A stretch of DNA of 64,000 nucleotides, taken from Thermoclostridium stercorarium subsp. stercorarium DSM 8532 (GTDB taxonomy: Bacteria; Bacillota; Clostridia; DSM-8532). Below are positions 1 to 64,000 of this stretch, piece by piece (position 1 is the stretch's first letter; every line of letters starts with the position of its first letter). The notes beneath the pieces were generated by a model. It was not told the DNA's origin. It did no database searches and was given only the letters and a program-made list of their open reading frames with translations. The stretch covers positions 1,897,465-1,961,464 of the forward strand of contig NC_020134.1 in assembly GCF_000331995.1 (NCBI RefSeq), written 5' to 3'. The position numbers were made by a program, and so were the translations under genes.

Positions 1-49
1 ATAAAGATTAAACCTTACAATGGTTTATTAAATCTTTAACGGAATAGAC

Positions 50-313
50 TCATTTTATATTATTTTCCTTAAAAATTTTCGGTCGTAAAATAATTAGCAT
101 GTCCGATTTGATCGCCCATAAAATATCCCGTTCCTTCCCTTTCCAAAAACGCATTCCGCGTTGTAACTTACATGTCCTGCCCCTCAAGTCTTGCAAGGTA
201 ATCCGAAATCTTTCCGCCAGAAGGTTGTACGCTTCTTCTCCGTCACGGGCTTCAATAAAGTCAGCAAACCGTTCCAATCGTTCAATTGCAAACGGAACTG
301 CACACGTTCTCAT
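50..313 (-). CDS. Small hypothetical protein
   Basis: An 87-residue reading frame with a protein-like, mixed-charge composition, for example an acidic and arginine-rich stretch around residues 10-35 and a hydrophobic IILRP segment near the C-terminus. The plus strand of the same region gives only a Ser/Arg-rich translation that looks like a shadow. No clear Shine-Dalgarno sequence precedes the ATG at 313, and I do not recognise a family. It may be a decayed fragment or the end of a longer gene. Nothing else convincing is encoded in the first 690 bases. Confidence 0.3.
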   Translation of the reverse strand: MRTCAVPFAIERLERFADFIEARDGEEAYNLLAERFRITLQDLRGRTCKLQRGMRFWKGKERDILWAIKSDMLIILRPKIFKENNIK

Positions 314-549
314 CAGGTAAATTAACCAAAATCTTTTTCAGTTCAGAATTATTTTTTATTTGTTTTTTTGCCATATCAGCGTGTATAATGGAGATGTGGG
401 ATTCCCGTAAAATATACCTTTTCAGGAATTATCACTATTCAACAGCTTCAAAAGCTACAATCCCATTATCTGATTTAAGCCTTCCTATAAGGATTTAAAA
501 ACTTTTACATCTAATTTTCCCGGCTTTAACTCGTCTTTTAAGGGTAAGG

Positions 550-565
550 CCGCCGTAAACGGCGG
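550..565. terminator. GC-rich hairpin in the gap before the DtxR gene
   Basis: CCGCCG and CGGCGG form a 6-bp stem with a TAAA loop. AAGG before the stem and CCTT after it can extend it with bulges, and an AT-rich run follows on the plus strand. It may terminate transcription entering from the left. No gene on the plus strand ends directly before it, so its role is uncertain. Confidence 0.35.
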
Positions 566-627
566 ATCCTTTAAATGTATTTTTATCAAATCAATTCCTG
601 CAATTTTATTTTTTCTGCAATTATGTG

Positions 628-633
628 TATAAT
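628..633 (+). promoter_or_regulatory. Putative -10 box of the DtxR-family gene
   Basis: A perfect TATAAT lies 57 bases upstream of the ATG at 690, in AT-rich sequence. No good -35 hexamer is visible at normal spacing, so this is a single-element call. Confidence 0.35.
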
Positions 634-689
634 GTAATATAAAGTGGTAGATATTTTTTCGGATTTAAACTGGTTGGCTGAGGTGTTGT

Positions 690-1097
690 ATGTCAAAACT
701 CACTTTCACAATGGAAAATTACCTTGAAGCAATATATGAGCTTTCCAGCGAAAATACAGGCGTCAGGATTTCTGACATCTCTGAGCGGCTCGGCGTTTCA
801 AAGGCGAGCGTAAACAGCGCAATGGCAACACTTGCAGAAAAAGGTCTTGTGATTAACGAAAAATACAAGGAAGTCTATTTAACGCCCGCCGGCCTTGAAA
901 AGGCCAAACAAACCTCTCTGAAGCATCAGACAATCCAGAAATTCCTGATTGAGGTTTTAAATGTGGACAGGGAAATCGCCGACAGGGATGCGTGTCATAT
1001 AGAACACGTAATAAGCAATGAGTCGATTGAGGCAATGAAAAAGTTTATGGCATCCTATAATGTTTCTTCAAAAGCTGAAGAAAACCGTAAAAAATAA
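690..1097 (+). CDS. DtxR/MntR-family metal-dependent transcriptional regulator
   Basis: A 135-residue DtxR-family repressor. The N-terminal winged helix-turn-helix is seen at about residues 25-65 (ISDISERLGVSKASV). The helical metal-binding/dimerisation domain carries His79 and the C-x-x-E-H set at Cys102, Glu105 and His106. This matches the Cys-containing, iron-type DtxR pattern rather than the all-Asp/Glu/His MntR pattern, and the MntR Asp8 position is Asn10 here. The SH3-like third domain of full DtxR/IdeR is absent, as in short clostridial members. It lies directly before the Feo operon, whose promoter carries two palindromes, so it is the likely Fe(II)-responsive repressor of feoAAB. The iron (rather than Mn) assignment is inference from the residues and neighbourhood. 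Confidence 0.85.
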   Translation: MSKLTFTMENYLEAIYELSSENTGVRISDISERLGVSKASVNSAMATLAEKGLVINEKYKEVYLTPAGLEKAKQTSLKHQTIQKFLIEVLNVDREIADRDACHIEHVISNESIEAMKKFMASYNVSSKAEENRKK

Positions 1098-1143
1098 AAT
1101 TCATTTTATCGGAAATAAATAATAAAATAACTTGTCAAACTAT

Positions 1144-1172
1144 AAAGGGCATGGATTTCCGCCATGCCCTTT
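1144..1172 (+). terminator. Intrinsic terminator after the DtxR-family gene
   Basis: An 11-bp perfect stem, AAAGGGCATGG pairing with CCATGCCCTTT, with a 7-base loop, followed by TCTTA. It separates the regulator from the Feo operon. Confidence 0.7.
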
Positions 1173-1424
1173 CTTATCGGACTAAATATGAAACCGCATA
1201 CACGTCTCCGGCGATGTATGCAGCTATAATCGGCTGAAATCCATATCGTTCTTACAGACATACCTATCCGGCAAAAAAATTATGCATTTCAGCTCAATCC
1301 AGAAAAATAAATACACATAAAACTGACTTCAGCTTTTCAACGTACAGCATCGACGGACGTTTTTCCATAAATTTTTTTATACCACACATTGTTTATTCTC
1401 TGACAATAAATTTTGAAAATTCTA

Positions 1425-1476
1425 TTGACATTAAAGTTAGATAATGCTAACTTTATAAGTGTTAGATTATTCTAAC
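1425..1476 (+). promoter_or_regulatory. Feo operon promoter with two DtxR-type operator palindromes
   Basis: A TTGACA -35 box lies at 1425-1430. It is followed by two palindromes of the form GTTAG-N6-CTAAC, at 1436-1451 (the first extends to AAAGTTAG...CTAACTTT, 1433-1454) and at 1461-1476. Their centres are 25 bp apart and they cover the -10 and start region. Palindromes with TTAG/CTAA half-sites fit the DtxR/IdeR family, so iron-bound repressor should block feo transcription here. The rest of the 1098-1537 gap holds nothing else I can identify. Confidence 0.65.
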
Positions 1477-1537
1477 TTTTTTTAATCAACAGTAAGTCCA
1501 ATGATTAACTATAAAGGAATTTACGGGGGAATGAAAC

Positions 1538-1750
1538 ATGATGCCGTTAACAATGGCAAAGACCGGTGAAAAAAATCACATAAAAAAAATAGGCGGCAAG
1601 GAAGAAGTCAAAAAATTCCTTGAGCACTTGGGGTTCGTGGTAGGCGGTGACGTTACCGTCATCAGCGAAATGGCAGGAAACCTGATTGTAAACGTAAAAG
1701 ACTCAAGAATTGCCATCAGTCGTGAAATGGCAAGCAAAATAATCGTGTAA
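1538..1750 (+). CDS. feoA: FeoA-family ferrous iron transport protein (first copy)
   Basis: A 70-residue SH3-like FeoA-domain protein, a small cytoplasmic accessory of the FeoB Fe(II) transporter. Features typical of FeoA are visible: a central LGF-x-x-G-x-x-V-x-V strand pair and the C-terminal RIAI-SREMASKI segment. The N-terminus is longer and more basic than usual. GGGGGA precedes the ATG by about 7 bases. It is 26 bases upstream of a second FeoA gene and is the first gene of the operon. Paired FeoA paralogues before feoB are common in Clostridia. Confidence 0.85.
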   Translation: MMPLTMAKTGEKNHIKKIGGKEEVKKFLEHLGFVVGGDVTVISEMAGNLIVNVKDSRIAISREMASKIIV

Positions 1751-1776
1751 CAAATTCCGAAAGGGGTATTTTCAAT

Positions 1777-1998
1777 ATGCAGACACTCAGAGAAGCTAAA
1801 TGCGGTCAGACCGTCACGGTGGTTAAAATAACCGGTGAAGGCGCGACCAAACGCAGAATAATGGACATGGGCATAACAAAAGGAACTCAGATTTACATAC
1901 GAAAAGTTGCACCTCTCGGCGATCCTGTGGAAGTTACCGTACGCGGGTATGAACTGTCAATTCGGAAAGCCGACGCTGAAATAATTCTGGTTGAGTAG
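1777..1998 (+). CDS. feoA: FeoA-family ferrous iron transport protein (second copy)
   Basis: A 73-residue FeoA-domain protein. It shows the classical FeoA pattern: an N-terminal LREAKCGQTVTVVKI strand, RRIMDMGI, the GTQIYIRKVAPLGDP core and the closing YELSIRKADAEIILVE. GAAAGGGG precedes the ATG. It is probably the FeoA that contacts the FeoB G-domain, while the diverged first copy may have a modifying role; this split is inference. It lies 48 bases before feoB. Confidence 0.9.
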   Translation: MQTLREAKCGQTVTVVKITGEGATKRRIMDMGITKGTQIYIRKVAPLGDPVEVTVRGYELSIRKADAEIILVE

Positions 1999-2046
1999 TT
2001 CCCCGGTTATAATCGTTTAGGGCTGACAATAAAGGAGGATTAAAAC

Positions 2047-4200
2047 ATGCCTATCAAAATTGCTCTCGCTGGCAATCCCAACAGCGGTAAGACAACCCTT
2101 TTCAACACTCTTACCGGATCAAACCAGTTTGTTGGCAACTGGCCAGGTGTTACGGTTGAGAAAAAAGAAGGAAAACTGAAAAATAACAAGGATGTAACCA
2201 TTGTTGACCTGCCGGGAACTTATTCCCTTTCTCCCTATACCCTTGAGGAAGTAATTGCGAGGAACTTTCTCATCAATGAACGTCCGGATGTAATTCTCAA
2301 CATTGTCGACGGCTCAAACCTGGAACGCAATCTGTACCTCACCACACAGCTCGCCGAACTGGGAATTCCTATGGTTGTTGCAATAAATATGATGGACGTG
2401 GTGGAGAAAAACGGTGACAAAATTTACGCCGACAAACTCTCAGGCGAATTGGGCTGTCCCGTTGTCCAAATTTCTGCCCTTAAAGGCAAAGGCGTATTTG
2501 AAGCGGCTGAGAAAGCCGTTAATCTCGCCAGGAAAAATACGCCAATGGTAGCCAGACACAGTTTCTCTGACAATGTGGAAAGGGCCGTCAGCCTTATCAT
2601 GGATTTAATTCAGGACAAAGTACCCGAAAACCAGCTGCGCTGGTTTGCTGTGAAGGTTTTTGAACGTGATTCGAAAGTTATGGAGCAACTAAGCCTGGAT
2701 GATGAAACAAAGCAAAAAATTGAAAGCCAAATCCAGCGCTGTGAAAACCAGTTTGACGATGACTCCGAAAGCATAATCGTAAATGAGCGTTATGTTTATA
2801 TTTCATCCATCATAAAAAACTGCTACAGAAAGAATGCCGAAAGAAAACTTACCACTTCAGATAAAATAGACATGGTTGTAACAAACAGGTGGCTGGCGCT
2901 TCCCATCTTTGCGCTCGTAATGTTTGCTGTTTACTATGTATCAGTAACCACTGTAGGTACATGGATCACCGACTGGACAAACGACGTGCTTTTCGGAGAA
3001 ATCATTCCCCAGGCGGTTGAAAATTTACTTGTTTCCATTGGAACGGCTGAATGGTTGCAGAACCTGATTCTGGACGGAATTGTAGCCGGTGTCGGCGCGG
3101 TACTCGGGTTTGTTCCCCAGATGTTTGTGCTGTTTGCCTTTTTGGCCTTTCTTGAAGGCTGCGGTTATATGGCGCGTGTTGCTTTCATCATGGACAGAAT
3201 ATTCAGGAAATTTGGTCTTTCAGGTAAATCTTTCATTCCGATGCTCGTAGGAAGCGGATGCGGCGTTCCGGGCATTATGGCTTCCCGTACCATTGAAAAT
3301 GACCGCGACCGTAAAATGACGATTATTACAACCACTTTCATTCCTTGCGGAGCAAAACTCCCAATCATTGCACTGATTGCCGGAGCCATGTTCGGCGGTG
3401 CATGGTGGGTAGCTCCGAGCGCTTATTTCGTAGGTATAGCCGCAATTATCTGCTCCGGCATCATACTGAAGAAAACCAAACTTTTCGCCGGGGATCCCGC
3501 TCCTTTCGTTATGGAACTTCCACCTTATCACCTCCCCACCGTTGGCAACGTTTTACGCAGTATGTGGGAACGCGGCTGGTCGTTTATTAAGAAAGCGGGA
3601 ACTGTTATTTTGCTGTCCACGATTATAGTATGGTTCGGTTCAAGCTTCGGTATTGTTGACGGCAGGTTCGGAATGGTGGAAGATTTAAGCGATGGTTTCC
3701 TTTCCGCCATCGGCGGAGTGCTGGCTCCCTTATTCACACCCCTTGGCTGGGGCAACTGGCAGGCTGCCGTTGCATCACTGACCGGCCTGATAGCAAAAGA
3801 AAACGTGGTTGGTACCCTTGGAATACTGTACGGTTTTGCCGAAGTATCGGAAGACGGCGCAGAAATTTGGGGCACATTCGCTACCAGCTTTACAACATTG
3901 TCAGCCTATTCCTTCCTCGTGTTCAACCTTCTCTGCGCGCCGTGTTTTGCAGCCATTGGTGCCATTAAACGCGAAATGAACAATCCGAAATGGACATTGT
4001 TTGCAATAGGTTATCAGACACTTTTTGCCTATGCTGTCTCACTGTGCATCTACCAGTTCGGCAGTCTCATAAAACATGGCAGCTTTACAATAGGCTCCGT
4101 AGCAGCAATTATTGTACTGTGTGCATTCCTGTACTTGTTGTTACGCCCTAACAGCGAAAGAAAAAGCGATGTCAAGGTTCTCAGATCGGCAAGAGCATAA
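2047..4200 (+). CDS. feoB: Ferrous iron transport protein B
   Basis: A 717-residue FeoB, the membrane Fe(II) permease with an N-terminal G-protein domain. The P-loop GNPNSGKTT is at residues 9-17, followed by the switch II motif DLPGTYSL and the NMMD base-recognition motif. A helical GDI-like region spans roughly 170-275. The polytopic membrane part starts near residue 280 and contains the duplicated gate motifs, with the conserved SGCGVPGI and CAPCFAAIGAI stretches. Length is normal for the family. An AAAGGAGG site precedes the ATG by 6 bases. It is the main transporter of the operon and is expected to be induced under iron limitation through the upstream palindromes. Confidence 0.97.
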   Translation: MPIKIALAGNPNSGKTTLFNTLTGSNQFVGNWPGVTVEKKEGKLKNNKDVTIVDLPGTYSLSPYTLEEVIARNFLINERPDVILNIVDGSNLERNLYLTTQLAELGIPMVVAINMMDVVEKNGDKIYADKLSGELGCPVVQISALKGKGVFEAAEKAVNLARKNTPMVARHSFSDNVERAVSLIMDLIQDKVPENQLRWFAVKVFERDSKVMEQLSLDDETKQKIESQIQRCENQFDDDSESIIVNERYVYISSIIKNCYRKNAERKLTTSDKIDMVVTNRWLALPIFALVMFAVYYVSVTTVGTWITDWTNDVLFGEIIPQAVENLLVSIGTAEWLQNLILDGIVAGVGAVLGFVPQMFVLFAFLAFLEGCGYMARVAFIMDRIFRKFGLSGKSFIPMLVGSGCGVPGIMASRTIENDRDRKMTIITTTFIPCGAKLPIIALIAGAMFGGAWWVAPSAYFVGIAAIICSGIILKKTKLFAGDPAPFVMELPPYHLPTVGNVLRSMWERGWSFIKKAGTVILLSTIIVWFGSSFGIVDGRFGMVEDLSDGFLSAIGGVLAPLFTPLGWGNWQAAVASLTGLIAKENVVGTLGILYGFAEVSEDGAEIWGTFATSFTTLSAYSFLVFNLLCAPCFAAIGAIKREMNNPKWTLFAIGYQTLFAYAVSLCIYQFGSLIKHGSFTIGSVAAIIVLCAFLYLLLRPNSERKSDVKVLRSARA

Positions 4201-4227
4201 ATTTAAACAGAAGGGGGCGACGCTTTA

Positions 4228-4395
4228 ATGAACTGGATAGCCGACAATCTCGGCACAATATTGGTTGGCGCAGTACTTCTGGCAATAGTTATATCCATCT
4301 GTGTTCATCTTATAAAGAAAAAGAAAAAAACCGGAAGCACTTGCGGATGCGGTTGCAGCGAGTGTTCAATCTCCTCGATATGTCACAAAAATTAA
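4228..4395 (+). CDS. FeoB-associated Cys-rich membrane peptide
   Basis: A 55-residue protein with a single N-terminal membrane helix (about residues 8-25), a KKKKK stop-transfer run, and a Cys-rich tail with CGCGC, C and C. This is the pattern of the FeoB-associated Cys-rich membrane protein family that follows feoB in many Firmicutes. AAGGGGGCG precedes the ATG and the gene is 27 bases after feoB. It may help deliver or chelate Fe(II), but its role is not established. Confidence 0.85.
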   Translation: MNWIADNLGTILVGAVLLAIVISICVHLIKKKKKTGSTCGCGCSECSISSICHKN

Positions 4396-4433
4396 AAAAT
4401 CCGGGGACCCATTATCGGGTCCCCGGATTTTTT
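4395..4433. terminator. Bidirectional terminator between feo operon and SDR gene
   Basis: A 16-bp stem with an ATTATC loop. The GC core CCGGGGACCC/GGGTCCCCGG is flanked by A and T runs on both sides, so it can work for both convergent genes. Confidence 0.85.
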
Positions 4434-4447
4434 CAAGCACAATCCAC

Positions 4448-5236
4448 TCAATCCACGTTCAGTGTCCAACCTTCGTCTCCCGTATATATCATAAGTTTGG
4501 TCATTCCTCCGTCAACGGTAATATTCTCACCATTGACAAAAGTATTCTCAGGATCGCAAAGATAGAAAACTGCGCGGACTATGTCCATCGGTGTCCCAAT
4601 TCTTCCGGAGGGATGCTGTATAAGGTCCGCTTTTGAATATTCAGGAACATAATTAACGTCATGGTATTTACCGGTGTCAATCCATCCGGGGGATACGGAA
4701 TTCACGCGTACACGGCCTGACAGGCTGACGGCCATTGCATGGGTAAGGGCTATAATACCTCCCTTTGCGGCTGTATAGCTTTCGGTATTGCGTTGGGACA
4801 TGAATGCACGGGTGGATGCTATATTGACAACCGATGCCATATCCGTGAAATGAGGCAGAAACAGCAGAGTGAGATAATACGGCGCGGTAACCCCCACCCG
4901 TAAGACATAGTTGAAATCCTCATAGCCGCATGGCTCAAGAATGCCTTTTCTGCTTACGCATGCGTTGTTTATGAGAAAATCAACCTTTCCGAACCTTTTT
5001 ACAACCTCATCGGCAAATTCCTTCAGCACTTTTTCCTCAGCTATATCGCCATAAAAGAAATAGGCTTTTCCGCCCATCCCGTTAATAATCTCCACGTTTT
5101 CTTCCCCAGCCCGCTTATTCATGTCAACAAAGGCCACCCTGGCTCCTTCTTTGGCGAATTCCTGCGTAAGACATCTTCCGATTCCCAGCGCCCCGCCCGT
5201 TACAACCGCAACTTTACCGCTGAACCTTCCTGACAT
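4448..5236 (-). CDS. Short-chain dehydrogenase/reductase (SDR) family oxidoreductase
   Basis: A 262-residue classical SDR using NAD(P)H, substrate unknown. The TGGALGIG cofactor motif is at residues 13-20, with acidic Asp38 following beta-2 (suggesting NAD(H) preference), then the NNAC motif near 89, a catalytic Ser around 140, the YTAAK catalytic pair, and PGWIDTG after the active site. GGGGTGA precedes the ATG by 6 bases. It stands alone between a convergent feo operon and the YbaK gene, so context gives no substrate. Annotated relatives are often called glucose or 3-oxoacyl reductases; I would not choose. Confidence 0.9.
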   Translation of the reverse strand: MSGRFSGKVAVVTGGALGIGRCLTQEFAKEGARVAFVDMNKRAGEENVEIINGMGGKAYFFYGDIAEEKVLKEFADEVVKRFGKVDFLINNACVSRKGILEPCGYEDFNYVLRVGVTAPYYLTLLFLPHFTDMASVVNIASTRAFMSQRNTESYTAAKGGIIALTHAMAVSLSGRVRVNSVSPGWIDTGKYHDVNYVPEYSKADLIQHPSGRIGTPMDIVRAVFYLCDPENTFVNGENITVDGGMTKLMIYTGDEGWTLNVD

Positions 5237-5415
5237 AATTAATCACCCCATATGACTATTTTATCTTAATAATAGTTTTTGAATCCTGCAGAGTGCAGCT
5301 TTCGTCGCCAAAACAAACCGGTATTACCATGCCGCACCGAAAGGTTAATTCTATTGTAACACAAGTCCCGTTTATCGTTTCAATTTAAAGCATCAACTAA
5401 AAGCCATGCCTGCTG

Positions 5416-5889
5416 TTATTCCCAGCCTTTGCATACATTCACCCATTCCCTGGAACATGAACAGGTTTCCAGTTCCTCAATTGTCAGCTCAATTGCGCTG
5501 TTGCCGCTTCCACAGGCGGGGAATACCGTTTCAAAACGTCTCAGGGATATATCCAGATAAGTCCTTACGCCTTCATTTACGGCAAACGGGCAAATTCCCC
5601 CGACCGGATGTCCCACCATTGCCAATGCCTCGTCAGGGGAAAGCATTCTCGGCTTTATACCGAATTTCGCCTTGAATTTCTGATTATCTATTTTTGCGTC
5701 TCCCGCAGCGACAATTAAAATTACACCTTCATCAGCCGCTTTAAGCGCAAGGGTCTTTGCAATTCTGGCAGGCTCACAGTTCAGAGCCTTTGCTGCGAGT
5801 TCCACCGTTGCACTGGACACGTCGAATTCCATAATTCTGTTCTCCATATTCCACTTTTTAAAATATTCCCTCACTTTTTCTATTGACAT
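5416..5889 (-). CDS. YbaK/EbsC-family aminoacyl-tRNA deacylase
   Basis: A 157-residue single-domain YbaK/ProX-like protein, which hydrolyses mischarged aminoacyl-tRNA in trans. It contains the family signatures: TLALKA near residue 46, the IVAAGDAKIDNQKF strand-helix, and the GHPVGGICPF loop around residue 93 with its Gly-x-x-x-Pro-like substrate pocket. GGGAGG precedes the ATG by 5 bases. Whether it acts on Cys-tRNA(Pro) or another pair cannot be told from sequence. Confidence 0.9.
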   Translation of the reverse strand: MSIEKVREYFKKWNMENRIMEFDVSSATVELAAKALNCEPARIAKTLALKAADEGVILIVAAGDAKIDNQKFKAKFGIKPRMLSPDEALAMVGHPVGGICPFAVNEGVRTYLDISLRRFETVFPACGSGNSAIELTIEELETCSCSREWVNVCKGWE

Positions 5890-6033
5890 ATTAACCTCCC
5901 GGAACCTTGAAAATTCAGTCTTTTAAATTTAGTCTTTTCCGGCATAACAAAGTTAAGGATTATTATGCCAACAGTTTGGAGTCAGTTTGTAATTTCAACG
6001 TTATATCATTGATCGGAACTTTTCCGGAATTGC

Positions 6034-7422
6034 TTAATGCTTCACAAGCCGTTTTACCACACTTTCTTCCCGAAACGACACAGACTTTTTTAACCGGCAT
6101 ATAACTATCGCGATAAGGAAACCGCACACTGACGGAACAATCCAGCCAAAACCATACTCAAATCCGGGCAGGAACTTTACAGCGAATTGAATTAGCCTGC
6201 TTATCACCGTCACTTCTTTGAGCCGTGCCGGGAGTGCGTTGCAAAAATCAAAAAACGCCGCAATGACAGTCAGAATAACCGTCCACCTGTATATCTCCCT
6301 GCTTTTGTTAATAACCGGTGTCAGAATTGACAGTAATATCAGCGTAATGGCCATGGGATAAAGAAACATAAGCACCGGGAGCGACAGCATGATAATATTG
6401 TTCAGTCCGAAATTGGCTATTATAAAGGAAAAAACAGTAAAAACCACTGCATATTTATTATACGATAAAGATTTCGGGAACATCTCGCTGAACATTTGCG
6501 AACATGAGGTAATTAACCCTATTGCCGTTTTAAGGCACGCAACCGTCACTATGGCAGCCAGCAGTATTTTCCCCGTCATTCCGAAATAATGCTCGCTTAC
6601 CATTGACATAATTTTTCCGCCGTTATCAGCCCTGCTTACACTGCCCAGGCTTGTAGCGCCCATATAGGCCAATGAGGCATAAATGACACTCATTCCCGCA
6701 ACACATACCAAACCCGATTTGAAAATTTCAACTGCTTTTCTCTTCGGATCTTTTACACCAAGCCTTTCGATGTTTGAAATAATTACAATTGCAAAAGCAA
6801 GTGACGCCAATGCATCCATTGTGTTGTAACCGTCTGTCATGCCGGTGAACAACGGCCTGTCGGAATAATTCCCTTGCGCCGTAAATGAACCTATCCGACC
6901 CATCGGTTTAACATACGTTGCAACCAATAATACCGACAGAAGTATTAAAAAAACGGGGGTAAGATATTTGCCAACCCAGTCCAGGATCCTTCCCGGCTTT
7001 AGGGAAAAATACAGCGTTACAGCAAAGAAAATGAGCGAGAAAACGAATAATCCTGCTTTAAGACGCTCTTCTTCGATAAAAGGATGCAGCCCCACCTCGA
7101 AAGCAACCGTTGCGGTGCGGGGAATGGCAAACAAAGGCCCAATTGTGAGATACAGCATGCATGTAAATATAACTGAATAGGTTTTGCTTACGGGCTTTAC
7201 CATGTCAAACAGGTTTTCACTTCTGGAAATGGCCGCGGCTATAACCCCCAACAGAGGCAAACCTACTCCCGTGATCAAAAATCCGATTGTCGCCTTCAAT
7301 GTATTTTCCCCGGCCAGTTGCCCCATTTGAACCGGAAATATCAGGTTTCCCGCGCCGAAGAAAAGTCCGAACATTAAAGCTCCTACCAAAATGCTTGATT
7401 TAAAACCCAGCTTCTCCTTCAT
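6034..7422 (-). CDS. brnQ: Branched-chain amino acid transport system II carrier (BrnQ/LivII)
   Basis: A 462-residue polytopic membrane protein of the LivCS/BrnQ family, which imports Leu, Ile and Val with Na+ or H+. The N-terminal segment with FGAGNLIFPVQMGQLAG is characteristic, and about 12 hydrophobic segments follow. I chose the ATG at 7422 because AGGAG lies 8 bases before it; a TTG two codons upstream would be too close to that site. It is monocistronic with no obvious attenuator. Confidence 0.93.
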   Translation of the reverse strand: MKEKLGFKSSILVGALMFGLFFGAGNLIFPVQMGQLAGENTLKATIGFLITGVGLPLLGVIAAAISRSENLFDMVKPVSKTYSVIFTCMLYLTIGPLFAIPRTATVAFEVGLHPFIEEERLKAGLFVFSLIFFAVTLYFSLKPGRILDWVGKYLTPVFLILLSVLLVATYVKPMGRIGSFTAQGNYSDRPLFTGMTDGYNTMDALASLAFAIVIISNIERLGVKDPKRKAVEIFKSGLVCVAGMSVIYASLAYMGATSLGSVSRADNGGKIMSMVSEHYFGMTGKILLAAIVTVACLKTAIGLITSCSQMFSEMFPKSLSYNKYAVVFTVFSFIIANFGLNNIIMLSLPVLMFLYPMAITLILLSILTPVINKSREIYRWTVILTVIAAFFDFCNALPARLKEVTVISRLIQFAVKFLPGFEYGFGWIVPSVCGFLIAIVICRLKKSVSFREESVVKRLVKH

Positions 7423-7648
7423 AGTCAAAACTCCTGTGAAATATTAAGTTTAGAAAACATATTCGCTATTATACATTAAATCGAAAAAAACATAAAGTGA
7501 GTTTATTTTGTCGACAATGCCTTAACAGGGGCTATACAAAAAAATACCTGCGTTTAACGCAGGCGTTTTACCGAAGTTATAAATCTTATACGAGATATAT
7601 ACGGACCTTCTGTGCACAGGATTTTTCAGGCAATTTCGTTTTATCCCG

Positions 7649-8134
7649 TTATCTTGCTTTAAGCCATTCAAGAACAGGCTCAAGGTTTTCCTCCCTTACG
7701 CCGTCAAATCCGTTTTCTATAATCGCAATTGATTCTGCCGTTTTTTCGTCCTTATCCTTCCTAAGCTTAAGAATTCCGACAAACATGCCCAGAAGTATCC
7801 TGTCCATTCCCTTTATGTCTTTTAAAGGCAAACATCCACCGCGAAGATAGAAAAAAGGAATACCTTTAATTTTATTTCTTTTCAGGACGGTTTCAACATC
7901 GGGTTCAGCGGTTCGGGCTGTGCCCGAACCGCAAACGGCCACGACTTTATATTCTCGGACTTTGTTAAGCCCCTGTATTTTCCCTACTTTCATCCAGCCC
8001 AGGAAAATGACTTCCTCGTCGGGATTAACCTTTGAAATCTCACTCACATGGAAAACCTTCAACCCGGTTTTTGCAGCAAGCATTTCTGCATATCTTCTGG
8101 TAAAGCCCGTTTTCGATTCATACACAATGACCAT
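7649..8134 (-). CDS. Flavodoxin-domain protein
   Basis: A 161-residue flavodoxin-like protein. The N-terminal MVIVYESKTGFTRRYAEML is the FMN phosphate-binding strand and loop (T/S-x-T-G-x-T). FLGWMKVGKIQGL and VAVCGSGTARTAEP follow as the later isoalloxazine-side loops, as in the flavodoxin_5 (protoporphyrinogen oxidase HemG-like) group. The ATG at 8134 is preferred over a TTG at 8140 because AGGTGA lies 6 bases before it. Its redox partner is unknown. Confidence 0.8.
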   Translation of the reverse strand: MVIVYESKTGFTRRYAEMLAAKTGLKVFHVSEISKVNPDEEVIFLGWMKVGKIQGLNKVREYKVVAVCGSGTARTAEPDVETVLKRNKIKGIPFFYLRGGCLPLKDIKGMDRILLGMFVGILKLRKDKDEKTAESIAIIENGFDGVREENLEPVLEWLKAR

Positions 8135-8207
8135 TTTCAATCACCTTCGGTATATTAATAAGATTTTTTTAAAAGTATCATAATCCTGTACACATGGATA
8201 TTAAACA

Positions 8208-10418
8208 TTAAAGTTTGAATTTCCCGATCATTTCCCTCAGGCTGTTCGCAAGAACTTTGTTTTCATCGGACATATCATGGGTTTTGCTTGTCAGGGTTAC
8301 AATGTCCGTATTTTTCTCGGCTACGTCATTAACGCCTTTTGAAGCTTCCGCGATCATTTTGTTGATATCCGATATTGATTCCGCAATGCCAAGTACATTT
8401 GCATTCAGCTGGTCAATCTGCTTCTTTATGTGTTCCATCGTCCTGCTCATTGTCCTTGCGTCCTCATTATACTGCAGACTGCTGTTGAGGAAAGTGTCGT
8501 AATCCGACAGCACATTACCACCCAGGAAAGCTAATATCTGCTCCATACTTTTTGACATACTTTCGACTGCCTGATAAACCTCTTCCACAATTTTCGTTAT
8601 ATAAGATACTGTTTCTGCGGTCTGACTGGCCAGTCCCCTGATTTCATTCGCAACCACGGTAAAGCCTTTTCCCGCTTCACCTGCATGTGCAGCCTCGATT
8701 GAAGCGTTTAACGCAAGCAGGTTGGTCTGGCTTGCAATTTCCTTAATGGTTTTGGTAAGGGTTCCAATCTTTTCCACGGCTCTTGAACGCTCAATTGCAG
8801 CGTCTGAGCTTGCCTTTACATCCTCATAAATTTTCCTGATCTTCTGCGTTGCATCCTCTGCCACATCCTTCAAAGCCGCAGCCCGGCTTATTATATCTTC
8901 GGCAAGTTTTGTTCCGACCGTAACCTGCATTGCAATGGCTTCAGAATTGCTTTTAATCATTTCCACCGATTCGTGAATTTGCTGTGTGGTTGCCGCAGTT
9001 TCCTCCATACTTGCCGACAATTCTTCCGCCGTTGCTGAGTTATCGCAAGCGTTCCTGTTCACAGAATTTGAAACTGAATACAGATTTTCGGCCGATTCGT
9101 TTATCTTCGCTGAAACATTGGTGATATGCGAAATCATGTCTTTCAGTGTGTTGCGCATTACTTCAATGGCCCGGCTCATTTCTCCTATTTCGTCATTTTG
9201 AAGTGACAACCCGGCAAACGTATCATCTTCGGTGAAATCAAGCCGGGCGGTCTTGTCAATTAATTTCGTTATCTTCTTAATTGAACGGGTAATTCTCCGG
9301 GTAACCAGATATGCCAGTATACTGGCAGCCACGACAAGAATAACTGTTGTGAGCAAAGTGTTTGAAGTCAATGCGTTTAATGATTTCAAAACCTCAGCCT
9401 GTCCGGCTCCCACAATAACAATCCACCGGTTTTCCTCGTTAACCTTGAAGCATGCATATTCTTTCACATTGTTATAGGTATATGTAATTATTCCCGATTC
9501 AGGCAATGTTCCGTTTTTTATTCCTTCAAGCAGATTATCAATTTCTTCTATATCAATTTTGGTACCTATTAATGAAGCGTCGGTGTGATATACGGTATTG
9601 CCGTCAGAGTCCAGAATATATGCAAAACCGGTTTCATAGTTAAATATCTTATTGGTTGATATAATTCTGTCAAAAGCGGACAGCTTAACTGAAACTACGA
9701 TTGCACCGATAAAATTTTCCGCAGGTTTTTCCCGGTTATCGGCATTGTTTGATACCATAACTTCGGGCAGGTTCATGGAATCAGGAATTATCCCGGGTGT
9801 TGGAACTGCATCCATACTTCCTCCCGGCTGAATTGATTCCGAAATATAATTCATTGGCCTTGCCATTTCTATAACCATATCGGTGCGTAAGGGAATTGCG
9901 AAAGGAATGCAGAGTTCTCCCGAAATTTCAGAAGTGTATAAAGTTCCCTGCGTGCTTTGACCCGATTTAATCATATTAATGAAATATTCTTCCCCCGACA
10001 TATCCTTTCCAATCAGGTTACTGTCCGAGCTGTATAAAACTTTGCCGCTTGCACTGACCAGACTTATACTGTCGTAAAATGACTGAGAACGGAGAAACAT
10101 CGCCGCAAGTTCCGAGATTTCGTCAGAATACTCCGTTCCGTCCGATTCCACAAAGGCCTTGATTTCCGGAAAAGTCATAAGGATATTGGCCGATCTTGAT
10201 ATTTGGCTTATTGTACCGGAAAGATTCTGGGAATAAGTATTCGCGATGTCCTTAAGCGTAATTTCGGTACTCTCGGTGATAATTTTTACGCTTTCGCGTG
10301 ACATATTGAAAAAGGTAACAAACACCGATAGCAGAATGGCGCCGATACATAACAGGGCAATTTTTGTTTTAATTGAAAAAGATCTTCTTTTGTGTTTCTC
10401 ATTCTTTAAGTCCTTCAT
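8208..10418 (-). CDS. Methyl-accepting chemotaxis protein with extracytoplasmic dCache sensor
   Basis: A 736-residue transmembrane chemoreceptor. TM1 is at about residues 19-38, then an extracellular double-Cache-like sensor region to about residue 340 (it contains FYDSISLVSASGKVLYSSDSN and YILDSDGNTVYHTD, typical of Cache/PAS-like folds), TM2 near 350-372, a HAMP domain, and an MA signalling domain with the canonical tip ([18 protein letters not shown]). GGGAGG precedes the ATG by 8 bases. It is a single gene and would feed one of the two che systems in this window. Its ligand is unknown; dCache sensors often bind amino acids or other small organics. Confidence 0.93.
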   Translation of the reverse strand: MKDLKNEKHKRRSFSIKTKIALLCIGAILLSVFVTFFNMSRESVKIITESTEITLKDIANTYSQNLSGTISQISRSANILMTFPEIKAFVESDGTEYSDEISELAAMFLRSQSFYDSISLVSASGKVLYSSDSNLIGKDMSGEEYFINMIKSGQSTQGTLYTSEISGELCIPFAIPLRTDMVIEMARPMNYISESIQPGGSMDAVPTPGIIPDSMNLPEVMVSNNADNREKPAENFIGAIVVSVKLSAFDRIISTNKIFNYETGFAYILDSDGNTVYHTDASLIGTKIDIEEIDNLLEGIKNGTLPESGIITYTYNNVKEYACFKVNEENRWIVIVGAGQAEVLKSLNALTSNTLLTTVILVVAASILAYLVTRRITRSIKKITKLIDKTARLDFTEDDTFAGLSLQNDEIGEMSRAIEVMRNTLKDMISHITNVSAKINESAENLYSVSNSVNRNACDNSATAEELSASMEETAATTQQIHESVEMIKSNSEAIAMQVTVGTKLAEDIISRAAALKDVAEDATQKIRKIYEDVKASSDAAIERSRAVEKIGTLTKTIKEIASQTNLLALNASIEAAHAGEAGKGFTVVANEIRGLASQTAETVSYITKIVEEVYQAVESMSKSMEQILAFLGGNVLSDYDTFLNSSLQYNEDARTMSRTMEHIKKQIDQLNANVLGIAESISDINKMIAEASKGVNDVAEKNTDIVTLTSKTHDMSDENKVLANSLREMIGKFKL

Positions 10419-10504
10419 ATATATAGCCTCCCCCTCTGTTGCAGCTTAGTAATCTTACAGTCTATATATAATTAACTCCTTTCTCCATTTTTAATTTCAG
10501 TTAT

Positions 10505-10524
10505 GGGGCCCGAACCAGGGCCCC
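10505..10524 (-). terminator. Hairpin after the carbohydrate-binding lipoprotein gene
   Basis: GGGGCCC and GGGCCCC form a 7-bp GC stem with a 6-base loop just after the stop codon. There is no long U run, so termination may be weak. Confidence 0.45.
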
Positions 10525-10529
10525 TTGAA

Positions 10530-12350
10530 TTATTTAGCCGTAAATTCACCGGTATTTGAACCAATCGTAATTTTATAGGTTTCTCCTTTTACAATGTCGG
10601 GGCTGCTGAGAATTACAACGGCAAAATCCAATTCAGGCGTAAAGGAAGGAATTATCGTGTTTCCGTTCGAATCCACAAGAATAATCGTAGTTCCGGCTGG
10701 CTGGTTTCCTACCCTGACGGAAATAACTCCCTGCTCGGAATCACTGAAAGTCTGCGCCATGTTTGCCGAACCTGTGCCAATGAATGTTCCGCCGGTGATG
10801 GTCCCGCTGATATCAAAGTCAAGAGTCGCCGTATCACCAACCGTAGGACCGCATACTACGGTATAACCGCCTGTGATCGTCAGCGTTCCGTTTGCATCAA
10901 TACCGTCACCTCTGGCGTTTACATATATATTTCCGCCTGAAATGACAATGCTTCCGTCTGACGAAAAACTGCCGGGTCCCGGCCTGCCAAACCTGTCATT
11001 CCCGCGAATACCGCCAAATCCGCTTTGATCTTTACCTCCTGCAGCGTTGATACCGTCATCGTCGGCATATATTGTTATGTCACCGCCAGCAACCGTAACA
11101 TGAAGGGCTTCCAGTCCTTCATAAGATTTCGAAATATTAACGGTACCCGAATTTATGGTAAGGCTTTCATCGGCGTGAAAACCGTCATCGCCTGTTGAAA
11201 TCTCAAAAGTGCCGCCGTTAATGTCTATTGAGGCGTTGGAATGTACCGCATCATCAGCGGAGTCAATTGTAAATCTTCCGCCATTAACGGTAAGATAACC
11301 CGCAGCTTTAATGCCCTTACCGCTGACAGTGGCATTCCCGGCGTCTGTGCCTGTATTGGCATTTCCTGAATCACCTTCCGCGGGACCTAATCCCGGTCTT
11401 TCCCTTCTCATGAAGCCCCCCATGAAGTCGTTGGTCTTCATCTGCGCATTTGAGCTTCCACCCCCTGAAACTATATTAAACGTACCGTCATCAATCTGCA
11501 TATAGGCTGAGGCTGAGATACCATCCCCCTCAGATGTAATGTTAAAAGTACCGCTTTGTATATATATAAAGCCAAGGCTGGTATCGTCGGTATTTTCAGA
11601 ATGGATTCCGTCCTTTCCGGCAGTAATGTCAATCTCGGCGTTGGCTATACATATATTGTCTTTGCCTTCAATTCCGTGGGAAGCGGCGGTAATCCGGAAA
11701 ATACCGCTGGTCAGCCTCAATTCGTCCTTCGATACAATTCCGTGCCCTGCCGGCGAGTAAATTGTCAGCGTTCCCGAACCGTTTAAAGTCAGATCTTCTT
11801 TAGAAAAAATGACCCCATCAATGTTGTTTCCATCTAATGCATTAAACGTCCCGCCATTGGAAAGGGTATTGCTTGAATCTCTTGCAAGAGTTATAAAAAC
11901 CTTATCGGCATTCAGAATATAAACAGGGGCCGATGTTTCACTGTGAATTGAAACATTGTTAAACACAAGCTGAATCTTATCTGTTTTATCCGCGTTTACT
12001 ATAATCATTCCGTCATTAAGATTTCCGGAAAGTATAAACGTCCCTTCATCGGTAATTGTCACCGTTCTCCCGGAAACTGTTGCAGCATTGGAATTACTGG
12101 TTATTGTGTCACCTTCAAGAAGAATCACGGCACTTGCATTCTCGTCATATCCCACTTCGAAATCCCGGGATGAAAACAGTTTGGATGTGTTACCGGTGGA
12201 ACTGCCGACGGATGCGCTGCCGCCGGCATTGCCGGAATTTCCGGTCTGATTTCCCGCGCCGGTTTCGGACTGCTTTCCACCGGTATTCCGGCTGCATCCC
12301 GACAACATAACGATAAATACAAGAAGCATTACGGGAATTAATTTTTTCAT
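10530..12350 (-). CDS. Secreted lipoprotein with carbohydrate-binding (DUF4353) repeats
   Basis: A 606-residue lipoprotein. The start at 12350 is set by AAAGGAGG 8 bases upstream and gives a clean lipoprotein signal with lipobox LSGC (Cys19). A Gly/Ser/Asn-rich linker leads to a DUF4353 body of repeated right-handed beta-helix-like units of the type INGGTFEISTGDDGFHAD, repeated at least six times. It is the last gene of a three-gene operon with a VTC-domain protein and a DUF4956 membrane protein, a set that recurs in Firmicutes. A cell-surface role tied to that system is inferred; no enzyme activity is visible. Confidence 0.85.
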   Translation of the reverse strand: MKKLIPVMLLVFIVMLSGCSRNTGGKQSETGAGNQTGNSGNAGGSASVGSSTGNTSKLFSSRDFEVGYDENASAVILLEGDTITSNSNAATVSGRTVTITDEGTFILSGNLNDGMIIVNADKTDKIQLVFNNVSIHSETSAPVYILNADKVFITLARDSSNTLSNGGTFNALDGNNIDGVIFSKEDLTLNGSGTLTIYSPAGHGIVSKDELRLTSGIFRITAASHGIEGKDNICIANAEIDITAGKDGIHSENTDDTSLGFIYIQSGTFNITSEGDGISASAYMQIDDGTFNIVSGGGSSNAQMKTNDFMGGFMRRERPGLGPAEGDSGNANTGTDAGNATVSGKGIKAAGYLTVNGGRFTIDSADDAVHSNASIDINGGTFEISTGDDGFHADESLTINSGTVNISKSYEGLEALHVTVAGGDITIYADDDGINAAGGKDQSGFGGIRGNDRFGRPGPGSFSSDGSIVISGGNIYVNARGDGIDANGTLTITGGYTVVCGPTVGDTATLDFDISGTITGGTFIGTGSANMAQTFSDSEQGVISVRVGNQPAGTTIILVDSNGNTIIPSFTPELDFAVVILSSPDIVKGETYKITIGSNTGEFTAK

Positions 12351-12366
12351 TAAAATGCCTCCTTTG

Positions 12367-13071
12367 TTACAGTTCTGCCGTATCATTTTCCTGCTTTGAT
12401 ACGGTAATTTCAAGATTACCGTTTCTGCAACGGAGCATGTCGATCATTTCCTTTTCATTTGTCCCGTCCCTGAGTATCATGTTATAGGTAAGCCTGAACA
12501 TACTGCCCATATTGGTGGTTTTAACTTTTACCAGTTCATAGGATTTGGCATATTTATCAAGTATTTCCTCAAATACTCCTGTGTAATCCAAATCTTCAGG
12601 TATTGTTATGTTAAGTGTTTTATAAGCTGCCTCATTCTTTCTTACCCCAAAATCAACCTTGTTGTAAATTACTATAATCAGACACATAACAATAGTAAAA
12701 AGCAGCGCAAAAGTCAAATAGCCCATACCTGTTATAAGACCTGCACTCATCGCAAGAAACAGCATCGTGATTTCCTTGGCATTACCCGGAACCGAACGGA
12801 AACGTACAAGACTGAAAGCACCCGCCACCGCAACTCCCGTTCCGACATTTCCGTTTACCATCATAATAACCACGCAAACGACAGCGGGCAGTATGGCAAG
12901 GGTAATAATAAAACTTTTGGTATACCTGCTCCGGTACATGTATGCAAACGCCATAATCAGGCCAATTAACAGTGAACAGCCTATACAGAGCAGAAAATCC
13001 TTAACATTGATAATACTTGTCATGTCGGTATCAAACAAGCCTCGGAAAGCGGAAACCGAATTACTAAGCAT
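12367..13071 (-). CDS. DUF4956 membrane protein
   Basis: A 234-residue protein with four membrane segments in the first 140 residues (around 25-45, 55-75, 78-95 and 108-133) and a cytoplasmic C-terminal domain. The conserved GAFSLVRFRSVPGNAKEIT stretch between membrane helices is the DUF4956 signature. AGGAGG lies 9 bases before the ATG, inside the end of the upstream VTC gene, and the two genes overlap by 8 bases, so translation is probably coupled. DUF4956 and VTC proteins are regularly encoded together; their joint function is not established. Confidence 0.88.
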   Translation of the reverse strand: MLSNSVSAFRGLFDTDMTSIINVKDFLLCIGCSLLIGLIMAFAYMYRSRYTKSFIITLAILPAVVCVVIMMVNGNVGTGVAVAGAFSLVRFRSVPGNAKEITMLFLAMSAGLITGMGYLTFALLFTIVMCLIIVIYNKVDFGVRKNEAAYKTLNITIPEDLDYTGVFEEILDKYAKSYELVKVKTTNMGSMFRLTYNMILRDGTNEKEMIDMLRCRNGNLEITVSKQENDTAEL

Positions 13072-13792
13072 AAATTCTTGCCTCCTTCGACTGCTGTAAT
13101 TGCGGATAAATTATATTCTTATAAGCCGTTCCGTATTTAGAAAAGGATGTTTTAAAAATCCGCTCTTTGGAAAGAAATCTGACCATCCACAACGGAATAC
13201 CGCCCGCACATTTAAGCTCCATAAGAACTTTACCGGCGGGCAAAATGGGTATGCCCCATACATCAGCTTGCAGCGAAAGTACTTCCTGCCGGCAAAGGAT
13301 GTTTTCATCAAAAGTAACACGGAAATTTTCATCCTCGCGGCCATAGAAGGCTTCCCTTTCATAGGAAAGGAACAGGACAGGATGAATTGTCCGGTAATAA
13401 TTCATAAAATATTCAATTTCTTTTGCAATCTGTGTTTTTTCTTTTAATTTCACGTCACCCGCCAACCATTTCATTGCCTGGGTTTCAGGCATAGGCAGGC
13501 GGCGCTTGTAAACAACCGACTTATATTTTTTCTTAAGTTCCACAAACACGGTACTGCCGGGCTCAGCCTTTGCATAGCTTCTTACCCGAAGCTTTTCCTT
13601 ATAGGGCGGGCTTTCAATGGAATGCCTTACAAGGCGGTAACTGTCAGTGTCATAATAAATATTGCGTATAATGGTGCGTCCATACTTGTCGGGTTTCATA
13701 TAGGGCTCCATAACTTTCATGATTTTTTCCTTCTGCTCATGATCAATAAGGTATTTAAGTTCGTACCGCATGAAAACCGTCTTGTATGCCAT
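13064..13792 (-). CDS. VTC-domain (polyphosphate polymerase-like) protein
   Basis: A 242-residue protein of the VTC superfamily, whose eukaryotic members make polyphosphate from ATP inside a triphosphate-tunnel fold. The alternating charged strands of the tunnel are visible: RYELKYLI near residue 9, LRVRSY near 68, VELKKKYKSVVYKRR near 83, FLSYERE near 142, VLMELKC near 190 and KYGTAY near 218. AAGGAGG precedes the ATG by 8 bases. It heads the operon VTC-DUF4956-lipoprotein. Polyphosphate synthesis is plausible from the residues but not shown for this subfamily. Confidence 0.85.
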   Translation of the reverse strand: MAYKTVFMRYELKYLIDHEQKEKIMKVMEPYMKPDKYGRTIIRNIYYDTDSYRLVRHSIESPPYKEKLRVRSYAKAEPGSTVFVELKKKYKSVVYKRRLPMPETQAMKWLAGDVKLKEKTQIAKEIEYFMNYYRTIHPVLFLSYEREAFYGREDENFRVTFDENILCRQEVLSLQADVWGIPILPAGKVLMELKCAGGIPLWMVRFLSKERIFKTSFSKYGTAYKNIIYPQLQQSKEARIYA

Positions 13793-13981
13793 AGCGTTTC
13801 CTCCTTCACAGCAAATAGTTTATATGCCAAACCCTAACTGTACTTTAAAATCACAAAAAGTTAACAATTTGATCACAAACATGTGTTTACAATAAATATG
13901 CAAGAAAAAATTTATAATTTTTAATTCCGCTTAATGTTATTGAGTTATGATATTAATTAAATTAAAGAAAGAAGGTGCAGC

Positions 13982-14653
13982 ATGAAGATACTGCTTGCCG
14001 AAGACGAGCGCTCACTGGTCCGCGCCCTTGTAAAAATTCTGGAGAAAAACAATTATACTGCCGAAGCCGTATATAACGGTGAAGATGCCCTGGCCTATCT
14101 TGAAACCGGGGATTATGACGCCGCAATTTTGGATATAATGATGCCGAAAATGGATGGTATTACGGTCTTAAAAAAGGTTCGTGAAAAAGGCATCACCACG
14201 CCTATTCTTATGCTTACCGCGAAATCCGAAGTGGATGACATAGTAACCGGGCTTGACAGCGGCGCCAATGACTACCTCACCAAGCCCTTTGATACGAAGG
14301 AACTCCTGGCGAGAATCAGGGCAATGACAAGGGGGAACCATGCAACTGACAACAAGCTGACTTTCGGAAACATTACACTGGATCGTGCCACATTTGAGCT
14401 TTCTTCCCCCACAGGCAGTTTCAGGCTGGCAAACAAAGAGTTTCAGATGATGGAAATACTGATGTCCAATCCGCAAAATCTGATCTCTACGGAAAAATTT
14501 CTGGAAAAAATCTGGGGACTTGATTCTGACGCAGAAATTAATGTGGTCTGGGTGTATATATCCTACCTGCGCAAAAAATTAAGCGCCCTCAACGCAAATA
14601 TCCAAATCCGCGCAGCACGAAATGCAGGGTATTCCCTGGAGGTTGTATCATGA
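13982..14653 (+). CDS. OmpR-family response regulator
   Basis: A 223-residue DNA-binding response regulator. The receiver domain carries the acidic pair near residues 7-8, the phosphoacceptor Asp51 (ILDIMMP), Thr/Ser in LTAKS and Lys in LTKPF. The C-terminal winged helix spans about 125-220, with the transactivation-loop pattern ending in RAARNAGYSLE. GAAGGTG precedes the ATG. It overlaps the histidine kinase gene by 4 bases (ATGA). It is divergent from the VTC operon across a 189-bp gap, so that operon is its likeliest target. Confidence 0.95.
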   Translation: MKILLAEDERSLVRALVKILEKNNYTAEAVYNGEDALAYLETGDYDAAILDIMMPKMDGITVLKKVREKGITTPILMLTAKSEVDDIVTGLDSGANDYLTKPFDTKELLARIRAMTRGNHATDNKLTFGNITLDRATFELSSPTGSFRLANKEFQMMEILMSNPQNLISTEKFLEKIWGLDSDAEINVVWVYISYLRKKLSALNANIQIRAARNAGYSLEVVS

Positions 14654-15876
14654 TAAAAAAGCTGCAGCGGAAATTTATTATTGTCTCGATGGCGGTTTTT
14701 ATCGCCGTGCTTACCATTATCATTACCGGAATAAATGTTGCGAATTATATGAAGGTGGTACACGAGGCAGACGAGCTTCTGGAAATACTTTCGAAAAACA
14801 AAGGAGTTTTCCCCATAGGCCCCGGCGGCCGTGGGCAGCTGCCTCCGCGCATGTCCCCTGAGGTTCCGTACGAAACCAGGTTTTTTTCCGTGGTTATAAA
14901 TCAGGAAACAAACAGAATTGTCCAGGTTGAAACCGGGAAGATTGTCTCGGTGAATCGTGATGACGCCATCACCTTTGCGCGGCAGATCTTAAAAAACAAT
15001 CGGGAAAAAGGCTTTATAAAAGCCTTTCGCTTTCGCTTGCAAAAAGAAGGTTCAAATGTCAGGGTCATTTTCCTGGACTGCGGAAGGCGGCTTGATGCAT
15101 TCAGAAGCTTTCTTTTTGCGAGCATTGCCATATGCTTTATAAGCTTAATCCTTGTTTTTGCTCTTATTGTGTTTTTTTCCAACAAAGTAATCAGACCTAT
15201 TTCCGAAAGCTATGAAAAACAGAAACGGTTTATTACCGATGCCGGGCATGAACTTAAAACACCTTTGACGGTTATAAACGCCGATCTGGACGTACTGGAA
15301 ATGGAACTCGGCGAAAATGAATGGCTGGATGATATTAAGAAACATGTAAAACGCCTGGCCGAACTTACAAATGATCTTATATTCCTGGCGCGTATGGAAG
15401 AATCCGAAAACAAACTGCAGATGGTGGAGTTTCCCTTTTCTGATGTGGTAAGTGAAACAGCCTCCTCGTTCCAGGCACTTGCGCAAGCGCAGAACAAAGA
15501 GTTCGAATGCAAGATCCAGCCGATGGTCAGCCTTAAAGGAAATGAAAAATCCATCCGCCATCTTGTGGAAATTCTGTTGGATAACGCCTTGAAATATTCT
15601 CCGGAAAAGGGCAGAATTTCGCTGAATGTCCACAAACATCCTGGAGCCGTTGTTTTGTCGGTATATAATACAACTGAAAATTTAATTCCAAAGGAAAGCC
15701 TTTCCAGGATCTTTGAACGCTTTTACCGTCTGGATCCTTCCCGAAATTCCCAAACCGGCGGGCACGGAATAGGCCTTTCAATTGCCCAGGCAATTGTTTC
15801 GGCACATAACGGAAGAATCCACTGCACCACCGATGACGGGCATTCGCTTCTGGTGACGGTAACTTTACCGGCATAA
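14650..15876 (+). CDS. Sensor histidine kinase (partner of the upstream response regulator)
   Basis: A 408-residue membrane histidine kinase. TM1 is at about 10-31, with an extracytoplasmic region to about 152, TM2 at about 155-177, then a dimerisation domain with the phosphoacceptor His200 in DAGHELKTPLTV. The ATPase part has the N box (LLDNALKYS), and a G box (GGHGIGLSIAQ) closes it. The extracytoplasmic loop contains a Pro-rich patch (PIGPGGRGQLPPRMSPEVP) but no recognisable sensor fold. Translation is coupled to the regulator gene. The signal is unknown. Confidence 0.94.
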   Translation: MIKKLQRKFIIVSMAVFIAVLTIIITGINVANYMKVVHEADELLEILSKNKGVFPIGPGGRGQLPPRMSPEVPYETRFFSVVINQETNRIVQVETGKIVSVNRDDAITFARQILKNNREKGFIKAFRFRLQKEGSNVRVIFLDCGRRLDAFRSFLFASIAICFISLILVFALIVFFSNKVIRPISESYEKQKRFITDAGHELKTPLTVINADLDVLEMELGENEWLDDIKKHVKRLAELTNDLIFLARMEESENKLQMVEFPFSDVVSETASSFQALAQAQNKEFECKIQPMVSLKGNEKSIRHLVEILLDNALKYSPEKGRISLNVHKHPGAVVLSVYNTTENLIPKESLSRIFERFYRLDPSRNSQTGGHGIGLSIAQAIVSAHNGRIHCTTDDGHSLLVTVTLPA

Positions 15877-15944
15877 TCTGCTTAAGGCAGATAAATGTAT
15901 CCGGCGGCGGTCATCGGCCTTCCAAGTTTATTGGTGGGGAATAA

Positions 15945-15983
15945 CAAAAAAGGAAGGACATATGAATATGTCCTTCCCTTTTT
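15945..15983. terminator. Bidirectional terminator between kinase and chemoreceptor genes
   Basis: A long stem of about 17 bp built from GGAAGGACATAT and ATATGTCCTTCC, flanked by A and T runs, with one bulge. It serves both convergent genes. Confidence 0.8.
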
Positions 15984-15986
15984 CAC

Positions 15987-18470
15987 TTAATACTTGTCAA
16001 AATCATTCCGGTTGAGCGCGTCAGCCTCTTTTTCCCTTTCCAATGTATCATTTTGCCCGACCGTTGTATTGCCCTTACCGTTGCGTTTTGCCTCATTCAG
16101 ACTTTCGGGTAACTCATTTTTGTTTGTCTTTTTCATTATCATTTCTTCAATTGCATGTATAATTTCAGGATCCAGGCTGTCCAAATTACGTGAATCCAAT
16201 TGCTTTAAATCCTTGAGCTTAAATTTGCCTACCATATGGCGCAATGTTTCAGCCTGCCCGGACAATTCCTGACTTGCAGCCGCACTTTCTTCCGCCGTTG
16301 CGGAGTTGGCCTGTATAACTTCAGATACCTGTTCAATAGCCTGATTTATCTGTGATACGGCGACGGACTGTTCGCCGGATGCGGAAGAAATCTGACTAAC
16401 CAGTTCGGCCGCCATGCTGATGCTGTCGACAATTTCATTCAGAGCCCGGGCCGTATCATTTGCAATCTTAGTACCTACGCGAGTTTTTTCAATTGAATTT
16501 TCTATCAGTGCCGTGGTTTCTCTCGCGGCGCTTGCGCTTCTTTGTGCAAGATTTCTTACCTCATCGGCCACTACGGCAAAGCCTTTGCCGTATTGTCCAG
16601 CCCGGGCCGCTTCAACCGCCGCATTCAACGCCAGAATGTTTGTCTGGAAAGCTATATCATCTATTACTTTAATAATTTTTGAAATTTCCGCAGAAGATTC
16701 ATTAATATCGTTCATTGCCTTCAACATTTCCTTCATAAGCTCGTTACCCTTAACGGCATTGTCTTTCGCCACCATGCTTAGATTATTCGCCTGCACGGCA
16801 TTATCTGCATTCTGTTTCACCTGTGCGGCAATTTCTGTTATCGAAGACGTTATTTCTTCAATAGAGCTTGCCTGTTCCTCAGAAGCCTGGGATAAATTCT
16901 GGCTTGCAGCCGCAATATGTTCCGCGCCGGCAGCCACTTCATCGGCTGCGATGTTTATTTCTCTCATCGTCACGTTCAACGAATCAATTATTGTGTTTAA
17001 GGAATCAGAAATTAACCTGAAGTCTCCGTTATATTCCTTAACTTTTTCAATATTCAGATCATTCTCCGAAATCCTGAGCAGTATATCGCTTATCTCATTA
17101 ATCACGTTCTTCAGCCTGGTAGACGTTATATTAACCGAATCGGCAAGAATCTTATAATCACCTTTGTAATTTCCTTTAACGGTTACTCCCATAATTCCGT
17201 CCGCCAGCAGAACCATTACGTCTTTAATTTCCTTTACAGGTGTTGCTGCTGCATTGATAATATCATTTATGCCGTTTATTATTGTAACGAATTCTCCCCG
17301 GAACTTGCCGGCATCCCCTCTGACATTCAAGTTACCGTTCGCTGCCTCATTTGAAAGTATTTTTATCTCATCTATCAAATTTTGTATTGTTTCCATCATA
17401 CTTATTAATGCAGGTATAAGATTGTCATTTTCAGATCTTTTGCCTATTTTACGCAGGTTATTAAGCTCACTGATGTCCCCCCGGGAAATCTTTACCGCAA
17501 CATTTTGGACATTCAGCAATCTCTTCTGAACATCATTAATGGAGTTGGCCAACACAGCAAAATCTCCCTTATATTTATTGCTCATTTGCACAGTAAAGTC
17601 GTTTAATGCCATAACCCCCAATACCTGAACCGCTTCGCTGCACGGTTCAACAATAGCGTCAAGTATATTGTTTATACCGTCAGCGACTTGTTTATACCCG
17701 CCTCTGAATTTGTTTGAATCAGCTCTTGCATTTTTAAAATTACCGTTCAGACATTCATTTGTAATAATATTCACTTCATCTATCAGATCACGAATGGCCT
17801 GCATCATGCCAACCGCAGCAGGAACAAGGTTGTCATTTTCGCTGCGTTTTCCGACTTTAATCAATTCCTCAAGTCGGCTTGTATCACCATTTGATACGCT
17901 TACAAATACATCTTCTATGCTGAGCAGCCTGTCACGGACGGCATTTACTGAGTCTGATAATTCTGACAATTCTCCTTCGTATTTACCTTCCATTTTGCAT
18001 GAAAAATCATTATTGGCCATTCTTCCGAGCACAATTTCCGTTTCTTTAAGCGGAGCATACACTGTGTCTAATATCTTATTAACTCCTTCAATAATCTTAA
18101 CAAAATCACCGTTATGTTTCGATATGTCCGCTCTGGTGTCAAGTTTTCCTTCAATCGCCGCATTTAAAAGTTTTTTGGTATCCGCAACAAGCATATTCAG
18201 ATTGTCTTTTGTTTTCAATATTGCTCCCGCCAACTGGCCTATTTCTGAATCGTTTAAAGGTACGTCAACATTTTGCGTCAGATCGCCTTCTGCCATCGCC
18301 AGCATCACATTTTTAAGCCGTATAACCGGCTTGATAATTTTTATGTAAAGAAGTGCAATATTAATTGAGGAAAATGCGAAAATCAAAATAATAAATATCA
18401 TAAGCCAGTTTATATATCTATTCAGTTTATTGTTTATTTCAGCGGCTTCATTTTCAAGCCTGCCATTCAT
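15987..18470 (-). CDS. Chemoreceptor, C-terminal part: TM2, poly-HAMP and signalling domain (frameshifted from N-part)
   Basis: An 827-residue frame that starts in the middle of a chemoreceptor. A membrane helix is at about residues 20-48, then a HAMP domain, then a chain of further HAMP-like units to about residue 480 (repeated patterns such as [25 protein letters not shown] and NDF-x-V-x-M-x-x-KYKGDF). It ends with an MA signalling domain with the tip [20 protein letters not shown]. The sensor part is encoded just upstream in another frame, with a 17-base overlap (18454-18470). Removing one A from the run AAAA after CTGCG would join the two as SFLRK-MNGRL. Its ATG has no ribosome binding site. 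It is therefore either a broken receptor or a sequence error; the protein is otherwise intact. Confidence 0.85.
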
Positions 18471-18978
18471 CTTTTCGCAGAAATGAGTTTATTGCGTTTT
18501 TTACGCTTTGTGCCTTTTCCTCATACTCGTCATTAAAAACCAGTTCACGGGCTTTGTCGTAATCTTTATTGGTCATTGCCTCCATTGCTTTTTTTTCTAT
18601 CTCCGTCAACGCCTCGGAACTTCTTACCGCCTGCTTGGCATATTCAAGTTCGTCTTCCGGCACACCGAGTTCTTTCAGCTTGTTAATGATATTCTCCATT
18701 GTCTTTACCTCATTCACTTCTTTTAAGTAATTATCATAATTTGTCCTGTCACCGGTTTGAACATATTCTCTTATTTCATTTGTCAGAAATTCAGAAGCAT
18801 CAGCCAAATCATTTCCGAGCCGAATCAGTTCCAACTGTCTTTCACGGGTAAAAGCCGCCTTATTATAATACTTTACCACCTTTAATGAAAAAACTGTAAG
18901 CATAACGGACAAAAACAATATTATTCCGCCTGAAGCAAAAGCAATTGTAGATTGCTTAAGAGTTTTTTTGTTGTGCAT
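18454..18978 (-). CDS. Chemoreceptor, N-terminal part: TM1 and four-helix-bundle sensor
   Basis: A 174-residue fragment with TM1 at about residues 12-35, followed by a helical extracellular region of the 4HB_MCP type ([22 protein letters not shown]). It ends exactly where the second bundle helix should run into TM2. The start at 18978 is chosen because AGGGGGA lies 9 bases upstream. The downstream frame at 15987-18470 continues the receptor after a one-base shift. It follows a cheW gene (19059-19526) in the same direction, as a receptor-CheW pair would. Confidence 0.8.
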
Positions 18979-19058
18979 ATATTCAAATCCCCCTAACAGT
19001 TGATTCAATATTCCACATTTTTATTTATGCAATGCAATATCCGCCGTCTGAACTATCC

Positions 19059-19526
19059 CTACATGTCATCTTCATTTATAAGCTTTTCACAGTCGAGAAT
19101 CAGCCTTACATCGCTTCCCGCTTTTCCTATTGCTTTTATGTATCCGTTTTCAACGCTTTTGTTTATTTCAGGCGGCGGAACAACATTTTCCTCTGAAATA
19201 GTCAGGACTTCGGACACGTTATCCACAATTAAGCCTATTGTCATGCGATCAATATCTATAACTATAATGCACGTTCTGTCGTTATACTCCACGGGAGGTT
19301 TTTTAAATCTCAGTCTGACATCCATTACAGGAATTATCCTTCCCCGGAGATTTATAATACCTTTTATATATGACGGCAGTTCCGGAACCTGAGTAATCGG
19401 CTGAATCCCTATTATTTCAGTAACATATTTAATCTCTATCGCATATGTTTCTTCACCGAGCAGAAAAGTAAGATATTTGTCTTTTTGCGTATTTTCCGTT
19501 TTCACTGCCTTACTCATTTCAGTCAT
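19059..19526 (-). CDS. cheW: Chemotaxis adaptor CheW
   Basis: A 155-residue CheW, the scaffold linking receptors to CheA. The domain spans about residues 15-150, with the conserved YAIEIKYVTEIIG, GIINLRGRIIPVMD and IIVIDIDRMTIGLIVD segments. GGAGGTGA precedes the ATG by 6 bases. It precedes the split poly-HAMP receptor in one transcription unit. It is closely similar to the CheW at 27998-28492 (same PELP-x-Y-x-KGIINLRG core), suggesting duplication inside an originally contiguous cluster. Confidence 0.95.
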   Translation of the reverse strand: MTEMSKAVKTENTQKDKYLTFLLGEETYAIEIKYVTEIIGIQPITQVPELPSYIKGIINLRGRIIPVMDVRLRFKKPPVEYNDRTCIIVIDIDRMTIGLIVDNVSEVLTISEENVVPPPEINKSVENGYIKAIGKAGSDVRLILDCEKLINEDDM

Positions 19527-19847
19527 GTATTCTCACCTCCATTCCTGCTTTGATAATAAAAATATGCCAAAATTTGTCGTTGAATGACAAATTTCCCTAT
19601 TTTCCCTGCGGTCCGTGCCTTCGTTTATCGCATGTGCATTTGGTATGGAATCGGCTTATATATAATTTTCAGCGGGAAAAATGTTATATAAAGTTATTAT
19701 ATAATCGGGGTGTGAATTTTATCGAAATTCGTCGATATTGTCCGGTACAAGTCTCTGACAATTCCCTGATACAGTTTTACATTTCGCAAATATGGATAAA
19801 TTATAACCTGATATGGTTCCTATTTACTTTGTGAGGTGTGACGGCAT
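19527..19847. other. Divergent intergenic region, no gene seen
   Basis: An AT-rich gap of 321 bases between the cheW gene and the HTH gene. It must carry promoters for both directions, but I see no strong -35/-10 pair and no hairpin. GAGGTG before 19848 is the ribosome binding site of the HTH gene. Confidence 0.5.
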
Positions 19848-21521
19848 ATGGATGTATACCTGACATTTGGAGAATGTCTTGCTGCCATATTAAAAGCACT
19901 GGATTTAAAAAGCAATAAACTTGCCAAGGAGATCAATGTTGATCCCTCTTTGATATATAAGTGGATCAGAGAAGAAAGAGTACCTTCATATGACACCCCC
20001 TATATAGAGTTAATAAGTAATTCTGTTGCAAATAAGATAAGCAACAGCTTTCAGAAAGAAGCGGTAATTAACCTTCTCCACAGCCACGGTATAGAAATAA
20101 AAGAAACCGTAACCACTGAAGAGCTGAAAAACAAGATCAAGTTATGGCTGACGGAGGCCCAGGGTTATTCGATAAAACTTTATAAACAGGCAAAGATCAA
20201 AAGAGCAAATACTTTATTTACCGCATCCGGCATTCACGGGGCCGTAAGATACAATGACAATAATTCCAGAAAATATGCCGGCAGACTGAACATGACAAAC
20301 ATAAGCCTTGACGAAAGCGGTCATTTTGGCGTTACCACTGATTATATACAGGTTATTAACGGCGAAACCGAAGTTATAAACTCAGCGCTGAGATTGCTGA
20401 AACAGGCCCGCCGGAAACCTAATTCGGATGATAAAATATTAATTACGTTAAACAGCGAAATGAATATACTGCTAAACAATACCGACTTAAAAAACAAATG
20501 GTTACATATTCTTAACGATATATTGGGTTATGGGTGGACCGTTATTTTCCTAATTGGTCTTAATGACAACTGCCAAAGAACAATTAAAATTGTAGAGTAT
20601 TTACAGGCTTTACTGTCATGCGGAAACCTTTATGTTTTTTATCATAAGGTTAACGATAACATCCTTTTTCTGAATGAATTATGCATCGTTCCGCACATAG
20701 GTGCATTACTGTGCTTTTCGTCGAAAATCGGTCAACAGGTGGACAGGGCATTCTGGTATCATGAAAAGGAAAGTATAGAGATATTGACTTCCTATTTTTT
20801 CCAGCAGTTGACTTTTTCAAAACCGCTTATGAAAACATATCCGTCGCAGAAAACAATAGAATTCCAGCAGGTGCTTGTTGAGGAAGAAGAATTTCCCGGT
20901 GACAGATATGTTTTTAAAAACGGCCTCAGTACTATTACCATACCACTGGATTTATATAAAAAATATCTGAAATTTGGCAACAGAACAAGCCAGGAAATAT
21001 CATACAGAGAGTTTTTACATAAAAGAAGGCTTGAATCTTTTGAAGCACAGGTCAGGTACTATGAATATAAGGACATATGTTTTGTGGAATCACTGGAAAA
21101 GCTGGTAAGATATAAAAAATATGCACCTGACGAATATTACATGCTGGAAAACAGAATCCCGGGCAATGGCGACATTGTGTATCATTTGGAGAATTTAATC
21201 AACATGCTGAGGAAACATGAAAATTACGAAATCGCCTTTGTAAACAAACATGATTTTAATAATCTCTCCAATATCTGCTGGCTTGTAAAGGGTAATTCCA
21301 GTGTTTTTATAGAAACCTTAAATAAAAACGGAGGGGTATTTGAAAACAACCCGGAAAAAATAAATAATATAATAACGGAAAAAAGCATTGTTAACGGCTT
21401 TCGTGACTGCTTTTTAAAAATATGGAACCATATTCCTGATGAGAACAAAAATAAAAGAAACACAATCAATTTTCTTCAGTCCTTGATTGAAAAATGCAAC
21501 ACCGACGATAATGTTGAATAA
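19848..21521 (+). CDS. Uncharacterised 557-aa protein with N-terminal helix-turn-helix
   Basis: I do not recognise the family. Residues 8-45 look like an XRE/CI-type helix-turn-helix (LAKEINVDPSLIYKWIREERVP). A second helical stretch follows at about 60-125. The remaining 430 residues are soluble, mixed alpha/beta and contain no membrane helix, signal peptide or catalytic motif that I can name. GAGGTG lies 9 bases before the ATG. The layout, a DNA-binding head on a long cytoplasmic body, suggests a one-component regulator that senses a ligand or partner. It sits between a chemosensory operon and an IS element and reads opposite to the che genes. AT content is somewhat higher than in the che genes. 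Confidence 0.75.
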   Translation: MDVYLTFGECLAAILKALDLKSNKLAKEINVDPSLIYKWIREERVPSYDTPYIELISNSVANKISNSFQKEAVINLLHSHGIEIKETVTTEELKNKIKLWLTEAQGYSIKLYKQAKIKRANTLFTASGIHGAVRYNDNNSRKYAGRLNMTNISLDESGHFGVTTDYIQVINGETEVINSALRLLKQARRKPNSDDKILITLNSEMNILLNNTDLKNKWLHILNDILGYGWTVIFLIGLNDNCQRTIKIVEYLQALLSCGNLYVFYHKVNDNILFLNELCIVPHIGALLCFSSKIGQQVDRAFWYHEKESIEILTSYFFQQLTFSKPLMKTYPSQKTIEFQQVLVEEEEFPGDRYVFKNGLSTITIPLDLYKKYLKFGNRTSQEISYREFLHKRRLESFEAQVRYYEYKDICFVESLEKLVRYKKYAPDEYYMLENRIPGNGDIVYHLENLINMLRKHENYEIAFVNKHDFNNLSNICWLVKGNSSVFIETLNKNGGVFENNPEKINNIITEKSIVNGFRDCFLKIWNHIPDENKNKRNTINFLQSLIEKCNTDDNVE

Positions 21522-21525
21522 TTAA

Positions 21526-21542
21526 TTTGTCCCGGACAAATA
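21526..21542 (+). terminator. Short hairpin after the HTH gene
   Basis: ATTTGTCC and GGACAAAT form an 8-bp stem just after the stop codon at 21521. No T run follows, so it is only a possible terminator. Confidence 0.4.
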
Positions 21543-21712
21543 GTTTCGGCCATTTCACTTTATCCATACACTGTAATTATTCCAATATATACCATTATCA
21601 GTTTTTATTTATGCCCTGTTTCCTATGTCAATAGTCTGAGAGAATGTCACCTAAAGGAGGGCAATTTTATTCAGTGAAAATGTCACTATTGGTTTAAAAA
21701 ATAAAATATTAT

Positions 21713-23217
21713 GGCTCTATAATTTTTGGTGTTGGTGATTAAAACCAGCACCATTTTATTTACAAAAAAAGATGAGACAACTGACAAACTCTGGTAAAAT
21801 ATAATCGACCAAAACCATATTTTAAAGGAGTGTTGTCAAATTGTCTCTTAATGATTGTATAATAAATTTATTAAATTTAAAAGATGAAAATATAAAATTT
21901 GATGATAACTTTTATTCTGAAGAAACCATTGATCATGTTGAATCGAAGATGTTTCACGGTATCTTAAGCTATACCCCTGATGCTTGCTATAATTGTGGAC
22001 ATGTTATGGATAATAATATTATTAAACATGGCTTTAAAACATCTACTATCAAGATTCCTAAGGTATCTGGTTTTAATGCTTATTTAAAATTAAAGAAACA
22101 ACGTTATTACTGTAAACATTGTAATTCTACCTTTACCCTTAAGACCAATATTGTTAATAAAAATTGCTATATCTCTAATAATACTAAAGTTTCTATAGCT
22201 CTTAGCGCTAAGGATAAACTATCTGAAAAGGATATTGCCAAGAATCATAATGTTTCTCACTCAACTGTAAATAGGGTGATTGATAGCTTCTATCAGCACT
22301 ATAAACCTAAGTTTAACTATCTACCTAAACATTTATGCTTTGATGAATTTAAATCAGTTAAATCAGCTGATGGGGCAATGTCCTTCATATTTTGTGATGC
22401 AGACACTGGTCAAATTGTTGATATCGTTGAAGATAGAAGATTACATGTACTTAATAATTATTTTATGAAGTACTCTAAGGCAGCTAGAAATGCTGTAAGA
22501 ACTGTAGTTATTGATATGTACAGTCCCTATATCTCATTAATTAAGTCTATATTCCCAAAAGCTAAAATTATTATTGATAAGTTTCATATAATTCAATTAT
22601 TTAGCAGAGCTTTAAATAAAACAAGAATAAAAATTATGAACAAGGATAAGAAGAACTACAATAAATTTAAAAAGTATTGGAAGCTTCTCTTAAAAGATAC
22701 ATCATCAATTAACTATACTACGTACAATTATCATAGATCCTTTAAGAAGCCAATGAGAGAAATAGATATCATTAACTATTTAATTGACCTAGATCCAGAG
22801 CTTAAAGCAACTTATGAGTTATATCACGATATTAGATATTGTATTAAACACAAGGATTTCTCATTATTAAATAGAACTTTATCTAATGTAAATAACCTAA
22901 TTTCCGACTATATGAAGACATCAGTTAAGACCCTACAGAAGTACATAGGTTACATAGAAAATTCATTTATATATGACTATACAAATGGTATCTTAGAAGG
23001 CATAAACAACAAAATTAAAGTTATTAAGCGAATAGCATTTGGTTATAGAAGCTTTTATCATTTTAGAAATAGGATACTCATTACACAAAACTTAGCAACA
23101 TTAAAGGCTTAGGAGTCATAAATAATGATCCTAAGCCCTAGATTGTATTTTACTTAAGTTTATTCAGTTGTAAAACTAATTAATATTTTCTTCACCAACA
23201 CCAGTTGACAAAGAACC
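21713..23217 (+). mobile_element. ISL3-family insertion sequence (first copy)
   Basis: A 1505-bp element. Its ends are imperfect inverted repeats of about 26 bp: the left begins GGCTCT at 21713 and includes TGGTGTTGGTGA; the right, read inward from 23217, begins GGTTCT and contains the same TGGTGTTGGTGA. The flanks AAATATTA (21704-21711) and AAATATTT (23218-23225) match at seven of eight positions, so a worn 8-bp target duplication is possible but not perfect. It carries one intact transposase gene. Base composition is much more AT-rich than the neighbours. Confidence 0.85.
21841..23112 (+). CDS. ISL3-family transposase
   Basis: A 423-residue transposase. An N-terminal zinc finger has two CxxC-like pairs (CYNCGH and CKHC) and is followed by an HTH segment (SEKDIAKNHNVSHSTVNRVI). 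The DDE catalytic core is visible as CFDEFK, VVIDMYSPY and the final Glu in GILEGINNKIKVIKR. The start codon appears to be TTG at 21841, with AAAGGAG 10 bases upstream. Codon use is strongly A/T-biased, unlike the host genes, which points to recent acquisition from an AT-rich genome. The frame is intact, so it may be active. Confidence 0.93.
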   Translation: MSLNDCIINLLNLKDENIKFDDNFYSEETIDHVESKMFHGILSYTPDACYNCGHVMDNNIIKHGFKTSTIKIPKVSGFNAYLKLKKQRYYCKHCNSTFTLKTNIVNKNCYISNNTKVSIALSAKDKLSEKDIAKNHNVSHSTVNRVIDSFYQHYKPKFNYLPKHLCFDEFKSVKSADGAMSFIFCDADTGQIVDIVEDRRLHVLNNYFMKYSKAARNAVRTVVIDMYSPYISLIKSIFPKAKIIIDKFHIIQLFSRALNKTRIKIMNKDKKNYNKFKKYWKLLLKDTSSINYTTYNYHRSFKKPMREIDIINYLIDLDPELKATYELYHDIRYCIKHKDFSLLNRTLSNVNNLISDYMKTSVKTLQKYIGYIENSFIYDYTNGILEGINNKIKVIKRIAFGYRSFYHFRNRILITQNLATLKA

Positions 23218-23305
23218 AAATATTTAAGCACATAGGTATACCCACCAAAACACATTTTTTTATTTGGCAGGTATAATTTTTAATCTCCCATAGAGTTTTA
23301 AAAAG

Positions 23306-23342
23306 AACGGAATGCAAATTATCTACTGATTTCCGTTTTTTT
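23306..23342 (+). terminator. Terminator-like hairpin in the gap right of the IS
   Basis: AACGGAA and TTCCGTT form a 7-bp stem with an 18-base loop, followed by a T run. The rest of 23113-23527 is AT-rich, contains the right IS end, and has no gene that I can support. Confidence 0.45.
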
Positions 23343-23527
23343 ATATCAAATATATCATTGATCATTCTTGCTTTGTTCTTCTAATAAATATTTTTTTCAC
23401 CAATCAGAACTAACATAGTTCTCATGTTATGTTCTCCTTTAAAGGTTATGCTTTTATTATTCTATAATGAATCGTAAAGCAATATTATTGAGGCCTTAGG
23501 CAAAATATGAAATGATATCTTCGAAGT

Positions 23528-23971
23528 TTAATCTTTCTCCATATCAAACACACCAAAACTAAAAAAATCCTGTATAGGTGATATGATTTGTTTGATAATT
23601 TCAACATCATGGTCTGTTAAATCATATATATATATTTCAGCTCCGTAATGAGCACTACAAAAATTATCTTTGATATTGATTGTAAAGAAATCAGTCCATT
23701 TATCATAGTTATCTGGTTTGGGTTCAGCAAGAATATCTTGTATCATTTTTTCCGACAAGATTCCATTGATTGATATTTCATTTTTACTTTTTTCAGCCTC
23801 ATTAAGTTTTCCATATTTCAAAGCTTTTTCTATTACCTCTTTTTCATTTTTCCAGCATCGAATCTCAAAATTATGACCAGGTTTTAAAAATACAGACATA
23901 ATCTGTTTCCACCAATTTACATTAATATTATTAATTTCATAGTCAATTACATTAAGACTTATTCTTTTCAT
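23528..23971 (-). CDS. Hypothetical protein, possible partner of the adjacent secreted protein
   Basis: A 147-residue cytoplasmic protein with no signal peptide or membrane helix. It has many acidic residues, a WxxFF motif near 92 and an acidic C-terminus (FGVFDMEKD). AGGTGA lies 6 bases before the ATG. I do not recognise it. It follows the small secreted protein gene (24053-24742) by 81 bases on the same strand. Size, solubility and position would suit an immunity or accessory protein, but there is no direct evidence. Confidence 0.65.
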   Translation of the reverse strand: MKRISLNVIDYEINNINVNWWKQIMSVFLKPGHNFEIRCWKNEKEVIEKALKYGKLNEAEKSKNEISINGILSEKMIQDILAEPKPDNYDKWTDFFTINIKDNFCSAHYGAEIYIYDLTDHDVEIIKQIISPIQDFFSFGVFDMEKD

Positions 23972-24052
23972 AATCTTTCACCTTACTTATTATTTTAAAT
24001 GAGTGGTAGTAATTGCCTTTTATAAAGCACAATTACTACCACTATAGAATTA

Positions 24053-24742
24053 CTATTGAAGAACTAGATTATCATTTGAAAATGGAATGACAGGAATAGG
24101 ATCCATAGGTAAAACTAGGTCAATTATAATTACTACGGCCGTTGCCCAAAGCGCCGCTTTAACTATCCAATTTCCCTCGGAGGATACTTTTGCAGCTGCT
24201 TTAGAAGCTGCACTAACAACATCTTTTACAGTGTCTTTCCAGTTACTGTCACATCTATCAATAAGAGTGCTTCTTGAAACACTATCGTAAACATAGAGGC
24301 AATCTTTTCCGTTAGATGTATATTTTGCAATATGATAGTTAGCTACATTTTTAACTATTTTACCACTATTATTAACTTTATCAACATGAAAATTTATATG
24401 CTCTACAGGATATGAAAATTTTCCGAACTTATGAGCATGAGGTCCAATAATCTTTAATTGGATATCACCTACTGTAACTGGGCCCCAATATAAATTTCCA
24501 TTGCTGCTAAGCGTTATTCGCGAAGAATCTTGTGATGAATGATTCAGAAAATTGTTTAATTCCTTTTCTATTTCTGCAATTTCTTTATTGTTTAATTCTG
24601 GAAACAATTCTTGAACTAATCCAGTAGTATTAACAGATAAAGAATCTCGCGGACCGCTTGTAGCAAAGGCTGTAGCCGTCATAGACATTACCATTGAAAC
24701 TACTAATGTGAAACTTAATAGCTTTTTAATTAGCTTCTTCAT
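24053..24742 (-). CDS. Small secreted protein of unknown function
   Basis: A 229-residue protein with a clear Sec signal peptide (KKLIKKLL, hydrophobic core, cleavage near ATAFA-TSG at about residue 30). The ATG at 24742 is chosen because AAAGGAG lies 8 bases upstream. The mature part has a His-rich stretch (PHAHKFGKFSYPVEHINFHVDK), a beta-rich centre and an Ala-rich hydrophobic segment near the C-terminus (WIVKAALWATAVVIIIDLVL) that could insert into a membrane. Those traits would suit a bacteriocin-like or membrane-active secreted protein, but I cannot name a family. Its 5' untranslated region begins with the perfect palindrome at 24760-24821. Confidence 0.8.
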   Translation of the reverse strand: MKKLIKKLLSFTLVVSMVMSMTATAFATSGPRDSLSVNTTGLVQELFPELNNKEIAEIEKELNNFLNHSSQDSSRITLSSNGNLYWGPVTVGDIQLKIIGPHAHKFGKFSYPVEHINFHVDKVNNSGKIVKNVANYHIAKYTSNGKDCLYVYDSVSRSTLIDRCDSNWKDTVKDVVSAASKAAAKVSSEGNWIVKAALWATAVVIIIDLVLPMDPIPVIPFSNDNLVLQ

Positions 24743-24759
24743 GTTAGATACTCCTTTCA

Positions 24760-24821
24760 TGATTACAATGCATATAATGGCATTACAGTTGCTTGTAATG
24801 CCATTATATGCATTGTAATCT
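24760..24821. repeat. Perfect 27-bp-stem palindrome at the edge of the accessory segment
   Basis: GATTACAATGCATATAATGG (24761-24780) and six further bases pair perfectly with 24795-24820. An extra A-T pair makes 27 bp around a 6-base GTTGCT loop. Each arm contains TATAAT on one strand. It lies 18 bases from the start codon of the secreted protein gene and abuts the point where ammonium-transporter homology begins (24824). Possible roles are a mobile-element end, a regulatory hairpin or a recombination scar. Confidence 0.8.
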
Positions 24822-24823
24822 AA

Positions 24824-25726
24824 TTTGTCGTTGCCAGCTCTCTTCTTATCGGCGCAATAGCAGGCGTGCTTGTTGTTTTCTCGGTCCTGTTTTTTGACCG
24901 CGTAAAAGTTGACGACCCGGTTGGCGCTACGTCGGTCCATTTGGTTTGTGGCGTTTTCGGTACGCTTTGCGTCGGACTTTTCGCTCAGGAAGGAGTTACA
25001 AGCCTTTCAACCGTTAACGGCTTGTTCTTCGGCGGAGGCCTGAAACTGTTCGGAATTGAACTTCTTGGCATAATAGCTGTCGGGGCATTCGTGTTTGTCT
25101 CCACATCCCTTGTTTGGCTTATCCTCAAGGAAACCGTTGGCATCCGGGTAAGCCTTGAGGAGGAGATTCAGGGGCTTGACATAGGCGAACACGGGAATAC
25201 CGCCTATCCCGATTTTGCCATAGTGGCACCCATCATGGCTTCGGTGAACGGAACTTCCTATGATGAACAGATTGCGGGTATTCAGGCCGCTGTGTCAAAA
25301 CCTGCTTCAGATGTTGTATCGCCGGACGTTGCGATACCTGTGGTTGACAAATCTCGTCCCGGTGCGAAGATTACCAGAATTACCGTAATTACCAATCAGG
25401 AAAAATTCCCGAAACTGCAATCCGATTTGGACAAAATCGGCATCACCGGGCTTACCGTTACGAATGTCCTTGGTTACGGCATGCAGAAAGGGTACACCGA
25501 GTATTACCGCGGGGTACCGGTAAAGACACGGCTTCTTCCGAAAGTTAAGGTGGACATTGTGGTTTGCAAAATACCTACAGAAACCGTGATAAACACAATT
25601 AAAAAATCACTTTACACCGGCAATGTGGGCGACGGAAAAATATTTGTTTATGATGTTGAAAATGTCATAAAAATAAGAACGGGCGAAGAAGGATACGACG
25701 CACTTCAGGACGAGGATAAAGAATAA
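24824..25726 (+). pseudogene. amt: 3' fragment of an ammonium transporter-PII fusion gene
   Basis: The frame opens directly after a TAA at 24821. It encodes the last membrane helices of an Amt transporter ([35 protein letters not shown]). A C-terminal PII/GlnK-like domain from about 25360 carries the T-loop region ([13 protein letters not shown]) and the PII C-terminal signature [11 protein letters not shown]. The first two thirds of Amt, including its start and pore residues, are missing and are not found elsewhere in the window. No ribosome binding site precedes the earliest usable GTG (24866). A remnant left by insertion or deletion at the palindrome is the simplest reading. Confidence 0.88.
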
Positions 25727-25863
25727 GAAATATTAAAGTACGCACGATCAGGGGGGGCAATCAATCATATATGCTCCCTGTAATTTTATTCCAATGTAAA
25801 CAGTATAAAATCCTTTTAGTGAACGGATAAGGCAAATATAATCAAAACAGCGGACAATAATCA

Positions 25864-25912
25864 AAACTCCTTCTGTGCCGAAATGCTTAAAACACAGAAG
25901 GAGTTTGATATT
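25864..25912. terminator. Bidirectional terminator between amt remnant and cheB
   Basis: AAACTCCTTCTGTG (25864-25877) pairs with CACAGAAGGAGTTT (25893-25906), a 14-bp stem followed by a T run after GATA. It is suited to both convergent units. Confidence 0.8.
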
Positions 25913-25982
25913 TTTTACAGTCAATGGGTGCTGCTGCCGCCTTGTGATACTTACAGTCGGTATATTCTTATATCCCGCAGGG

Positions 25983-27008
25983 TTACCTTACCATCTCCAT
26001 TATTGATGCCGCTATCCGCTCCAGAGAAAGTTGCCTGGTCACGGCACCAATGTTATATGCCACTTTAGGCATGCCATAAACCACCGAAGAATGCTCGTCC
26101 TGGCCGATTGTATACGCTCCTTTTCTTTTCATCGCAAGCAGGCCCTTTGCTCCGTCATAACCCATTCCGGTGAGGATAACCCCAATGGCGTCCTTTCCGG
26201 CTTCTTTTGCAACAGATTCAAACAATACATCAACCGACGGACAGTGTCCGTTGACCTTTTCACCATTAAAACATTCCACCTTGTACCTGTTCGCCACTTT
26301 CTTTATTCTCATATGCTTATCCCCGGGAGCTATCAGCACTTTTCCCTGTTCCACATAGTCACCGGTTTCTGCCTCTTTCACACGGAGTTGTGTGGATGAA
26401 TTCAGCCGTTCAGCAAAAAGCCTTGAAAATACAGGGGGTATATGCTGAACTATAACAATTCCGGGAATTGTCGGAGGCATGCCTTTCAGTATTTTCGCTA
26501 TTGCCTCGGTTCCTCCGGTAGAAGCCCCTATAGCGATTATTTTTCGTGAATCAAAGGCTTCCGACGTCCCTTCGGGCTGCATGGAACTTTTCACCGTATT
26601 CTGTACTATTTTTGCATTTGACGCAACTTTTATCTTTTCAATGAGGCTGTAAATAAACTGTTTTACATTTGTCACATCTCCCATATTCGGTTTTTCAACA
26701 AAATCAACCGCACCGGCATTCAATGCATCGAAAACCACGCCGCTTACCGAACTTACCACAATAACAGGTACCGGATATTGAGGAATAAGTCTCCGTATAA
26801 ATTCTATTCCGTTCATTTTTGGCATTTCCACGTCACATGTTATAACATCAGGCTTATATATCAGTATTTTATCTCTTGCTTCAAAAGGATCCTTCGCTGT
26901 AGCCACAACCTTTATTTCAGGCTCCGATGAGATACCCAGCGTTAATAATTCGCGAAATACAATACTGTCGTCAACCACAAGAACTTTTATGGTTCTGCCG
27001 TTTCCCAC
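25983..27008 (-). CDS. cheB: Chemotaxis response regulator protein-glutamate methylesterase CheB
   Basis: A CheB of about 341 residues: an N-terminal receiver domain (VLVVDDS..., phosphoacceptor Asp in TCDVEMPKMNG) joined to a methylesterase domain with catalytic Ser (IGASTGGTEA), His (VQHIPPVFS) and Asp (GMGYDGAKG). It removes methyl groups from receptor glutamates. The GTG at 27008 has GGAGGA 6 bases upstream. A GTG at 27038, overlapping the cheR stop, would add 10 residues but has a poorly spaced site. It is the last gene of cluster 1 (cheA-cheW-cheR-cheB). Confidence 0.95.
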   Translation of the reverse strand: MGNGRTIKVLVVDDSIVFRELLTLGISSEPEIKVVATAKDPFEARDKILIYKPDVITCDVEMPKMNGIEFIRRLIPQYPVPVIVVSSVSGVVFDALNAGAVDFVEKPNMGDVTNVKQFIYSLIEKIKVASNAKIVQNTVKSSMQPEGTSEAFDSRKIIAIGASTGGTEAIAKILKGMPPTIPGIVIVQHIPPVFSRLFAERLNSSTQLRVKEAETGDYVEQGKVLIAPGDKHMRIKKVANRYKVECFNGEKVNGHCPSVDVLFESVAKEAGKDAIGVILTGMGYDGAKGLLAMKRKGAYTIGQDEHSSVVYGMPKVAYNIGAVTRQLSLERIAASIMEMVR

Positions 27009-27034
27009 CGAATCTCCTCCCAACTCCACATATG

Positions 27035-27850
27035 TCACACCTTTCTGTAGATACCCGGCAGAATATACTGAAAGCCCGTTTCGTTACGGGGTATGGACTC
27101 AGTATGCCCGATAAAAAGGTATCCGCCGTATTCCATGATGTCATAGAATTTGTTAATGAGCTCCATTTTCGTGCTATGCCTGAAATATATCATAACATTG
27201 CGGCAAAAAATAACGTGAAATTTTTTCTTAAACGGAAAAACCTTTTCCATAAGGTTAAACCTTCTGAAAATAACTTCCTTTTTAATTTTGTTATTTATCA
27301 TGTAATTTCCGTTGTCCAATTTTTCGAAATAATTCAGCCTCCACATTGACGGAAGGCTTTCAACCTCATCCTTGCCGTAAATTCCGTTTATAGCTTCGTA
27401 AAGCACTTTGTTTGATATATCTGTGGCAAGTATTTTTGTGTCCCATAGTGCTTTTTCGTTTTTAAAGAAGTCATCAATTATAATTGCAAGGGTATAAGGC
27501 TCCTGTCCGGTTGAGCACCCGGCGCTCCATATTCTTAAATCTTTGTTCTTTACCGTTTTTGCAAGATAGGGAAGCACGTTTTCCCTGAAATAATTGAAAT
27601 GATCTGCTTCCCTCATAAAAAACGTATGGTTTGTGGTTATTTTATTCACCAGTTCTATCAATGCTTTACCTGATTTGTCAGAGCGGATAAATTCAAAATA
27701 CTGTGTAAAATTTTCACAATTATTGTTAACAAGTTCATTATATAACCTGCTGCTTAAAATCAATTTTTTTTCTTTTTTTATATGAATTCCATAGTTTTGT
27801 TCAATATATTCCGCCAGCTGTTTAAATTCCTGCTCCGTTATTGTAATCAC
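27035..27850 (-). CDS. cheR: Chemotaxis protein methyltransferase CheR
   Basis: A 271-residue CheR that methylates receptor glutamates using S-adenosylmethionine. The N-terminal all-helical domain spans about residues 1-75, followed by the Rossmann methyltransferase domain with the SAM motif (RIWSAGCSTGQEPYTLA), the ATDIS acidic strand, and FHVIFCRNVMIYF. The start codon is GTG at 27850 with a weak GGGTGA site 10 bases away. It overlaps the possible upstream cheB start and is co-transcribed with it. Confidence 0.95.
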   Translation of the reverse strand: MITITEQEFKQLAEYIEQNYGIHIKKEKKLILSSRLYNELVNNNCENFTQYFEFIRSDKSGKALIELVNKITTNHTFFMREADHFNYFRENVLPYLAKTVKNKDLRIWSAGCSTGQEPYTLAIIIDDFFKNEKALWDTKILATDISNKVLYEAINGIYGKDEVESLPSMWRLNYFEKLDNGNYMINNKIKKEVIFRRFNLMEKVFPFKKKFHVIFCRNVMIYFRHSTKMELINKFYDIMEYGGYLFIGHTESIPRNETGFQYILPGIYRKV

Positions 27851-27959
27851 AATACATTTATCACCCGCTTGCTTCCGCTTTTATGTTTTCAATTTCAAAT
27901 TCACTGTCACTTAACATAACTGTCCTTTCACAGTTCTCCCCACATCTGTCCGCCATAAG

Positions 27960-27987
27960 ATGCCCCCACAGAAGCATGCAGGGGCAT
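27960..27987 (-). terminator. Hairpin between cheW and cheR
   Basis: ATGCCCC and GGGGCAT form a 7-bp stem with a 14-base loop in the 147-base gap. No strong U run follows, so it may be an RNA-processing or partial-termination point inside the che operon. Confidence 0.4.
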
Positions 27988-27997
27988 AAACAATAAA

Positions 27998-28492
27998 TCA
28001 TAAAACTTCATTTAAACTTTCAACATCTTCATCTGTCAGCAATTTCTCGCAGTCAAGAAGAAGCCTGACTTCATCGCTTATTTTTCCTATTTTCTTAACG
28101 TAGTGATTCTGATATCCCTGCCTGATATACGGCAGTTCAGAAATGTCAGCTTCATTTATAGTGACCACCTCAGACACGCTGTCAACAATAAGTCCCACCG
28201 ACATCCCCATTATATCCACAACGATAATACAGGTCCTGTCGCTGTATTCTCTTGGTTCCTTTTTGAACCTCAGCCGCACGTCCATTACAGGAATAATTTT
28301 TCCCCTTAAATTAATGATACCCTTTACATAATCAGGCAGTTCAGGTACCCCGGTTATTGTCTGAATCCCGATGATTTCGGTTACATACCGGATTTCTATA
28401 CCGTAGCTTTCATCATCTATTGAAAATATCAGGTACCTTCCTTCCTGGGTATCTTTGTCTTCCGTCACGATACTGGTCTGAATATCCGCCAT
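27998..28492 (-). CDS. cheW: Chemotaxis adaptor CheW
   Basis: A 164-residue CheW, very similar to the copy at 19059-19526 (shared YEIEIRYVTEIIGIQ-like segment, PELP-x-YVKGIINLRG, MDVRLRFKK). AGGGGGCG precedes the ATG by 6 bases. It lies 30 bases after cheA in cluster 1. The near-identity of the two CheW proteins suggests they serve the same array with receptor 15987-18978. Confidence 0.95.
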   Translation of the reverse strand: MADIQTSIVTEDKDTQEGRYLIFSIDDESYGIEIRYVTEIIGIQTITGVPELPDYVKGIINLRGKIIPVMDVRLRFKKEPREYSDRTCIIVVDIMGMSVGLIVDSVSEVVTINEADISELPYIRQGYQNHYVKKIGKISDEVRLLLDCEKLLTDEDVESLNEVL

Positions 28493-28522
28493 TAAAACGC
28501 CCCCTTAAAAAAATAAAAAATG

Positions 28523-30598
28523 TTATTTGTTATGAACAAGATTGGCAATATCCAGTATAAGGCTTATACTTCCGTCCCCCAGCAAGGTACAGCCGGATAT
28601 GCCGCTAATTTTCTTAAATCTTTTTATATATTCAGGCAAGGATTTCACCACTACCTGTTGCTGGCCCAGCAGTCTGTCGGCAAAAACACATATGTTCCTT
28701 TCATCCTGCGAAATCATAATAATTATACCGTCCGAAATATTCGTTACTTCGGTCTCTATCCCGAAAAACTTGTGGAGTCTCAATACAGGGTAGCATTCCC
28801 CCCGTACCATAATCATCTCGTTACCGTCGGGATCCACAATCACTTTTTCATCCCTGGGTCTGAACGATTCCTGTATTGAAATGGTAGGTATCGTAAAAGT
28901 GGATTTTCCCACCTGTATATTCATTCCGTCAATAATCGCCAGAGTAAGCGGTATGGCAAGGGTTATCTGTGTTCCCTTGTTTTTTTCGCTTTCTATGGAA
29001 ATACTTCCGCCAATTGCCTCAATGTTTTTCGCTACAACGTCCATTCCAACGCCGCGGCCTGAAAATTCAGTCACTTTATCACTTGTTGAAAAACCGGGCA
29101 GGAGTATAAGTCTGTATATCTCCGAATCCGACAAGCTGTCTTCATCGGTTGTAAGCAGATTATTTTCCCTGGCCTTCTTAAGTATCTTCTCCTTGTTCAG
29201 GCCCCTTCCGTCGTCTTTAACGATAATATGTACGTCACTGCCCACATTTTTGGCTTCGATGGTTATTTTCCCTACCCTGCCTTTACCCATTGCTTCTCTT
29301 TCCTCAGCAGTTTCTATTCCATGGTCTACGGCGTTTCTTACAAGGTGCATCAGGGGATCTGTTATCCGTTCAATAATGTTTTTGTCCACCTCTGTTTCTT
29401 CCCCTATTATTTCGAGCTGAACCTCCTTGTTAAGCTTTCTGCACATATCCCTTACAATTCGGTTCATTCTCTGGAAAGTGGCCGCCAGCGGCACCATTCT
29501 TACCGACATTACGATATCCTGAATTTCACTGGTTATTTTACTCAGCTGGGTTGCCGCCTTATGGAAGTTCGCAAGCTCTAATCCCTGCAAATCGGGATTT
29601 TGTATTACCATCGCCTCGGCTATAACCATTTCGCCTACAAGATCCATCAGTCTGTCCAGTTTTGCCACGCTGACGCTTATATAACTCTGCGCTGATGACG
29701 TGCTGTGATGATCGCCGACATTCTGTTTTTGCTCGGTCTCTGTATGGCTTTTTTCAACCTGTGCAGTTTTCCCTCCGTCTTCAGTTTCAGCCGTGGCATT
29801 TTCCTCCTGTTTTTTTACAGAATTTTCAGACAGAACTAATTCACCGTTTTCCCGATCCTGAAGGCTTTCAGCAAACGCTTTTTCATCAACAACCGGCAGT
29901 TGCAGTTTCCTTAAAAATACGGTCTGCACCAGCTGCTCCTGTATTTCTTCCTTCGACCTGTCGGTTTTAATAAATATTTGGAACCCTTCGCGACGGATCG
30001 TTTCAACGCTTTTTTCATTCTCAATAATGTCAGCCGGATAATAAACAAGCTTATATGCGATTTTTTCAAGGTTGTGAACAACCGCGAATGCTCTTATGTT
30101 TTCCATTTCACAGCCGTCTTCAAAATAAAGGACGGCTTTGAAATAATTAATTACTTCCTCATTCTTTTCCTCAGGAACGTTAAATCCTCTCTCTTTCAAC
30201 TGCGCAAGAAAACTTTTGATCTTTTCCACAAGTTCGGAAGGGTCTCCGTCAACATTATCCTTGTTTCTTATTTTTTCCAGCTCAATTTTAATGAAGTCTA
30301 TACAAGTAAGAATTAAATCATTCAAATCCGAGGAAAAATATTTTTCGGGCTTTTCCTTGCGTATATAGGAAAACAGATCCTCAATGGCGTGGGACAGCGC
30401 CGCTATTCCGTTGAACATCATCATTGAAGAGGATCCTTTTATGGTATGCATTATTCTGAAAATTTCATTTATGTCCTCTTCGGAATAATGCTGCCTTGTT
30501 TCACATGACAAAACAACCTGCTCAAGCTGTTCCAGCAACTGAGAAGCTTCAAAAAGGAACATTTCCAGCATGGCATCATTTGAAAAAAGATCCGCCAT
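28523..30598 (-). CDS. cheA: Chemotaxis histidine kinase CheA
   Basis: A 691-residue CheA. The start at 30598 (MADLFSND) has GGTGA 4-5 bases upstream; a longer in-frame extension to 30835 belongs to a decayed MFS gene. The HPt domain carries His51 in IMHTIKGSSSM. A P2-like region follows, then an acidic/Gln-rich linker near 290-325, the dimerisation domain (SVAKLDRLMDLVGEMVIAE), the ATPase domain (N box LVRNAVDHGIE, G boxes DDGRG and GRGVGMDV) and a C-terminal CheW-like domain. It is the first gene of cluster 1. No cheY is found with it. Confidence 0.96.
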   Translation of the reverse strand: MADLFSNDAMLEMFLFEASQLLEQLEQVVLSCETRQHYSEEDINEIFRIMHTIKGSSSMMMFNGIAALSHAIEDLFSYIRKEKPEKYFSSDLNDLILTCIDFIKIELEKIRNKDNVDGDPSELVEKIKSFLAQLKERGFNVPEEKNEEVINYFKAVLYFEDGCEMENIRAFAVVHNLEKIAYKLVYYPADIIENEKSVETIRREGFQIFIKTDRSKEEIQEQLVQTVFLRKLQLPVVDEKAFAESLQDRENGELVLSENSVKKQEENATAETEDGGKTAQVEKSHTETEQKQNVGDHHSTSSAQSYISVSVAKLDRLMDLVGEMVIAEAMVIQNPDLQGLELANFHKAATQLSKITSEIQDIVMSVRMVPLAATFQRMNRIVRDMCRKLNKEVQLEIIGEETEVDKNIIERITDPLMHLVRNAVDHGIETAEEREAMGKGRVGKITIEAKNVGSDVHIIVKDDGRGLNKEKILKKARENNLLTTDEDSLSDSEIYRLILLPGFSTSDKVTEFSGRGVGMDVVAKNIEAIGGSISIESEKNKGTQITLAIPLTLAIIDGMNIQVGKSTFTIPTISIQESFRPRDEKVIVDPDGNEMIMVRGECYPVLRLHKFFGIETEVTNISDGIIIMISQDERNICVFADRLLGQQQVVVKSLPEYIKRFKKISGISGCTLLGDGSISLILDIANLVHNK

Positions 30599-30724
30599 TT
30601 TCTTCACCGTCCAAAGTATTTTAAACATTAATATGATACTAATATCGACATATTTCGACTTGCCATTAAGAGCTAATAAATATACAACATAAATCACATA
30701 AATAAAATATTTCCTGGGTCTGAT

Positions 30725-31227
30725 GAAGGATATCAGGTAATTCAGCTCAAATTCGTACCGGCCGGCTATTAGGCTTCCGCTTAATGCAGCCAGAATTGAC
30801 GCTGTGAAATCCAGAGCATTAAAAATCCCAGGCATTTTTCAAAAGAATCCTCGGAACCATCTGAGAAAAGCGAATCATAAAGCAAAGCGTTCTCTGCTCC
30901 ACTTCCGGCTGCGCGTCCCACCCCTGCCAGAAATACCACCAGCGAAAAGTGAATGAACTCTCTCGCGTATATCAGTATCAGAAATTCACAACATCCCAGG
31001 AATGCGCTTACTATTATCAGCTTTTTTCTGCCCCATTTATCGGCAATAATACCGGACGGAACCTCCAACAGGACAACCGTAAACGCATATATGATTTCAG
31101 TGTAAACCACCATTGGGACTGTCATGCCCCGTTGTTCCCAGAACAGCCTTTCTATTACATAAGCCGGAATCAGGTTGTGAAAAAAACGGATGGCATACCG
31201 TTTACGGACATTCATCATACAGTTCAT
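30725..31227 (-). pseudogene. Decayed MFS transporter fragment
   Basis: The N-terminal part of a major facilitator transporter: four membrane segments with the loop motif GIIADKWGRKK after TM2. A GAGGAG site lies 7 bases before the ATG at 31227. The frame then shifts within a T run near 30828 (adding one T would continue as GFFNALDFTASILAALSGSLIAG in the other frame). Homology fades after about 30725, well before the twelve helices are complete. The cheA gene follows almost at once. It is a non-functional remnant. Confidence 0.75.
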
Positions 31228-31420
31228 GTTCAGGCTCCTCTTCATTTTGTTTTGTTGTTATTAACAACAAAACAAAGGAGGTGCTCGTGAACTGAAAACA
31301 GAACAATTTTTACTAATGCAATACTGCGCACATCTACTATGTCCCGTTACATCTCCGATACTTAAAGTTTCTTTTTCCGTTATTTTGCAAATATAAAAAA
31401 AGAACAGCTTACTGAAGCCG

Positions 31421-33265
31421 TTAAAGAAGAGAATATTTCTCAAGCCAGTAATTTACCTGTATCATATAAGCTAAAAGCTGCGGAGCCGCCATTAACTGTC
31501 CGAACCACGGTTTTCCGTATTCAGACGGAGATTTCAGAAATATCATGGCTTTGTTCTTATCTACCAGCGAAACAATCGGAGAATTCGGATCATTTAAAAT
31601 ATCGGTAAACATTTGTGAAAGCAATCTTTCATAATTTGGATGATATGTCTTTGGATACGGGCTTTTTTTACGGTACAGAAGCTTACGGGGCAACAGATCC
31701 TTGCACGACTCACGTAAAAGGGACTTTTCCACCCCGTCTTTAAGCTTCATGTCCCACGGAACGTTAAATACATATTCAATTATTCTGTGGTCTGCAAACG
31801 GCACTCTCGCCTCAAGCCCCGAGTACATGCTTGCCCTGTCCATCCTGTCAAGCAGTGTTTGCATGAACCACTTTATGTTCAGATAAGTAATTTCCCTGCG
31901 CCTTTTATCCGCCGGGCTTTCGCCTTCCAGAAAGGGAACCGATTTTAATGAATCCGAATATCTTTCGGAAACATATTCATGAAGATTAAGTTCTTTTACA
32001 AAATCATCCGTCAATAGCAATGTTCTGGCCGATATATCCCTTGACCACGGAAAACCGTCAGTCCATAAAAGTTCATTTCTGTAAAACCACGGATAGCCGC
32101 CGAAAATTTCATCAGCGCACTCACCGGTTAACGCAACTTTATTATGGGCTTTCACCAGCCTGCAGAAATACAAAAGCGACGCATCGATATCGGCCATACC
32201 CGGCAGATCCTTTGCATCAACCACGTCGAAAAGCAAATCGGCCAGAAGGCATTCGTCACATTCAAGATATGTATGGTTAAGATTATATTCCGATAACATA
32301 ATATCCACATAAGGTCTGTCACGTTCGGGCTGAAAGGAATTGGACTTAAAGTAGATACCGTTGTCTTTGAAGTCAAAGGAAAAAGTATTCAGTTTCAAGC
32401 CAAATCCGGACAAGTAGCCCGAAGCTACTGCAGTTACAATACTTGAGTCTATACCACCTGAAAGAAAACTGCAAACCGGAACATCCGAAACCATCTGTCT
32501 TTTAACCGCATCCCTGACGAGAAATGAAACCTTATCCACCGTTTCTTCATAGCTGTCTGTATGCGGACGGCTTTCAAGCTCCCAATACCTTTTGACATTA
32601 AAACCTTCTTTTGAAAAAACAGCGTAATGCCCGGGTTTTATCTCATTTATACCCTTAAAGACACCATTTCCAGGCGTTCTTGCAGGGCCGACACCGAAAA
32701 TTTCCCTCAGACCTTCAATGTCTATTTCAGGTTTTACTGCCGGGAAGCAGAAAAGGGCCTTTATTTCGGATCCGAAGACCAGCGTATCATCCTTTATAGT
32801 ATAGAATAACGGTTTTACGCCAAGCCGGTCACGATACAATACCAGTCTTTCACAAGCCTCGTCCCAGATTGCAAAGGCGAAGATACCGTTAAGCCTGCTT
32901 ACGAAATCAATGCCGTGATGAATATAAGCATATAGAATTACTTCGGTGTCGGTTGTGGTTTCAAAAACAAATCCCTCTCTTTTCAGCTCAGGCGTTAATT
33001 CGTCGGTATTGTAGATTTCTCCGTTATAAACAATTACGTATTCTTTCCCGCTGATGTTTCTGACAATAGGCTGCGCCCCGAAACATAAATCCCTTATTGC
33101 CAGGCGGGTATGGCCAAGCCCGACATTTCTTCTCAGATATTCACCGGTATTGTCACATCCGCGGTGTGAAACAGACTTTCTCATATCAACAAGAATTTGA
33201 TGCCAGTATTCACTGTTACGGGTATAATCGGTGTTTAAATTACAAAAACCTGCAATTCCGCACAT
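31421..33265 (-). CDS. asnB: Asparagine synthase (glutamine-hydrolysing)
   Basis: A 614-residue AsnB converting aspartate, glutamine and ATP to asparagine, glutamate, AMP and PPi. The N-terminal class II glutaminase domain begins with the catalytic Cys2 (MCGIAGF), with RLAIRD and YNGEIYN following. The synthetase domain has the PP-loop FLSGGIDSS near residue 260 and GECADEIFGGY near 380. GGAGG lies 7 bases before the ATG. Its leader (33287-33348) holds a terminator overlapped by an ANTAR-type hairpin, and it follows pyrG on the same strand by about 120 bases. Confidence 0.95.
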   Translation of the reverse strand: MCGIAGFCNLNTDYTRNSEYWHQILVDMRKSVSHRGCDNTGEYLRRNVGLGHTRLAIRDLCFGAQPIVRNISGKEYVIVYNGEIYNTDELTPELKREGFVFETTTDTEVILYAYIHHGIDFVSRLNGIFAFAIWDEACERLVLYRDRLGVKPLFYTIKDDTLVFGSEIKALFCFPAVKPEIDIEGLREIFGVGPARTPGNGVFKGINEIKPGHYAVFSKEGFNVKRYWELESRPHTDSYEETVDKVSFLVRDAVKRQMVSDVPVCSFLSGGIDSSIVTAVASGYLSGFGLKLNTFSFDFKDNGIYFKSNSFQPERDRPYVDIMLSEYNLNHTYLECDECLLADLLFDVVDAKDLPGMADIDASLLYFCRLVKAHNKVALTGECADEIFGGYPWFYRNELLWTDGFPWSRDISARTLLLTDDFVKELNLHEYVSERYSDSLKSVPFLEGESPADKRRREITYLNIKWFMQTLLDRMDRASMYSGLEARVPFADHRIIEYVFNVPWDMKLKDGVEKSLLRESCKDLLPRKLLYRKKSPYPKTYHPNYERLLSQMFTDILNDPNSPIVSLVDKNKAMIFLKSPSEYGKPWFGQLMAAPQLLAYMIQVNYWLEKYSLL

Positions 33266-33286
33266 ACCTGAACCTCCGAAAACATA

Positions 33287-33348
33287 AAAGGCGCTATCCG
33301 GAAAGCAATACCGGATGAACGCCTTTGTTCACATACTACAGTATATGC
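33287..33348 (-). promoter_or_regulatory. asnB leader: ANTAR-type hairpins overlapping an intrinsic terminator
   Basis: Read on the minus strand. First hairpin P1: CAUAU / loop ACUGUA / GUAUG (33332-33347). Second hairpin P2: UGAAC / loop AAAGGC / GUUCA (33316-33331). Both six-base loops have A at position 1 and G at position 4, the ANTAR recognition pattern. P2 overlaps the 5' arm of a terminator formed by AAAGGCG and AUCCGG with CCGGAU and CGCCUUU (33287-33326), so P2 and terminator are mutually exclusive. P1 also contains a TATACT that could instead be a -10 box, so P1 is less certain. Confidence 0.65.
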
Positions 33349-33388
33349 GACAAAATAAAAAATGTACGCAAATCCCCTGCTCTATGTT

Positions 33389-34999
33389 TTATTTTTTCCC
33401 TTTCCGGAACTCCAGAGCGGCTTCCACAAGGCCCACAAACAGCGGATGGGGTTTGTTCGGGCGGCTCTTGAATTCGGGATGGTATTGAACACCAATGAAA
33501 AAATTATTTCCGGGAAGTTCAATTGCTTCCACAAGATTTTCATCAGGTGATGTCCCGCATATTTTCATTCCGTTCTCGGTAATGATTTTTCTGTAAGCAT
33601 TGTTGAATTCATACCTGTGGCGGTGCCTTTCACTGATTAATTCTTTCCGGTATAACTGCCTGATTTTTGTTCCTTCCCTTGTTTTGCACGGATAAGCCCC
33701 CAGCCTCATTGTACCGCCCTTTTGCGTAATTCCAATCTGCTGTTCCATAAGATCAATAACAGGATGCGGGGTGTTTAGATCAAATTCAGTGGAATGGGCG
33801 CCCTTAAGCCCGCAAACGTTCCGCGCGAATTCGATAACTGCTATTTGCATTCCAAGGCATATCCCGAGGTAAGGTATGTTGTTTTCCCTTGCATATCTGC
33901 AGGCCGCTATCTTGCCTTCTATTCCCCTGTCTCCGAATCCGCCGGGTATAATAATACCGCTTACATCATTCAATTTCTCATCCACATTCTGTTCGGTTAC
34001 CGTTTCGCTTTCTATCCATTTAATATTAACTTTTGTGCCTGTATCAAATCCGGCATGGTTAAGGCTTTCTATGATTGACAGGTATGCATCATGGAATTTC
34101 ACATACTTGCCCACAATAGCAATCGTGACCTCTTTATCCCGGCTGTTAATCTTATTTATCAGATCCCTCCATTCCGTCAAATCGGGTTTATCAGTTTTAA
34201 GCCCGAGCTCCCTGCATACCACCTCGTCCAGGCCGTTTTCATGCAATACCAGCGGTGCCTCATATATGCACGGAAGGGTAAGGTTCTCAATCACGCAGTC
34301 GGGCTTGACATTGCAAAATAAAGAAATCTTTGCTTTTATGCTTTCATCAAAAGGTTCATCGGTTCGTGCAACAATGATATTCGGCGAAATTCCCATGGAC
34401 CGCAGTTCTTTCACCGAATGCTGCGTGGGTTTTGATTTATGCTCATTTGAACCTTTCAAATACGGAACAAGCGTAACATGAATAAAAAGGCAGTTCTCAT
34501 GCCCCTTTTCAAGATAGATCTGTCTTGCTGCTTCAAGAAAAGGCTGGCTTTCAATATCCCCTGTCGTACCGCCGATTTCGGTAATCAATACATCAGCCCC
34601 GCTCTTTTCCGCTCCGCTGTATATGAAATTGATGATTTCCCCTGTAATATGCGGGATAACCTGAACGGTTTGCCCCAGATAACCACCTGTACGCTCACGG
34701 TTCAGTACATTCCAGTAAACCTTTCCGGCAGTAAGATTTGAAAACTTGGTCAAATCTTCATCAATAAACCTCTCGTAATGTCCCAAATCCAAATCGGTTT
34801 CAGCGCCGTCATCGGTCACGAACACTTCACCATGCTGAAAGGGGTTCATTGTTCCGGGATCTACATTTATATACGGATCCAGTTTCTGTGCCGCAACCTT
34901 TAAACCTCTTTGTTTCAGAAGCCTTCCCAGACTTGCGGCAGTAATCCCTTTTCCAAGCCCTGACACAACTCCGCCTGTTACGAATATAAATTTAGTCAT
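33389..34999 (-). CDS. pyrG: CTP synthase (glutamine-hydrolysing)
   Basis: A 536-residue CTP synthase making CTP from UTP, ATP and glutamine. The amidoligase domain (about 1-265) has the [10 protein letters not shown] nucleotide loop near residue 9 and [10 protein letters not shown]. The C-terminal class I glutaminase has the nucleophile Cys in LGICLGMQ and the His/Glu pair in VQYHPEF. Length is normal. AAGGAGG lies 5 bases before the ATG. It lies between the ANTAR regulator gene and asnB, all on the minus strand, so glutamine-using steps are clustered. Confidence 0.97.
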
Positions 35000-35056
35000 T
35001 TTATCCTCCTTGTTACCCGTTGCAAATCAAACTACTTTTGCAATTCACACAGATTA

Positions 35057-35071
35057 GGGGCTTAACGCCCC
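35057..35071 (-). terminator. GC hairpin between ANTAR gene and pyrG
   Basis: GGGGC and GCCCC form a 5-bp stem with a 5-base loop. No U run follows on the minus strand, so it may be only a partial stop between the regulator and pyrG. Confidence 0.35.
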
Positions 35072-35105
35072 ACATCCGTTTTATGTAGTTCTGCAACACC
35101 TTATT

Positions 35106-35675
35106 TTAATTTTCATAAACTCTCAGTATCTTTTCCGCGACTTTCCTTCTTGTTATCCGCATATCCATTGCCTGTTTTTCTATAAATCTGTGCGCTTCTG
35201 GCTCGGTCATTGAAAAACGCGAAATCAGAATACATTTTGCCCTGTCTATAACACGCAGGTCTTCTATTTTTTGAATGAGTTTCTTATTTTCATTATGTAT
35301 TGCTTTAAGCTTTTTATGAGTTGCAGAAGCAAGTTTCAGTGCATTCCAGAACAGTGCCCTGCTCAGAGGCCGTCCCAATGTAATGACGCCATAATCCTCC
35401 ACTCTGTCTGAAACTTCATCCATCAGTTCAGCCTTTACTATTAGAATAACTACGCTTATTTCCTTTGTTGCGATGCTTAATGCAAGACTCTCTCCAAATT
35501 CATCGGGCAACGGCGTATTTATAATATATAGATCAAAATCCCTTTCTATCAGCATCCTCCTTGCTTCTCCGCCGTTCGACACGGTGGTGACTTCCGTCAC
35601 AGACGCCTGTGCCAGCATCTCCGCCAGAGACATGGCAATTTTATCTGAACCTGATATTATAAGCGCACTATCCAT
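35106..35675 (-). CDS. ANTAR-domain RNA-binding regulator with degenerate receiver
   Basis: A 189-residue protein with a receiver-like N-terminal domain (1-120), a coiled-coil linker (about 120-140) and a C-terminal ANTAR domain (about 135-188: RVIDRAKCILISRFSMTEPEAHRFIEKQAMD). ANTAR proteins bind paired RNA hairpins in leaders and prevent termination. At the phosphoacceptor position the receiver has Asn53 (LYIINTPLP) and lacks the usual acidic pair near residue 10, so classical phosphorylation is unlikely. AAAGGTGA precedes the ATG. It directly follows glnA and the glutamate synthase genes, and three leaders in this region carry matching hairpins, so it is the likely nitrogen-responsive antiterminator. 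Confidence 0.88.
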   Translation of the reverse strand: MDSALIISGSDKIAMSLAEMLAQASVTEVTTVSNGGEARRMLIERDFDLYIINTPLPDEFGESLALSIATKEISVVILIVKAELMDEVSDRVEDYGVITLGRPLSRALFWNALKLASATHKKLKAIHNENKKLIQKIEDLRVIDRAKCILISRFSMTEPEAHRFIEKQAMDMRITRRKVAEKILRVYEN

Positions 35676-35709
35676 AAAGTCTCACCTTTATTTACAGAAG
35701 CTCAACCGA

Positions 35710-36761
35710 CTAAATCACCCTGAAATAATTTTCAATAAAATGCCCATACTTATCCTCAGCCCGGTCGTATTCCTTCAGTTCTTTTGTCTTTAGCTCTACA
35801 AATCTTTCAATCACCCGTTCGTTTAATATACTTCTTACAAGGTCGGATTTTTCGGCAAGTCTCAAAGCTTCTTCCAGGTTCTCCGGCAACCTCGGAAGTT
35901 TACCTGTAATACTCTCATCCGCCGAATAAAGATCCACGTTTATGCTTTCCGGCAATTCCAGATTGTTCTCAATCCCATACATTCCCGCTCCTATTACAAG
36001 CGCAAAGGCAAGATACGGATTTGTGGCAGGATCGGGAGACCTCAGCTCCATACGCCTCCTGTCCTTTTGAGCGGCAGGAATGCGCACGAGCTGTGACCGG
36101 TTGCCATAAGACCATGAAACATATTTCGGTGCTTCAAAATAACCCAAACGTTCGTAAGAGTTGGGTATGGGATTTAAAAATGCGGTGATTTCGGTTATCT
36201 TCTGAAGGACGCCTGCGACAAAAGATTCGGGTATTTTGGAATCTTCTTTTTCACCCAGCCTGAATATATTCTGTCCGTTTTTCATCAGTGAAATATTTAT
36301 ATGAAGACCGCTGCCGCTTTTACCGGGCAGTGGTTTCGGAGCAAACGAAGCAAACAGTCCGTTCCTTGCCGCTATACTCCTTACCACCTGTTTGAAAGTA
36401 ATAAGATTGTCCGCACTGTTTACGGCGTCTGAAAATTTGAAATCTATCTCATTCTGACCGGGTCCCTGCTCATGATGTGATGTTTCAGGCCTAATCCCCA
36501 TTTCTTCAAGGCACAGGCAAATCTCGCGCCTTACATTTTCACCTTTATCAAGGGGTGAAACATCAAGATAACCACCGTTGTCAAAGGGTTTTGTAGTAGG
36601 TTCTCCGTTTTCGTCGGTCTTAAACAGATAAAATTCGCATTCGGCACCTATCATGCATGTGTACCCTTTTTGTGAAAATTTATTTACCACCGACTTGAGA
36701 ATCTCCCTGGTATCACCCCAGAAAACACTGCCGTCAGGGTTCTTTATGCTGCAGTAAAACC
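35710..36761 (-). pseudogene. glnA: Glutamine synthetase type I, C-terminal part (interrupted by IS)
   Basis: The catalytic portion, about 347 residues after the insertion point, carries the GS signatures: IGAECEFYLF, HHEQGPGQNEIDFKFSDA, KPLPGKSGSGLHINIS and RMELRSPDPATNPYLAFA. Removing the element at 36762-38642 and one 8-bp target copy restores RVVRFY-CSIKNPDG in frame and a 439-residue enzyme of the GSI-alpha size, without an adenylylation-site loop that I can recognise. All catalytic segments look intact, so the insertion is recent. The gene lay between the split glutamate synthase and the ANTAR regulator. Confidence 0.93.
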
Positions 36762-38642
36762 GGTTCTTTCCAGAGTTAGTTGAGCAATCGCATTTTTTCA
36801 AGCCGGAGAGTTTTGGTTCTTAATGTTTCAAAACTGCATCGCCCATACATAACTCGTTTTATTACCTTCAGTTTATTAATACTCCCTTCTACAAGCCCAT
36901 TGCTATATTCATATTTTATCGCATTCCTCACGGCATCCAAATCCCGTTCAAGTCCACATATAAAACTGTCTATTTCCGGTATACCTAGCTTTTTTGCTTT
37001 CTCCATCCATTTATCGAGTGCGTCAACATTTTTACCAGTGAGAAGTCCTTTAAATTCCCATATTATACTATGTATCTTTTCAAAACAAGGATATTCATTG
37101 CATATCCTTTCAAATTGTTCCCGGCTGATTGACTTCACATTCTCTATTGGGTGGTATAATAGCTTAAAAATATTTTTTCTTTCAATTGTTTCCGTTTTTC
37201 TTCCACCTTCTCTACTTCTATCGTAATATAATTTTCTACACCTTTTCCAATCTGTTATGTACTGCCGCACAGTTGATGATGAACCATCATATCCCATCCC
37301 ACGTATCTTTTTTTCAATCTCAGAACCCATAATCCCTTTCTCAAGACATTCATCAATTTCTTTTATGTATGGTGTTAGTTTCCCGTTTTTCTTTTTGCCA
37401 TAGGAAGCATGGACTGGATTAAAGTTTTCATCAAGATATCTCCGAATTGTTGATCTATTAAGTCCAGTACGTCTGGATATCTCATGATTGCTACAACCTA
37501 TTTTCTTTAACTCACGCACTTCATTCACACGTTCCATTTTTTGTTTCACTTTCTCTTCGTGCACGGTCATCATCTTTGTTTGAAATGAAGATTCTCTTTC
37601 TTCGGGCGTCATTGACATCAGCCTATCATAAGCCCGTATATCCATATTTATGCTTTGGCAGATTGCTGTTTTGCACTTTCCTGCTGCTAGAAGTTGTTCT
37701 ATCCGCTCATATTTCTCTTTTAATGTAAGTTTTCTATTTTCATCTGCCTGTTTAATTGTTCCTGTTCCTTCATTGGAAGTTTCCTGACTAACCGCTTGTA
37801 TTAAGATTTGTGGCTTTAGCTTCTTTTTTAGATACTCCTTCCCATATGAGGTCAGATTCTTCAGTAAGTGAAAACGATCACTTATTTGTAAAGCCCCCGG
37901 ATGTGCATCTGCAATTGCATTATTATAGGTGACAGACCCGTCTCTCGATACCACATGAAGATTTGGGTATGTTTTTAGCCACTTGCAGACAGTTTCATAA
38001 TCTCTTGAGTTAATCATATCAATTATTTGACGTTTGGAGATATCCACCATAATTGTTCCATAGCTTTCACGTTTCCTAATGGCGAAATCATCAATGCAGA
38101 CAGCTATTACATTCTCCTTATCAACAACAGGTATTTCTTTTTTTTAAGAGGTTGCAGATAGTACTTTTACCAACATCCGCAACATTCTCCCTCAGAGTTT
38201 TAGACGCCGCAACAGAACTGCAATTTAATGACAGGCGTACAATTTCATCCTCAAGGCGTTGTGTTTTCTTCGCCTTATCGGAAATGAAATCAAATCTTTC
38301 TGCAAAAGTAGTATGATTACAGTCAGGATTATTACAAAACATCTTTCTATTACGCATAATAATAAATACCTTATTACCTTGTATTGGAAGATCCTGAAAG
38401 GTTCTGCTATATGTGGAATGTGTTTTGGATGATGGCCAACCGCAGAATGGACATATTACTTCTTTACGGTTGGAAGCTACTGTTATATAGCATCTGCCAT
38501 TAATTATTTCATGACAAATGTAGTCTAGATTTTGATCTAACTGCTTAATAAACTCATCCATAAAATTACCTCTTTTCTTTTGTTTAATACTTTTTCATTA
38601 TACCATACTTTTATATTAAATCAACTAACTCTGGAAAGAACC
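36762..38642 (-). mobile_element. ISL3-family insertion sequence inserted in glnA
   Basis: A 1881-bp element with inverted repeats identical over 22 bp, starting GGTTCTTTCCAGAGTTAG at 36762 and, on the other strand, at 38642. It is flanked by perfect 8-bp direct repeats GTAAAACC at 36754-36761 and 38643-38650, the target-site duplication size of the ISL3 family. Perfect duplication and an otherwise intact target gene show a recent insertion. The transposase frame carries a shift. Confidence 0.95.
36776..38561 (-). pseudogene. ISL3-family transposase, frameshifted
   Basis: The N-terminal 146 residues are at 38121-38561: a zinc-binding region CPFCGWPS and CNNPDCNHTTF, then a helix-turn-helix. 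The rest continues in another frame from about 38144 to 36776: catalytic stretches VCIDDFAIRKRESYG, VSRDGSVTYNNAI, DRFHLLKNLT and the final Glu in NGLVEGSINKLKVIKR, with a second HTH insertion near the middle. The shift falls in a run of eight A residues; one A fewer would restore LLKK-EIPVVDK. It is either an inactivating change or a homopolymer sequence error. A -1 programmed shift at this run would not produce the right frame. Confidence 0.85.
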
Positions 38643-38918
38643 GTAAAACCGAACCACCCTTCCCTGCTGGGGCCGCCACGGCAAAACCGACAATGTGGTT
38701 GGATCGGGGACTAACAGCAGATCTGACTTTGTTATGTCGTTAAAACCGCTTATTGCATGGGCATCAAACGGAATGCCATGTTCAAATGCCCGCGGCAGTT
38801 CATCAGGCATAACGGATATGTTTTTCTGTCTCCCCAGCAAATCACAGAAAGAAAGGCGAATAAACTTTACATCATTATCTTTTATAAAATCCAGAACCTC
38901 ATCAACGGTGGTGAGCAT
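38625..38918 (-). pseudogene. glnA: Glutamine synthetase type I, N-terminal part (interrupted by IS)
   Basis: The first 92 residues of glnA (38643-38918), the beta-grasp N-terminal domain: FIRLSFCDLLGRQKNISV, the FDAHAISGF segment and DLLLVPDPTTLSVLPWRP. The reading then enters the IS end and stops after a few foreign residues (GSFQS) at 38625. GGAGGG lies 6 bases before the ATG at 38918. The remainder is at 35710-36753. Confidence 0.93.
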
Positions 38919-39011
38919 TTCTAACCCTCCAGTTATCTTATCCTTCCTTTAATTCCATTATATCAGCATGAGCTATTAATTGGCAATTCAAACATTTAAA
39001 GGTTTCACCCA

Positions 39012-39728
39012 CTAATTTTCGGTATAAAGTTTTTTAAACGGATTTTTTCCATTCGGCACCAGGTGATAAAAGGGTTTACTGAAAATCTCATCGGTTGAAA
39101 CACCGAATGTCCCGCCAAACTCCAGCAGATCATCTCTTATTTTCTCCAAATCCTCTTCATCCGCTATATCAAAACTCACCTGTGGCGGAAGATTTAAAGG
39201 AACCTTGCTGCTTCTTATGAACATTTCGCCGCCGTGCATTCCGACGCCTGTAAAATCTCCGGCAGGCCAGCCGTCGGTATTAAGCCCCAGAACTATAATA
39301 ACACCCCCGGCAAGATATTCGCCCAGAAAACTTCCGGTACATCCTCCGATTATTATCACAGGCTTTTTGTCCATGTATTCCTTCATATGAATGCCCGTAC
39401 GGTATCCCGAGTCTCCCTTTACAAATATCTTTCCCCCACGCATGGCATAACCGAGGGCATCACCGGCATTCCCGTGTATTATTATTTTCCCGTCGTTCAT
39501 TGTATCACCGACTGCGTCCTGTGCGTTTCCGTTTACTATTATCGTTGCACCGTCAAGGTACATGCCAAGGGCATTGCCGGGCGTTCCGTTTACAATAATG
39601 GTCTGTGAATCGGCACCCGCACCGATAAACCGCTCGCCAAAACAATTATTTATTACTACCTTTCCTTTTGCGGCACGCATTTTATCATTTAATACCCTAA
39701 AACCCAGTTCATAAGCAGACAAAGTCAT
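39012..39728 (-). CDS. Glutamate synthase alpha-subunit domain 3 (GXGXG) protein
   Basis: A 238-residue right-handed beta-helix protein made of repeats such as GNALGMYLDGATIIVNGNAQDAVG and GDALGYAMRGGKIFVKGDSGYR, the GltB C-terminal (GXGXG) domain encoded as a separate gene. It would be the structural third part of a split glutamate synthase with the two genes upstream. The ATG at 39728 has GGAGGTG 7 bases upstream. It lies 66 bases after the FMN subunit gene and 93 bases before glnA, so GS and GOGAT are in one operon. Confidence 0.92.
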   Translation of the reverse strand: MTLSAYELGFRVLNDKMRAAKGKVVINNCFGERFIGAGADSQTIIVNGTPGNALGMYLDGATIIVNGNAQDAVGDTMNDGKIIIHGNAGDALGYAMRGGKIFVKGDSGYRTGIHMKEYMDKKPVIIIGGCTGSFLGEYLAGGVIIVLGLNTDGWPAGDFTGVGMHGGEMFIRSSKVPLNLPPQVSFDIADEEDLEKIRDDLLEFGGTFGVSTDEIFSKPFYHLVPNGKNPFKKLYTEN

Positions 39729-39797
39729 CAATAAGCACCTCCCGCAGTTTATCTGAAAAAACTCGCACCACTTAAATTTCGCTTCTAAGAAAACCCG

Positions 39798-41303
39798 TCA
39801 TTCTCCGGCGTGTTTAATCGCCAATATTTCAAGCTCCTTTTCACTGAGGCCGACGCCCCGGAGCATAAGGCGGTTGCCTTTCAGACTTTCTATTGAATTT
39901 ATGCCCATACCGCCCATCATTTCCTTTATTTCGTGCTGCCATGCGGTTAACAGGTTAACAAGCCTTTTATAGGCAATGTCAGGATTCAGTCTCTTTACAA
40001 GATCCTCCCTCTGAGTCGCGATTCCCCAGTTGCATTTACCGGTATGGCAACTCCTGCACATATGGCACCCCATTGCAATAAGTGCGGCGGTGCCTATGTA
40101 AACACAGTCAGCCCCCAGCGCTATCGCCTTTACCACATCGGCGCTGGAACGTATTCCTCCGCTTATGACAATGGATACCTTGTCACGAATCCCTTCATCA
40201 CGAAGGCGTCTGTCGACACTTGCCAAAGCCAGTTCAATTGGAATTCCCACATGGTCGCGGATACGCGTCGGCGCAGCACCGGTTCCGCCCCGGAAACCGT
40301 CAATCGCGATAATGTCAGCGCCACTTCTTGCAATGCCGCTCGCTATTGCAGCCACATTATGAACGGCCGCAATCTTTACAATAACAGGCTTACTATAGGC
40401 AGTGGCTTCCTTTATCGAATAAACAAGCTGTTTTAGATCCTCTATAGAATATATATCATGGTGAGGGGCCGGAGAGATGGCATCAGAGCCCTCGGGAATC
40501 ATGCGTGTTTTTGAAATATCTCCCACAATTTTCGTGCCGGGGAGATGTCCGCCTATCCCGGGCTTTGCACCCTGACCAATCTTGATTTCAACAGCCGCGC
40601 AACTGTTAAGGTATGCTTTGTGAACGCCAAAACGTCCCGACGCCACCTGGACAATTGTATTTTTCCCGTATTTGTAAAGATTCTCGTGAAGACCGCCCTC
40701 ACCGGTGTTGTAATAAATCCCCAGCTCCTCAGCCGCCCTTGCAAGGCTTTCATGTGCATTATAACTGAGGGCGCCGTAGCTCATTGCCGCAAACATAACC
40801 GGCATTGAGAGGGTAAGATGCGGAGGGATGTTGCTGATTATCCTCCCGGCACTGTCCCGTTCTATCCTGTCCGGCTTAGGCCCAAGGAAAACTTTGGTTT
40901 CCATCGGTTCCCTCAGAGGATCTATCGAGGGATTTGTAACCTGGGACGCGTTGAGGAGCATTCTGTCAAAATAAACAGGATATTCTTCCGGATTACCCAT
41001 GCTGGACAGCAATACCCCGCCGCTTTCGGCCTGTTTGTATATTTCCCTTATGGTTTTTGAATTCCAGTAAAAATTTTCCTTGAATGTATTGTCGGTTTTA
41101 ACAATTTTTAACGCCATGGTCGGGCACACGGCAACACACCGCTGGCAGTTTACGCATTTCGTATCATCGCAAACCATTTTTTTCTCTTCACTTAAATATT
41201 TGTGTACTTCATTTGCGCACTGGCGTTCGCATATACGGCAGTTTATACAACGATCATAGTTTCTGATTACTTCATATTCGGGATAAAGGAAATTTACACG
41301 CAT
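39798..41303 (-). CDS. Glutamate synthase FMN-binding subunit with N-terminal 2[4Fe-4S] ferredoxin domain
   Basis: A 501-residue archaeal-type GltB2 protein. Residues 15-70 contain two 4Fe-4S motifs (CINCRICERQC and CVNCQRCVAVCP). The TIM-barrel synthase domain follows, with KIGQGAKPGIGGHLPG, the FRGGTGAAP phosphate loop, and the 3Fe-4S Cys cluster CHMCRSCHTGKC. It reduces 2-oxoglutarate plus ammonia (channelled from the amidotransferase subunit) to glutamate, taking electrons through its own ferredoxin domain. AGGAAGGA precedes the ATG. It overlaps the amidotransferase gene by 10 bases. Confidence 0.94.
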   Translation of the reverse strand: MRVNFLYPEYEVIRNYDRCINCRICERQCANEVHKYLSEEKKMVCDDTKCVNCQRCVAVCPTMALKIVKTDNTFKENFYWNSKTIREIYKQAESGGVLLSSMGNPEEYPVYFDRMLLNASQVTNPSIDPLREPMETKVFLGPKPDRIERDSAGRIISNIPPHLTLSMPVMFAAMSYGALSYNAHESLARAAEELGIYYNTGEGGLHENLYKYGKNTIVQVASGRFGVHKAYLNSCAAVEIKIGQGAKPGIGGHLPGTKIVGDISKTRMIPEGSDAISPAPHHDIYSIEDLKQLVYSIKEATAYSKPVIVKIAAVHNVAAIASGIARSGADIIAIDGFRGGTGAAPTRIRDHVGIPIELALASVDRRLRDEGIRDKVSIVISGGIRSSADVVKAIALGADCVYIGTAALIAMGCHMCRSCHTGKCNWGIATQREDLVKRLNPDIAYKRLVNLLTAWQHEIKEMMGGMGINSIESLKGNRLMLRGVGLSEKELEILAIKHAGE

Positions 41304-42427
41304 TGCAGCATTCCTTCCTCTATTGTTCTGATTTTTTCCATTGTTTTAACTTTCTCAATTGTTTTAATAACGGGTTCTCCTCCACCGGGCGACCATACCC
41401 TGTCCAAATCATTTTGCACTATGCGTATCGCGGCCTCTTCACTGGCTATGTATACCATGTCATCCTTTTCACCGATCACCATGCTCCTGAGCTTCAACCT
41501 GTCATTCAGCGCCATAATTCCGCCTTCAAAACCTACAATAATGGAAAACGGCCCGTTAATCAGAAATGATTCAAAAGCATTTCTAAGAAATTCAACTTGT
41601 TCCCTTTCCTGTTCCGGCATGTTTTCCATACTTGACCAGAACGGTGCGGCAAATACCGTGCCAACCTCATTAAGGGTAAGCTTCTTCTTTCTATGGAGAT
41701 AATCAATCATATAAGCAATTACTTCAGTATCTGTTTTTAACATACATTTATATCCATACATTTCAATGGTACGACGATTGGTATCATACGACGATATTTC
41801 ACCGTTATGTACCACGGAATAATCAAGCAGCGCAAAGGGATGTGCCCCTCCCCACCAGCCGGGAGTATTTGTAGGGTACCGTCCATGGGCGGTGAAACAG
41901 TACCCTTCATACTCCTCAAGGCGGTAAAATCGTCCTACATCTTCGGGATATCCCACGGCTTTGAAAACACCCATGTTTTTTCCGCTGGAAAAGACATAGG
42001 CGCCGTCTATCGTACTGTTAATCCTGAATACACACCTTACCACATATTCACGCTCATCCAGATTGTTTTCGGCAAGCTTTACGGGCGACGGTGCCATGAA
42101 ATATCTCCAGATGAGCGGAGCATCGGTTATTTGTGGGATTTTTCTTGTGGGAATTTTTGAAAGTGATATAATTTCAAAATGTCTGTCAAGGAATTTTTCG
42201 CATTCCTCTTTTGCAGCCTCACTGTCATAGAATATGTGGAAAGCATAATAGTCTTTGTACTCCGGATATATACCGTAAGCTGCAAAACCACCGCCAAGCC
42301 CGTTGGATCGCTCACGCATAGTGGCTATCGAATCCATTATGAGCTTGCCCGAAAATCGCCTGCCGGATTTTGAAAAGATCCCTGAAATCGCACATCCTGA
42401 TATATTTCTGAACGTTCCTTCCCTCAC
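41294..42427 (-). CDS. Class II glutamine amidotransferase (glutamate synthase domain 1)
   Basis: A 377-residue protein of the GltB1/GlxB type. The catalytic Cys is at position 12 after a short leader (NISG-CAISGIF), implying removal of an 11-residue propeptide as in other glutamate synthases. GRYPTNTPGWWGGAHPFALLDYSVVHNGEISSYD-type signatures for glutamine binding follow (the two halves lie near residues 190-225). I chose GTG at 42427, with GGAGGG 6 bases upstream; a TTG at 42433 touches that site. It supplies ammonia to the FMN subunit and is first in the operon behind an ANTAR-type leader. Confidence 0.9.
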   Translation of the reverse strand: MREGTFRNISGCAISGIFSKSGRRFSGKLIMDSIATMRERSNGLGGGFAAYGIYPEYKDYYAFHIFYDSEAAKEECEKFLDRHFEIISLSKIPTRKIPQITDAPLIWRYFMAPSPVKLAENNLDEREYVVRCVFRINSTIDGAYVFSSGKNMGVFKAVGYPEDVGRFYRLEEYEGYCFTAHGRYPTNTPGWWGGAHPFALLDYSVVHNGEISSYDTNRRTIEMYGYKCMLKTDTEVIAYMIDYLHRKKKLTLNEVGTVFAAPFWSSMENMPEQEREQVEFLRNAFESFLINGPFSIIVGFEGGIMALNDRLKLRSMVIGEKDDMVYIASEEAAIRIVQNDLDRVWSPGGGEPVIKTIEKVKTMEKIRTIEEGMLQCV

Positions 42428-42556
42428 AATCAACCCTCCGTTTACACATTAAAAGGACACTGAAAATTTTTTTATCCCGTCTGGCGGGAACAAGCCCCGC
42501 ATTTTAAATCTTTTCGTATCTTTTATTCCGTACACCCGCAATATAAGCTAAAAATT

Positions 42557-42646
42557 AAGGCGTCCATTACATAGTACCCGACAAGGAAACAATTCCCAGT
42601 ATGCTTTACAGCATGGGTACTATCTAATGAACGCCTTTGTTCATTA
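42557..42646 (-). promoter_or_regulatory. Glutamate synthase operon leader: ANTAR-type hairpin and terminator
   Basis: Read on the minus strand. Hairpin P2 is UAAUGAAC / loop AAAGGC / GUUCAUUA (42625-42646), 8 bp with A1 and G4 in the six-base loop. It overlaps the 5' arm of a very long terminator stem (42615-42637 with 42557-42579) whose top carries two small hairpins (42601-42614 and 42585-42596); AAUUUUU follows the stem. A first hairpin P1 is not convincing here; only a weak AU/GU stem fits between the start site and P2. Confidence 0.65.
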
Positions 42647-42671
42647 AACACCCTTTAAATATTTCTACTTC

Positions 42672-42701
42672 ATTATACTATGGGATAAGAACCGATGTCA
42701 A
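42672..42701 (-). promoter_or_regulatory. Sigma-A promoter of the glutamate synthase operon
   Basis: On the minus strand, TTGACA (42701-42696) and TATAAT (42677-42672) with an 18-base spacer, both perfect consensus boxes. Transcription should start near 42665, about 20 bases before the ANTAR-type hairpin. Confidence 0.85.
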
Positions 42702-42837
42702 CCAAATGATGAAGTTTTTAAATAATAATATTGCATAATGTCTAATATAATTAAAACTTATGACCTAAAAATCATTGTTATTTGCAATTTTCAAATTGCT
42801 TTAATTCATTTTATCCGTGTTTTTGTAAAAAAAAGGG

Positions 42838-42866
42838 TTGACAATTAACTTTCCCTGTGTTACACT
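42838..42866 (+). promoter_or_regulatory. Sigma-A promoter of the asnA-glnN operon
   Basis: TTGACA (42838-42843) and TACACT (42861-42866) with a 17-base spacer. The expected start is near 42873. Confidence 0.85.
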
Positions 42867-42877
42867 AAACCCGTAAT

Positions 42878-42928
42878 ACAGCAACGGCGCTGTGGATTTT
42901 AAAATCCGCAGCGCCTTTTCTGTTTTTC
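42878..42928 (+). promoter_or_regulatory. asnA-glnN leader: ANTAR-type hairpin overlapping a terminator
   Basis: ACAGC / loop AACGGC / GCUGU (42878-42893) is a 5-bp hairpin whose six-base loop again has A1 and G4. Its loop and 3' arm are the 5' arm of a terminator: GGCGCTGTGGAT (42886-42897) pairs with ATCCGCAGCGCC (42904-42915), followed by TTTTCTGTTTTT. Formation of the first hairpin blocks the second. The predicted start lies only about 5 bases upstream, leaving no room for a first ANTAR hairpin. Confidence 0.65.
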
Positions 42929-43017
42929 ATTTTCACCGAAACAGCCGAAGAAATGGCTTAGAGACCTGCATGTTTTCAGGCAGCCGAATTCCTAAGATAT
43001 TTCTACGGTTGTTTATT

Positions 43018-44043
43018 ATGAAAGGAGTGTTAACCATTAGTAAACTCATTATTCCAAAAGGGTACAAACCTGTTCTTAATCTTTATGAAACGCAAAATGC
43101 AATAGGAACGATAAAAAGAATTTTTGAGGAAAAACTGTCAAAGGCATTGAATCTGATAAGGGTTTCCGCTCCGCTGTTCGTTCCCGCCAATACAGGAATA
43201 AACGACGACCTGAACGGCGTTGAACGTCCTGTGGAGTTTGACATAAGAGAAACAAACACTTACGGTCAGGTTGTCCACTCCCTTGCGAAATGGAAACGTT
43301 TGGCACTGCACAAATACGGATTTCCTGTCGGTCAGGGGTTATATACCGATATGAATGCCATACGCCGGGATGAAGAGATGGATAACCTTCACTCCATATA
43401 CGTTGATCAGTGGGACTGGGAAAAAGTGATAGATCGTTCCACAAGAAACGTGGATACATTAAAGAGCACGGTAATAAAAATTGTCGGTGTCATCTGCGAC
43501 ACGCTGGACGAAATTAAAAAACTGTACCCGCAGATTACGGTTAAGCTCTCGCGGGAAGTTTCCTTCATAACCACTCAGGAATTGGAAGATTTATATCCCG
43601 CTCTTTCGCCACGGGAGCGCGAAAACGAATACTTAAGGGAACATAAAACCGCCTTCATCATGCAGATTGGCGATGTACTGAAATCGGGAATTAGGCATGA
43701 TGGCAGGGCGCCTGACTATGACGACTGGAAACTTAACGGTGACATCATGTTCTGGAATGATGTCCTGGAATGTGCTTTTGAAGTGTCGTCGATGGGCATC
43801 CGCGTTGACGAAAAATCCCTGGACGAACAGCTTACGAAAGCAGGCTGCGATGATCGCCGCAATTTGCTTTTCCACAAAATGCTGCTTAACGGTGAGCTGC
43901 CTCTTACAATAGGCGGCGGTATAGGCCAGTCGAGGGTGTGCATGCTGTTACTGCAGAAAGCGCATATCGGCGAAGTTCAGGTTTCCATTTGGGACGAAGA
44001 AACAATTTCAGGTTGCAAAAAAGCCGGAATAGAATTGCTTTAA
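43018..44043 (+). CDS. asnA: Aspartate-ammonia ligase (AsnA)
   Basis: An ammonia-dependent asparagine synthetase, class II aminoacyl-tRNA-synthetase fold: aspartate, ATP and NH3 give asparagine, AMP and PPi. Family motifs include [20 protein letters not shown] near residue 50, the RPVEFDI loop, [20 protein letters not shown] and the C-terminal [10 protein letters not shown]. The nearest standard start is ATG 43018, giving 341 residues, but it has no ribosome binding site. Instead AAAGGAG (43021-43027) lies 8 bases before an in-frame ATT at 43036, exactly where homologues begin ([13 protein letters not shown]). An ATT start is therefore likely. It is followed after 15 bases by glnN. Confidence 0.93.
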
Positions 44044-44058
44044 AAGGGGGAATTTAAC

Positions 44059-46161
44059 ATGTACAACAATAATATAAGCGAAAATTTCGGCAGCATGGTA
44101 TTTAACGAAGCAGTCATGCGTGAACGGCTGCCAAAAGATATATATAAATCCCTGAAAAAATCAATTGCCGAAGGCACTCCGCTTGAGCTTGACGTTGCAA
44201 ACGTAGTTGCCAGCGTTATGAAAGACTGGGCAATAGAAAAAGGTGCCACTCATTTTACCCACTGGTTCCAGCCCATGACGGGTATTACCGCAGAAAAACA
44301 TGACAGCTTTCTGGCACCTGACGGAACAGGAAGGGCAATTACCGAGTTCTCCGGAAAATCGCTGGTAAAAGGCGAACCCGATGCATCAAGCTTTCCATCA
44401 GGCGGTCTTCGCAGCACTTTCGAAGCAAGAGGATATACCGCATGGGATCCAACTTCTTATGCTTTCATAAAAGACAATACACTGTACATCCCTACCGCAT
44501 TCTGCTCGTACAGCGGAGAAGCCCTTGACAAAAAGACCCCGCTTTTACGCTCAATGCATGCATTAAACGAACAGGCTTTAAGGATACTCCGCCTTTTCGG
44601 GCTGAACGACGTAAAACGTGTTGTGGCAATGGCAGGCCCGGAACAGGAATACTTTTTAATCGACATGAATATGTATTTAAAAAGACCGGATCTGATGCAC
44701 TGCGGAAGAACTTTGTTCGGTGCCCGTCCGCCAAAAGGCCAGGAGCTGGAAGATCATTATTTCAGGCCGATAAAGCAGCGTGTCCTGAAATTTATGAGAG
44801 AACTGGATGAAGAGTTATGGAAACTTGGCGTTTATGCAAAAACCGAACATAACGAGGTGGCTCCTTCACAGCATGAAATAGCACCAATTTATGCCGAAGC
44901 CAATGTGGCGACCGACCAGAACCAACTGACAATGGAACTTATGAAAACCATAGGGGCCAAACATGGTCTGGCATGCCTTTTACATGAAAAACCCTTTGCA
45001 GGGATAAACGGCAGCGGAAAACACGTCAACTGGTCTTTGGCCACAGACACGGGAATAAACCTTCTTGATCCCGGTGACACGCCCTTTGAAAATGCGCTCT
45101 TCCTTTTATTCCTTGTTGCGGTAATAAAAGCAGTGGACGACTATCAGGACCTTCTCCGTGTTTCGGTAGCAAGTGCGGGTAACGATCATAGGCTGGGAGC
45201 AAACGAAGCTCCTCCTGCAATAGTTTCAATATTCCTCGGTGACGAACTTACTGGAATTTTGAATGCCATCGAAAACGACGCTTTGTATGAATGCAAGGGT
45301 AAGGCACTGATGGAAATAGGCGCACCGGTACTGCCCCGCTTCCCTAAAGACTCTACTGACCGGAACCGCACATCCCCCTTTGCGTTTACAGGCAACAAGT
45401 TTGAGCTGCGTATGCTTGGCTCAGCCTTTTCGATCGCAGGCCCGCTCATTGTCCTGAATACAATTGTGGCGGAATCGTTACGGCAATTTGCCGACGAACT
45501 TGAAAACAGCAGTGATTTTAAGGCCAATCTGAACAAACTTATTAAAAGGGTTATCAGAGAGCACAAGCGCATTATCTTCAACGGTAATGGCTATGACGGC
45601 TCATGGGTTAAAGAGGCGGAAGCAAGAGGGCTGTCAAATCTGAAAACCACGCCCGATGCGCTGCCGGCCTTTGTCAGCCCGAAAAGCATTGAATTGTTCA
45701 CCCGTCACCGCGTATTTACCGAGCATGAAATCCGTTCACGCTATGAAATTTTGCTTGAAAATTATTCAAAAACAATTAACATCGAGGCCCTGACAATGAT
45801 TGACATGGTTAACAAGATGGTAATTCCTGCCGTTTTTGATTACCAGAACGAACTTGCCGAGCTGGCAATCCGTAAAAAGAGCATTAGCCCTGAGCTTTCA
45901 ACTCTTCCGGAAGAAAAGCTTATGGAAAGGCTGTCAAAACTTTCAGAATACCTGACGGAAAAGCTGGAACGCCTTACAGAACAGACAATAGCCGTAAAGG
46001 AAATCAAGGACAATCTGGAAATGGCAAAGGCATACCGTGAAAAAGTATGTGCCGCAATGAGCGAACTTCGCATGATTGTTGATGAGCTTGAGCTGATTGT
46101 AAGCAGCAAACACTGGAGAATTCCGTCCTATTCCGAGATTTTAAACAGTGTTTATGAATAA
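44059..46161 (+). CDS. glnN: Glutamine synthetase type III
   Basis: A 700-residue GSIII, the large dodecameric glutamine synthetase found in Bacteroidetes, cyanobacteria and Clostridia. Recognisable segments are THWFQPMTG, the [21 protein letters not shown] region, [46 protein letters not shown] and [15 protein letters not shown]-terminal helical region (about 560-700) is typical of GSIII. AAGGGGGA precedes the ATG by about 7 bases. It is translationally close to asnA behind an ANTAR-type leader. Because the GSI gene is disrupted, this is probably the main working glutamine synthetase in the window. Confidence 0.96.
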
Positions 46162-46172
46162 CCCCCCTCTCC

Positions 46173-46203
46173 CACGCACGAAGGTTTCACACCTTTGTGC
46201 GTG
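46173..46203 (+). terminator. Hairpin after glnN
   Basis: CACGCACGAAGGT and ACCTTTGTGCGTG form a 13-bp stem with a 5-base loop and one GU pair. No U run follows, so it may be partial termination or 3'-end protection before purA. Confidence 0.5.
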
Positions 46204-46350
46204 ATTAAGAATTCAGAAAGAGGGTAAAGTATAAATGCATTCTTATTTTTCAGGTTATATAGGCTGGATCTTTAAAATGCTCCGGTTTTCATGGCTGTTT
46301 GCCCGCGCAAAAAAAACGGGTTAGTACATAAGATTAAGGGGGATTTTTTT

Positions 46351-47616
46351 ATGCTTACAGCAGTTGTCGGAATAAACTGGGGAGACGAAGGAAAAGGCCG
46401 CATGGTGGATTTGCTTTCCAAAGAATATGACATAATATGCCGGTACCAGGGCGGCAACAATGCCGGGCATACCGTAGTGAATGAGAAAGGGAAATTTATA
46501 TTGAATCTTCTTCCGTCCGGCATATTACGGGAGAATACTGTTAATGTCATGGGAAACGGCATGGTTATTGACATAGAGCATTTATGCGGTGAAATTGAAA
46601 GGCTCAGAGAAAAAGGCGTCAGAATAACTCCTGACAATTTAAAGATAAGTGACAAAGCCTTTATTTGCATGCCTTATCACAAACAGCAGGATATTCTTGA
46701 AGAGGAACGCCTGGCAGAGAAAAAATACGGATCAACCCGAAGAGGCATTGCGCCTGTATATGGCGACAAATACATGAAAAAAGGCATTCGGATGGGTGAT
46801 TTGCTCTGCCTTGATACTCTTGAAGGCAAAATCGCCGATATACTCGAGTGGAAAAATCTTACACTCAGGGGGTATGGGCAGAAGTTTTCGCTGAAAGATA
46901 TAATGCAATGGATTAATGAATTCGGCAAACCACTTATTCCTTTCATCACTGATACAACCAAATTCCTTACCGATGCCGTTAACGGTAATAAAAATATTTT
47001 GTTTGAAGCCCAGCTGGGTGCATTGCGCGACATTGATTTCGGAATTTATCCGTTCACCACGTCGTCCCAGACCCTTGCCGCATACGCTCCCATTGGCGCT
47101 GGAATACCGGGTGTAAAACTTGACCATGTAATCGGTATCATGAAGGCCTATTCGAGCTGTGTTGGGGAAGGTCCTTTTACCGCCGAATTCTTCGGTGAAG
47201 AGGCGGAAAAACTCCGTGAAGCCGGAGGCGAGTACGGTGCCGCAACGGGAAGGCCGCGAAGGGTGGGCGCATTCGACATTCCTGCAAGCAGATACGGGGT
47301 TAAAATGCAGGGCGCGGACGAAATTGCTTTAACAAAACTTGACGTGCTGTCCTATATGGACAAAATTCCCGTATGTGTGGCATATGAAATCGACGGCGTG
47401 CGGTGTGACAGCTTCCCCACAGGCGACAGACTTCTGAAAGCAAAACCTGTTTTTGAATATCTTGACGGATTTAAGACCGACATATCAAAATGCAGAACCC
47501 CAGGAGATTTACCAGAAGCAGCCCTGAAATATATCCGCTTTATTGAAGAAGCAGTAGGCTGCCCGATTAAATATGTTTCTGTGGGTCCGGGAAGGGACGA
47601 TTATATAGAAATGTAA
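46351..47616 (+). CDS. purA: Adenylosuccinate synthetase
   Basis: A 421-residue PurA converting IMP, aspartate and GTP to adenylosuccinate. The GTP loop WGDEGKGRMVD is at residues 11-21, then NNAGHTVV, the IMP-binding GSTRRGIAPVYGDK segment near 130, FEAQLGALRDIDFGIYPFTTSS near 225 and TGRPRRVG near 305. The ATG at 46351 is preferred: AAGGGGG lies 8 bases upstream, and an in-frame extension to 46291 has no site. It lies downstream of asnA-glnN on the same strand with 189 bases between, so it may have its own promoter. Confidence 0.96.
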   Translation: MLTAVVGINWGDEGKGRMVDLLSKEYDIICRYQGGNNAGHTVVNEKGKFILNLLPSGILRENTVNVMGNGMVIDIEHLCGEIERLREKGVRITPDNLKISDKAFICMPYHKQQDILEEERLAEKKYGSTRRGIAPVYGDKYMKKGIRMGDLLCLDTLEGKIADILEWKNLTLRGYGQKFSLKDIMQWINEFGKPLIPFITDTTKFLTDAVNGNKNILFEAQLGALRDIDFGIYPFTTSSQTLAAYAPIGAGIPGVKLDHVIGIMKAYSSCVGEGPFTAEFFGEEAEKLREAGGEYGAATGRPRRVGAFDIPASRYGVKMQGADEIALTKLDVLSYMDKIPVCVAYEIDGVRCDSFPTGDRLLKAKPVFEYLDGFKTDISKCRTPGDLPEAALKYIRFIEEAVGCPIKYVSVGPGRDDYIEM

Positions 47617-47749
47617 GCTGTTTATTATTGGGCACCCTGATTCTCATCCGCTCACCTTTCTATTTTTATTCCTCATGGGTGCTCAATTTCTTTTCGTAAT
47701 AATTAAAGCCCAAATAACAGAACGCCGCGCGGTTTAAGACCATGGATCA

Positions 47750-47790
47750 CCGCATATCACGCGTGGTTGTTATATGCGGCTTATCTTTTT
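47750..47790 (+). terminator. Terminator after purA
   Basis: CCGCATAT (47750-47757) and ATATGCGG (47772-47779) form an 8-bp stem followed by CTTATCTTTTT. It separates purA from the convergent cheB. Confidence 0.65.
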
Positions 47791-47810
47791 CATTTGAAAT
47801 AAAAGGCAAT

Positions 47811-48896
47811 TCAGATATATGACATTATTTCACGAAAAATACCCGACAAAGGCACCTGAACATCAGCCAGCCCTGCCTCATAAACGGCCTTTGGCATGCC
47901 ATACACAATACATGATTCTTCAGCCTCAACAATCACCTTTCCGTTGTATTTTTTCACCGCTTCACATCCTAAAAGACCGTCGTTTCCCATTCCCGTAAGA
48001 ATTACAGACAATAACCTTTCTTTAAACACCTGCGCCGCCGAATAAAGGGTTATGTCAATAGACGGTTTGTAAACAGTGTCAACAGACAGGTTGTCTTCTA
48101 TTCTTAAAACTGTTGCTCCGTCCGTTTTCTTATCAATGAATGTTTGGTAACCTGCCGGCGCTATATAAATGTTACCGGCTTTGAGAATATCCCCGTTTTC
48201 AGCTTCTTTTACCCGTAATTTGCAGATGGTGTCAAAACGTTCAGCCAACGGTTTTGTAAAACCCGGAGGCATATGCTGCAAAACAACGACTGGCACATGC
48301 ATGTCTTCCGGAAAACGGGGCAGTATGGCCTGTAACGCCGAGGGACCTCCGGTTGAACATCCTATTATTATAAGATCCGCCAGTCCTGTTTTTGTTTCGG
48401 TCACCTTTTCGGGTTTATTCAAAATGCTTTCGAGAATTTCAGTCACCTCAGAAATGGTTTTATTTCGCTCTTTATTTACAGTCCTTTTCGCGTTTTCGGC
48501 TATGGTTTTTAATTTTTCAAGAAACTCCTTTATTATCTCAGGTTTTACATCATCCCCCAACAATACGTTTTTTAAAAAGAAGTCTGCAGCCCCCGACTCC
48601 AAAGCTTGAAAAGCAGCTTCCGGATATTTGCCGGTTTTGTTGCACAGCACAACAACAGGAACAGGACAAGACTTCTTAATTTCTTTCAAAGCTGTAATAC
48701 CGTCCATTTCAGGCATCTCAATATCCATTGTCACAATGTCGGGCCTTAGCCTCCGTACTTTCTCTATCGCTTCAACGCCATTTCTTGCGATTCCTATGAC
48801 AAAAAGCTGAGGATCCCTCTCTATAAGCATGCTTATACATTTGCGCATAAAGGACGAATCGTCCACTACCAATACCCCATACTGCTTCACGTACAC
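47811..48896 (-). CDS. cheB: Chemotaxis protein-glutamate methylesterase CheB (cluster 2)
   Basis: A 361-residue CheB with an N-terminal receiver (Asp58 in VTMDIEMPEMDG) and a C-terminal methylesterase domain with catalytic Ser in IGCSTGGPSALQ, His in VVLQHMPPGF and Asp in LTGMGNDGLLG. It is clearly diverged from the CheB at 25983-27008. It overlaps the end of cheR by 10 bases and is the last gene of cluster 2. It would demethylate the giant receptor encoded two genes upstream. Confidence 0.95.
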   Translation of the reverse strand: MYVKQYGVLVVDDSSFMRKCISMLIERDPQLFVIGIARNGVEAIEKVRRLRPDIVTMDIEMPEMDGITALKEIKKSCPVPVVVLCNKTGKYPEAAFQALESGAADFFLKNVLLGDDVKPEIIKEFLEKLKTIAENAKRTVNKERNKTISEVTEILESILNKPEKVTETKTGLADLIIIGCSTGGPSALQAILPRFPEDMHVPVVVLQHMPPGFTKPLAERFDTICKLRVKEAENGDILKAGNIYIAPAGYQTFIDKKTDGATVLRIEDNLSVDTVYKPSIDITLYSAAQVFKERLLSVILTGMGNDGLLGCEAVKKYNGKVIVEAEESCIVYGMPKAVYEAGLADVQVPLSGIFREIMSYI

Positions 48897-49723
48897 TTTT
48901 CCCCTTTCCGGTAATAAAATGCAGAAGGTGTGTATATAGTCTCAAATCCGGTATTCATACCGGTTATGGTTTCAGCATGACCTAAGAACAGGTATCCGCC
49001 GTCGTTTAACACATCATACAGGGAATTAATAACTTTGTTTATAGCTTCCTTATTAAAATAAATCAGTACATTCCTGCAAAAAATTATATCCACTTTCCCT
49101 ATTCTTTCCGCTATATCCTTGTCCATGAGATTTATACAGCGAAAATCAACCATTGCCCTGACCGAATCCCTGATCACATATTCCTCTTCAGCCGAAACAA
49201 AATATTTTTCAAGCATCTCTTTGGGCATTGTACGGAAAGAAAATGACTTTTTGTTATATGATCCACTTATGGCCTTTTCCAGAACCTTTTTATTTATATC
49301 AGATGCAATGATTTCAACGGCGCCGGTTTGAAAAAGTCCTGTTTCTTCGGCTATTATCGCCAATGTATAAGGCTCCTCCCCGCTGGAACAGGCTGAACAC
49401 CATATACGCAAAGGATTTTCGGGAGTACGGTCCTTATATTGTGGCAGTACAGTCTTTTGAAATTCTGCCAAAAGGTTTTCTTCACGGAAAAAATAAGTTT
49501 CATTCACCGTAATAAGTTCAATAAGCATATCCCATTCTTTCGGTTCAACCCTTAAATAACCTCCGTATTCCCAGCAGGAAAGCCCAAGTTCGTTAAGCCT
49601 TTCCGATATTTTGGCTTCAAGTGAGGAAAGACTTTTGGAAAAATCAATTCCGCAGTATTCATATATAAGCTCTGCCAGTTGAATAAGCCCGAACGTATCC
49701 ATACCGACTGTTCCATCCTCCAC
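48887..49723 (-). CDS. cheR: Chemotaxis protein methyltransferase CheR (cluster 2)
   Basis: A CheR of up to 278 residues. The helical N-terminal domain is followed by the SAM-dependent methyltransferase domain (RIWCSACSSGEEPYTLA, IASDINKKVLEKA, VDIIFCRNVLIYF). The outer start is GTG 49723 without a clear site; an ATG at 49702 has GGAGG 14 bases upstream and matches the usual family start better. It uses SAM to methylate receptor glutamates. It lies about 275 bases after the giant receptor gene with a stable hairpin between. Confidence 0.94.
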   Translation of the reverse strand: MEDGTVGMDTFGLIQLAELIYEYCGIDFSKSLSSLEAKISERLNELGLSCWEYGGYLRVEPKEWDMLIELITVNETYFFREENLLAEFQKTVLPQYKDRTPENPLRIWCSACSSGEEPYTLAIIAEETGLFQTGAVEIIASDINKKVLEKAISGSYNKKSFSFRTMPKEMLEKYFVSAEEEYVIRDSVRAMVDFRCINLMDKDIAERIGKVDIIFCRNVLIYFNKEAINKVINSLYDVLNDGGYLFLGHAETITGMNTGFETIYTPSAFYYRKGEKCT

Positions 49724-49888
49724 AGCGTTTTATCTCATGAGAACGTAAGTATTTTCCGGTTTGAACGATTCTTTTTTCCCAATTGACCGATCTAAAACAC
49801 GCAGATCACGAAGAACTTTTATCAGTTAACCCGATCATATACGCTAAAGGAATCTGTTTCTGCACTGAAATACCCGTATCATATGTAT

Positions 49889-49913
49889 GTGGAGGCAGGG
49901 TCCCCGCCTCCAC
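49889..49913 (-). terminator. GC hairpin between giant receptor gene and cheR
   Basis: GTGGAGGC and GCCTCCAC form an 8-bp stem with a 9-base loop. No U run follows on the minus strand, so it may lower cheR-cheB expression relative to the receptor rather than stop transcription. Confidence 0.45.
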
Positions 49914-49997
49914 CACAACGTTACTGCTTAATCACACCGAAATCAGGTTATTGTTTCAGGCGGATGGGATTTTACAATGAAACGCCTTGTTTTTTAG

Positions 49998-52900
49998 TCA
50001 TTGAATTAATTCAAGAAGCACATTCATAATCTCTTCCGAGTATTTAGACAATTCATTCGTTACTGTAACAGTTCGTTCAACATCCTTGATATTAAGGTTG
50101 ATAACACGGTTTATTTCCGAAGTATATTTAGCCAACTGTTCCACATCATTCGCCTGAATTTTTGTCGCGTCAGCCACTCCACCTGCCTGAAGGGTTACAT
50201 GCTCTACGTTATTAATAACCTTATCCGCACTTGCCGACTGCTCTTTCATAGCCGCCGTAATCTGTTTTACCTGTTCTCTTGCATTTGCCACGCCTCTTAC
50301 TATATTCTCAACTCCATGAGCCTGTTCTTTTGTAATATTGGTAATCTGTGCCGCCTGACTGGTAATATTCTCAACGCCGGAAACTATGTTTTGCCCCTGT
50401 CTGGCCTGTTCTTTTACTGCAGTTGTAACCTGGAGCATTTGTTCTCTTGCATTCTCAATGCTTTTCACTATATCGTTAATACCTTGAGCCTGTTCTTTAA
50501 CCGCGTTTGTCACAAAAGCCGCCTGTTCGGTAATGTTCTGAACCGACTTTGTAATATCCTGGCCATGTTTTGCCTGTTCTTTCACTGCAACGGTAATCTG
50601 TCGTACCTGTTCCCGCGCATTGGCAACACCCCTGATGATTTCATCAACACCTGCCGCCTGTTCCTGTACCGTCTGGGAAACCTGGGAGGCTTGGTTTGTA
50701 ACGTTTTCAGCGGCTTTAACGATGATTTGTCCCTGAGACGCCTGTTCTTTTACTGCTTCGCTTATTTGATTTATCTGTTCCCTCGCATTCAGAACACTTT
50801 TAATGATTTCTTCCACGCCCTGGGCCTGTTCAATGGTGGCCTGTGTCACCTGGGCTGCCTGTTTTGTTACATTTTCCACTGCCGCTATAATATTCTGTCC
50901 CTGTTTTGCCTGTTCCTTTACCGCATCTGAAATCTGCCTTACCTGTTCTCTTGCGTTGACTACACCCTTAATGATTTCTTCAACTCCCTGAGCCTGTTCA
51001 ATGGTGGCCTGTGTCACCTGGGCTGCCTGTTTTGTCACGTTTTCCACTGCAATTACAATATTCTGCCCCTGTTTCGCCTGTTCCTTCACCGCTTCGCTGA
51101 CTTGCCTTATCTGTTCCCTGGAATTCTCTATGCCCTTTATAATATTTTCAAGCTCTTTGGCCTGTTCCTTGGTTATATCGCTCACCTGTGCCGCCTGCCT
51201 GGTCACATTCTCAACCGCCGCAACAATGCTCTGCCCCTGCTTGGCCTGTTCTCGCACTGCAAGTGTAACCTGACGCATTTGTTCCCTTGCGTTATCAATA
51301 TCTTTAATTATATTTTCAACACCTTTAGCCTGTTCGATGGTGGCCTGAGTTACCTGTGCGGCCTGTTTGGTAACGTTTTCAGCGGCAGCCACTATATTCT
51401 GGCTTTGTTTTGCCTGCTCTTTCACCGCTATGGTAATCTGCCTTAGCTGTTCGCGGGCATTGGCTATGCCCTTTATTATTTCCTCAACCCCGGCGGCCTG
51501 TTCTTTCACCGCGGCAGATACCTGGGCTGTTTGCAAGGTAACGTTTTCAACGGCCTGTACGATGTTTTGCCCCTGCTTTGCCTGTTCTTTCACCGCAACG
51601 GTAACCTGACGCATCTGTTCCCTTGCATTGGCTACCCCCTTGATAATTTCTTCCACGCCTCTGGCCTGTTCCGTTGTAGCCTGAGTAACTTGCGCGGCCT
51701 GATTTGTTACGTTTTCCACGGCGATTACAATATTCTGTCCCTGTTTTGCCTGTTCCTTCACCGCAACAGTAACCTGTCTCACCTGTTCTCTTGCATTTGC
51801 AATACCTTTGACTATATTTTCCACTCCTGCAGCCTGTTCTTTCGTCGCCTGGGTAACCATCGCCGCCTGGTTAGCTACCGTATTCACCGCTTCAATGATT
51901 TTTGCGCTGCCTTTATTCTGTTCTTCAGTCGCAGTGGTTATCTGGCGGATCTCCGCATTCACATTTTCTATTCCTTCAACTATTTTTTCAATGGCCTTTC
52001 CTGCCTCATCACTTAACCTTGAACCATGCTCAACCTTTTGAGTGCCGATTTCTATCGCCTTGATGGCCTGGCTTGTTTCTCCCTGTATTCCTTTAATGAG
52101 ATCCGATATTTCCTTTGTTGCTGTGGCCGTGCGTTCCGCCAGTTTTCTTACTTCATCGGCGACAACCGCAAATCCCTTGCCATGCTCTCCCGCTCTTGCC
52201 GCTTCAATTGCAGCGTTCAGCGCAAGGAGATTGGTCTGTTCCGCGATATCGTCAATGACTTCAATTATACTGCCTATTTTTTCCGAACTTTTCCCAAGTC
52301 CGTTTATAACATTTTCAGCACGATGAATAACCTCGGATATATCCTTTATAGCCAGCAATGTATCGGCAACGGCTTTCTGACCGTCTTTCGCGTCATTCAT
52401 CACATTTTCACTCAATTTATTTACATTTTGCGCGCTTTGCGCGACCTGGCTGATCGAAGCCGCCATGTTTTCAACGACGTTAAATGTTTCATTTGCGGAT
52501 TTCTGGAGCAACTCGGCACTTTTCGCAACACCCTGAATTGATTTGCTCATCTGTTCTATAGAAGCAGATATCTCTTCAACCGATTTGGCCGTACTTTCCG
52601 CATTTCCGGCTACCTGCTGGATTGACGCCACTATTTCCTGCACCGCTGCCGTTGCCTCTTCTGCTGATCCTTTAAGGCTTTCGGCGTTTCCGGCAACACC
52701 TTTTATCGATTTGCTCATTTGTTCGATGGATGATGAAATTTGTTCCACGGAACTTGCGGTACTTTCCGCATTACCCGATACCTGCTGTATTGATACCACC
52801 ATTTCCTGTATTGCAGCAGAGGATTCATCTGCCGATGCTTTCAGGCTTTCACTGTTCCCTGCCACTCCTTTTATCGACTTACCAATTTGTTCTATGGACG

Positions 52901-54434
52901 AAGCGATTTGTTCTACTGAGCTTGCCGTACTTTCCGAATTTCCGGCCACCTGCTGGATGGATGTTACTATTTCCTGTATTGCCGCAGCAGTCTCGTCCGC
53001 AGATGTTTTTAAACTTTCGGCATTTCCCGCAACTCCTTGTATGGACTTACCCATTTGTTCTATAGATGAAGCTATTTCTTCGACTGATTTTGACGTGCTT
53101 TCCGCGTTCCCGGCCACCTGCTGGATGGATGCCACAATCTCCTGTATTGCCGCCGACGCTTCTTCCGCGGAACCTGTCAGGCTTTCGGCATTGCCCGCTA
53201 CACTCCTGATAGACTTTCCTATCTGTTCAATGGATGAAGAAATTTGTTCCACCGAGTTGGCGGTACTCTCGGCATTACCGGATACCTGCTGTATGGACGA
53301 TATAATTTCCTGCACCGCCGCTGTAGCCTCTTCGGCAGATTCTTTCAGGCTTTCGGCGTTTCCGGCAACGCCTTTTATAGACTTACCCATCTGCTCTATT
53401 GAAGAAGATATCTGTTCTATGGATATCGATGTGCTTTCACTGTTTCCGGCAACCTGCTGAATGGACGCCACAATCTCCTGTACCGCTTCCGATGTTTCCT
53501 GGGCGGATTCTGTCATGCTTTCGGCATTTCCGGCAACACTTTTAACCGATTTGCCCATTTGCTCGACGGATAAAGATATCCTTTCTATGGAATTCGCAGT
53601 ATTTTCAGCATTGCCGGCCACCTGCCGGATTGATGCAACCATTGAATGAATGGCTTTTGTCGCTTCTTCGGCAGAACTTGACAGACTTTCCGCGTTATCC
53701 GCCACTCCTTTGATAGATTTGCCCATTCGTTCAATGGCAGCAGAGATTTGTTCCACCGAGGCAGCTGTGCTTTCAGCATTACCAGCTACCTGCTGAATAG
53801 ACGCAGCAACTTCCTGAACCACCGCAGTAGCCTCTTTTGCAGAGCCGGTAAGATTTTCGGCATTTCCGGCAACGCCTTTTATCGATTTACTCATCTGTTC
53901 TATCGAAACAGAAATCTGCTCTACAGACCCAGCAGTACTTTCAGCATTTCCGGCCACCTGCTGGATAGACGCAACTATCTCCTGTATGGCTTTTGAGATC
54001 TTTGAGATCTCTTCGGCTGAAGCTGCCATACTTTCAGCGTTACCTGCCACACTTTTTATTGATTTTCCCATTTGCTCAATCGAAGCCGATATCTCCTCCA
54101 CCGACTTCGACGTGCTTTCACTGTTCCCGACAACCTGTTTTATCGTAAAAACCATTTCTTCAAGAAACTTTTGGGACTGTTCGGCAAGTTCCATCAGTCT
54201 TTCGGCGTTCCTTACAACACCTTTAATTGACTTTGAAAGCTCGTCCGTCATTGAATTTGTGGAAACTACAGCAGCGGATTGTTCCACGGTACCTTTTTTT
54301 ACCTGTTCGGCAATACCGGATAAAACCTTTAGTTTTTCATCCAGTTTTTTTGCTGAATCTGCGGCAATATTAACACTGTAAGTAATTCCCGATTTCTTCA
54401 TAAATTTTAAAGCCATATTTCTTTTGAATCCCAT
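49998..54434 (-). CDS. Giant soluble chemoreceptor with symmetric 56-residue repeats
   Basis: A 1478-residue methyl-accepting protein with no membrane helix and no recognisable sensor domain. Residues 1-68 are a short head. Residues 69-687 are eleven units of 56 residues of the type [12 protein letters not shown]...SIEQMGK. The signalling tip ([21 protein letters not shown]) is near 732-752. Residues 825-1440 are eleven further 56-residue units of the type [15 protein letters not shown]...EEIIKGVAN, and 1441-1478 is a tail. Eight heptads per unit on both arms imply a paired antiparallel coiled coil, roughly 90-100 nm long if fully helical. AGGGGG precedes the ATG by about 9 bases. It lies between cheA and cheR, so it is the receptor of cluster 2. 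Confidence 0.93.
50115..51962 (-). repeat. C-terminal arm: eleven 168-bp tandem repeats in the receptor gene
   Basis: Eleven in-frame 168-bp units encoding 56 residues each (residues 825-1440). The last ten start with A/S-REQ. Conserved positions include [17 protein letters not shown]-x-QAAQV and EQA-x-GVEEIIK. Units differ at many positions, so the expansion is not recent, but lengths are strictly kept. Confidence 0.9.
52374..54230 (-). repeat. N-terminal arm: eleven 168-bp tandem repeats in the receptor gene
   Basis: Ten clear units and one diverged eleventh unit encode 56 residues each (residues 69-687), with [26 protein letters not shown] and [14 protein letters not shown] as the common parts. 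Unit 2 is 3 residues longer because of a 9-bp direct duplication (TTTGAGATC twice, 53992-54009). The number of units equals that on the C-terminal arm. Confidence 0.9.
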
Positions 54435-54475
54435 ATATAATTGCCCCCTACCAAAATATTCATGTTTATTGAAAA

Positions 54476-56566
54476 TTAATTTTCAGTCTGTTTATTATGG
54501 ATTTTTGCAGCCCTTTTCTTGCTTATCATGTCCAGAATTCCCGCCACGTCAAGTATGCAGGCTACACTTCTGTCACCCAGAATCGTAGCTCCGGATATAC
54601 CTTCAACTTTTCCTATGTAAGATCCCAGGTTTGTAACAACAATTTCCTGGTTCCCTATAAGTCCATCCACTACAAGGCCGAAATGCCTTTCAGCTATTCC
54701 GAGTAATACTACAAGAACATTCCTTTTCTCCTCTCCTCGCGGAATCCCGAAATAATCATGCAGCCATACCAAAGGAATTGCTTTGTCCCTTATAACCGTA
54801 ATGGCCTGTCCGTTAACCGACTCTATTTCGTTATTTGTTTTCCTTACAATTTCAATCACGTTATTCATAGGAATCGCGTATGTTTCATCCCCGATTTTTA
54901 CCAGAAGTCCTTTCAATATTGCGAGCGTGAACGGAAGCTTGATTATAAACCTTGTACCGGCCCCAGCGCATGTTTCAACATCAATGATTCCATTTAATTT
55001 CTCAACATGCGACTTTACAATATCCAGTCCGACTCCACGCCCGGAAATATCACTTACAGTTTGCGAAGTTGAAAAACCCGAATGAAAAATTAAGTTTATC
55101 AGCTGCTGTTCGGTCATACTGTCTGCTTCCTGCGCTGTTACAAGCCGTTTTTTTACCGCAGCTTCTTTTATTTTCTGTATATCAATCCCCGCCCCGTCAT
55201 CTTCAACAGTTATTATTACATTGCTGTCATGATGAAATGCAGTTATCCGCAAAGTACCCTTTTCAGGCTTTCCCAATCTTCTGCGTACCTCCGGCTCTTC
55301 AATCCCGTGATCTATGGCATTCCGTATAAGGTGGATCAAAGGATCACTCATTTCTTCCATTATTGTCCTGTCTATCTCGGTTTCTTCACCCTCAAGCACA
55401 AGATTTACCTCTTTATTCAACGATCGGGACAAATCCCGCACCATTCGGGGAAATCGGCTGAACAATTGCTGTATCGGAATCATGCGTGTTTTTATGATTT
55501 TTTCGCGAAGCTCGTTTATCAACACCGATATATTGTTTGAAATAACAACCAGATCATCGACAGTTTCATCAGACCGATACCGGTTGTATAAGCTGTTTGC
55601 AACCTGTGCAATTCTTATCTGTTCTATCACCAGTTCTCCTACCAGCTCCATCATTCTTTCCAGCCGATCCACATCAATCCTAACGGTATGTACAATCTTT
55701 TTTTCATCCCCCGGTGTTTTTGCACACGAGGCATTGTCCATGTCCCGTGTCTCAGTCTCATATGCTTTTATTACATGTTCAGCGGTATCGACGCTATAAG
55801 GAAAAACTTTGACATCACTTACATCCATCAGGTCATTCCGCGCTTTATGCTCCAACGCAGCAGCGCTCATCTGTGTGATAACTAAAAAGGCCACGTTGCA
55901 GATATCAGAATCTACCGGCACCTCCAAGACATTTGGAACCATGCTTACGACAGTGCCCCATTCATTAAGAAAGTTCATAATAAGACAGGCTCTGGTTGAT
56001 TTCATCTGGCTGTCTTCAGAAATACTAATTTCGCATACAAGAACATTCTGCCCGATTTCCAAGGCATGGTTTATCTGCTCCCGCTGTTTTGTGTCAAGAG
56101 CGAATATTACTGATTTACTATGTTCAACCTCCGCATTCCCGGCTTTATCCGGATTATCTTCTTGCTTATTCTCAGACGCCGTTATTGCTTTCAGTTTGTT
56201 TATAACAGGATTTATATCGGTCTTAATGTTGTTCGCGTCCGATACGTAATCATCTTTCAGCATTCTTAAACAGTCCAGGCAATCAAAAAGGACATCTGTA
56301 ACCGGTCCGGATATTTTCAGAAAACCGTTCCGGATACTGTCCAAAACATTCTCCAGTTCATGGGCAAGGTTTTTCATTTTCTCAAAACCCATGGTGGCCG
56401 AACAGCCCTTTAAGGTATGGGCAATGCGGAATAATTCATGCACATGTTCTTCCGTCTCCCCGTTTTGTTCCAAACTTATAATGCTGTTTTCAAGCATTTG
56501 TAACTGTTCTTCCACTTCGGCAATAAAAGCTCCAATCATCTCAGGACTTTCAAATATACTGGCCAT
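54476..56566 (-). CDS. cheA: Chemotaxis histidine kinase CheA (cluster 2)
   Basis: A 696-residue CheA. The start at 56566 ([10 protein letters not shown]) has GGGGGAAA just upstream, and a longer frame would overlap cheW. The HPt domain carries His50 in [14 protein letters not shown]. Then come a P2-like region, the dimerisation domain ([19 protein letters not shown]), the ATPase domain ([26 protein letters not shown]) and the CheW-like domain. Distinct from the cluster 1 CheA (different HPt and linker). It phosphorylates the cluster CheY and CheB under control of the giant receptor. Confidence 0.96.
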
Positions 56567-56579
56567 GCTTTCCCCCTTC

Positions 56580-57008
56580 TTATTCATAGAGTACCTTGTC
56601 AATGTTCAAAATGCTTATAACGCCTTCGTCGGTAATACCTACGCCCTCAAAATAGCTGCCGTCAATACCGGCTACCATCTCCGGAGGTGGCTGAATATCG
56701 GAAAATCTTATAACCTGGTTTACTTTATCAACCACAATCCCAATCATTTCATTCCTGCTTTTTACAACTATTATCCTGGTTTTCTTCGTAGAGGTGTAAT
56801 CAGGAAGACCGAATTTTCTATGAAGATTGGCTACAGGTATGATCCTGCCCCTGAGATTAATAATTCCCTCAAGAAAAGCTTTACTGTTATGTATTGGTGT
56901 AATATTCTGCATTTTTATAATTTCATATACATCGCTGATTTTTAACGCATATTTCTCACCGGCCAATTCATAAACCACATATTGGCTGTTTAAAAGCTCG
57001 TCCATCAT
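56580..57008 (-). CDS. cheW: Chemotaxis adaptor CheW (cluster 2)
   Basis: A 142-residue CheW with the core ALKISDVYEIIKMQ, GIINLRGRIIPVANLHRKFG and RIIVVKSRNEMIGIVVDKVNQVIRF. A G-rich run (GGGGGGGGAACA) precedes the ATG at 57008. It is between cheY and cheA with short gaps (13 bases before cheA), so co-transcription is clear. It is only distantly similar to the two CheW proteins of cluster 1, which supports two separate signalling arrays. Confidence 0.95.
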   Translation of the reverse strand: MMDELLNSQYVVYELAGEKYALKISDVYEIIKMQNITPIHNSKAFLEGIINLRGRIIPVANLHRKFGLPDYTSTKKTRIIVVKSRNEMIGIVVDKVNQVIRFSDIQPPPEMVAGIDGSYFEGVGITDEGVISILNIDKVLYE

Positions 57009-57033
57009 TGTTCCCCCCCCCGTTTGAAAATTG

Positions 57034-57387
57034 TTACAGTTTATTTAATGTCTGAATTACGTAATCCTCCTTAAACGGCTTTACTATAAACCCTTTTGCT
57101 CCAGACAGGACTGCCTCCCTCACATAAGCTTCCTGCCCGAGGGCCGAAATCATTATAACTTTGGAATTGGCATCAAATTTTCTTATTTCCTTCAGTGCCT
57201 GGATACCATCCATGACCGGCATTGTTATATCCATCGTTACAATATCCGGTCTGAGCTCTTTATATTTTTTTACTGCCACTGAACCGTTTTCTGCCTCGTC
57301 CACTACCTGAAAGCCATTCTTTTCAAGCATGGCTTTTAAAGACATTCTCATAAAAGCGGTGTCATCAACGATAAGAACTCTCTTCAT
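57034..57387 (-). CDS. cheY: Chemotaxis response regulator CheY
   Basis: A 117-residue single receiver domain: acidic pair Asp8-Asp9, phosphoacceptor Asp53 (VTMDITMPVMDG), Ser in MISALG and Lys in FIVKPF. The ATG at 57387 has GGGTGA 7 bases upstream and is preferred over an ATG two codons earlier. It is the first gene of cluster 2 and its start is about 170 bases from the left recombination-like site. As an output protein it could act on the flagellar motor or on another target; no flagellar gene is in the window. Confidence 0.94.
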   Translation of the reverse strand: MKRVLIVDDTAFMRMSLKAMLEKNGFQVVDEAENGSVAVKKYKELRPDIVTMDITMPVMDGIQALKEIRKFDANSKVIMISALGQEAYVREAVLSGAKGFIVKPFKEDYVIQTLNKL

Positions 57388-57469
57388 TAGCATTTCACCC
57401 TCTCAAGTCATGTAAAAATACAAAACAAAATAATCAGCCATTCCGGCCTTCAATTGCGTTCCTTTGGCC

Positions 57470-57503
57470 CAAACCCCGGTACTCCGTGTGCCTCCCGGGT
57501 TTG
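57470..57503 (-). promoter_or_regulatory. Hairpin in the cheY 5' leader
   Basis: CAAACCCCGG (57470-57479) pairs with CCGGGTTTG (57495-57503) with one bulge and a 15-base loop. It lies between the left recombination-like site and cheY, without a U run, so any promoter inside the invertible segment would transcribe through it. No strong promoter is visible between this hairpin and cheY. Confidence 0.4.
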
Positions 57504-57555
57504 TTTTCTAAAATTACAAACACAATACATGTTTTATATTTCTTTTCTTTTTTCT

Positions 57556-57585
57556 AAAGTAACAATATGTCCATTTTGTTACATT
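57556..57585. repeat. Left inverted recombination-site-like repeat
   Basis: A 30-bp site with the layout AAAGTAACAA-N10-TTGTTACATT, whose outer arms are themselves near-inverted repeats around an asymmetric centre (TATGTCCATT). The inner 24 bp (57559-57582) occur again in exact reverse complement at 58457-58480. Two recombinase-arm motifs around a short asymmetric spacer is the normal form of a tyrosine-recombinase core site. Confidence 0.85.
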
Positions 57586-57797
57586 ATTTAGAAATAAAAA
57601 GCCTTATATACCGCATGTCTGACGTTAATAACTTTTTAAACATCAATTTTTAGCAAAAAAACTCATGAATCTTTTTAATTATATTTCTGATAAATTGTTG
57701 CATTAGCCGGCAGCTTAGTTACGATATATTATTTGTGCATACCCGGATGATACAGGCATATAAAACCGCTTTAAAACTTTAAAGGGAGGATAGATTC

Positions 57798-58358
57798 ATG
57801 ACTGTGGAACCAATTCGCAGCAAGGAAAAAATTAAAAAAATGTACTATTACTTGAACGGAAAGGATCCCAAATACGGACTGTTGTTTAAATTTGGTCTGA
57901 ACACGGGATTAAGGATAAGCGATATTTTGCCTTTAAAAGTTAAAGATGTCTATACACCGGATAACCGGTTTCGTGAATACCTTATTCTGAAAGAGAAAAA
58001 AACGGATAAGGAGAAAAAAATAAAAATAAACCATTCTTTAAAGAGAGAGATAGATAACTACGTAAAAACGCAAAATTTAAAATATGAGGATTGGCTTTTC
58101 GCGAGCAGAAAAGGAGGGCATATTGGCAGAGTACAAAGCTACCGAGTATTGCGTGAAGCAGCCGAAGCCGTAGGCGTGGAGAACTTTGGCACCCATAGTT
58201 TGCGTAAAACCTGGGGATACTGGACCTATAAAATGTCCCGGTATAATATAGGGCTTATTATGGATACATTCAATCACAGCTCACAAAGTATAACGCTGCG
58301 TTATATAGGTGTAAACCAGGATCAAAAAGATGAGCTTTACTCTTTAGTCCAATTTTGA
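57798..58358 (+). CDS. Short tyrosine recombinase (FimB/FimE-sized)
   Basis: A 186-residue tyrosine recombinase consisting of little more than the catalytic domain. The active-site set is complete: Arg in TGLRISDILPL (near residue 38), Lys in the beta-hairpin region KEKKTDKEKKIKI, His-x-x-Arg in THSLRKTWGY, His in FNHSSQSIT and nucleophile Tyr in LRYIGV (near residue 170). The N-terminal core-binding domain of XerC/D-type integrases is missing, as in FimB and FimE, which invert a promoter. AAAGGGAGG lies 8 bases before the ATG. It is flanked by inverted 24-bp repeats, so inversion of its own segment is its probable job. Confidence 0.92.
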   Translation: MTVEPIRSKEKIKKMYYYLNGKDPKYGLLFKFGLNTGLRISDILPLKVKDVYTPDNRFREYLILKEKKTDKEKKIKINHSLKREIDNYVKTQNLKYEDWLFASRKGGHIGRVQSYRVLREAAEAVGVENFGTHSLRKTWGYWTYKMSRYNIGLIMDTFNHSSQSITLRYIGVNQDQKDELYSLVQF

Positions 58359-58362
58359 GTAT

Positions 58363-58402
58363 AATAAAATTCCCAAATAAATTATTTGGGAATTTTATTT
58401 TT
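58363..58402. terminator. Strong bidirectional terminator after the recombinase gene
   Basis: AATAAAATTCCCAAATAA and TTATTTGGGAATTTTATT are perfect complements (58363-58399) around one base, so the real loop is about 5 bases, followed by a T run. It isolates the recombinase gene from the outward promoter that follows. Confidence 0.85.
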
Positions 58403-58419
58403 GGACGTATTTAAATACG

Positions 58420-58446
58420 TTGAATAATTAACAATCTTGCCGATAT
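58420..58446 (+). promoter_or_regulatory. Sigma-D (sigma-28)-like promoter near the right end of the invertible segment
   Basis: GCCGATAT at 58439-58446 is an exact match to the -10 element of Bacillus sigma-D promoters. A TTGA at 58420-58423 is 15 bases upstream, in the place of the usual TAAA. It reads rightward into the site at 58454 and then into 350 bases without a rightward gene. After inversion it would read leftward into cheY. The -35 element is only a partial match. Confidence 0.5.
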
Positions 58447-58453
58447 ATAATTT

Positions 58454-58483
58454 AAAGTAACAAAATGGACATATTGTTACATT
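58454..58483. repeat. Right inverted recombination-site-like repeat
   Basis: AAAGTAACAA-N10-TTGTTACATT with centre AATGGACATA, the reverse complement of the left site over the inner 24 bp and matching it at 28 of 30 positions. Flanking bases outside the 30 bp are unrelated, which marks the limits of the repeat. Confidence 0.85.
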
Positions 58484-58836
58484 GCATATAGGAAAACTCT
58501 GCCCTCTAATTGAATAATATTTTTCGCATTATTATTTACCACATTTAAATGACAAATAAACATTTTTGTTTCTAAAGCAACTGCCAGATCCTACAATTAC
58601 TGAAAAGCTGCACCGTTTTCCTAACAACTAATATCCAGCTATCCATAGTTCTTTCAATCATTCCGCCTACACACCGTGCGACATTTTTCATCCACTTGAA
58701 TTACCCCTGTGCACATGAAGGTTTCTGTCCACGGATTTCATATGCCCTCACATCGGCTATAGGATTTTAAAACGGTTTTTTACAATAATTACGTGAACCC
58801 AATACAGTATAAAACGATTTTTTGGCATGCAGCGCC
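58484..58836. other. Intergenic stretch without a recognisable gene
   Basis: About 350 AT-rich bases. No open frame with a ribosome binding site on either strand and no strong hairpin. In the present orientation the outward promoter of the invertible segment points into this sequence. Confidence 0.5.
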
Positions 58837-59064
58837 TTATTCAGTTTTATTTGTTTTGTTTTTTAAATAGAAATCAACAAAACTTTCGATTGTGAACTCT
58901 TTCAATTCTGATATATCATTATTAATCAGTCTGAAAAAACAGCTCGGAATTTCCCCGTCTTTAAGATTTTTACGCACGCAGGGATCACATCCTTTGGAAT
59001 GGTTATTAGGATGCAATTTGCAGCTTAAATCGGTGCATGTGCAAAAATGTTTTTTATTTTCCAT
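58837..59064 (-). CDS. DUF6485 Cys-rich small protein
   Basis: A 75-residue protein with the pattern CTCTDLSCKLHPNNHSKGCD followed by CVRKNLKDGEIPSCFF, five Cys and two His residues that look like a metal-binding site. I recognise it as the DUF6485 family, widespread in anaerobes and of unknown role. GGGAGC lies about 11 bases before the ATG. It stands alone between the invertible segment and the polyamine operon. Confidence 0.75.
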   Translation of the reverse strand: MENKKHFCTCTDLSCKLHPNNHSKGCDPCVRKNLKDGEIPSCFFRLINNDISELKEFTIESFVDFYLKNKTNKTE

Positions 59065-59314
59065 ATCTACTTATTGCTCCCTTCCGCATTATGCATGGAG
59101 CATATTATATCACGCGGCTTTTTTATTGTAAAGAAATGCAAAATTTTTACATGAAAAAATATTTTCCTAAAAACATGAAAGTTTTAATGGAATTTCAATT
59201 CTTCAAAGGTTAATTATTATGTTTTGGCTAAAAACAGATACCATGTCATTTTTTTATTTTGGTTTAAAAACCGGTACCAAAGACATTCCCGACTATACGC
59301 CTGACAAAACAAAA

Positions 59315-59341
59315 CCCCCGATACCGTAACAATACCGGGGG
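59315..59341 (-). terminator. Terminator of the polyamine operon
   Basis: On the minus strand CCCCCGGTA and TATCGGGGG form a stem with one mismatch, followed by TTTTGTTTTG. It lies 20 bases after the nspC stop. The rest of 59065-59360 holds no gene that I can see. Confidence 0.8.
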
Positions 59342-59360
59342 CTGCCAAATTTATCTTACA

Positions 59361-60536
59361 CTACGACAGACGTCCTTTGAAGTCTTCATATCCAAACTTT
59401 TTGATTATTCTTAATCCGTCTTTATCGTTATATACCGCTATTGCAGGAAGGTTTACGCCGTTAAATGTATTGTTTTTGACCATCGTATAAATTGCCATAT
59501 CGGTAAAAAGAAGAACGTCGCCTTCCTGCAACGGTTCTTTGAAGGAATAATCCCCTATAACGTCGCCTGCAAGGCATGTAAGCCCGCCAAGCCTGTAAGT
59601 ATAGGGATACATTCCTGCGTCGCCTGCCCCTACTATTTTGGGCCTGTAAGGCATTTCAATAACATCGGGCATGTGGCATGCCGCGGAAGTATCCAGTATT
59701 GCTATGTCAACTTTATTTTTCACAAAATCCAGAACCCTGGCAGCCAGATACCCCGCATTCAAAGCTATCGCCTCGCCGGGTTCGAGATAAACCTCCACAC
59801 CGTATTTATTTTTCATATACATAATGCATTCACTCAGTGTTTCCATATCATATCCGGGCCTGGTAATGTGATGTCCTCCGCCAAAGTTTATCCATTTCAT
59901 CCTGCTTATATATTTTCCAAACTTCCTGTCCACCACTTCAATAGTTCGCTTTAACACATCAGAGTTCTGTTCACACATGGTATGAAAATGCAGGCCGTCT
60001 ATGCCTTCCAAATCATCCTCCCTGAAATTCTCCAGCGTTATACCAAGCCTGGAACCCTCGGAACACGGATTATAAATCTGAGTTTCAATTTCCGAATACT
60101 CCGGGTTTATCCTCAGCCCGCATTCTATTTTCCTGCCTGAAGATTTAACCCTGGCTTTGTATTTGTTCCACTGGGAAAAGGAATTAAAAATTATATGGTC
60201 GCATATTTTCATTATCTCATCAAATTCTTCTTCCCTGTACGCCGGAGCGTATATATGCACTTCTTTCCCCTTCATCTCCTCAAAACCCAGCCTTGCCTCA
60301 AAAAGCGAACTGGCTGCCGTACCGCTGAGGTATTTGCCGATAAGCGGATACAGCGAGTACATCGAAAAAGCTTTCTGGGCGAGGAGAATTTTGCAGCCTG
60401 TCCTGTCCATTACGTTTTTAAGTATCCTGAGATTTTTCTCCACAAGCCTCTCATCTACAATGTATATCGGTGTTGGAAGCCCGGATATATCAATATCCAA
60501 ATCAACGGCTTTGAAACTTTGGACACTTTTATTCAT
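59361..60536 (-). CDS. nspC: Carboxynorspermidine/carboxyspermidine decarboxylase
   Basis: A 391-residue PLP-dependent decarboxylase of the alanine-racemase fold. The PLP Lys lies in ILLAQKAFSMYSLYP near residue 54, and GLHFHTMCEQNSD, NFGGGHHIT and LEPGEAI follow as pyridoxal and substrate motifs. The C-terminal half carries the catalytic Cys region LGGLTCLAGDVIGDY. It removes CO2 from carboxyspermidine (or the aminopropylagmatine analogue). The ATG at 60536 has AGGTGA 6 bases upstream. It is the last gene of the operon, 10 bases after the dehydrogenase gene. Confidence 0.94.
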   Translation of the reverse strand: MNKSVQSFKAVDLDIDISGLPTPIYIVDERLVEKNLRILKNVMDRTGCKILLAQKAFSMYSLYPLIGKYLSGTAASSLFEARLGFEEMKGKEVHIYAPAYREEEFDEIMKICDHIIFNSFSQWNKYKARVKSSGRKIECGLRINPEYSEIETQIYNPCSEGSRLGITLENFREDDLEGIDGLHFHTMCEQNSDVLKRTIEVVDRKFGKYISRMKWINFGGGHHITRPGYDMETLSECIMYMKNKYGVEVYLEPGEAIALNAGYLAARVLDFVKNKVDIAILDTSAACHMPDVIEMPYRPKIVGAGDAGMYPYTYRLGGLTCLAGDVIGDYSFKEPLQEGDVLLFTDMAIYTMVKNNTFNGVNLPAIAVYNDKDGLRIIKKFGYEDFKGRLS

Positions 60537-60546
60537 CCGCACTCAC

Positions 60547-61746
60547 CTAATCCAAAATATCGGGTGTAAAACTTTCCTTCCACGGCAGGCCGTTTTTGTT
60601 CAGCGCATCCATAAACGGATCGGGATCAAGTTCTTCTACATTGAATACGCCCGGCTTTTTCCATTTGCCGGTCAGTACCATCATTGCACCTATCATTGCC
60701 GGAACACCGGCGGTATATGAAACTGCCTGAGACCCAACTTCCCTGTAGCATTCCTGATGGTCACAGACGTTATAGACATAATAATCCCTGGGCTTGCCGT
60801 CTTTAACTCCCCGGAATATGCACCCGATATTTGTCTTGCCTTTTGTTTTGGGCCCCAGCGTTGCCGGATCGGGCAGAACGGCCTTCAAGAATTTCAGTGG
60901 CTGTATGAGCTTACCCTCAAATTCTATCGGTTCTATCGACGTCATGCCGACATTCTGGAGAACCTGAAGGTGGGTAAGATATTTCTGGGAAAACGTCATC
61001 CAGAATCTAATTCTCTTTACACCCTTTATGTTCTTTGCCAGCGATTCTATTTCCTCATGATGCAGCAAATAAATATCCATGTTGCCTATCTCCGGAAAAT
61101 TGTAAGTTCTTTTGATTTCCAGCGGTTTTGTTTCAATCCATTCCCCGTTTTCCCAGTAAAGTCCCGGTGCCGTTATTTCACGTATATTGATTTCCGGGTT
61201 GAAGTTAGTGGCAAACGGATAGCCATGATCCCCGGCGTTACAGTCCAGTATGTCTATGTAGTGAATTTCATCAAAATAATGTTTCTGGGCATAGGCAGTG
61301 AATACTCCTGTAACACCGGGATCAAAACCACAACCCAAAATAGCGGTAATTCCTGCCTTTTCATATCTTTCTTTGTATGCCCACTGCCACTTGTACTCAA
61401 ATTTCGGGATCTCGGGTGGCTCATAATTGGCAGTATCCAGGTAATCGGTTCCTGTGGCAAGGCACGCATCCATTATGGTCAGATCCTGATACGGCAGTGC
61501 AACATTGATGACTATGCCGGGTTTGAAGTCATTGATTAAACTTATGAGCTCTTCCGTATTGTCGGCATCAACTTTTGCAGTATGTACTTTGGTTTTTCCC
61601 CCGTCCAGTTCTTTTTTGAGCTGATCGCATTTTTCTTTTGTCCTGCTCGCAATTAAAATTTCTTCAAATACATCGGGATTTTGCGCACATTTATGGGCAA
61701 CAACCCTGCCCACTCCTCCTGCACCGATAATCAGAGCTTTTCCCAT
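60547..61746 (-). CDS. Carboxynorspermidine/carboxyspermidine synthase (saccharopine dehydrogenase family)
   Basis: A 399-residue NAD(P)H-dependent dehydrogenase. The N-terminal Rossmann motif is LIIGAGGVGRVVAHKCA at residues 5-21, and the rest is a saccharopine-dehydrogenase-like domain (ALPYQDLTIMDACLATGTDYLDTA, GCGFDPGVTGVFTAYA). In the carboxyspermidine pathway it condenses aspartate semialdehyde with a diamine and reduces the imine. GGAGG lies 8 bases before the ATG. Placed directly before nspC, it forms the standard two-enzyme module. Which amine it uses (putrescine, diaminopropane or agmatine) is not visible. Confidence 0.94.
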   Translation of the reverse strand: MGKALIIGAGGVGRVVAHKCAQNPDVFEEILIASRTKEKCDQLKKELDGGKTKVHTAKVDADNTEELISLINDFKPGIVINVALPYQDLTIMDACLATGTDYLDTANYEPPEIPKFEYKWQWAYKERYEKAGITAILGCGFDPGVTGVFTAYAQKHYFDEIHYIDILDCNAGDHGYPFATNFNPEINIREITAPGLYWENGEWIETKPLEIKRTYNFPEIGNMDIYLLHHEEIESLAKNIKGVKRIRFWMTFSQKYLTHLQVLQNVGMTSIEPIEFEGKLIQPLKFLKAVLPDPATLGPKTKGKTNIGCIFRGVKDGKPRDYYVYNVCDHQECYREVGSQAVSYTAGVPAMIGAMMVLTGKWKKPGVFNVEELDPDPFMDALNKNGLPWKESFTPDILD

Positions 61747-61839
61747 CTCTAAACCTCCGTTCAGTTAATATTTAAAATATATTAAAAAACAAATATTTTA
61801 AACCGTTGCCATAATTAAAACACAACACGCTGTTTCATG

Positions 61840-62691
61840 TTATTTGTACACATATAAAAGAACCTCTCTCAAAAGCTTGCATGCAAGCACCGTTGACGCT
61901 CCGCTCGGGTCAAGCGGCGGAGAAAGTTCCGTCATGTCAAGAGCAACTATATCGAGGCACGATACTTTTCCAACCGCGTCAAGGAGCTCGGAGAACGTCA
62001 CACCGCCTGCCTCAGGAGTCCCCGTACCTGGGAATACCGATGTATCAAGTACATCCAAATCAATTGTCAAATAAACCGGTTTTCCTTTTAATGCCTCCAC
62101 CACTCCATCCAGACGGCTGAAATCAAAGAAACTGGTGTAAACATGGTCTTTTCCCCAGTAAATTTCCTCCCTGGAACCGCTTCTGATACCGAACTGAAAA
62201 ATTCTGCGGTCACCCACCAGTTCCCAGCAACGCCGCATCACCGTCGCATGGGACAAGCTTTCACCCAAATACTCGTCCCTTAAATCCGAATGAGCATCAA
62301 AATGAATAATATGAAGGTCTTTGTATTTTTTCACCGCGGCGCGTACGGCACCTAAACTGACCAGATGCTCCCCGCCTATCATAAACGGGATTTTACCGTC
62401 GTTTAAAATTCTGTACGCATATTCTTCAATTATTTCAAGTACCTTAACCGTATTACCCAAAGGAAGTTCCAGATCTCCGGCATCAAATACGCGGATATCT
62501 TCAAGATCCCTGTCCTGATAAGGGCTGTATGTTTCTATCGAGTAACTTTCACTGCGTACCGCAGAACTTCCAAACCTTGCACCCGGTCTATACGAAACCG
62601 TTCCGTCAAAAGGCGCGCCGAATACTACTATTCTGCTTTCTTCATAACTGTTATCACAGCCTATAATTTTGCTTGCATTGTTATCATGCAT
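61840..62691 (-). CDS. speB: Agmatinase / aminopropylagmatine ureohydrolase
   Basis: A 283-residue ureohydrolase with a binuclear Mn site: GGEHLVSLG, HFDAHSDLRDEY, and LTIDLDVLDTSVFPGTGTPEAGG contain the metal-binding His and Asp residues in the canonical order. It splits urea from agmatine (giving putrescine) or from aminopropylagmatine (giving spermidine). It overlaps the end of speE by 8 bases and its ATG is too close to GGAG for a normal site, so translation is probably coupled to speE. A 93-base gap separates it from the dehydrogenase gene. Confidence 0.94.
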   Translation of the reverse strand: MHDNNASKIIGCDNSYEESRIVVFGAPFDGTVSYRPGARFGSSAVRSESYSIETYSPYQDRDLEDIRVFDAGDLELPLGNTVKVLEIIEEYAYRILNDGKIPFMIGGEHLVSLGAVRAAVKKYKDLHIIHFDAHSDLRDEYLGESLSHATVMRRCWELVGDRRIFQFGIRSGSREEIYWGKDHVYTSFFDFSRLDGVVEALKGKPVYLTIDLDVLDTSVFPGTGTPEAGGVTFSELLDAVGKVSCLDIVALDMTELSPPLDPSGASTVLACKLLREVLLYVYK

Positions 62692-63529
62692 TCTCCAGCA
62701 GCTCCTTTACATAATTTGGCAGTGCAAAACAACCCCTGTGCAGTTCGGTGTTGTAATACCTCGTTTTTAAACCAAGGGAATTCCAGTTTTCTTTAAGGTC
62801 AGCAACCGGATGAAACCCTTTTGACGCAAATCCAAAAAGCCAGTGTCCCGACGGATAGGTCGGTATATGGGCCTGATAAACCTCGGCCACAGGGAAAATC
62901 GATTTTATTCGTTTATGGGCCCGTTGCATCGACAGAGCGTCATTAGGGTAATAAGGACTTTCATGCTGGTTTACCATAATACCCCATTGTTTTAATGCTT
63001 TGTAGCAATTTCCGTAAAACTCTCTTGTAAACAAGTCCTCTCCCGGTCCGAAGGGATCGGTTGAATCCACTATTATCAAATCATATTCATTATTTTTTCT
63101 TCTCACAAATTTAAGCCCGTCCTCAAAATATATGTTCACACGGGAATCATCAAGCCTGCACGAGGTTTGGGGCAAATATTCCCTGCAGATATCCACAACA
63201 AGCTTGTCTATCTCAACCATATCAATTCGTTTTACAGAATCATATTTTGTAAGCTCTCTGACCACTCCCCCGTCTCCTGCTCCAATAACAAGCACATCCT
63301 GGATTTCAGGGTTTACCGCCATAGGTATATGCGTAATCATTTCATGGTATATAAACTCGTCTTTTTCTGTAAGCATAAGGCAGCCGTCCAAGACCAGAAC
63401 CCTGCCAAATTCATAGGAATCAAACACGTCTATGCGCTGGAATTCACTCTCCAGGCTTATAACCGGCTTGTCAACCTTAATGGAAAAACGGGCGTAATTC
63501 GAGTGATATTCGGTAAACCATAAATCCAT
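62684..63529 (-). CDS. speE: Spermidine synthase-family aminopropyltransferase
   Basis: A 281-residue aminopropyltransferase. An N-terminal beta domain carries FQRIDVFDSYEFGRVLVLDG and the decarboxylated-SAM-binding Rossmann core has IGAGDGGVVRELTKYD, MVEIDKLVVD and DLIIVDSTDPFGPGEDLF, with the catalytic Asp in DSTDPFGP. GGAGGG lies 6 bases before the ATG. It lies 2 bases after speA. It needs decarboxylated SAM from SpeD, which is not in the window. The acceptor may be putrescine or agmatine. Confidence 0.93.
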   Translation of the reverse strand: MDLWFTEYHSNYARFSIKVDKPVISLESEFQRIDVFDSYEFGRVLVLDGCLMLTEKDEFIYHEMITHIPMAVNPEIQDVLVIGAGDGGVVRELTKYDSVKRIDMVEIDKLVVDICREYLPQTSCRLDDSRVNIYFEDGLKFVRRKNNEYDLIIVDSTDPFGPGEDLFTREFYGNCYKALKQWGIMVNQHESPYYPNDALSMQRAHKRIKSIFPVAEVYQAHIPTYPSGHWLFGFASKGFHPVADLKENWNSLGLKTRYYNTELHRGCFALPNYVKELLENA

Positions 63530-63531
63530 AT

Positions 63532-64000
63532 TTATCCCTCCACAACCAGAATATTCTCCAGTTTCATATCCTGGGTGCCCATCAGCAGACTGCCCTTGTC
63601 CTTCGCATAAAATATATAATCTATTATTTCTTCAGTTATTCTTTCACCGGGAGCCAGGATTGGAATACCGGGAGGGTATGCCATTACGAATTCCCCACTG
63701 ACTTCTCCTTTGCTGCATTTTAACGGCATCATTTTCTTACTGCTGTAAAATGCTTTCTGCGGAGTATAAACCACATGGGGATTTATGTAATTATAGTCGA
63801 GCATGCCGGCAGGCTCCCTTGAATAAAGTCTTTTTATTTCGTACAGGGCTGAAATAAGGCGTTCAATTTCCATGGCCCTGTCGCCTGCGGACACAATGGC
63901 TAAAATATTGCACAGATCTCCAAATTCGACCTGAATTCCGTATTCATCCCGCAAAATATCGTAAACCTCTATTCCGGTAAGACCTGTATCCCTTGTATTA
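63532..64000 (-). CDS. speA: Arginine decarboxylase (Orn/Lys/Arg decarboxylase family), C-terminal part, cut by window edge
   Basis: The last 156 residues of a fold-type I PLP decarboxylase of the Orn/Lys/Arg class. RDEYGIQVEFGDLCNILAIVS leads into the C-terminal domain, and VAYTP-like PHVVYTPQKAF and AYPPGIPILAPGER are family signatures. The PLP Lys lies beyond the window. The frame is open to the edge (codon N-T-R-D-T-G at 63999), so the protein starts outside. As first gene of the speA-speE-speB operon, arginine decarboxylation to agmatine is the likely activity; lysine or ornithine cannot be excluded on this fragment. Confidence 0.92.
   Translation of the reverse strand, partial: NTRDTGLTGIEVYDILRDEYGIQVEFGDLCNILAIVSAGDRAMEIERLISALYEIKRLYSREPAGMLDYNYINPHVVYTPQKAFYSSKKMMPLKCSKGEVSGEFVMAYPPGIPILAPGERITEEIIDYIFYAKDKGSLLMGTQDMKLENILVVEG

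Follow-up and report, generated by a model that had tools for sequence, protein, structure and literature searches.

Most known cases of phase variation concern surface structures, and invertible segments that enclose their own recombinase have already been described, Hin being one example. In C. difficile, the flg, cmr, pdcB and pdcC switches are turned by RecV and other recombinases (PMC5386303, PMC6837544, PMC9286219), and the enzyme for the pdcB switch has yet to be identified (PMC9286219). Work by Sekulovic et al. (2018; PMC5903667) reports, from sequencing reads, two invertible sites near chemotaxis genes of C. thermocellum DSM 1313, another beside an HD-type phosphodiesterase gene of Desulfitobacterium dehalogenans, and yet another beside an MCP gene of Anaerotignum propionicum. 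The same paper gives signaling and chemotaxis genes as the commonest neighbors of invertible sites in Clostridia, and includes a Providencia invertible segment with an enclosed recombinase (PMC5903667).

The locus described here lies in a 64,000-nucleotide stretch of Thermoclostridium stercorarium subsp. stercorarium DSM 8532 (contig NC_020134.1, positions 1,897,465 to 1,961,464), hereafter the window, in whose numbering coordinates are given. With a probability that we put at about 0.83, the segment at 57556-58483 is a self-contained invertible cassette that turns a che operon ON and OFF by moving an outward promoter. Its recombinase would pair the two sites at the segment's ends and exchange strands over a 6-bp overlap, TGTCCA, whereby the 0.9-kb segment would be turned around. 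In the window orientation, the recombinase gene points away from cheY, and the outward promoter would do so too, leaving the operon OFF; once inverted, the promoter would point into cheY and switch it ON, making the chemosensory operon phase variable. The same scheme would apply across a family of such cassettes, with sigma-H or sigma-A outward promoters placed almost only before MCP, Che, GGDEF/EAL, HD-GYP and FapA genes.

The segment, its recombinase and the neighboring operon

The segment is bounded by a left recombination site at 57556-57585, which contains GTAACAATATGTCCATTTTGTTAC at 57559-57582, and by a right site at 58454-58483, which contains the inverted copy, GTAACAAAATGGACATATTGTTAC, at 58457-58480. 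The two copies are reverse complements, exact over 24 bp (in the 28-mer context of 57557-57584 and 58455-58482), and each site has an asymmetric 10-bp core between near-palindromic arms. The predicted strand-exchange (overlap) bases are TGTCCA at 57568-57573 on the left and TGGACA at 58466-58471 on the right. A first-pass annotation of this DNA had proposed just such a pair, two 30-bp sites in opposite orientation with 24 bp identical and arms around an asymmetric 10-bp center; both points hold for both sites, and its coordinates were correct to within a base or two. Since no further copy of the 24-bp site occurs in the 2,974,379-bp genome, with up to three mismatches allowed, the pair is not a product of chance.

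Between the sites lies a gene (57798-58358, plus strand) for a 186-aa tyrosine recombinase, recognized by Pfam PF00589 (E 4.4e-21). The match spans residues 11-173, and the enzyme therefore consists of the catalytic domain only, just as the annotation had described a recombinase of this length without the N-terminal domain. Its place among the tyrosine recombinases is given both by the Pfam profile and by the R..K..H-x-x-R..H/W..Y catalytic residues, all of which are present in an intact protein; R39, H133, R136, H160 and Y169, along with the K68/K71/K73 region, are invariant in at least 97% of 50 family members. The nearest relatives, with 89-92% identity, are those of Acetivibrio, and the window genome has no close second recombinase, the next best being 27-28% identical. 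A FimB/FimE-like enzyme had also been proposed, which stands as regards the lone catalytic domain but not as regards class, the NCBIfam FimB/E-type models scoring far under their cut-offs (NF007371, 37.4 bits against 222; NF007370, 27.7 against 221). By analogy, the window recombinase may resemble FimB/FimE in its working, and it is not classed as a member of that type. Ahead of the gene, 57583-57797 (plus strand) comprises a leader and a presumed recombinase promoter, the position of which is conserved in the cassette family. On the 3' side of the gene, a perfect, terminator-like hairpin (58363-58399; 18-nt arms matching at 100%, -17.4 kcal/mol) sets the recombinase apart from the outward promoter region, and a hairpin often separates the two across the family.

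The operon to the left of the segment runs on the minus strand, and Pfam bears out all six genes in the order given by the annotation: cheY, the first gene (57034-57393), cheW (56580-57008), cheA (54476-56602), a repetitive MCP receptor of 1478 aa (49998-54434), cheR (48887-49723) and cheB (47811-48896). The receptor has long degenerate-repeat runs on either side of its signaling domain, and its Pfam matches are MCPsignal and coiled-coil-like only, with no ligand-binding domain among them. The leader that separates cheY from the left site (57394-57555, minus strand) contains a G+C-rich hairpin (AAACCCGGG...CCGGGGTTT; z -1.9) and lies mostly beyond the stretch that can be aligned with A. mesophilus; it matches no Rfam family, nor did Rfam reveal any riboswitch in the intergenic region. 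A promoter independent of the segment's orientation may lie in this leader. To the right of the segment, the adjoining gene is convergent. The window also holds a second che cluster (25983-30835, minus strand; CheB, CheR, CheW and a 770-aa CheA), with no cassette of the recombinase family nearby.

A cassette family and its targets

Searches with the recombinase brought out homologous cassettes, about 50 distinct ones with identities of 57-92%, in many families of Clostridia and related Bacillota, and these are present in only about 4% of the sampled genomes. Nearly all have a matched, inverted pair of sites, one lying 60-270 bp ahead of the recombinase gene and the other 65-190 bp beyond its end. 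Recombinases at 45-50% identity (L107-L110) were excluded from the family because they lack paired sites; related enzymes in this range of identity also occur on plasmids and phages. The recombinase tree is discordant with taxonomy, and one genome carries four copies at different places.

The sites themselves appear to bear a record of exchange. In the 43 cassettes with at most one core mismatch, taken from 48 with scorable sites, the 10-bp core shows 0-1 mismatches within a pair against a mean of 4.7 between cassettes (permutation p < 1e-4); the other five are truncated by contig ends or have no recognizable partner site. Core columns 12-16 show no within-pair mismatch at all in the 43, while columns 13-15 vary most from one cassette to the next and column 16 also ranks high in this respect, and the few within-pair site differences are confined to the arms or the core edges. 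Cores that are matched within pairs and variable between cassettes fit a 6-bp strand-exchange region under concerted evolution and imply that exchange is continuing.

Some members have an unusual build. At L007 (9084-11527), three recombinase copies or fragments lie adjacent to one another, around masked stretches and beside an MCP gene, and the right end of L021 (10652-10780) has a third, partial site copy and a second sigma-H-like promoter in tandem. The recombinase gene of L030 (1015-1569) has one in-frame stop, at the nearly invariant tryptophan W139. A 61% identical recombinase without paired sites adjoins hsdM in L105 (4933-7415), and this locus perhaps represents a shift towards type I restriction-modification switching.

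The choice of neighbor is strongly biased. In 41 of the 44 cassettes scanned with Pfam, some of them mutual orthologues, the first gene facing the cassette (the nearest one whose start faces it) is chemosensory, c-di-GMP-related or FapA, the kinds counted being MCP, CheA, CheW, CheY, CheB, GGDEF/EAL, HD-GYP-type and FapA. An MCP is the second gene in two of the remaining three, and hsdM is adjacent in the third. On the opposite side of the cassette, none of nine genes picked by hand is of these kinds (0/9); at L016, whose cassette is surrounded by a che cluster, a gene on the opposite side looks like cheB. At L086, an IS stands between the cassette and its target.

Cassette and target also share their distribution. 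CheA of the window type (74-76% identity) was found, among 15 genomes searched, in the window genome and two cassette-bearing Acetivibrio genomes only, and in three genomes from the same genus as the window genome, the only CheA proteins are distant ones. In genus g32, the cassette and a che operon lie beside ksgA in four genomes, and neither is there in seven. Neither of these two cases yielded an empty site next to an intact target. Since cassette and target operon are either both present or both absent, they seem to travel together.

Inversion, the outward promoter and competing explanations

Both orientations of a cassette can be seen in one relative. The G779 assembly has an identical 856-bp element on two contigs, joined to different flanks; set against the single complete locus of a related genome (L098), one contig shows the same order throughout, and in the other it is the far flank that adjoins this same end of the element. 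The outer half-sites differ (ACGCAACAATT and ATGCAACAATA) and the inner ones are identical; each contig stops at the final base that the two orientations share. This contig pair, with its shared end point, means that both orientations existed in the sequenced DNA. Contigs that end at or in a site at other loci (L080/L147, L013, L099) were dropped as evidence of inversion, given that a 24-bp repeat alone can break a short-k-mer assembly; G779 was the only such case used because both junctions are assembled there.

A further reversal is found in two Acetivibrio genomes, where a second, paralogous che operon follows a site pair without an intact recombinase (L133 and L134; with 435 and 619 bp between the sites). 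From one genome to the other, the flanks are collinear and the interior is turned around, the promoter pointing towards the che operon in L133 (presumed A. thermocellus) and away from it in L134 (A. mesophilus). The opposite orientation that the first-pass annotation had proposed to look for in related genomes is thus found for the cassette of this paralogous operon. In both genomes (L133:3452-3910; L134:1740-2382), the recombinase is decayed, the sites are matched and intact, and the promoter is intact; these cassettes are likely flipped in trans by the one intact recombinase that each genome has elsewhere.

It is very likely that the enclosed recombinase carries out the inversion, and the window copy itself presumably flips. 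Its sites are identical to each other over 24 bp and different from those of Acetivibrio, which argues for exchange since the lineages parted. The original claim that the segment inverts is therefore carried by relatives (G779 with both orientations, L133 and L134 opposed, and the concerted evolution of site pairs) and would extend to the window copy from them.

In most cassettes, an outward promoter is found at one end only. At the right end (the site at the recombinase 3' end), many have the motif CAGGAAAA-N11-TGTCGAAT, which has the layout of sigma-H promoters in C. difficile. A sigma-H matrix built from 27 C. difficile promoters (PMC7438776), with a cut-off at the 10th percentile of true promoters, matches 19 of 49 right ends and 0 of 49 left ends, against 0.17 per shuffled set. 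Sigma-A-like sites (at least 10 of 12 matches) occur at 20 of 46 right ends versus 7 of 46 left ends, with 4.4 in shuffles, and most cassettes without the sigma-H form, above all the HD-GYP group, have a sigma-A-like promoter at the same end. An outward promoter at one end only would explain ON/OFF switching, and a recombinase that points away from the target, as in the window and most assemblies, should mark the OFF state. The presumed ON orientation is seen in L020, L031, L034, L091, L102 and L133.

The window's own candidate outward promoter, TTGAATAATTAACAATCTTGCCGATATATAAT (58420-58451, plus strand), lies beside the right site in the position of the sigma-H-like promoter of its Acetivibrio orthologues, and is weak. 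The window copy scores 1.7 on the sigma-H matrix and has lost the motif that those orthologues keep; the candidate, with 9 of 12 sigma-A matches, is missing from the list of the stricter scan. We also considered GCCGATAT (58439-58446) as a sigma-D element and rejected it, the octamer GCCGATAW occurring 12 times in the window (4.3 expected) and no good -35 being well placed. Because the window promoter is weak, we infer from relatives which state drives cheY, and the published orientation is probably OFF. On sequence grounds, it is likely that the che operon is switched by inversion and that its expression would follow the segment's orientation; the claim that the operon is phase variable gains from the one-ended promoters across the family and loses from the weakness of the window's own.

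That weakness would suit a cassette that flips for some other purpose, serving its own recombinase or the right-hand gene, with the che promoter outside the segment. The leader at 57394-57555 has room for such a promoter, and in the Acetivibrio orthologues the right-hand gene, of AraC type, could be driven in the published orientation. We nevertheless consider this unlikely, since 41 of 44 facing genes, against 0 of 9 opposite ones, share one kind of function, the family's outward promoters stand at one end only, and the window's right-hand gene is convergent. Marginally less probable is a fossil, that is, a switch formerly active in the lineage and now locked in the window genome. An intact recombinase with its full set of catalytic residues speaks against it, as do sites that are identical over 24 bp and differ from those of Acetivibrio, a sign of exchange after the lineages split; in its favor are the sigma-H motif kept in Acetivibrio and absent from the window, and the decayed recombinases of sister cassettes (L133, L134, L101, L030).

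It is very improbable that the segment is a small IS-like mobile element that came to lie near che genes by chance, its inverted sites being the element's ends. The 45-50% identical recombinases on plasmids and phages, the discordant recombinase tree and the four copies in one genome would all fit such an element, but the target bias goes far beyond random insertion, and inversion is directly evidenced in relatives. Window-type CheA, moreover, occurs only with the cassette among the 15 genomes searched, cassette and che operon are present or missing together beside ksgA in g32, and cores matched within pairs and variable between copies are unlike IS ends. The preferred reading is thus a cassette that switches the che operon by moving its outward promoter. 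A wider proposal, to which we give slightly better than an even chance, is that of a horizontally spread family of switch cassettes, each equipped with a recombinase of its own and dedicated to sensory and c-di-GMP genes of Clostridia and related Bacillota, with random ON/OFF states coupled to the transition-phase sigma-H and with small trans networks that flip recombinase-less sisters, the Acetivibrio genomes that carry two che operons being an example.

Comparison with known switches

Systems of this kind are known; new, to judge from the papers searched, is a dedicated, widespread, self-contained family of sensory cassettes. We take genome G364 to be C. thermocellum ATCC 27405 and G817 to be D. 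dehalogenans ATCC 51507. The C. thermocellum sites of 2018 are very probably the L079 and L133 cassettes, and the D. dehalogenans site is very probably L098, the latter if G817 is that strain. The Clostridia sites of that paper are the same kind of locus, with inversion seen in reads, and its main text contains no enclosed-recombinase family, one-ended promoter, recombinase-less derivatives, breadth or target specificity (PMC5903667). The first-pass annotation knew of no che operon switched in this way with the recombinase inside the segment, a claim that has to be narrowed: enclosed recombinases were known, as were, since 2018, invertible sites near chemotaxis genes of Clostridia (PMC5903667), and what the searched literature did not yield was a dedicated enzyme, this cassette architecture or the family as a whole.

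If the cassettes work as proposed, whether a cell senses and moves in the first place would be randomized among sister cells. Together with the enzyme and the one-ended promoter, the 6-bp overlap, which is visible in the sequence itself, would supply a simple rule for predicting phase-variable sensory genes and their state, applicable to many anaerobes, including the genetically tractable C. thermocellum. The excess of invertible sites near signaling genes of Clostridia reported in 2018 (PMC5903667) also gains a candidate enzyme and a possible explanation from this family. In short, the cassette seems to be a portable genetic coin-toss that governs sensing and movement.

The C. difficile switches resemble the cassettes in that regulatory DNA, partly upstream of c-di-GMP and motility genes, is inverted by site-specific recombinases; they differ in being segments of 154-230 bp without an internal recombinase, RecV working in trans. 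The fim switch of E. coli shares with the cassettes a tyrosine recombinase made up of the catalytic domain only (FimB/FimE), short inverted sites and an invertible promoter, but its enzymes lie outside the 314-bp segment and belong to another sequence subfamily, and it governs surface pili rather than sensing. Salmonella Hin/fljBA likewise has its recombinase gene within an invertible promoter segment of about 1 kb, whereas its enzyme is a serine recombinase that works with an enhancer and Fis on a single target.
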